Part shown: piece after piece, positions 1 through 27,027 of the stretch
How the letters are laid out: the number at the start of each line of letters is the position of its first letter
How positions within the stretch are numbered: the stretch's first letter is position 1
Source of the DNA: a virus
DNA length: 27,027 nt
Direction: 5' to 3' (one strand)
IMG/VR virus record: IMGVR_UViG_3300013233_000219
Span: 1 to 27,027 of that record
Position numbers and translations under genes: made by a program
The notes under the pieces: generated by a model
What the model saw: only the letters and a program-made list of their open reading frames with translations
The model's database searches: none
What the model was told of the DNA's origin: nothing

Positions 1-2269
1 CATCGATAAACATCATATTGAATATACGTTTTATATTCAATCCAGTACTGGCTATCTTAACTGTTGCAATTACTACCACGTCATCACGATCTTTGAATAA
101 GTCATAAACTTCTTTTCTATCTTTCATCTTATCAGCACCAGATAAAAATATAGCCCCTGGTATTGACTTAGCTAGTTTTCTACCGAACGCAACACCACCA
201 ACAAGACATAGCACATTGCCTTTGCCAGAATCTCGTTTAATTTCAATGTAAGACTTTATCCATTCCAATCGAGACTTTTCTGTTTGTAAAAATTGTTTCT
301 CGGCAGTAAAGTCAGGAAAATATGAATCTTTGAATTGTTTATACGTTTTTACTGGAGAGTCCTTTGTATATAATACATACTCGTCATATTGTTCAGTAAA
401 ATCAGAATTCATTTGCATTATGTCTATGTGTAGTTTTGCTAAATGACCTTCATTGATCAATTCATGAGCTGGTTTTTCGTATTGTACATCTCCAACTGCA
501 AGTCGAACTGCCATTACATCAGTTTCAGCTTTAGGTAATGTTCCTGTCACGCCAAAGCGATAGGGAATATCTTTGCCGTATTCATTTAACAACTTGGACA
601 ATACTGGTCCTTTTATTCCGTGACACTCATCAACTATTATAACATCAAATTGTTGTATAACTTTAGGATTAAATGCCAATGATTGCCAAGTACTAACCAC
701 ATGTTGGTGATTCAAATCTTTACGATCTCCACTATACTCTCCAACGTCTAAATTAAAGATTGTGTATTCTTCAATTGTTTGAGCTGTTAAGTTTTTATCT
801 GGAACTATAATAATAGAACGTAACCCACCAGCTTCTTCGTATGAATGTGCAAGTGCCGCACACATACCGGTATTATGGGTAACAATATAATCATCTGTAA
901 TATATAAATGATCTGGATGGTCAACCATAATACATTGGGCATGGTTATCAGGTATACGGTTTATTTGTGCAACCAATCTCACTGGAGGTTGGTTACCAAT
1001 AGTACATTTTTTCTTTTTTGATGCTAAATTAAATAGTTGGGATGTATCATGGAAACCGATAACACACTGGAAAGTTGGTAATTTCGGATTCGTTCTGATA
1101 TCACATGTACCACCCAATGACCAAATGATATCCTGAACATCAATTGCTAATTGTTTGCTGGTTGTGCTATAAACACAGGCGCCACCATCAGTAACTGATC
1201 CATCAACATCCATCAATCCTCTAATGAGTTCCATACGCTGTTGAATGCTACCTTCCTTATATTCTTGTGGTATACAAATTGAATCGGTGGCACATCCATA
1301 TGCTCCTATTTGTATTAATAGTGATTTATTGAGTGATTCTGGTATTTTGTTAACAACAGAACGTAGTTCTTCGTTAGTTGTTGCAATTTCGACTACATCA
1401 CCATCCACATAGACACATCCCACCATGATTCCTAATAAATACGGATCAATAGACAAAACTGGAGATGTGTGTCTGTATTCAACAGGAGCAACCAATGGAA
1501 TGCTGATATTAACTGAGATGTTATTTCGGCGTTGGTTGGGGCCATTTAACTTAATCATATCTCTAGTTGTTATAACATCATCTATAACACCCACCCCATG
1601 TAGGGCGCATGGTCGTTTTACTTTCCATAAATGGTCTAAACCAACGGTTGTTTTTGCGCCATCACTGAATATTATTTCATATAATTCCATTACTCCCTGT
1701 GGGTATATGCCACTTATGTTTGCAATTGATCCATCTGGAGTAATGACTTTGGTCTTGAAATCAATATTCCCCATTTTGACCCAACCAGTTGTTGTGAGGA
1801 TTAGAGAATTGAGATCTTGCATCTTGCCACCACCAGTACCGACAATACCGACTCCACCACTATTATTAATTAGAGCATTGCACATATCCACCTGGTAGTC
1901 TCTCATTTCCCATGGACATCCACGCTCCACATCTTGAACACCTTTTGACGCCAAATAACTGGCATCTATTGTGTTTGGGTGAACTGAGGCGTTTGCTCGC
2001 TCATCTATAAGATTTATTTTATATCCAAGGCTGATGATTCTGGGAATTATATCATCCAGTATACGGATGTATGTTTTTCCAGTCTTGTGAAAATATCGAA
2101 TCTTCCCATCCCATGATCCGATTTTGTATTTGGGATTAAAGAAATAATTAGGGATGTGTATGCCATATTCTTCATAGAAGTATCCCATATGGTCTGGATG
2201 TAATCCAGTTAATACACAATTTACCTCATCCAAAATTCTGATTGAACACGTATTCTTATAATTCGACAT
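1..2269 (-). CDS. uvsW: UvsW-like DNA/RNA helicase, intein-containing, 3' end cut by window edge
   Basis: ATP-dependent superfamily 2 helicase of the T4 UvsW type, which unwinds branched DNA and R-loops during recombination-dependent replication. The frame starts at ATG 2269 and is open to base 2 (756 codons), so the C-terminus is missing. The first 149 residues hold the N-terminal substrate-binding region (NPKYKIGSWDGKIRYF) and then Walker A (GTGGGK). An intein (872-1822) interrupts Walker A between Lys149 and the next extein residue, Thr. After it come motif II (DECH, within VIIVDECHGIKG), motif III (VTGTL) and motif V (ASTGLNIKR). The start overlaps the end of the uvsY-like gene by 14 bases, and uvsW next to uvsY is also the T4 arrangement. 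I translated the reading frame by hand through the whole intein and found no stop. Identification is by motif, not database search. Confidence 0.93.
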   Translation of the reverse strand, partial: MSNYKNTCSIRILDEVNCVLTGLHPDHMGYFYEEYGIHIPNYFFNPKYKIGSWDGKIRYFHKTGKTYIRILDDIIPRIISLGYKINLIDERANASVHPNTIDASYLASKGVQDVERGCPWEMRDYQVDMCNALINNSGGVGIVGTGGGKMQDLNSLILTTTGWVKMGNIDFKTKVITPDGSIANISGIYPQGVMELYEIIFSDGAKTTVGLDHLWKVKRPCALHGVGVIDDVITTRDMIKLNGPNQRRNNISVNISIPLVAPVEYRHTSPVLSIDPYLLGIMVGCVYVDGDVVEIATTNEELRSVVNKIPESLNKSLLIQIGAYGCATDSICIPQEYKEGSIQQRMELIRGLMDVDGSVTDGGACVYSTTSKQLAIDVQDIIWSLGGTCDIRTNPKLPTFQCVIGFHDTSQLFNLASKKKKCTIGNQPPVRLVAQINRIPDNHAQCIMVDHPDHLYITDDYIVTHNTGMCAALAHSYEEAGGLRSIIIVPDKNLTAQTIEEYTIFNLDVGEYSGDRKDLNHQHVVSTWQSLAFNPKVIQQFDVIIVDECHGIKGPVLSKLLNEYGKDIPYRFGVTGTLPKAETDVMAVRLAVGDVQYEKPAHELINEGHLAKLHIDIMQMNSDFTEQYDEYVLYTKDSPVKTYKQFKDSYFPDFTAEKQFLQTEKSRLEWIKSYIEIKRDSGKGNVLCLVGGVAFGRKLAKSIPGAIFLSGADKMKDRKEVYDLFKDRDDVVVIATVKIASTGLNIKRIFNMMFID
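872..1822 (-). mobile_element. Class 3 intein inserted in the UvsW Walker A motif
   Basis: In-frame 317-residue insertion that would be removed by protein splicing. It starts at Met1 (codon 1822-1820) directly after Lys of GTGGGK and ends at His316-Asn317 before Thr, restoring GTGGGKTG. Block A is DLNSLILTTTGWVKMG and the VITPDG turn follows. Block B is GLDHLW with Trp66, block F is AQCIMV with Cys297, and block G is YIVTHN with Thr315. Residue 1 is Met, so the class 1 Cys/Ser nucleophile is absent. Trp(B), Cys(F) and Thr(G) form the WCT triplet that defines class 3 inteins, whose block F Cys makes the first acyl shift. The middle carries a LAGLIDADG endonuclease remnant: the first motif reads LLGIMVGCV, with Cys where the catalytic Asp belongs, and the second reads LIRGLMDVDG and looks intact. 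Confidence 0.9.
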
Positions 2270-2714
2270 CTTCTAAACTGGCTACTCTTATTTTTGTTAT
2301 ATTATTCAAACTATATGCTCTGGATGTAAATGAATGAACTGTTCCCTCGTACCGCTCGAACATTTCTTTTACTTCCAGCAACAATTGATACACACGCAAA
2401 TATGCCTCTTCATTGTCTATATATTTGTTAATTTCTCTTTCGTTTAATTCTCTTGAGTGAGTTTCTTTATATGATATGAACAGCTTACCACGCACCCTAG
2501 ACACTTCCATCTCGAAGTACTTAACAAGTGTATGCAACTCGATCTTCTTCTGATCAAAGTAATGTTGCCATGGAGAATTCTCCACATTTGCAGCTTCTAG
2601 CAATTTACCCTTGATGACCAGTATTTCCTCAGCTTTGTCTAACTCAACATCATAATTTCCCAACAATGCTGGTAGTTTATTGTACCCCTTTCCCAATTCA
2701 ATTATCTTGCTCAC
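2256..2714 (-). CDS. uvsY: UvsY-like recombination mediator
   Basis: Protein of 152 residues resembling T4 UvsY (137 residues), which helps UvsX displace gp32 from single-stranded DNA and load as a filament. Visible family traits are a mostly helical protein, a charged central stretch (WQHYFDQKKIELHTL), the block ELNEREINKYIDNEEAYL at about residues 89-106, and a C-terminal helix. The start is GTG at 2714, overlapping the upstream stop as GTGA, which implies translational coupling. The 3' end overlaps uvsW by 14 bases. Adjacency to uvsW, and uvsX and gp32 in the same block, support the call. Sequence identity to T4 is low by eye, so the assignment rests on the conserved block plus context. 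Confidence 0.82.
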   Translation of the reverse strand: MSKIIELGKGYNKLPALLGNYDVELDKAEEILVIKGKLLEAANVENSPWQHYFDQKKIELHTLVKYFEMEVSRVRGKLFISYKETHSRELNEREINKYIDNEEAYLRVYQLLLEVKEMFERYEGTVHSFTSRAYSLNNITKIRVASLEDVEL

Positions 2715-3286
2715 TTTTTCCGCCCCGTGTTCTTCGATAATAAATTGAATGCTTCTAATTGTGTGGGAGTTAATGCGTCCATATTGAACCCATTATTGAT
2801 ATCATCTGATGTGATGTTGGCTCCACCTGTGGCATCTTCTTCTTCAATTTCTTTTGACAATTCTTCATAATCATCATCATCAATTGTCAGTTCTGATTCA
2901 ATATCATCGGAATCATTAAGGAATTCGAGTACTTCTGCTGTTGATCCGTTATCGGCTAAGTCGAACGGAATGCCAATACGAATCATACGCTTAAAGTAAT
3001 CTGATGTATCTTCTGTGATATCAATAACTTCCTTGTTTGTCAATTCAAAGGTATCACCTGGTTGATAAGTGACAACACCAACTAACACCACTATACCTCT
3101 TTCATCATTTTTATCTCCGTATCTTCCAACATCTTCCCACAATAGGTTGCCAGATTCTGCCTCCTGTGCAATATCCAAATGCTGTATCACAGCTTCTAGT
3201 ACATGGGGAATATTTTTTAATATCTCAAATGTGTGTTTTTGGAACAATAAGTCTCTGTGTTTTAGTTTTTCTTCTAATGTACTCAC
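2711..3286 (-). CDS. Unknown acidic phage protein
   Basis: Protein of 191 residues that I do not recognise. The first 55 residues look helical. Residues 60-115 look like a mixed alpha/beta domain (GIVVLVGVVTYQPGDTFEL). Residues about 120-155 are strongly acidic (SDDIESELTIDDDDYEELSKEIEEED), and a short tail ends in Gly-Arg-Lys-Lys. An acidic flexible tail is common in phage proteins that contact gp32 or other DNA-binding partners, but that is only inference. The start is GTG at 3286, three bases after the stop of the nucleotidyltransferase gene. The stop overlaps the uvsY GTG by four bases, so it is translated as part of the recombination operon. No transmembrane segment or signal peptide is seen. 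Confidence 0.8.
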   Translation of the reverse strand: MSTLEEKLKHRDLLFQKHTFEILKNIPHVLEAVIQHLDIAQEAESGNLLWEDVGRYGDKNDERGIVVLVGVVTYQPGDTFELTNKEVIDITEDTSDYFKRMIRIGIPFDLADNGSTAEVLEFLNDSDDIESELTIDDDDYEELSKEIEEEDATGGANITSDDINNGFNMDALTPTQLEAFNLLSKNTGRKK

Positions 3287-3289
3287 GGA

Positions 3290-4354
3290 TTATTGTCCGT
3301 TCCATATCATATCTTGTGCTGTCATTAATATCTCCGCCGCTTTGTGTAAATTGGGTCTCTTCGGTAATTTTGTTTTTTTGTACCAGACTTCACGAATTTC
3401 TGTATCGAGACTGGCTGCATATTTTATAATTTCATCATACGTCATTGAACCATTTCTGATATCTAGTAGTTCTGTAGCATCTGGACGCTTTACAATAATT
3501 TCTTCATCCCGTAATGCTTCTTTTCCAATTCTTAGTAGACGAACCAGGTGCATTGCATGCTTAGAATCAAAGCCATGTTCTTCTTCAAGTGCACTACGAA
3601 CTACATTCCGATTCTTCTTCCAGTCCCAGTATTGTTTGTGTTTCTCTCGCTCATTGTTGTATTCTTCTTTATTAAATTTGACAATAAACAAAGGTTTTTT
3701 GCGCAACAACCCAACATCACCATCAGTATCAATCACAACATTCAATGGTTGATGTGGTTGTTTTTCATTGAAAGTTTTGAATCCGTCAAGTGCTATTAAT
3801 CCATATATGTTGCCACCATACGGTATTAATCTGTAACCTTCGTGATATTTCTCGATATCAATGGTAAAGATTTTTGCATCTGTAAAATTTTGAACCAATT
3901 TCACAAAATCAGTCATTTTTGGTGGGGCTTCTGAAAATGGATTGTTGATCCATTTGTTATGTCCGTTGATGCGTTTAAGTTGGGCCATCGCGTATCCACT
4001 AGTAGTAAATGCAATTTTTGATGACAATAGTTCAGAACGCTTAGAACGTATATAATCATACGCTGGTGTTCTCATCACAATATCAGAATCATCAGTCCAC
4101 AACAACTCAATGATGTTTGGGTTGCAATCTAATGTGAGTTTCATAAAGTGTGAAAGCTCAAAATATTTAGTATCTTCTTCTGATGAATCATCCCATTCAC
4201 GCACTGGGAAAAATGGTGTTCGGATATTAACCGGATTCCCACAGAATATTCCCCTGAAATCCACATCTGATGTGGGCAGGTTCGTTCCGTATGCTACGGA
4301 TCCAGCATACATTTTTACTAGTTTATTGGATGTTACTAATTGTTCTGTGTCCAT
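3290..4354 (-). CDS. RlaP-like DNA polymerase beta superfamily nucleotidyltransferase
   Basis: Protein of 354 residues with the pol-beta nucleotidyltransferase signature: Gly18-Ser19, then Tyr-Gly-Thr, then Asp30 and Asp32 in SDVDFRG. These would hold two metal ions for nucleotidyl transfer. The following YFELSHFMKLTLDCNPNIIE block matches the RlaP family (predicted RNA-repair nucleotidyltransferases) as I know it. Substrate is unknown; end-repair of host or phage RNA is the family prediction. The frame also permits a TTG start at 4384. I chose ATG 4354 because a sigma70-like promoter at 4387-4415 would start transcription near 4380, after that TTG, and the domain needs none of the extra residues. 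The next gene follows three bases after its stop. Confidence 0.8.
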   Translation of the reverse strand: MDTEQLVTSNKLVKMYAGSVAYGTNLPTSDVDFRGIFCGNPVNIRTPFFPVREWDDSSEEDTKYFELSHFMKLTLDCNPNIIELLWTDDSDIVMRTPAYDYIRSKRSELLSSKIAFTTSGYAMAQLKRINGHNKWINNPFSEAPPKMTDFVKLVQNFTDAKIFTIDIEKYHEGYRLIPYGGNIYGLIALDGFKTFNEKQPHQPLNVVIDTDGDVGLLRKKPLFIVKFNKEEYNNEREKHKQYWDWKKNRNVVRSALEEEHGFDSKHAMHLVRLLRIGKEALRDEEIIVKRPDATELLDIRNGSMTYDEIIKYAASLDTEIREVWYKKTKLPKRPNLHKAAEILMTAQDMIWNGQ

Positions 4355-4386
4355 ATTATTACCATAGTGTGTATATTTGAGCAATA

Positions 4387-4415
4387 AGTATATAGTATTA
4401 TGTATATAAACTCAA
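4387..4415 (-). promoter_or_regulatory. Sigma70-like promoter for the nucleotidyltransferase-uvsY-uvsW genes
   Basis: On the minus strand TTGAGT (4415-4410) is followed by a 17-base spacer and TATACT (4392-4387): four of six and five of six consensus bases at ideal spacing. It lies between the stop of the 266-residue gene and the nucleotidyltransferase start. Transcription would begin near 4380. The region is very AT-rich, so chance matches are possible. Confidence 0.5.
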
Positions 4416-4422
4416 CTGATAA

Positions 4423-5223
4423 TCATGTCCACATATTAGAACGTATTTTAATCAGCCGAATTATCATTTCATCATCTTCATCTTCATACATCTTGTCGAT
4501 TTCAACACTCTTGTCTGATAACTTATTGTACTCTTCTTGTTCTTTTGGTGTTTTTTCTGAACCCAAAGTTGCAAATATGTCGAATTTTCCATCATCTGAG
4601 TTTTCCCTGTATCTATCATAATATGCACTCAGACCACTCTCTTCCATCGTATCTGGACGGGCAGGGCGTATGTCTTTCCACCATACATATAGATTCCTGA
4701 TCTCTTCTGCTGTTTTTGCTTGAACGGGAGATTCTTCCTTTAAGTCTATTTCCCACTGAATATATGCCAATCCTTGTGTTCTGGATGGAAGTTTTACAGG
4801 TGGGTTACTAAAATTGCGCATGTGAGCCTTTTCAATTTCAACAAAATCAACTAATGATTCGAACAACCCATGCAGAATTCTACTGTCGAAGTCATGCCAT
4901 TGACCCTTCTGCAATCTGGTATTGAGATAATGAGTTTTAGTTATAAATCGATTTCTAACGTACGTTGATATGTTATGGTACACATCTGGAATAAACAATA
5001 CAATATCTTGTAATTTGTCAAGGAGTTCTTCTGTTATCCAATAACCCAATGTTCCTTTATTGTCTTTGTGCCATTTTGACCAATCAGCTGGTGATGCACT
5101 TTGTGGTTTTATTTCAGTCCCTAACCAAGCACGTGCATTGTTTGAAAATTCAGAACATCCCCAATATGTTGATCTTGATCGGTATCCAGTCAGTGTGTTG
5201 TATAGTTTTTTTAATATTTTCAT
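4423..5223 (-). CDS. Conserved phage protein of unknown function
   Basis: Protein of 266 residues. It begins with STYWGCSEFSNNARAWLG, followed by SPADWSKWHK and YWITEELLDKLQD, then VRNRFITKTHYLN and GQWHDFDSRILHGLFESLVDFVE. This order of Trp-rich blocks resembles an uncharacterised family I have met in T4-like and other large phage genomes; no function is known to me. It is rich in Trp, Tyr and charged residues and has no signal peptide or clear membrane helix, so it is probably cytoplasmic. The C-terminal 60 residues are acidic and helical (YEDEDDEMIIRL). A consensus sigma70 promoter at 5257-5285 precedes it, pointing to early expression. The start is ATG 5223 with only a weak ribosome-binding site (AGAGA). 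Confidence 0.8.
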   Translation of the reverse strand: MKILKKLYNTLTGYRSRSTYWGCSEFSNNARAWLGTEIKPQSASPADWSKWHKDNKGTLGYWITEELLDKLQDIVLFIPDVYHNISTYVRNRFITKTHYLNTRLQKGQWHDFDSRILHGLFESLVDFVEIEKAHMRNFSNPPVKLPSRTQGLAYIQWEIDLKEESPVQAKTAEEIRNLYVWWKDIRPARPDTMEESGLSAYYDRYRENSDDGKFDIFATLGSEKTPKEQEEYNKLSDKSVEIDKMYEDEDDEMIIRLIKIRSNMWT

Positions 5224-5256
5224 TTGTATCTCTGGTATTGTAATTTAATGTTTTTG

Positions 5257-5285
5257 ATTATACCTATTATGTGTGTAGATGTCAA
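5257..5285 (-). promoter_or_regulatory. Perfect-consensus sigma70 promoter
   Basis: On the minus strand TTGACA (5285-5280), a 17-base spacer, then TATAAT (5262-5257): both hexamers are exact and the spacing is optimal. It starts directly after the TAG stop (5288-5286) of the homing endonuclease gene. The predicted transcript start is near 5250, 27 bases before the ATG at 5223. This implies strong expression by unmodified host RNA polymerase. Confidence 0.8.
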
Positions 5286-6800
5286 CTACACTATCCATTC
5301 AAGTTTAAGTTTACCACAATCCCATATTCGGTAAAATCCACAACTACTCATCATTGATAATTTTGTATCTCCGGCATTGAACTCTGGGTTTGATTTTAAT
5401 AGTGATTTTTTTGTTTCAAATCTGCGATGATGTCGGTCATTTCCATTTGTCCACCATAATGTGGGTAATGTTGTATTTACCAACACAAATCCAATATAAT
5501 CTTTCACCAATCCAGTAAACCAACGTTTATCAACGAAAGCTATAATTTTTGTGTATTCCTTTTGTGTTACCGCATACTTAAACATCTTGCTTCCCAATCC
5601 GGGATTGTTCTTCTTATCAGTAACAAACCTCTTTAATTCCACAATGGACGGATCTGAACGTTCATTATTTTGGTGACCAAATACCATTACCCCAATCAAA
5701 TCACCTGATGGATTGAATGCACCTATTCTGTAACTACCAGAATTGCCAGCTCCTAGCAAATGATACTTATTCAAATAATCTTTGGCTTGTTTCCATGATA
5801 TTTCTGATATTGTGGCTTTTCGTGCATAACATCCCTTGTCACTTTTGTTTAATAAATGCTTAATAGTATCTTTGCATTGTTGATTCTGATTTCGCCACTC
5901 ATCTTCAAATATATGGATTAACCGTATACCTTTAGCTTCACATGTTTGTGTTTTGTTTAAATGGTACGAACTATCCTTTCCGTTGGCTTCACTGTGCCAA
6001 TATAATCCATTAGCTTCTATTGCAATGTTTGCACTTGGGATGAAAATATCTAATTCCTTTCCATTTAATATGCTCCGATTACTCGTTTCTATATCAACAC
6101 CCATTGATCGAATAAAAGATGCTATTTCATTTTCCCAGGCAGATACCCGAAACCTTTGAACTGTAATATTGTGATCTTTGCACCTGCTAGTTACTAATGA
6201 TGCTGACACACCCAAATCAGATGCTATAACTGGAATTGATTTTTTCTGTGTTGTATGTTGATCAATTAACCAGTTTTTGTCGTCCAATAGAGATAAAACA
6301 TCAGATGGTATGTTTAACTGTGATATGTGTTTCTTGCCGTATCGGATGAGGGCAGTTGCTTGAGCATTTTCAATTTTACATTCAGGACAGCCAGCTTTCT
6401 TCTTAATATGGTCTGTTGGGCGTTGAGAGAATTTACCATGACTGTTACAAATTATTGTTACTTTGTTGTCGGATGCATTATCAACATCCACCCATAACGA
6501 ATAGTCATATCTATCGTTATGTATTTTTATTGCTTGAGCAATATAATATTCTTTGTTCTTTCTTGTGTGTTTATTAGCATTTAATCTACCACAATGAGGA
6601 CATCCCGAACCCCGTAGATGATTCGCGATGCTGGTGAAAAAGCCCCCATGTGCTGGACACACAACGGGAACGTTTTTTAAGTGATATGCAGCAGCAGTCC
6701 CCAAATATGACGTCCATAATGAATAGTCATATTTGGATTGATGGACTACGTTCGCACGGTCAATGAATTGGGCAATTTTATAATTTTGCTCGTAACTCAT
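5286..6800 (-). CDS. Free-standing Vsr-like (EDxHD-type) homing endonuclease with zinc-finger-like repeats
   Basis: Protein of 504 residues from ATG 6800. Two repeats of about 55 residues come first, each with a YDYSLW motif, a Cys/His-Gly pair (CPAHGGF; CNSHGKF) and GCPxC, probably zinc-binding DNA-recognition modules. A helix-turn-helix-like stretch follows (IPVIASDLGVSASLVTSRC). The nuclease core at about 222-305 has Glu225, ELDIFIP (Asp251), IEANGLYWHSE (Glu262, His269) and YHLNK (His280), then IHIFEDEW. This fits the Vsr-like EDxHD homing endonucleases typified by I-Bth0305I. A C-terminal domain of about 170 residues has a GNAT-like look (VFGHQ, ELKRFV, IGFVLVN). The frame extends to ATG 6860, but that adds only sequence inside the uvsX 3' end; ATG 6800 leaves a 23-base overlap. 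The stop is TAG. Confidence 0.85.
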   Translation of the reverse strand: MSYEQNYKIAQFIDRANVVHQSKYDYSLWTSYLGTAAAYHLKNVPVVCPAHGGFFTSIANHLRGSGCPHCGRLNANKHTRKNKEYYIAQAIKIHNDRYDYSLWVDVDNASDNKVTIICNSHGKFSQRPTDHIKKKAGCPECKIENAQATALIRYGKKHISQLNIPSDVLSLLDDKNWLIDQHTTQKKSIPVIASDLGVSASLVTSRCKDHNITVQRFRVSAWENEIASFIRSMGVDIETSNRSILNGKELDIFIPSANIAIEANGLYWHSEANGKDSSYHLNKTQTCEAKGIRLIHIFEDEWRNQNQQCKDTIKHLLNKSDKGCYARKATISEISWKQAKDYLNKYHLLGAGNSGSYRIGAFNPSGDLIGVMVFGHQNNERSDPSIVELKRFVTDKKNNPGLGSKMFKYAVTQKEYTKIIAFVDKRWFTGLVKDYIGFVLVNTTLPTLWWTNGNDRHHRRFETKKSLLKSNPEFNAGDTKLSMMSSCGFYRIWDCGKLKLEWIV

Positions 6801-7863
6801 CAAGTTTCTTCTTGCGGTTGCTCTTTGCACTATCACCAGATGTTGGTTTTTCTTCATCATCTGTTATTACTGCATCGAGAAATTGATTACTAAGTGCTTC
6901 ACATTTAACTAATACATCACTGGCATACTTGGAAAACTCTTTTGAGTACCAGGTGTTATCTTCACCAGCCATTGCGAATCGTGAACCTTTTTTAGTGCAC
7001 ACACCCAATTCAACAGCCACCGCCAGCAATCCATTATATGGATCCATACCATCTTCATATGGAACTTCGATTGTTACAGTTTGGTATGGACGTGTAAAAC
7101 GAGTCTTATACCCTTCTGTTTTCATTCGAATGCCTTTGACATCTCTTGAATCTTTTTCTTTCAGTTTTAGTTTTGTTAACATTATAATTTGTGATAATGA
7201 AAACTTAACAGCATCAGAAACAATCCATACCCCTTCACCGTTCATCACATCTTGGTTCTTATAAACCTGGGACGTAACTACCATCGAGATATTGGGACGC
7301 TTTAACGCTTGTACAAAACTTCGCAACATAGCCTTTAATTGTTTATTACGTTGTCCCTGATCACCTTTAGTCACACCTTTAGAAAATTGTTCTTCTTCGG
7401 TTTCTGTTAATAACATATCCAAAGAATCTATCACAATGTGTAATTTGGGAGCGTCAGGATCAGATCCATACTCCGACTTGTACCCATTGATCACAGCAGA
7501 TACAACTTTCTTCACTTGTGGAATAGTATCGACTGGAATATAGGTGTAGTTATTCTCTACATCCACCCCAATAGCAGTAACAAAATCATTATCCAATGCA
7601 TTTTCAGAATCAAGAACAACAACGTGTGCTCCAGCCAATTGCGCTTCTTTCATTGAGTTTGCTGCAAGAAACGACTTTCCAGCACCAGATGGTCCAGTGA
7701 AAGATACAATACGCCCCTGAGGAACACCCCTATGAAAACTTCCAGATATGATTTTATTTAATACGTAATTGCCCGTAGAGAACCAGTAACGTGGAGGCTC
7801 GGAAGCCCCTACGTGTAAACCAGCTTTCTCAAGGTCTTTAGTAACACCCTTGATAAAGTTCAT
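6778..7863 (-). CDS. uvsX: UvsX RecA-like recombinase
   Basis: Protein of 361 residues, the T4-family strand-exchange ATPase that polymerises on single-stranded DNA with UvsY help and displaces gp32. Walker A is GPSGAGKS at 57-64. The catalytic Glu is Glu87 in VVVLDSENAL, and Walker B is LHIVIDSLDML with Asp146. The block VTKGDQGQRNKQLKAMLRSF with MVVTSQVY is characteristic of UvsX. The C-terminus is Lys-rich and presumably flexible. The start is ATG 7863 with a GGGG ribosome-binding site, 11 bases after the gp32 stop, so the two are probably co-transcribed. The 3' end overlaps the homing endonuclease gene. No interruption is seen inside uvsX itself. Confidence 0.96.
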   Translation of the reverse strand: MNFIKGVTKDLEKAGLHVGASEPPRYWFSTGNYVLNKIISGSFHRGVPQGRIVSFTGPSGAGKSFLAANSMKEAQLAGAHVVVLDSENALDNDFVTAIGVDVENNYTYIPVDTIPQVKKVVSAVINGYKSEYGSDPDAPKLHIVIDSLDMLLTETEEEQFSKGVTKGDQGQRNKQLKAMLRSFVQALKRPNISMVVTSQVYKNQDVMNGEGVWIVSDAVKFSLSQIIMLTKLKLKEKDSRDVKGIRMKTEGYKTRFTRPYQTVTIEVPYEDGMDPYNGLLAVAVELGVCTKKGSRFAMAGEDNTWYSKEFSKYASDVLVKCEALSNQFLDAVITDDEEKPTSGDSAKSNRKKKLDELRAKL

Positions 7864-7874
7864 ATATTACCCCG

Positions 7875-8774
7875 TTAATCCTTGTTCTTTTGACGAGAAC
7901 GGATTTGTTGTAATATGTTATCAGCTTCATCTTCAAATTCACCAGAGCTTTCGGTTGTTGTTTCAACTTCGTCCACCTTTGTGTTATTGGTAGGCTTTTC
8001 TGTTGTGGTGGGCTTTTTCTTTGCAACTGAAGTAAAGTTGGGAGTTTCTGGCTCTGATGGTGTTTCATCTAATGAATTACCAGTTAATGCAGCTTCCAAT
8101 AATGCTTCTGTTTTATCAAGGCCAGGTGATTGTGGCAATAATGTAGAAATATCAATCATCTGTTCAGTCGCTAATGCTACCTGATCTTCAGTCAAATCTG
8201 TACTGCGACGGATGAACTTAGATAATGAATAACTAGGATAATCGCCTTGTTTTGTTTTCTTGATAAGGAAATCTGTTCCACCGATAAATGAAAATGGAAC
8301 TTCATCTAAATCACCGGATTCAAACGCATCTTTGATAATATTGAATATTTGAAAACCTAATGCGACAAAGCGGACCTTGCCTTCATGTGTTTCATTTGTC
8401 TCTGAATTTGGAGCTAATGGATCTTCCATAACTAACACCTGAGCAAGATGTTGCTTTTTCTTCCAGTATTTCTTTCCGTTAACCTTGTCTTCTTCTTTGT
8501 AGTATGCCGCACTGACATTACATATAGGACATTCATCTCCATACATTTTCAGACATGGTGTTGTTTTTCGTTCGCCGTTGATATCCAAATGATGCATTGT
8601 TTTTTCGACCATGAATCCCATTGGATTGTCTGCGTTTGCGTCTGGTAAAAATCTAATTAGTGCTGTTGCACCATCAGGAATGTTCCAGAAAGGGTAGTAG
8701 TTGTTAGGGCGTGAAGTGCCTTCTGATTCGTTTGATTTAAATGCTGCGCGCAGTTGTTCTATTCCTAGTGCCAT
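7875..8774 (-). CDS. 32: gp32-like single-stranded DNA-binding protein
   Basis: Protein of 299 residues, as long as T4 gp32 (301). It coats single-stranded DNA during replication and recombination. The core shows ATALIRFLP at 37-45, then a zinc site formed by His61 or His62, Cys74, Cys82 and Cys85 (TPCLKMYGDECPIC), and HLAQVLVMEDPLAP. The C-terminal 60 residues are low in complexity (Thr, Pro, Glu) and acidic before a basic end, like the protein-contact tail of gp32. The start is ATG 8774 with GGAGA upstream. It is first in the recombination block, behind both a sigma70-like and a late-type promoter, and its leader can form a hairpin. Confidence 0.95.
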   Translation of the reverse strand: MALGIEQLRAAFKSNESEGTSRPNNYYPFWNIPDGATALIRFLPDANADNPMGFMVEKTMHHLDINGERKTTPCLKMYGDECPICNVSAAYYKEEDKVNGKKYWKKKQHLAQVLVMEDPLAPNSETNETHEGKVRFVALGFQIFNIIKDAFESGDLDEVPFSFIGGTDFLIKKTKQGDYPSYSLSKFIRRSTDLTEDQVALATEQMIDISTLLPQSPGLDKTEALLEAALTGNSLDETPSEPETPNFTSVAKKKPTTTEKPTNNTKVDEVETTTESSGEFEDEADNILQQIRSRQKNKD

Positions 8775-8844
8775 TTTTCGTTTCTCCGAGTTTTTCGCTT
8801 CTTATTATTATTTTGTAACAAGGCACATGTGTGCTTGAATTTAT

Positions 8845-8867
8845 AGTCTGGATCTTGTTCCCAGACT
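8845..8867 (-). promoter_or_regulatory. Hairpin at the predicted 5' end of the gp32 transcript
   Basis: A seven-base-pair perfect inverted repeat (AGTCTGG at 8845-8851 and CCAGACT at 8861-8867) with a nine-base loop. The predicted start of the sigma70-type transcript is at about 8865-8867, so the stem would sit at the very 5' end of the mRNA. It could protect the message or take part in gp32 autoregulation, which in T4 uses a leader pseudoknot. No pseudoknot partner was identified here. Confidence 0.45.
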
Positions 8868-8871
8868 GAGA

Positions 8872-8900
8872 ATATTAACAGAAATCAGTTAATATGTCAA
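8872..8900 (-). promoter_or_regulatory. Sigma70-like promoter for gp32-uvsX
   Basis: On the minus strand an exact TTGACA (8900-8895), a 17-base spacer, then TAATAT (8877-8872), which keeps the important first, second and last bases of the -10 box. It lies about 100 bases upstream of the gp32 ATG. Confidence 0.65.
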
Positions 8901-8906
8901 CATAAG

Positions 8907-8914
8907 TATTTATG
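8907..8914 (-). promoter_or_regulatory. Late-type promoter octamer CATAAATA upstream of gp32
   Basis: Minus-strand CATAAATAC resembles the T4 late promoter TATAAATA, which is read by a gp55-type late sigma. The same nine bases occur before the genes starting at 19878 and 26568. It lies just upstream of the sigma70 -35 box, so gp32 may be expressed both early and late. Confidence 0.55.
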
Positions 8915-8926
8915 GTCATTTGATGG

Positions 8927-8956
8927 TAGGATGACTATCAATTAATAGTCATCCTA
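8927..8956 (-). terminator. Inverted repeat, probable transcript end behind the 1135-residue fibre gene
   Basis: A perfect 12-base-pair inverted repeat (TAGGATGACTAT and ATAGTCATCCTA) with a six-base loop CAATTA begins five bases after the fibre gene's TAA. There is no U-run after the stem on the minus strand, so it is not a textbook intrinsic terminator. It could still stop polymerase or shield the 3' end from exonucleases. Confidence 0.5.
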
Positions 8957-8960
8957 TTAA

Positions 8961-11900
8961 TTAAAATTCACTAGGTAATGTGCCAGGAGGAGGAGGAAGG
9001 TTAGCTACGACATCTACCCAAGCAACATCTGTTGATATGCCAGCCGGTCCAAATACTGTACATCTAACAAGAACATGACTATTATTACTCGATGTGTTAA
9101 TAAATGTAGCATACACTGGTGCACTTAGCGAGGTAGTTTTGTGAACAACTGAATTAGTCTCAAATGTTGCCGTTAATGTATCTGGGACATCAAATGTTAC
9201 TGCTTCTTCTGGTTTGTATGATGTTAATGTATCGATTCCACGAATACCAGTGGGGGGTAATGCCCCAAATGGAACTATCCCCACGACCGCCCATTCAGCA
9301 TACACAATAGAACCAGTGTATGTCATTCCTATAACATCACTATAAGATTCACTTGCTAGTGCATCTTTATCGAATAATACACCAATAGAACACGGCGATG
9401 GTTGGAGAGGATTCGCACCAATGGGATCAGCGAACGCTCTGAGTGTGATTGCAACGTCGGTCATTAATAAATTTGGAGCAGCAGGTGATCGAATTTCAAT
9501 AATGTCGCCTGGGGCAATAGTGATGAAAGATCCAGCAAAACTGGATGCGCCGAAATCATTACCAATATTAAATGACACTCCTTGATTCACACCACCAAAA
9601 AATCCAATCAATCCTTTCTGAACTCCATTAATATACAAGCTAAATTCAGTGTCTGGTTGAACTGAAGTTGCCACACCACCATCAGTGAATGTTGCTCTGT
9701 GTCCATAGTCTGGCAATTGCAAATAATGTGGCGCAACGAATTTCATTATCGATGCACTCGCAGGTGCAACCCCAGCAACTTGTCCTGCTATATCATATAA
9801 ACGTGGCAGTTCCGGCATTGGAGATTCAACCCAACCACCAGCATTATCTGATATTAATACGGCACACTGGGTTGTTGATGTTGGCAATCCGGAAACTGTT
9901 CCCCAACTCATTTGTCCACTACCGTCTGTTAATAACGTATCACCAAATACTCCATCATTCGTTGGTAAAGTATACGTAGTATTTGAAATTACAGAGTTTG
10001 GTGATTGCAATCCAACGTAGTTGCTGGAATTCAATCCACTAATAAATCTAAATTCTGTAGAATTTGTGTTATTTTGTTGTCTATCAATAGCAACATATCC
10101 ACTTGAACCTGTTAATGCTAGCCCACCACGTAGATATACATTACCACCAACACCGTTTGTTGCAATGCCTCCGGATAATAACAACCCACCACCAATATCA
10201 GTGTTTGACCCTGCGTTGGCATCACCACCTGCTATGTTTACTGAGCCGCCAGTATTCCCGTTTCCTGCTGTTACTGTAATATCTCCACCCAACCCTGTAC
10301 CGGAAGCGGATCCGGAAAGAATATTCAAAGTGGCTGCATTTATGTTTGTAGTTGCAGCATCGAGCGATCGCAATTCAACAGAGGGTGCTGATAATGTCAA
10401 TAGTGAATCTACAGTGTTAAACGTGTTTGTATTATCACCAACACGAGCAACAATAATATCGGAATCTATAGTTGGATTATTTTCGACTGATATGTATGTG
10501 TCCAAATCACCATCTATAATTCTAAAATTATCCTGTCCACCGCCAAATTGCACAAACGTTATTGCATCTGTTCCTATAACGAACGTAGATGGATTTGCCA
10601 CAGATGCTACATAGGCAGTGTCGCTGTATGTGGTGCCTTGTTGTATAAACACATACGATGAGGGGATTTCATTGGATTCATCACATACTTCACATCTGGT
10701 AAGCAAAAATGATGATCCAACAGCCCCAACGTCTGTTATTGTGTATATTCCGTTAGTTTCGGATTGTACCTCATTTGCGATGAGAATTCTCATACCCACC
10801 ACCATTGGTATTCCGTCTATATTAGACAGAGCACCAACACTGGGATTGTTTGTTAAAGTTGAACCTACTCCAAGAGCTCCATTATTGTATGCTATAACTT
10901 GTCCACCCTGTATTGTTGATAATGGGGCGTCTAGGTATACATTAACAGCTGGGCGAGCTTTTATGCCAGAAGCAATTTGGTCAACATATAACTTGTTTGC
11001 TGCATCTGAATTGTTGGTCGGTTGGTCAGTAAGAATGACATTAGTTCCAGTATCCATCGTGAGATCACCAGTCATTGTATCACCAGCTCTGTCCACCTTT
11101 CCGTTGATATCTGTATTTAACGTATCAATTGTATTCTGCAATCCTGTAACATCGCCGATGGCATGTACATGAATATTATCAGCTTTCGCATTGAGTATAT
11201 TAGATAGATCTATTTGATCTACCACATTTCCTAATATATCTCCCCATGATACATCCGTCACGAATCCAGGGTTGGTTGAGAATTCTAGTCCATCTTCAGT
11301 TGATGTAACTGTAACATATGCTCCTGCTTTACCTACATATCCGGATGGAGTATCTAGCAATTCAGGAAATGATTCAACACCACCAACACCACCAACAATA
11401 TCCAATTGTGGGAACAGACGTGGGGCAAATAATATTTCCTGTCTACCTATTACAACACCTGCTGGTTGTTGATTTGGTAGATATTGTGTTAACAATAACA
11501 TACCCGTCCCATTGATATATACAGGGTCGTTCACAGACGCTCCATCTGCAACCCAATCCCATTGTTCATTAAATATGATACCTTCCGTGGTGAAATTTGC
11601 AATGGCGTTAACTGGTACGCCTTCTGCAACTATTCCAAATGCATTCTCTCCCTGAGTGAAAGGAGATGCCGGTACTAATTTATTAAAATCTGAATATTCG
11701 ACAACTTGAAAGTTCGCGATTGGTTGCTGGGCCTGGCCAGACATTAAGATATTGTTCACTCGTAAACTGGCTCCGGTCGGAACACCAGTTGTAAACACAT
11801 CTTCGGTGGTAAAGAATTTTCCACTATCGTTCTTTATTGGTTTTCCTGTCGAATCAAATACCAAAGATCCTGTCCTGTTGTTGACATCTAACCCAACTTG

Positions 11901-12368
11901 TGTTCCTTTGAAATCTGGAGCATTTATACTGAGACTGCGTGGAGCTAATCCTGTATCTATTTTGCAGGCAAACACACGGATTACTTCAACCCAAGAAGTA
12001 CCGTTCCATTCATACCACATAGAGACTGCAGTATTAAACCACATTTGTGATATGCTGGGTGATGTAGGTGCTTGTGATTGTGTAATAGGTTCAAATATAG
12101 TAGAACCAAATGAACGTATACCTGTTACTGGGTTTAATTCCCAAAATAACCAATAATTAGCGCCTGTTGGAAACGGGCCCCATGCATTGTTGATTGTGTT
12201 TGATTCAGTAAACAAGTAATCTTTTGTGCCATGGGTGAATGCTATCACTGTTGATTCGTTCGACACAATCAACGACACAAATCCATTGACCACATCAAGG
12301 AAGCCTTGGTTTCCTATATTATCTTCTTGGTGTCGAACAATACCTTGTTTGAACGTTAATCGTGCCAT
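8961..12368 (-). CDS. Large modular tail fibre protein (1135 residues)
   Basis: Putative virion fibre protein. Residues 1-330 share a domain with the 949-residue protein at 17029-19878 (FKQGIVRHQ against FRQGIVSHQ; YWLFWELNP against YWLYWDFNP; FFTTED in both), probably the particle-attachment end. At about 400-480 come a coiled-coil-like stretch and a fibre repeat (NIHVHAIGDV, GDTMTGDLTMD, ANKLYVDQIASG). The following module (IDGIPMVVGMRILI, NGIYTI) is shared with the 415-residue protein. At about 670-760 is a glycine-rich beta-repeat stretch (GGDITVTAGNGNTGGSVNIAGG), likely a stiff beta-solenoid shaft. The last 300 residues are beta-rich and probably form the tip. The start is ATG 12368 with AAGGA at proper distance and a late-type octamer 30 bases upstream; it appears to form its own transcript. 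Confidence 0.85.
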   Translation of the reverse strand: MARLTFKQGIVRHQEDNIGNQGFLDVVNGFVSLIVSNESTVIAFTHGTKDYLFTESNTINNAWGPFPTGANYWLFWELNPVTGIRSFGSTIFEPITQSQAPTSPSISQMWFNTAVSMWYEWNGTSWVEVIRVFACKIDTGLAPRSLSINAPDFKGTQVGLDVNNRTGSLVFDSTGKPIKNDSGKFFTTEDVFTTGVPTGASLRVNNILMSGQAQQPIANFQVVEYSDFNKLVPASPFTQGENAFGIVAEGVPVNAIANFTTEGIIFNEQWDWVADGASVNDPVYINGTGMLLLTQYLPNQQPAGVVIGRQEILFAPRLFPQLDIVGGVGGVESFPELLDTPSGYVGKAGAYVTVTSTEDGLEFSTNPGFVTDVSWGDILGNVVDQIDLSNILNAKADNIHVHAIGDVTGLQNTIDTLNTDINGKVDRAGDTMTGDLTMDTGTNVILTDQPTNNSDAANKLYVDQIASGIKARPAVNVYLDAPLSTIQGGQVIAYNNGALGVGSTLTNNPSVGALSNIDGIPMVVGMRILIANEVQSETNGIYTITDVGAVGSSFLLTRCEVCDESNEIPSSYVFIQQGTTYSDTAYVASVANPSTFVIGTDAITFVQFGGGQDNFRIIDGDLDTYISVENNPTIDSDIIVARVGDNTNTFNTVDSLLTLSAPSVELRSLDAATTNINAATLNILSGSASGTGLGGDITVTAGNGNTGGSVNIAGGDANAGSNTDIGGGLLLSGGIATNGVGGNVYLRGGLALTGSSGYVAIDRQQNNTNSTEFRFISGLNSSNYVGLQSPNSVISNTTYTLPTNDGVFGDTLLTDGSGQMSWGTVSGLPTSTTQCAVLISDNAGGWVESPMPELPRLYDIAGQVAGVAPASASIMKFVAPHYLQLPDYGHRATFTDGGVATSVQPDTEFSLYINGVQKGLIGFFGGVNQGVSFNIGNDFGASSFAGSFITIAPGDIIEIRSPAAPNLLMTDVAITLRAFADPIGANPLQPSPCSIGVLFDKDALASESYSDVIGMTYTGSIVYAEWAVVGIVPFGALPPTGIRGIDTLTSYKPEEAVTFDVPDTLTATFETNSVVHKTTSLSAPVYATFINTSSNNSHVLVRCTVFGPAGISTDVAWVDVVANLPPPPGTLPSEF

Positions 12369-12397
12369 GTCAAATTCCTTTTAATATTTAGTTATTG

Positions 12398-12405
12398 TAT
12401 TTACG
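12398..12405 (-). promoter_or_regulatory. Late-type promoter octamer (CGTAAATA) for the 1135-residue fibre gene
   Basis: Minus-strand CGTAAATAC lies 30 bases before the ATG at 12368, in the 58-base gap after the preceding gene. It differs by one base from the CATAAATAC found at 8907, 19914 and 26613. Confidence 0.5.
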
Positions 12406-12426
12406 TGATTGTACAAATATGTTTCA

Positions 12427-15400
12427 CTAACTGTGTGATATTACACTGTATGTTACAGATATTGTATTTCCACGATCTGGGATGCTGTATCTAATTACGC
12501 CAGTTTCCGGAAATAACACATACTCTCCTACATTCAATACTGTAATGCTGTCGTTTATTCCTACCTGTAGAGCAGCAGTTCCGTTTATTATCACAGATAT
12601 ATCTTCGTTGTCAATTGTTGAAAAATCCAATTGTGATATTCCGGTGTTTACCCCATTACCCAATGTAATATAATCACCAGGTTCGGTTGCTGAGAAATAT
12701 CTAATATCTTCAATGCCAAAATTGTTTTGCCCTGCAAAAGCTGCATCAAAATAATAATTACCAAGTGTTGCTGTTCCTGGAGGTGATGTGTAGAAAGTTG
12801 ACCATCCAACTTTATAATGATACCCCTCATACACAACAGATCCATCAGTCTGTATGATAATGCGTAGAATACTGGGAGATGCTGCCAATCCAGTTGAGTA
12901 CCCTGGCCACGCACTGAATGTGGCCTTAACCACACCTTTTTCCATTATCACTAGACCACCAGTATTTGTACCTGGTTCGAGTTCACTATCATATTTAATA
13001 CAGAAATCTATATTGTTTGGATCCAATACGTACACATCTGGTAATACTGGCTCTTTGCTTAACCCAACCGCATATTGGGATACATATGTTACTATAGAAC
13101 TTTGGTCGATTTTCCATTCAATCGCTCCTTGCACGTTGGTGACTGCTGTTCTGTCAAATGTGCTAGAATTGGGAGTTGAAATAACATTTCCATTTATTGC
13201 TGGCAATAAGGACCGACTACCGAAAGAGTACACATCAGCTAAGGATGATCCATTAATATACCGGGATCCTGCTGAATTTCCATCCATTCCCACAACATCC
13301 TGCCAATCCAATTGACCACCTATTGGAATAAATGGTATCATGTACGGTGGAGATTGTGGCGATGTTGGCAATACAACATCTGAAATATCTGTCTGTCCAG
13401 TGGTTATAGGTTTGGTATATGCGATCACTGTATGATCAAATGTGGTAGCACCATCCAACCATATACCATCACACACCCCAACAGTATAATAGTCGGTTGC
13501 CACAAACGTATCAACACCAAGAGCATCATCAAACCCAACAGTAATTCCATCCAGCGTTACTTCTTGCGTCGCATGGAATGGCTTGCTGCCAGCATTTCCT
13601 TTTATCCAGTTAGTTCCATCCCACCCATATGTGGGTAGCAATTCATTTGCAAATAGACCACCGGTTGGATCATTCATTGGATATGCTGTTAATATGTTTA
13701 CTTCTTGTAATCTACCATTGAAAGATGATGATCCATAATGTGAAATAAATACTCCATCACCTAAATAACATTGAACTCTTTCTGCAAACCTTCTGTTATC
13801 TGTCAAATATCTTGAACATTTTTCAAAATCTCTCGTTAAATCAGATCTAAACATAACCAAAGCAATAACATAATCTTGTGTGGCGTCTTGATTTGACAAG
13901 TATATCAAAGCGTCATTCCCATTCTCATCAACACCAAATGATGTCTGAAATTGAGAGCTTGATATTTGGCGGGTACCTGTGGGTTGATCAATCACAACAG
14001 ACCCAAATGTGAATTTGGCTGGATATTTAGCTATCTGGCCATATGTTATTTCTATTCCTGCAGCTGCCCAAAAACTTTGATTGTCTGAACATTCAAATAT
14101 ATTAAAGTACGTTACTGGTTCGCTGTATATTGCTGTACGGCCACTAGCAGCAGTGAATGTGGAATCAACATCCACTATAGCATGAAATATAACAGGTCCT
14201 GGTGCTGCAACTCCTAGTGGTGCTACAACTCCAATAGCGTCCCACCAGCAGATTTTAACTGCAGCATAAATGGATCCAGGGTCTTGTGTGTATTGAATCC
14301 CGATGTGATGGTTTGCCTCATTTCTGTCTACTTTCAATGCAATAACTTTGGTAGGGTCGGCATCAATGTTTTCAGTTAACACTGAAAATGAAAATGTATC
14401 TCGAATCCAAGAGGTTCCACTATCATCTGAATGATACAACCCAGCTAATGATCCAGCAAAATATGCCCACAACCTCCCTCCAAAACCTACATTAATCGCC
14501 ATGCAACCAGTAGTACCAGATAATCCTGTAGTTGTGCTATTAAACGTCGTAACTACTAGTTGGTTTGCGGACAATTTATATGCCCCAGTTAATCTACATG
14601 CTACATATACATCTCCAGTTGTTTTGTCTACCTCGAATTGTCCTACGTTTGTTACTGGAAGTGATGGTATAGTATCAACTGCAAATCGTTTACCTTCAGC
14701 TGATATAACGTTAGCAATGCATATTTCGGTTGGTGCTCCAGCTACTACGGTCTGTCCATCATATTTTATCATCGTAGCTATACGATCACTATCGGCGCGT
14801 ACAGTGTATACAGCTGTTGATTGGGCAATTGTGAAGCCGTCAGTGTAGTGGCTATTGGAATTACTGAATCCAAAAATTTGTGAATATATATTGTCGTACG
14901 TATTTAGGGCGTACCCCATTGAATTACGTTGTTGTATTTGGTAAGTTCCATTACCTATCCCACCGGTTGTGGTTACGTTGACCTGTAATAGTTTGTTATA
15001 GTCAGGATTTGTCCACCCCGATCCATCAAAAGTCATTGTCGCTGACCCGGTTTGTAGGTTGTTGGTGTCGTAGAATGGAGATACTGCTGTTGAACTGTGA
15101 CCATATACGTTCTGTATTGGAGAGAAGGCTTGTGTCCCGAATACAGTTCGGCCATACATGTGATAATTATTATGCAATGTGCCCACTTGCTTCCCTATAG
15201 CATCATTCAGATCTACAGTAAATCTAACTTTTCCGCGATAATAGTCGGCGTCGTCCAGTCCATTGCTCAATACTGCTGATTTGATTTCGTTGTTGGCGTT
15301 GGTGATGGTAGTTGTGTTTTTGCGTCTTGGGTTCCATTTTTGAGTATAATAGCTGGCATAATTATATTTGGTCAGCCCATCAGATACTCCAACTCGTACT

Positions 15401-15996
15401 GGATAAGATAATTCCCCAAATGTATAACCTGCAAGATTTTTCGATTCTAATGGGTTCAGTCCGTTAGAATTTATACCCAAGGATCCAACACTCCACCCAC
15501 CAACATATAGCCACTGAATTCTATAAAACACATCTAATGATTCTGTTGTAGTTTGAATGCACGGTGTAGTTAAATGTACCCATGCTTGTGCCTTTACATT
15601 ATCATAAGAAGTAACATTTGTTGATGATGGAGTGTCTCTTGTTATCCCTATAGTGTTGATGGTTCTATCGGATATTGGTGGACTGAAACGTTGTTGATAT
15701 TCCAATACATGCATATCACCTGGTTGATCATACGACACGACTGGGCTTGAAATGCCTGGAACATCAACTCCAACTTCAACCCTGCCGACATAATCAATAT
15801 CTCTTCGTTGTTCTCCGAAGTTATCTTCTGCAGCAAAGATATTGACACCCAACACTTTATCAGCTGTTGAGGTGTAAATATCTGACATTGTTCTAAACAT
15901 ATGATTCTGCACATGATTTTCACATTCGAATGTTCTTGTTATTTCGCCCGTATTTATATCTCGTAAAACGCCACGTATAATGCCTTTAACTTTCAT
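12427..15996 (-). CDS. Large structural protein with an Asp-box (1189 residues), probable tail fibre or appendage
   Basis: Long beta-rich protein I cannot assign to a named family. The N-terminus (MKVKGIIRGVLRDINTGEI, then ENHVQNHMF) resembles the opening of other phage appendage proteins. At about 519-527 is a sialidase-type Asp-box (SDDSGTSW), with neighbouring repeats such as GDVYVACRLTGAYKL and GGRLWAYFAGSLAGLYHS that look like blades of a beta-propeller; only one clear Asp-box is seen. The region near 1000-1110 (KYDSELEPGTNTGGLVIMEK, YYFDAAFAGQNNFGIEDIRY) has the look of a lectin-like jelly roll, so glycan binding is a reasonable guess. The start is ATG 15996 with a clear GAGGAA site. 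The gene ends in tandem stops TAG TGA. It lies between fibre genes in the late block. Confidence 0.8.
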   Translation of the reverse strand: MKVKGIIRGVLRDINTGEITRTFECENHVQNHMFRTMSDIYTSTADKVLGVNIFAAEDNFGEQRRDIDYVGRVEVGVDVPGISSPVVSYDQPGDMHVLEYQQRFSPPISDRTINTIGITRDTPSSTNVTSYDNVKAQAWVHLTTPCIQTTTESLDVFYRIQWLYVGGWSVGSLGINSNGLNPLESKNLAGYTFGELSYPVRVGVSDGLTKYNYASYYTQKWNPRRKNTTTITNANNEIKSAVLSNGLDDADYYRGKVRFTVDLNDAIGKQVGTLHNNYHMYGRTVFGTQAFSPIQNVYGHSSTAVSPFYDTNNLQTGSATMTFDGSGWTNPDYNKLLQVNVTTTGGIGNGTYQIQQRNSMGYALNTYDNIYSQIFGFSNSNSHYTDGFTIAQSTAVYTVRADSDRIATMIKYDGQTVVAGAPTEICIANVISAEGKRFAVDTIPSLPVTNVGQFEVDKTTGDVYVACRLTGAYKLSANQLVVTTFNSTTTGLSGTTGCMAINVGFGGRLWAYFAGSLAGLYHSDDSGTSWIRDTFSFSVLTENIDADPTKVIALKVDRNEANHHIGIQYTQDPGSIYAAVKICWWDAIGVVAPLGVAAPGPVIFHAIVDVDSTFTAASGRTAIYSEPVTYFNIFECSDNQSFWAAAGIEITYGQIAKYPAKFTFGSVVIDQPTGTRQISSSQFQTSFGVDENGNDALIYLSNQDATQDYVIALVMFRSDLTRDFEKCSRYLTDNRRFAERVQCYLGDGVFISHYGSSSFNGRLQEVNILTAYPMNDPTGGLFANELLPTYGWDGTNWIKGNAGSKPFHATQEVTLDGITVGFDDALGVDTFVATDYYTVGVCDGIWLDGATTFDHTVIAYTKPITTGQTDISDVVLPTSPQSPPYMIPFIPIGGQLDWQDVVGMDGNSAGSRYINGSSLADVYSFGSRSLLPAINGNVISTPNSSTFDRTAVTNVQGAIEWKIDQSSIVTYVSQYAVGLSKEPVLPDVYVLDPNNIDFCIKYDSELEPGTNTGGLVIMEKGVVKATFSAWPGYSTGLAASPSILRIIIQTDGSVVYEGYHYKVGWSTFYTSPPGTATLGNYYFDAAFAGQNNFGIEDIRYFSATEPGDYITLGNGVNTGISQLDFSTIDNEDISVIINGTAALQVGINDSITVLNVGEYVLFPETGVIRYSIPDRGNTISVTYSVISHS

Positions 15997-16016
15997 GTTA
16001 TTCTATTCCTCAATTT

Positions 16017-17027
16017 TTATACATTTCCGCCAATGCCTGATTGGTTGATTCTGTTGATATTTATGGTAGTGGACTGACTAACGCTACCAGAATACATTAT
16101 ATCGGTGGGGGCGATTGCTAAAATGTTAGTGTATCTATTTATGGTCACAGAACCTGCGACAACACTACCATCAAATAATTCCAAATCTAACACTGATACT
16201 GGTCTTATTGTGTATCGAGTTAAATTAATAACAGATGTGGTGTCATATCCTGGTATAACATCGTCGATTATACGGTTGGCTATGTCAGAAGTGAATCCTA
16301 CTCCACGTTGTGTTGTAGTGTCAAAATAAGTGAATTTTGGTGATCCATCCAATTCTAGGTACTCGGTTAGAGCGAATACTGAACGTATGGTATAATATCC
16401 GTAAATTCCTATAAATTCCAATGGTTTGCCGTCTGTTGGATATACAGTGCCTTCGAGTGACCCTATGCCTATATCTGGAACATTATCCTTCCTGTATAAT
16501 TCAGTGCGTATTAAACTACCAGCCAGCCCAATTAAAGTCGGGGCAGTCCATGATAATTTAACAGCGTCTATCCCGATTACATTACTGTTATCTGCTCCGG
16601 ATAGTGGAGCAGTAAGTACGCTAGATACTATGTTAATATCAGTTGTTGTTGCAAATGGATGCGGCTCAAGTTGAGTATTTAACAATCCAGATGATGGTAT
16701 TTGTGATGTTGGGGTATGGAATATACGCACATTGGCTGATTGTGCGTATGGTGTTCCTTTATCTAACCAGAACCTGAATATTTTATCTGTTGGTTCTAGA
16801 AATTGAAATGTAGTAGATAATGCATTGGGTGTTGACAGTACAACTGTAGCACCAGTTAGTTGTTCCCATAACATACTATGGCCAGTTAATAATTGCTCAT
16901 CATCCACAACAGCATCTAAAAATATAGTAGATGATCCACATATTATAGTCTGATCCACTCCAGCTGACAACAACAAGACGTTTGGTAGTTGGGTCTTAGT
17001 TGATGAATATGATGATTGGAATGCCAC
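16017..17027 (-). CDS. Structural protein with a PKD/Ig-like N-terminal domain
   Basis: Protein of 336 residues. Residues about 16-105 have the PKD-like pattern SAGVDQTIICGSSTIFLDA, then MLWEQLTGATVVLS, NALSTTFQF, and a closing strand with NVRIFH. Ig-like and PKD-like domains decorate many phage virion proteins and often bind carbohydrates weakly. The rest is beta-rich with aromatic residues (GIYGYYTIRSVFALTEYLEL) and is not recognised. The start is GTG 17027, separated from the stop of the upstream fibre gene by a single base, so translation is probably coupled. The downstream 1189-residue gene starts 20 bases after its stop. Confidence 0.78.
   Translation of the reverse strand: MAFQSSYSSTKTQLPNVLLLSAGVDQTIICGSSTIFLDAVVDDEQLLTGHSMLWEQLTGATVVLSTPNALSTTFQFLEPTDKIFRFWLDKGTPYAQSANVRIFHTPTSQIPSSGLLNTQLEPHPFATTTDINIVSSVLTAPLSGADNSNVIGIDAVKLSWTAPTLIGLAGSLIRTELYRKDNVPDIGIGSLEGTVYPTDGKPLEFIGIYGYYTIRSVFALTEYLELDGSPKFTYFDTTTQRGVGFTSDIANRIIDDVIPGYDTTSVINLTRYTIRPVSVLDLELFDGSVVAGSVTINRYTNILAIAPTDIMYSGSVSQSTTININRINQSGIGGNV
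16058..16065 (-). promoter_or_regulatory. Possible internal late-type octamer before the 1189-residue gene
   Basis: Minus-strand CATAAATA lies inside the 3' end of the PKD-like gene, 62 bases before ATG 15996. The same octamer occurs at 16136-16143, where it encodes part of a Thr-Ile-Asn triplet, so this may simply be codon content. Confidence 0.25.
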
Positions 17028-17028
17028 G

Positions 17029-19878
17029 TTAGCAACCTACCGTCACGGAACATCCAACAATAACAACAGTCATATTAGCCATATTTGGATCAGTTGCTGC
17101 TGCGCTAGATTCTAGTTGTAGCAAATCTCCAGGTAACAGACTAACAGCTAATGGGATATCAATCACACCTGATGTGCTACCTGTTGCAAATGTAATGGTC
17201 CCTATTATAGATGTATTTTGTTTTATACTTACAGTCACGTTAGGTCCCGTTGGTGCAATAGCAACAACTGCCAATGAGCCTGGGGCATTAACGTCTAGTG
17301 ATATATTACGGGCAGATATAAATGACCCTACTATCTCAGTTGGCAATAATGACCCATTTACAAAATAACTAATATCGTATGGTATTTGGTGCGAATGGTT
17401 CTGTACTGATCCATCATTAAATGCAAGTTCTATCCAACCAACTGCGGTGGCAACAAATGATTTCCCTTCATTTGTAACATGAACAACCATACCAACAACC
17501 GTTGCTGGTAATGGCAAATCCACCAAATTAGCATATAGTGGTGTTTTTAATGCTTTTTCGTCTAACAATTCTTGCAATGCTGTTTGGGCATTATTTGAAT
17601 TTAATTGAGTATTCGTAATATTCGAGGGTGTTCCCCAATTTAAACTAGTCACATATGGATTAATAGTAACAACAAGCCCAGTATGGGTGTGGGTAAATGG
17701 TGCGTATCTAATATCTAAATCACTCAGTTCCTGTCCCTGTATAAATTTCGCATCAATAGAGCCACCAACAGAATATTGTTTCGTGCTTAAAATATTACCC
17801 GTTTGTGATATTGTGTCATTATCAGCAGTTAGCGTAGACCCCCCACCAAATAGAACCCACTCTGATGTATTAAATGCATATTGGTTATAAGCATGCAATG
17901 AAGAATCACTACAAACAAACACTGCATTGTTTAATTGGGGGGTTTCAAATCCAACTAATGTGCCAGTTACATCATATATTGCTATACTATTGTCCCTGCC
18001 AGAAAAAGATCCTGTTGCGACCTTGCTTGATGTCATGCTAATACCCAATCTAGCGCCATCTGGATTTATATCCAAAATCGATCCTCTATCTAACCATACA
18101 GTACCATCCCATACTACCACATTTCCTACTGTGATTGCGGTCCACGCACCACCAGACCCAATGGGAATAATATAAGCATCTGAGTAGTTTGGTTCTTGTG
18201 GTGGCGTGGATAATGTATCCGATATCAAACTGACAATACAAATAGGATCTAACCAGACCAATCCACTAACTAGTGTATCTACGTAATTCTTTGTTGCAGC
18301 GTGTAATTCGCTTGTAGGGTTGGATGATAACGTTAATAATCCCTGCATCGTATCACCTGACTTTGAAACTTTGTTAGTTCCCAGTTCCAATAAAGCACCT
18401 TCTGTGTTATTAGAATTAATTCCTGCTCCACTAACAAACGACACATCGACAGCATTGTGTAAATGTGGGAGAGGAATCCTCGCATCACTCAACCTTGGAT
18501 CTTGGTCACTTGGAACTATCGCAAGTTCTGGTATTGATGACGGTACTGTTAAAGTCACCCCACCAATACCAGTAACACCAGTATCTGATGTCAGAGCGAC
18601 TGGAATATTCTCTATTGATCCAGATGGTCCAGCATCACCTTTCCCACCCAATCCTTGTTCAAATATTACTGTGATATCATCAAGAATGCGAGCGACTGGA
18701 ACTCTACCGATTGGGTATGTTAATACGTCGAGCACATGGGGATCAATAGTAGTCAGCATGCCGTTTGATATCCACAATGGAGTACCAACCGCGACAGGGT
18801 TTGATCCTGTTGTCCAATTCCAATCATTATTTGATATAATCCCTTGTATTATTACTGCACCAATTTCATTTATCAATACCGATTCTGTTAGCATCCCAAC
18901 GATGGTAGTGCCAGCATCATCATACTGAGCTGTTTGTGCTTTCCCATCAGATTTCCATGCAACGACTGAGAATTCAGCTACAGAGTTTTCAAACGGGAAT
19001 TGGGCCCGTGCTACATTAGATTCTAACCGTATAGCATCAACTCTTGTGGCACCTGCAAAAAATTGATCTTCAGTAGTAAAAAATGTTCTATTGTCTCGGC
19101 GGATTGGTTTGGAATTCTCATCAAATATAACACGACCAGCGAACGAGGATGATGTATCGCCTATTTGTGTACCAGTAAAGGTTCCATTAATTGATTGTGG
19201 GATTAATGTCGTACCATTAACTACTTGAGTAGCAAACACACGAAGAACTTCCACCCACTGTTGGTCTTGTCGAACATAGTGAACGTTGGTTGTTGTGTTA
19301 TACCAATGACGTCCAGGCTGATCCAGTACATTACCAAGCGAATCAACGTCCAGCGTTACTGATCCATCTATGGTAGAGTCTGTGATTTCTGTTGTGACTA
19401 CTATGGCTGTTGTTCCATTAGTTTCATCGAACGTAGCCGAGTCCACAGTATACACACCATTATTGACTGATGAATTGGTAACATTAAATGGTTTACCGAT
19501 CGGTAACACATAATGTTCATTTACTATGAATGTACCAATACCAGCTAATCCAGGGATAACGCCAACAATAGTAGCATCTCCAGATCCAGGAGGAATGGAT
19601 TGTGATACTGGTTCCAGTGAGGTAGCACCAAATGTTCTGATAAAGGTTAAAGGATTAAAGTCCCAATATAACCAATACTGTTGTATTGGATCGAATGGGC
19701 CCACCCATGCATTTGAAATGTTATTATCTTCAGTGTGTAGGTAGTTTGAATTGTGGTGGGCTATTGCTACCACTGTTGGGCGATTGGTTGTTGATAAATC
19801 GAAGTTACCACTTCCATTCATGGATATAAATGGAAGTGTTTGGTGGCTTACAATACCCTGTCTGAATTTTAGTTTCAT
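17029..19878 (-). CDS. Large modular tail fibre protein (949 residues)
   Basis: Putative fibre protein, paralogous at its N-terminus with the 1135-residue protein (FRQGIVSHQ, YWLYWDFNP, GRVIFDENSKPIRRD, FFTTEDQF). The shaft holds typical trimeric fibre motifs: a His-x-His turn after DPRLSDARIPLPHLH, GDTMQGLLTLS with KNYVDTLVSGL, and a second one at RYAPFTHTHTG. One segment looks like a DUF2793-type module (YSDAYIIPIGSGGAWT, WDGTVWLDRG). After YANLVDLPLPATVVGMVVHV comes a C-terminal beta-sandwich (about 840-949) whose pattern resembles the tip of the 1135-residue protein (LPGDLLQLES against IAPGDIIEIRS). The start is ATG 19878 with GGGAA upstream and a late-type octamer 36 bases away. It is first in a probable three-gene late transcript. 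Confidence 0.86.
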   Translation of the reverse strand: MKLKFRQGIVSHQTLPFISMNGSGNFDLSTTNRPTVVAIAHHNSNYLHTEDNNISNAWVGPFDPIQQYWLYWDFNPLTFIRTFGATSLEPVSQSIPPGSGDATIVGVIPGLAGIGTFIVNEHYVLPIGKPFNVTNSSVNNGVYTVDSATFDETNGTTAIVVTTEITDSTIDGSVTLDVDSLGNVLDQPGRHWYNTTTNVHYVRQDQQWVEVLRVFATQVVNGTTLIPQSINGTFTGTQIGDTSSSFAGRVIFDENSKPIRRDNRTFFTTEDQFFAGATRVDAIRLESNVARAQFPFENSVAEFSVVAWKSDGKAQTAQYDDAGTTIVGMLTESVLINEIGAVIIQGIISNNDWNWTTGSNPVAVGTPLWISNGMLTTIDPHVLDVLTYPIGRVPVARILDDITVIFEQGLGGKGDAGPSGSIENIPVALTSDTGVTGIGGVTLTVPSSIPELAIVPSDQDPRLSDARIPLPHLHNAVDVSFVSGAGINSNNTEGALLELGTNKVSKSGDTMQGLLTLSSNPTSELHAATKNYVDTLVSGLVWLDPICIVSLISDTLSTPPQEPNYSDAYIIPIGSGGAWTAITVGNVVVWDGTVWLDRGSILDINPDGARLGISMTSSKVATGSFSGRDNSIAIYDVTGTLVGFETPQLNNAVFVCSDSSLHAYNQYAFNTSEWVLFGGGSTLTADNDTISQTGNILSTKQYSVGGSIDAKFIQGQELSDLDIRYAPFTHTHTGLVVTINPYVTSLNWGTPSNITNTQLNSNNAQTALQELLDEKALKTPLYANLVDLPLPATVVGMVVHVTNEGKSFVATAVGWIELAFNDGSVQNHSHQIPYDISYFVNGSLLPTEIVGSFISARNISLDVNAPGSLAVVAIAPTGPNVTVSIKQNTSIIGTITFATGSTSGVIDIPLAVSLLPGDLLQLESSAAATDPNMANMTVVIVGCSVTVGC

Positions 19879-19913
19879 GCTTTAATGTTCCCATAATACA
19901 ATATTATTTAATG

Positions 19914-19921
19914 TATTTATG
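19914..19921 (-). promoter_or_regulatory. Late-type promoter octamer for the 949-residue fibre operon
   Basis: Minus-strand CATAAATAC lies 36 bases before ATG 19878, in the 61-base gap behind the TAG of the 322-residue gene. Confidence 0.6.
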
Positions 19922-19939
19922 TGGAAGCAATAAAGCATA

Positions 19940-20908
19940 CTATGGATCTACAGTACGTTCCCTGTATATTTCCATTATCACAGACAGGTTCCAAGCTGAA
20001 TTGGAATTATTATAAACATTGATCCGTATGTAGTATCCTAAATCTACTCTCAATTCTGCAGTTTCTTCTGATGTTAGTGTGAAGTATGTGGTGCTAGAAC
20101 CATACAGTGGAATTTTATTAAAGTATCTGTGTACAGGGCGGTCAATGTCTGATATTCTATATGATCCTGTTGCATTCAAATTTGGAATAAGATTGGTTCC
20201 ATCAAAATCCCAATCACCATCTTTTGAATATGGGCGAGGCATTAACTTGGGGGTAGCGGCAAAACCAATAGTACCTGTACCTACACCACCTGGTGCTGGT
20301 TTGATCCAGTTATCTACTAACACACAATCCAGATTTGCCACTGATTGTGTTGTAGTGGCTGGGGCCATAACATCTGCCGATAGATAATCAGGGATTCCAC
20401 CGTTTTCGAATTTTAGATATGCTTCATGTACCCACACTCTGCCATGTCTGGGATCAAATTTTATATCTTTCGAGTCCACATGTGATCCAACTGCATCATA
20501 CGTCATGTTGAACATTAATAAATCACCGGCACCTATGCTGTTGGTTGCTATTTCTTGAGTTATATCATCCCCACACCCTGCCCAAACTGCAAATGTTGTC
20601 ACATCATCAGGTTCTGGCTTAGATGATGAATGTACTGATAATTTATTGCCCAGTGAAGACGATAAAGGCAATGTATCACCCAATAGCCAATTCCAACCCT
20701 TTACTGGATCTGTGATATCATCTGTTATGTCTGTGCCAGAGCACACGACTAAATCACCAGAACCTATCAAAGCGAATACATCACTGTCGCCCGGCCAAGC
20801 TGCTACATCTCCTGCCGATAGCAAATAATATGTACCTGCCGCAATTGAGTTACCAGCGACTGTCATTCCTATTAATGTTTTGTTTCCTACTTTTACTATT
20901 CTACTCAT
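19940..20908 (-). CDS. Putative virion structural protein (322 residues)
   Basis: Unrecognised beta-rich protein. The first 100 residues have strand-turn patterns typical of phage decoration proteins (KTLIGMTVAGNSIAAGTYYL, then GSGDLVVCSG). The middle holds a conserved-looking block (KDIKFDPRHGRVWVHEAYLKF), and the C-terminus resembles a small beta-sandwich (VDLGYYIRINVYNNSNSAWN). No signal peptide or membrane segment. The start is ATG 20908 with AAGAGA upstream, overlapping the ParB-like gene by eight bases. The stop is TAG. It lies at the end of the transcript that includes the collagen-like fibre gene, so a virion role is inferred from position and composition. Confidence 0.72.
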   Translation of the reverse strand: MSRIVKVGNKTLIGMTVAGNSIAAGTYYLLSAGDVAAWPGDSDVFALIGSGDLVVCSGTDITDDITDPVKGWNWLLGDTLPLSSSLGNKLSVHSSSKPEPDDVTTFAVWAGCGDDITQEIATNSIGAGDLLMFNMTYDAVGSHVDSKDIKFDPRHGRVWVHEAYLKFENGGIPDYLSADVMAPATTTQSVANLDCVLVDNWIKPAPGGVGTGTIGFAATPKLMPRPYSKDGDWDFDGTNLIPNLNATGSYRISDIDRPVHRYFNKIPLYGSSTTYFTLTSEETAELRVDLGYYIRINVYNNSNSAWNLSVIMEIYRERTVDP

Positions 20909-21287
20909 TGTAATGTCTCTTGTAATATGTATAATCTATTTTGGGTATTATTACTGTTACTGTTTTTCTGTTTAGCAGTTTTGCTGCTGATAATCTGTGA
21001 TTGCCGTCCAATACATATAATTTAGAATGCCAGTGTGGATTTAACTCACCACATCTTAGCAATTTTCCAAATGATACCCAACTCGGCCCTAAGTCTACAC
21101 CATCACCTAGTAGTTTTTTATATTTATCTACCCGCTCATCTTCAACTTGCTGTTTTTCGCAATTGACAATTGATATATCAACTTCGATAAATTCTTCCTT
21201 CATGTATCGATAATTAAATGGAAACACATATGATGTTAAGCCTTCCCATTGGTCGTGGTGTATATCGTGTGCTTCTGTGAACGTCAT
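20901..21287 (-). CDS. Small ParB/sulfiredoxin-fold protein
   Basis: Protein of 128 residues. The C-terminal half carries the ParB-like pattern: VEDERVDKYKKLL, then LYVLDGNHRLSAAKLLNRKTVTVIIPK. In ParB-family proteins the DGxHR motif forms the nucleotide-binding pocket (CTPase, nuclease or, in sulfiredoxin, ATP-binding). No helix-turn-helix is present, so it is not a classical partition protein. The start is taken as ATG 21287, which forms TAATG with the upstream stop; an upstream start at 21320 would only add out-of-frame translation of the fibre gene's end. It is sandwiched between virion genes, which is odd for such a domain. It may modify or process a fibre, or be an inserted cargo gene. 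Confidence 0.78.
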   Translation of the reverse strand: MTFTEAHDIHHDQWEGLTSYVFPFNYRYMKEEFIEVDISIVNCEKQQVEDERVDKYKKLLGDGVDLGPSWVSFGKLLRCGELNPHWHSKLYVLDGNHRLSAAKLLNRKTVTVIIPKIDYTYYKRHYNE

Positions 21288-23728
21288 TAACTGGAACCAC
21301 CACCGGTTGTTGTAGCCCAATCACCACTCCAATCATCAATAATTTGTTCCGAATTTGATTCTATTGCAATAAAATATAACACAACACTTACATTACTTGG
21401 ATATCTACCAGCATCACTCATATATATTCCAACTTTATCTCCAGCATCAAATATTACATCAATTGGAAAATCAGATTTACGGGCGGTTCTTGCATTGCGG
21501 ACTGCCCATACCAAATCTAAGTTTTTGGGTGACGTCCCCACCCCTTCTGGAGTCGAGTATATTCGTATGTCGGTACTTCTGTCAGAATATCTGTTTGCGA
21601 ATGTGACCGCAACTAATTTTGATTTGAATGGCAGTACACCTTGTGTTCTGTTTGAGTATTTGTTGTCACCATAAATTTCTAACCATTCATTCTTTGCTGT
21701 TCCAGCTTCATTGAATATTAATTGATGTGACATTCCGACAATGCCAGTTCCACCAGACGGTCCCTGTACTCCTTGCGGTCCAGCGTTGCCTTGTATTCCT
21801 TGTGGACCTTCTACTCCCAATGCACCAGTTGGTCCAGTTGGTCCAGTTGGTCCAGTGTTGCCAAGTGGTCCTTGTGGGCCATCGTTTCCTGTTGTTCCGG
21901 CAGGCCCCACTAGTCCTGTCTGTCCTATACTTCCTTGGTCACCTTGTATTCCTTGAGGTCCTTGTATACCGGCTGCACCATCAACTGACATGTCAGTGAT
22001 GTATACCCAACTTGTTCCGTTGTATAGATATAATTTGCCGTAATCAACGTCTGTTGTTGGTAAAGTACCAGCAACCAAACCGAAGCTATTCGGAGTTATT
22101 GTTCCGGCTAATAATTCTGCTACTGAATTGAATATAGTTTCAATATTAAACCCATCACCAGTGTCTCCTTTGTCACCAGATAGTCCGGTTGGCCCTTGTA
22201 ATCCAGTATCACCTTGTATTCCCTGTGATCCTTGTATTCCCTGTGATCCTTGTAATCCAGTATCACCTTGTATTCCTTGAGGGCCAGTCGGTCCTTGTAA
22301 TCCAGTATCACCTTGTATTCCTTGAGGGCCAGTCGGTCCTTGTAATCCAGTATCACCTTGTATTCCTTGAGGGCCAGTCGGTCCATCTATCCCAGATATA
22401 CCATCTATACCATCTATACCATCTACTCCGTCTATACCAACCGCACCAGCATTACCTTGAGGTCCTATTGATCCAACCGCACCAGCATTACCTTGAGGTC
22501 CTATTGATCCAACCGCACCAGCATTACCTTGAGGTCCTTGGATGCCGGCTGCTCCCTCAACTGACATGTCAGTGATGTATACCCAACTTGTTCCGTTGTA
22601 TAGATATAATTTGCCGTAATCAATATCTGTTGTTAGTAAGGTACCGGCAACCAAACCGAAGCTATTCGGAGTTATTGTTCCGGCTAATAATTCTGCTACT
22701 GAATTGAATACCATATCTATTGAAAAATTCTGGCCAACAGGACCTGTTAATCCAGTTAATCCAATATCACCTTGTATTCCTTGAGGGCCTATTACTCCAG
22801 TGTTGCCTTGTGTTCCTTGTATTCCTTGAGCGCCTGTTACGCCAATTAATCCAATGTCACCTTGTATTCCTTGTATTCCTTGTATTCCTGCATCACCTTG
22901 TATTCCTTGAGCGCCTGTTAACCCAGTATCACCAGTATTCCCAGTTACACCTACCGGCCCTATTGGCCCAATTACTCCTTCTGGACCTTGTGGGCCCTCG
23001 CTTCCTTGTATCCCTTGTGATCCCTGAGGTCCTATCAAATAATTAACAAAATCAATTTCTGTTCCGGTGTTGCCTGAATTTGTCCAAGATTCGTAAGCAC
23101 TACCCAGTCCTGTTATTCCGTTTGTGCCGACTACAGTAATACTATGTTCGACGTCTACTAACATATCAGCTGATGTTCCGTTATCTCCCCTACCTATAGC
23201 AACCCGAAATCCGAATTGAGTTTGGTTTGATATTTGCACGTTTGTGTCAGTTGTTGTGTTTATTGGTTGTCCCAGTGGCAAATACGCTGTTGATCCGTAT
23301 GGTTGGACAAAAGTGTAATCATATACTCCAGTTCCACTCTTCGTTACGTTCAATCCATTGCTCGCTATGACGGTTCCGATTGTGGAAGTTTTTGCGTATG
23401 CGTAGAACCCATGAGCAGTAGCATTTGCAATCTCCTCTGCTATTTTGGCTGATGTCCAAATAACATTTGATGATGGTGGTAATGAATCATCAATAGGTAA
23501 TGTGTTATCTGTTGTTATCGCATCGACTGGACATGCCCAATCCGTAAGATATGTATCAAATATTAATTCTTCTGCTGGTGTGAGTGGTGATGCAAATTCA
23601 AAGTCAGCATCACCATCCCCAGCATCAATAATCTGAATACAATTGGGGGGTATTGTTGGCTCCGCATTTAAAGAGTCTAGGAATACACCAATACATGTAG
23701 TGGTGAATATTTTCGTATAAAAAGCCAT
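21287..23728 (-). CDS. Collagen-like fibre protein (813 residues)
   Basis: Probable trimeric virion fibre. Residues 1-230 are a non-collagenous N-terminal region. Residues about 231-664 are Gly-X-Y triplets ([12 protein letters not shown] and variants) forming a collagen-like triple helix, split into three stretches by two nearly identical modules of about 55 residues ([20 protein letters not shown] ... [15 protein letters not shown]) at about 331-390 and 526-582. Residues 665-813 are a globular C-terminal domain ([35 protein letters not shown]) of the kind that trimerises or binds receptors. The start is ATG 23728, forming TAATG with the preceding stop, and its own stop forms TAATG with the ParB-like gene. 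The coding DNA contains exact tandem and direct repeats, which could allow length changes. Confidence 0.9.
21981..22134 (-). repeat. Direct repeat copy 1 (154 bp), fibre linker module
   Basis: Nearly identical to 22557-22710, with only a few mismatches, mostly near the middle. The two copies are 576 bases apart in the same orientation and frame, and encode the same non-collagenous module. Confidence 0.93.
22248..22382 (-). repeat. Three exact 45-bp tandem repeats in the collagen-like gene
   Basis: Three copies starting at 22248, 22293 and 22338, identical by eye, each encoding a 15-residue collagen-like unit ([15 protein letters not shown]). Being a multiple of nine bases, gain or loss of a unit keeps both frame and triplet register. 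Confidence 0.95.
22439..22538 (-). repeat. 36-bp tandem repeats (2.8 copies) in the collagen-like gene
   Basis: Units start at 22439, 22475 and 22511 and encode [12 protein letters not shown]. Next to them, 22389-22437 holds shorter nine-base repeats (ATACCATCT) encoding Gly-Ile-Asp triplets. Confidence 0.92.
22557..22710 (-). repeat. Direct repeat copy 2 (154 bp), fibre linker module
   Basis: Partner of 21981-22134. Recombination between the two would delete 576 bases (192 codons) in frame. Confidence 0.93.
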
Positions 23729-24633
23729 TAATCTATCTCACTTATTGTTAATCGGCAAGCGTTCGCCGTTGTTACTACTGTTCCGTTAACTTCTCGTATT
23801 TGAACTCGGATAGTGTCACCAGCTGTTATCGCTAGCAACGACGCAGATGAGGCAGTATTGTGTCCAGAGTTACTGTTTCTATGATACCCATATGCAAATG
23901 TGCCAGCAACATCAATCCCGTTTATTTGTAATTTACTCTCTGATGTTGAGCGTGAACCGGTTGAATTGCATGTAGCATCAAATATTAATTTATAATTTCC
24001 TGATTTGTTGATTGTGACTTCACCTGTCACGTTTGTATATATTGGGTCGCTTCTAACATCTATCCCCATCAATAGCGTGACAAAAGTTGCCGTTAGTGTT
24101 TGTGTTGTTGCTCCATTGTGAGAATGGAAATGTTCTTTTGGTATTGGAATTGCTGCTTCTATTTGAGCTAATGTATCCAATAAATCCGTTGGGGTTATGA
24201 CTGTAGTTAAAGTTGATCCCACCAAAGTGCCATCAAAATTACCACTTGAGTTAAAAATTCCACCTGAACCAAGTTCTATCGCATCAACTTCTAATTGAGT
24301 ATTAGTTCCAGGGACTGGAATATTCACCCAAGAGGTTCCATCCCATTGGAGAATATCTGTTGTTGTTAAGTTTGTAAGAACAACATCGGATAATGTGGCA
24401 ACCGAAGATATTGGTATGTTGCTGGTGTCTGTTAGTTTGCGCCAATCAACATCGGCAGGTCCGAATTTGGCGTATATTTCTCCAGACACCCCACCATCCT
24501 GGCGCAGGTACAATGAGCCCTGAGGCGCATTAAACCCCAATCCAGTATCTGGTTGGAGTAGACCTGACGCAATTAGCGCTAGATCATCTAACGACAGAAC
24601 TTCTACGCGAAACCCATTATCGATGTTTGCCAT
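23728..24633 (-). CDS. Modular virion protein with a C1q/TNF-like C-terminal domain
   Basis: Protein of 301 residues. The N-terminal part has a fibre module (APQGSLYLRQDGG, then DVDWRKL) also seen in the 415-residue protein. A middle linker follows with WDGTSWVNI and a His-x-His turn (EHFHSHNG). From about residue 190 the pattern NKSGNYKLIFDATCNS, SKLQINGIDVAG and ITAGDTIRVQI fits the beta-sandwich of C1q/TNF-like domains, which form trimers at fibre tips. The start is ATG 24633 with AAAGGA upstream. Its stop overlaps the start of the collagen-like gene as TAATG, so the two are translationally coupled and may work on the same appendage. Confidence 0.8.
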   Translation of the reverse strand: MANIDNGFRVEVLSLDDLALIASGLLQPDTGLGFNAPQGSLYLRQDGGVSGEIYAKFGPADVDWRKLTDTSNIPISSVATLSDVVLTNLTTTDILQWDGTSWVNIPVPGTNTQLEVDAIELGSGGIFNSSGNFDGTLVGSTLTTVITPTDLLDTLAQIEAAIPIPKEHFHSHNGATTQTLTATFVTLLMGIDVRSDPIYTNVTGEVTINKSGNYKLIFDATCNSTGSRSTSESKLQINGIDVAGTFAYGYHRNSNSGHNTASSASLLAITAGDTIRVQIREVNGTVVTTANACRLTISEID

Positions 24634-24656
24634 ATTATTATCCTTTGTTTACTTTG

Positions 24657-25904
24657 TTAGAACGATGTGAATGCTACACGGCGAATAACATAGTCAATAT
24701 TCCCGGTTGCTGTCAAACGCAAGCGCATATCAACACCAGAAATATCAACATCAATGTTAAATCCAGGAATATTAGATCCTAGTTTTAATATAGCGTATTC
24801 GGTATGGTCAATCAAAGCTACACCATCATTCATTGAGTGTACTTCCAGTGAACGTCTGTTAGCTGGTGTTGATGTTTGTCTGACCTGAATAATCCATTTG
24901 GATTCGGTAGCAATCAATAACGGAATAGTATCAAGAGTTATGCCAGCTGTAGCATCTATACTATTACCAACAAGAGTTAGTCCTTGATTTTGCAATGACC
25001 CGATAGCAGTATCAATAGCATCAATACTGGATGCTACAGTTTCACCATCTACAACTACATTATCATTGGTATATGTTCTGTCACCAATTGCATTGTTTAA
25101 ATCATTTAACGCGTCTGTTACTTCAAGTGATCCTGCTGCACCCCATACCATGTCACCGGATATTGCATTATTTCCACCATCGTTGAGAATTTCGCCAGTA
25201 CCCATAGCATTGTCCAACTTACCAACAGCTATTTCCAGGTTATCACTTTGTGTTATTACATCTGTTGATGTATATGATGGTAATTCAGAGCCTGGACCTG
25301 TTTTGCCAGTGAATGCACGCAAAAAACCTAATTCTGCAAAACCTGCGGCAGACCCAAATTGAACCCATGTTATACCATCATATACCCATTGTTCTTCGGC
25401 GTGTGTACCATCTTGAACAAGAACAGCATCACCAGAAGATTCCTGGTTAGGATCTTCTGTCCATGTAGTGCCATCCCACGTGAATATGTTTTGATCGGTG
25501 GTTAACGTAATGTTAGAGAATAAAACTCTATCTCCAACAATTAGTGTAACGCCATCAATTATTCCAGTTGTAGGAATTGCTGCTGCGTTTGCATATGGGG
25601 TGGTATCTTGCACTCGAACTGGTTCACGCCAAGAAAGCCCTTGTGCTACTGCATCAACATAATCTTTATCGGAGGTTACTTTCCAATCAGCTGCACTGTT
25701 GTTAGCTGTAGACCATTTATAATAAAGTTGAAGATTGTTTGTTTCAACGTCCGTACGCATGTACATTGATCCAATTGGACCACCATCTTGTACATTTGCA
25801 TCACCACCAGGTAGCCCTGTTCCTTGCAAGATATAAGCATTTGAACTTAAATCATCACTCTGGACATCAACACCACCAATTACTCGGAAAAGATCGAGAC
25901 TCAT
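24657..25904 (-). CDS. Tail fibre-like structural protein (415 residues)
   Basis: Protein with modules found in T4-like virion fibres: GPIGSMYMRTD near 45-55, DYVDAVAQGLSWREPVRVQD near 80-100, then GVTLIVGDRVLF and TWDGTTWTED. This YVD-to-GDRVL module recurs in the 1135-residue fibre and, more distantly, in the 949-residue one. A helical stretch follows (DNLEIAVGKLDNAMG, then VTDALNDLNNAIGD), suggesting a coiled-coil segment. The C-terminus is a small beta domain (KWIIQVRQTS, YAILKLGSNIPGF). The start is ATG 25904 with a strong AAGGAG site. A late-type octamer lies 44 bases upstream, overlapping the stop of the preceding gene. The next gene follows after 23 bases. Confidence 0.82.
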   Translation of the reverse strand: MSLDLFRVIGGVDVQSDDLSSNAYILQGTGLPGGDANVQDGGPIGSMYMRTDVETNNLQLYYKWSTANNSAADWKVTSDKDYVDAVAQGLSWREPVRVQDTTPYANAAAIPTTGIIDGVTLIVGDRVLFSNITLTTDQNIFTWDGTTWTEDPNQESSGDAVLVQDGTHAEEQWVYDGITWVQFGSAAGFAELGFLRAFTGKTGPGSELPSYTSTDVITQSDNLEIAVGKLDNAMGTGEILNDGGNNAISGDMVWGAAGSLEVTDALNDLNNAIGDRTYTNDNVVVDGETVASSIDAIDTAIGSLQNQGLTLVGNSIDATAGITLDTIPLLIATESKWIIQVRQTSTPANRRSLEVHSMNDGVALIDHTEYAILKLGSNIPGFNIDVDISGVDMRLRLTATGNIDYVIRRVAFTSF

Positions 25905-25947
25905 TTTTTTCTCCTTGAAAAAAGTTAATAAATTAGTTTATCATTAT

Positions 25948-25955
25948 TATTTATC
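25948..25955 (-). promoter_or_regulatory. Possible late-type octamer (GATAAATA) for the 415-residue gene
   Basis: Minus-strand GATAAATA lies 44 bases before ATG 25904 and overlaps the TGA of the upstream gene. One base differs from CATAAATA, and the surrounding sequence is AT-rich, so this is weaker than the other sites. Confidence 0.4.
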
Positions 25956-26331
25956 ACGGTTGCAGTTGAATCCGTACAATATTTATCGTTATTGTGTTTG
26001 TGGGGTGATTATTTGTCATATTCAACTCAAGAGTGAGCGATGGAACAGTTCCGGATACTGTCACATCCACAAGATGGGACATTGAATCTCCAACCAATCC
26101 ATATCGGTTCCACCTAGGTTCTGTTCCAAAATTGTGATTTGCTACAACTTCGGCAGTTAATACTTGTTCTGCTACTGTGTCTATTATCGTGTATAACCAC
26201 TTCACCGACTCACCACCAACACTATCAACTGTTATTGTATCACCTGGTGCAATAGATGTGCCTTGTATTATGGTACCTGGTATTCCCGACTCACCACCAC
26301 CTATTGGTCTTGTTAAAACTACAGTAGCCAT
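25954..26331 (-). CDS. Small putative structural protein (125 residues)
   Basis: Unrecognised protein, almost all beta-strand by pattern: MATVVLTRPIGGGESG, then SVKWLYTIIDTVAEQVLTAEV and SLTLELNMTNNH near the C-terminus. The alternating hydrophobic and polar residues and small size suit a virion decoration or fibre-associated protein. The start is ATG 26331 with a run of five G's upstream as ribosome-binding site, three bases after the stop of the 77-residue gene, so both are in one late transcript. The stop is TGA. Confidence 0.72.
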   Translation of the reverse strand: MATVVLTRPIGGGESGIPGTIIQGTSIAPGDTITVDSVGGESVKWLYTIIDTVAEQVLTAEVVANHNFGTEPRWNRYGLVGDSMSHLVDVTVSGTVPSLTLELNMTNNHPTNTITINIVRIQLQP

Positions 26332-26334
26332 TTG

Positions 26335-26568
26335 TTACCCCCGAATCCCACGATACTTACGCAATAATACATTGAAATCATGTGTGGAGTAATTAATAGA
26401 TTTTGCTTCAGCAACAAACAATTCCGATTCCCGCATAGGAACAAGAACCACAGTAATGTTTCCATCCACCGCAATATTGTGGGAGTTGTATTTCAGGCCT
26501 TTTGGTGTGGCAGTCTTCTCATCTGTCTTCGGATTGTGTAGTTGTTTGATTAGGTCAAATTCACTCAT
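26335..26568 (-). CDS. Small unknown protein (77 residues)
   Basis: Unrecognised. It begins MSEFDLIKQLHNPKTDEKT, has a central beta pattern (SHNIAVDGNITVVLVPM), and a basic C-terminal end (RKYRGIRG). The start is ATG 26568 with GAGGAA upstream. It is the first gene of the long leftward late transcript, 45 bases after a late-type octamer at 26613-26620. No membrane segment or signal peptide. Role unknown. Confidence 0.7.
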   Translation of the reverse strand: MSEFDLIKQLHNPKTDEKTATPKGLKYNSHNIAVDGNITVVLVPMRESELFVAEAKSINYSTHDFNVLLRKYRGIRG

Positions 26569-26612
26569 TATTGTAGATTCCTCATAAATTTATTATATTT
26601 ATTTGTACTACG

Positions 26613-26620
26613 TATTTATG
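26613..26620 (-). promoter_or_regulatory. Leftward late-type promoter octamer
   Basis: Minus-strand CATAAATAC, 45 bases before ATG 26568. It is back to back with the rightward octamer at 26625, only four bases (CAAC) apart. Confidence 0.6.
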
Positions 26621-26624
26621 CAAC

Positions 26625-26632
26625 CATAAATA
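26625..26632 (+). promoter_or_regulatory. Rightward late-type promoter octamer
   Basis: Plus-strand CATAAATA followed by AAGG, 38 bases before ATG 26670. Together with 26613-26620 it forms a divergent pair at the point where gene direction switches. Confidence 0.58.
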
Positions 26633-26669
26633 AAGGAAAGATATCTATTTTTACAAGAGGACACACTTC

Positions 26670-26984
26670 ATGGCTGGAGCACTAATTACATCATTTTTTA
26701 CCAAGAGGGGCGTTCCGGCTTCTGATATAGAGATAGAAACCCCTGGTTTCCCTATAGTCAGAATATGGGAAGTGGTTGACGGTCTGGCCGCCAGCGATAT
26801 GTTTGTGGGTGAGTTTGTGATGACCCCTATAGAAGATGGAGTGGCGGATGATGGCTTTTATAAGTTTGAATTTGTTACTGTTGATGGGTATAACCCATTA
26901 AGTACTTATATATTTAGATCTGATGGTGGATCTACGTTACCAGCTAGTGAACAATACCAGGTGGCCAGGTTGGATCCAGCTTAG
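26670..26984 (+). CDS. Plus-strand protein of unknown function ending in a suspicious TAG
   Basis: The only plus-strand gene in the window: 104 residues to a TAG stop at 26982-26984. It starts at ATG 26670 with a good AGAGGA site nine bases before and a late-type octamer further upstream. The product has a beta-strand pattern (FPIVRIWEVVDG, FYKFEFVTVDGY, STYIFRSDGGSTLP). After the TAG the same frame stays open for the last 14 codons, reading TNEGIESAVWDATR. That looks like real protein, and the AVWDA motif recurs in phage structural proteins as I remember them. The gene may therefore be longer, through read-through or because the stop is a mutation, or it may end here. I do not recognise the family with confidence. 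Confidence 0.68.
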   Translation: MAGALITSFFTKRGVPASDIEIETPGFPIVRIWEVVDGLAASDMFVGEFVMTPIEDGVADDGFYKFEFVTVDGYNPLSTYIFRSDGGSTLPASEQYQVARLDPA

Positions 26985-27027
26985 ACAAATGAAGGTATTG
27001 AAAGTGCTGTATGGGATGCAACTAGAA

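Follow-up and report, generated by a model that had tools for sequence, protein, structure and literature searches.

Results

The locus

The window, as we call the whole stretch of DNA analysed here, comprises the 27,027 nucleotides of IMG/VR record IMGVR_UViG_3300013233_000219, which is a 27-kb fragment. Its left end cuts a gene for a UvsW helicase, so that the C-terminus of this protein lies outside the window. The gene is interrupted in frame by an intein and is found near other phage recombination genes.

2-2272, minus strand: uvsW helicase frame, a single open frame on translation, starting with the ATG at 2269 and running off the left end of the record
1823..2269, minus strand: N-extein of the helicase, with the N-terminal domain and the first half of Walker A (GTGGGK, 1823-1840), aligned to the orthologs L002 and L003
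872..1822, minus strand: class 3 intein of 317 aa, Met1 to Asn317, residues 151-467 of the uvsW frame, with junctions from L002 and L003
2..871, minus strand: C-extein of the helicase, beginning with Thr+1 (869-871) and truncated by the window end
2256..2714, minus strand: UvsY-like recombination mediator, immediately upstream of uvsW (phrog_231, E 3.6e-9)
6778-7863: UvsX-like gene
7875-8774: gene for a gp32-type single-strand binding protein

Among viral families the helicase matches phrog_16 'DNA helicase' best (E 3.7e-54). The UvsW_N profile scores 25.0 bits, slightly below the cut-off of 25.3, and reaches 28.3 bits in the ortholog L002. The gene order of the window, single-strand binding protein, UvsX, UvsY and UvsW, corresponds to that of the 385-kb Xanthomonas phage XacN1, in which a single-strand binding protein and a RecA-like protein are followed by two unnamed frames and a helicase. 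On the basis of phrog_16, the UvsW_N score and this recombination gene neighbourhood, UvsW is a sound name for the host protein, which appears to be a helicase of the jumbo-phage type.

Three further frames were noted, all on the minus strand. A predicted nucleotidyltransferase (3290-4384; phrog_388, RlaP match) lies between uvsX and uvsY and is unannotated at this place in XacN1. A free-standing homing-endonuclease-like gene (5286-6860; phrog_3339 and phrog_559, with a Mom-like part and a weak MTES_1575 nuclease match) shares 83 bases with the 3' end of uvsX; segA and segE of T4 adjoin uvsX and uvsW, respectively (PMC2988022). Amid probable tail-fibre genes, the frame at 21287-23728 encodes a protein of 813 aa with long collagen-like Gly-X-Y repeats.

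The insert splits the Walker A motif

A scan of IMG/VR with the whole protein yielded the orthologs L002 and L003 (66-69% identical), both uninterrupted at GTGGGKTSMCA, and the XacN1 helicase is likewise intein-less (GTGAGKS). These empty sites show that the insert separates Lys and Thr of Walker A precisely and that Met is its first residue, so that the junction sequence is GTGGGK / M...THN / TGMC. The Pfam ResIII match scores 44.6 bits (profile 37-163) with the insert in place and 65.6 bits (profile 3-163) without it, then spanning the P-loop. Hundreds of phage inteins are homologous over the full length (E down to 3e-47), and solved class 3 inteins match directly, which excludes chance as the source of the resemblance.

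Class 3 signature and predicted fold

By definition a class 3 intein has the WCT motif, made up of Trp at B:12, Cys at F:4 and Thr at G:5, and no nucleophile at position 1 (PMC5222942; PMC7664689). The corresponding residues of the window intein are as follows.

1820..1822, minus strand: position 1, Met, no Cys or Ser nucleophile, with the junction taken from orthologs
1625..1633, minus strand: block B His64-Leu65-Trp66, with the Trp of the WCT motif and the His of a proposed triad (His65/Trp67 of 6bs8)
932..934, minus strand: block F Cys297 (F:4), predicted initiating nucleophile, aligned with Cys118 of 6bs8
872..880, minus strand: block G Thr315-His316-Asn317, with the Thr of the WCT motif and the terminal Asn for cyclisation (Thr137-His138-Asn139 of 6bs8)

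Besides the WCT residues, the window intein has block B His64, penultimate His316, terminal Asn317 and a Thr+1 nucleophile, as the class calls for. In an alignment of 54 phage inteins His64, Trp66, Cys297 and Thr315-His316-Asn317 are invariant (54/54); the motif used to collect most of the 54 included the C-terminal block, where Thr, His and Asn were thus partly selected for, while Trp66 and Cys297 lie outside it. The best sequence matches in the PDB are the class 3 DnaB inteins 6bs8, 6rix and 6riy, followed by 6riz, an engineered WCT variant of gp41-1. The residues paired with His64/Trp66, Cys297 and Thr315 have been reported as key in the Mycobacterium smegmatis intein DnaBi1 (6bs8; PMC6195587). 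An AlphaFold model of the intein (mean pLDDT 92.3) agrees with this assignment: for its splicing part the best superposition is with class 3 6bs8_C (Z 19.6; rmsd 1.5 A, 123 residues), class 1 mini-inteins ranking lower, and the whole-length model resembles PI-SceI.

Position 1 is Ala in 39 of the 54 relatives and Met, Phe, Leu, Ser or Asp in the others. Met is found in the window, in L016 and in the intein of phage Papperlapapp (L014), Asp in L017, and Phe or Leu in others. Met1 was counted against the class 3 explanation as a minority residue, though the L016 and Papperlapapp inteins share it, and on sequence alone a class 2-like first splicing step may be considered.

On all this evidence, there is little doubt in our minds that UvsW carries a class 3 intein in its P-loop, with splicing predicted to be initiated by Cys297, and that this intein belongs to a UvsW-site lineage and has a decayed endonuclease. 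An earlier note, made from the DNA letters alone, had called it a class 3 intein in the Walker A motif of UvsW. Translation reproduces its coordinates, 872-1822, and its length of 317 aa exactly, and Met1, Trp66, Cys297, Thr315, His316-Asn317 and Thr+1 all stand where it had put them. The insertion between Lys and Thr was borne out at both junctions by the empty-site orthologs, the class by the WCT residues and His64 matching 6bs8 and by the fold, and the UvsW host by sequence alignment to the orthologs and by the neighbouring recombination genes.

Inteins of this kind in phage contigs

In the phage collection 546 records match the window intein, and in 528 the match covers 80% or more of it. 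The count was made without regard to the WCT motif, so other intein classes may be among these records. One short motif retrieved at least 578 relatives from IMG/VR. Among the best 80 of these, Gly-Lys directly precedes the assigned junction in 74 and Thr or Ser follows it in all 80; terminases and many helicases seem to be among the hosts. GK/T or GK/S is, judging from these viral contigs, the usual site of such inteins. The earlier note's description of them as uncommon does not hold, since relatives bearing the signature are abundant in phage contigs, mostly at GK/T or GK/S.

An apparent large terminase on three contigs (L005:2183-5266, also L006 and L007) seemingly houses two inteins within one Walker A loop: the first, class 1-like (CLRGD...VVVSN), is separated by just three extein residues, SGK, from the second, a class 3 intein ending in THN before Ser.

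Same-site inteins in UvsW relatives

Six of the best 80 of the at least 578 motif relatives (L016, L017, L018, L019, L027 and L028) are UvsW orthologs with an intein at the same site, their hosts being 45-69% identical to L002, and a separate scan with the UvsW gene added the carriers L141 and L148. Of the 80 nearest UvsW loci, five have an intein, the list being biased against carriers because an interrupted gene gives a split match and a lower score; in 74 the helicase frame gave no match to the intein, 56 of those showing GxGxGK[TS] unbroken, and L144 begins past the site. A tree of 61 inteins unites seven UvsW-site inteins, including that of the window, in one clade (100/97), with L016 as the nearest to the window intein (100/98; 47% identical over the intein). 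We infer that this lineage spread by homing into the conserved K/T codon pair. In a quick extein tree the empty L002 and L003 group with the filled L016, which points to repeated gain or loss.

In Alishewanella phage Slicko01 (L009) a UvsW-like helicase is interrupted at the same point of Walker A (ATNAGK/T) by an intein that has the class 3 signature; the related phage Slickus01 yields a similar match. The Slicko01 intein falls outside the UvsW-site clade, and the site has therefore probably been occupied at least twice. Erwinia phage Hallingskeid was rejected as a carrier, its helicase gene of 1,485 bp being too short to hold an intein. L028 has, besides its P-loop class 3 intein, a second, class 1-like mini-intein of 135 aa at Walker B (VIVDE / C...SN / CHG).

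In the part of the open-access literature covered by our search, no description of an intein in UvsW was found. To this extent the earlier note's statement that no UvsW case had been described stands, but at least eight further UvsW contigs, and Slicko01, have inteins at this site. What we describe is a known kind of intein in a host gene for which, within that literature, it appears undescribed, and its public siblings are unannotated.

The homing endonuclease has decayed

The middle of the intein corresponds to a homing endonuclease.

983..1495, minus strand: degenerate LAGLIDADG homing-endonuclease domain, approximately residues 110-280, with a predicted PI-SceI-like fold
1415..1417, minus strand: Cys136 where 51 of 54 relatives have the block C Asp, which the profile alignment pairs with Asp218 of PI-SceI; the window alone has Cys
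1202-1204: block E Asp207, kept in the alignment of 54

The PI-SceI counterparts of the Asp residues of blocks C and E are catalytic. Active LAGLIDADG enzymes have two catalytic Asp, one per motif, of which the window intein retains one. LAGLIDADG_3 scores 24.8 bits in the window vs 47.9 in L016, and 36 residues of the endonuclease domain of L016 are missing. Private changes in the endonuclease region number 22 in the window vs 6 in L016 (p 0.004), and in the splicing region 10 vs 7; the contrast between the two regions is non-significant (Fisher p 0.19), and the call of decay rests on the lost Asp and the deletions. The window endonuclease thus looks dead from its sequence, with the splicing parts intact. 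In such a copy splicing alone would be maintained, because its loss would destroy the helicase.

L028 is degenerate as well, with Lys and Ala at the two Asp sites. In L148 the UvsW-site class 3 intein of 291 aa (L148:1631-2503) has lost both LAGLIDADG motifs and kept the WCT residues. With empty orthologs, full copies and endonuclease-dead copies, UvsW displays three states of the homing cycle, as that cycle predicts.

Discussion

Splicing and helicase activity

By the class 3 pathway Cys297 would attack the Lys150-Met1 peptide bond to give a branched thioester; the N-extein would then be transferred to Thr+1 and Asn317 would cyclise. Joining of the exteins would restore GTGGGKTGMC. Thr+1 would serve both as splicing nucleophile and as the Walker A Thr that ligands Mg-ATP, and given this dual role a normal ATP site is expected only in the spliced helicase. 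Before splicing, the P-loop Lys and Thr stand 317 residues apart, which makes normal ATP binding unlikely. An intein in the P-loop of RadA is reported to disrupt its ATPase function (cited in PMC6195587).

The earlier note had concluded that splicing would act as an on-switch. An abnormal P-loop in the unspliced protein is a fair inference; for regulated splicing no evidence was found, and the redox cysteine of DnaBi1 has no counterpart here. That slow or conditional splicing times UvsW activity during infection is, in our estimate, unlikely. Apart from RadA, this reading can draw on DnaBi1, a class 3 P-loop intein inhibited by oxidative stress and switched by a disulphide between Cys48 and the block F Cys (PMC6195587), and on the retention of an endonuclease-dead copy, which would fit domestication. 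A switch of the DnaBi1 type was searched for in the alignment with 6bs8 and is absent: Leu47 occupies the Cys48 position, so the window intein lacks this redox trap. Neutral persistence would likewise lead one to expect an intein retained without its endonuclease, since only exact excision is tolerated, an argument made for phage introns and inteins (PMC2988022), and close relatives of UvsW manage without an intein. A more specific proposal is that the endonuclease-dead intein has been retained as a timer: by splicing slowly or only under certain conditions it would delay UvsW and so set the change from origin-dependent to recombination-dependent replication; we hold this to be quite improbable.

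It is very improbable that the intein is a remnant unable to splice and uvsW a broken copy. The degenerate endonuclease half and the long branch of the window intein would suit such a remnant. The frame, however, is open across both exteins, which are 67-68% identical to the orthologs L002 and L003; the four splicing blocks are all intact, with no residues lost relative to L016, and by the private changes given above the splicing region is not clearly faster than that of L016.

We can practically dismiss two further readings, for neither of which a supporting point was found: a class 1 intein that starts at some other Cys or Ser, and a normal domain of the helicase. The earlier note had given a shifted start and an ordinary domain as outcomes that would refute its own reading. 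A shifted start had to be checked given nine cysteines in the window intein, but the empty-site orthologs make residue 1 Met with no Cys or Ser at the N junction, and no upstream or downstream Cys or Ser fits that junction. In block B, Gly61 stands three residues before His64, at the place of the canonical Thr. Homologous UvsW proteins, among them the orthologs and the 74 of the 80 nearest loci without an intein match, lack the stretch as an ordinary domain.

With the class 3 reading, UvsW joins the phage proteins that have class 3 inteins in the P-loop. Empty, full and endonuclease-dead alleles in one gene are a useful set for study of the class 3 homing cycle and allow one to ask whether endonuclease-dead inteins persist neutrally or through host regulation. 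The members with Met1 (window, L016) and Asp1 (L017) are natural position-1 variants for intein engineering.

Comparison with known systems

The DnaB inteins DnaBi1 of M. smegmatis (6bs8) and MchDnaB1 (6rix, 6riy) share the WCT motif, the block B His and the splicing-domain fold with the window intein (Z 18.8-19.6), and DnaBi1 also its P-loop insertion (PMC6195587). Both differ in being mini-inteins without endonuclease and in having Ser+1, and DnaBi1 further in Ala1 and its redox Cys48. The mycobacteriophage P-loop inteins designated TerL1-a reside in a terminase (PMC5050341), unlike that of the window.

Helicase inteins of jumbo phages (PhiPA3, SL2, Haymo, FishSpeaker, Papperlapapp) resemble the window intein in the WCT motif and, usually, a LAGLIDADG domain, and those of SL2, Haymo, FishSpeaker and Papperlapapp lie, as here, at GK/T of a helicase. 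Their hosts, however, are annotated as SNF2-domain or other helicases and are not close UvsW orthologs. Brace et al. are said to have demonstrated the class 3 pathway experimentally in 2010 for the Snf2 intein of Deinococcus radiodurans, which is a class 3 intein in an Snf2-type helicase but, unlike the window intein, in a bacterial host. The Slicko01 intein differs from that of the window as a 142-aa mini-intein without endonuclease in a host that is about 24% identical.

The same-site inteins of the eight UvsW carriers named above, all from uncultured contigs, share the host gene and the K/T junction with the window intein, and in L016 also Met1. Most of them keep both endonuclease Asp, whereas the window intein, L028 and L148 are degenerate.
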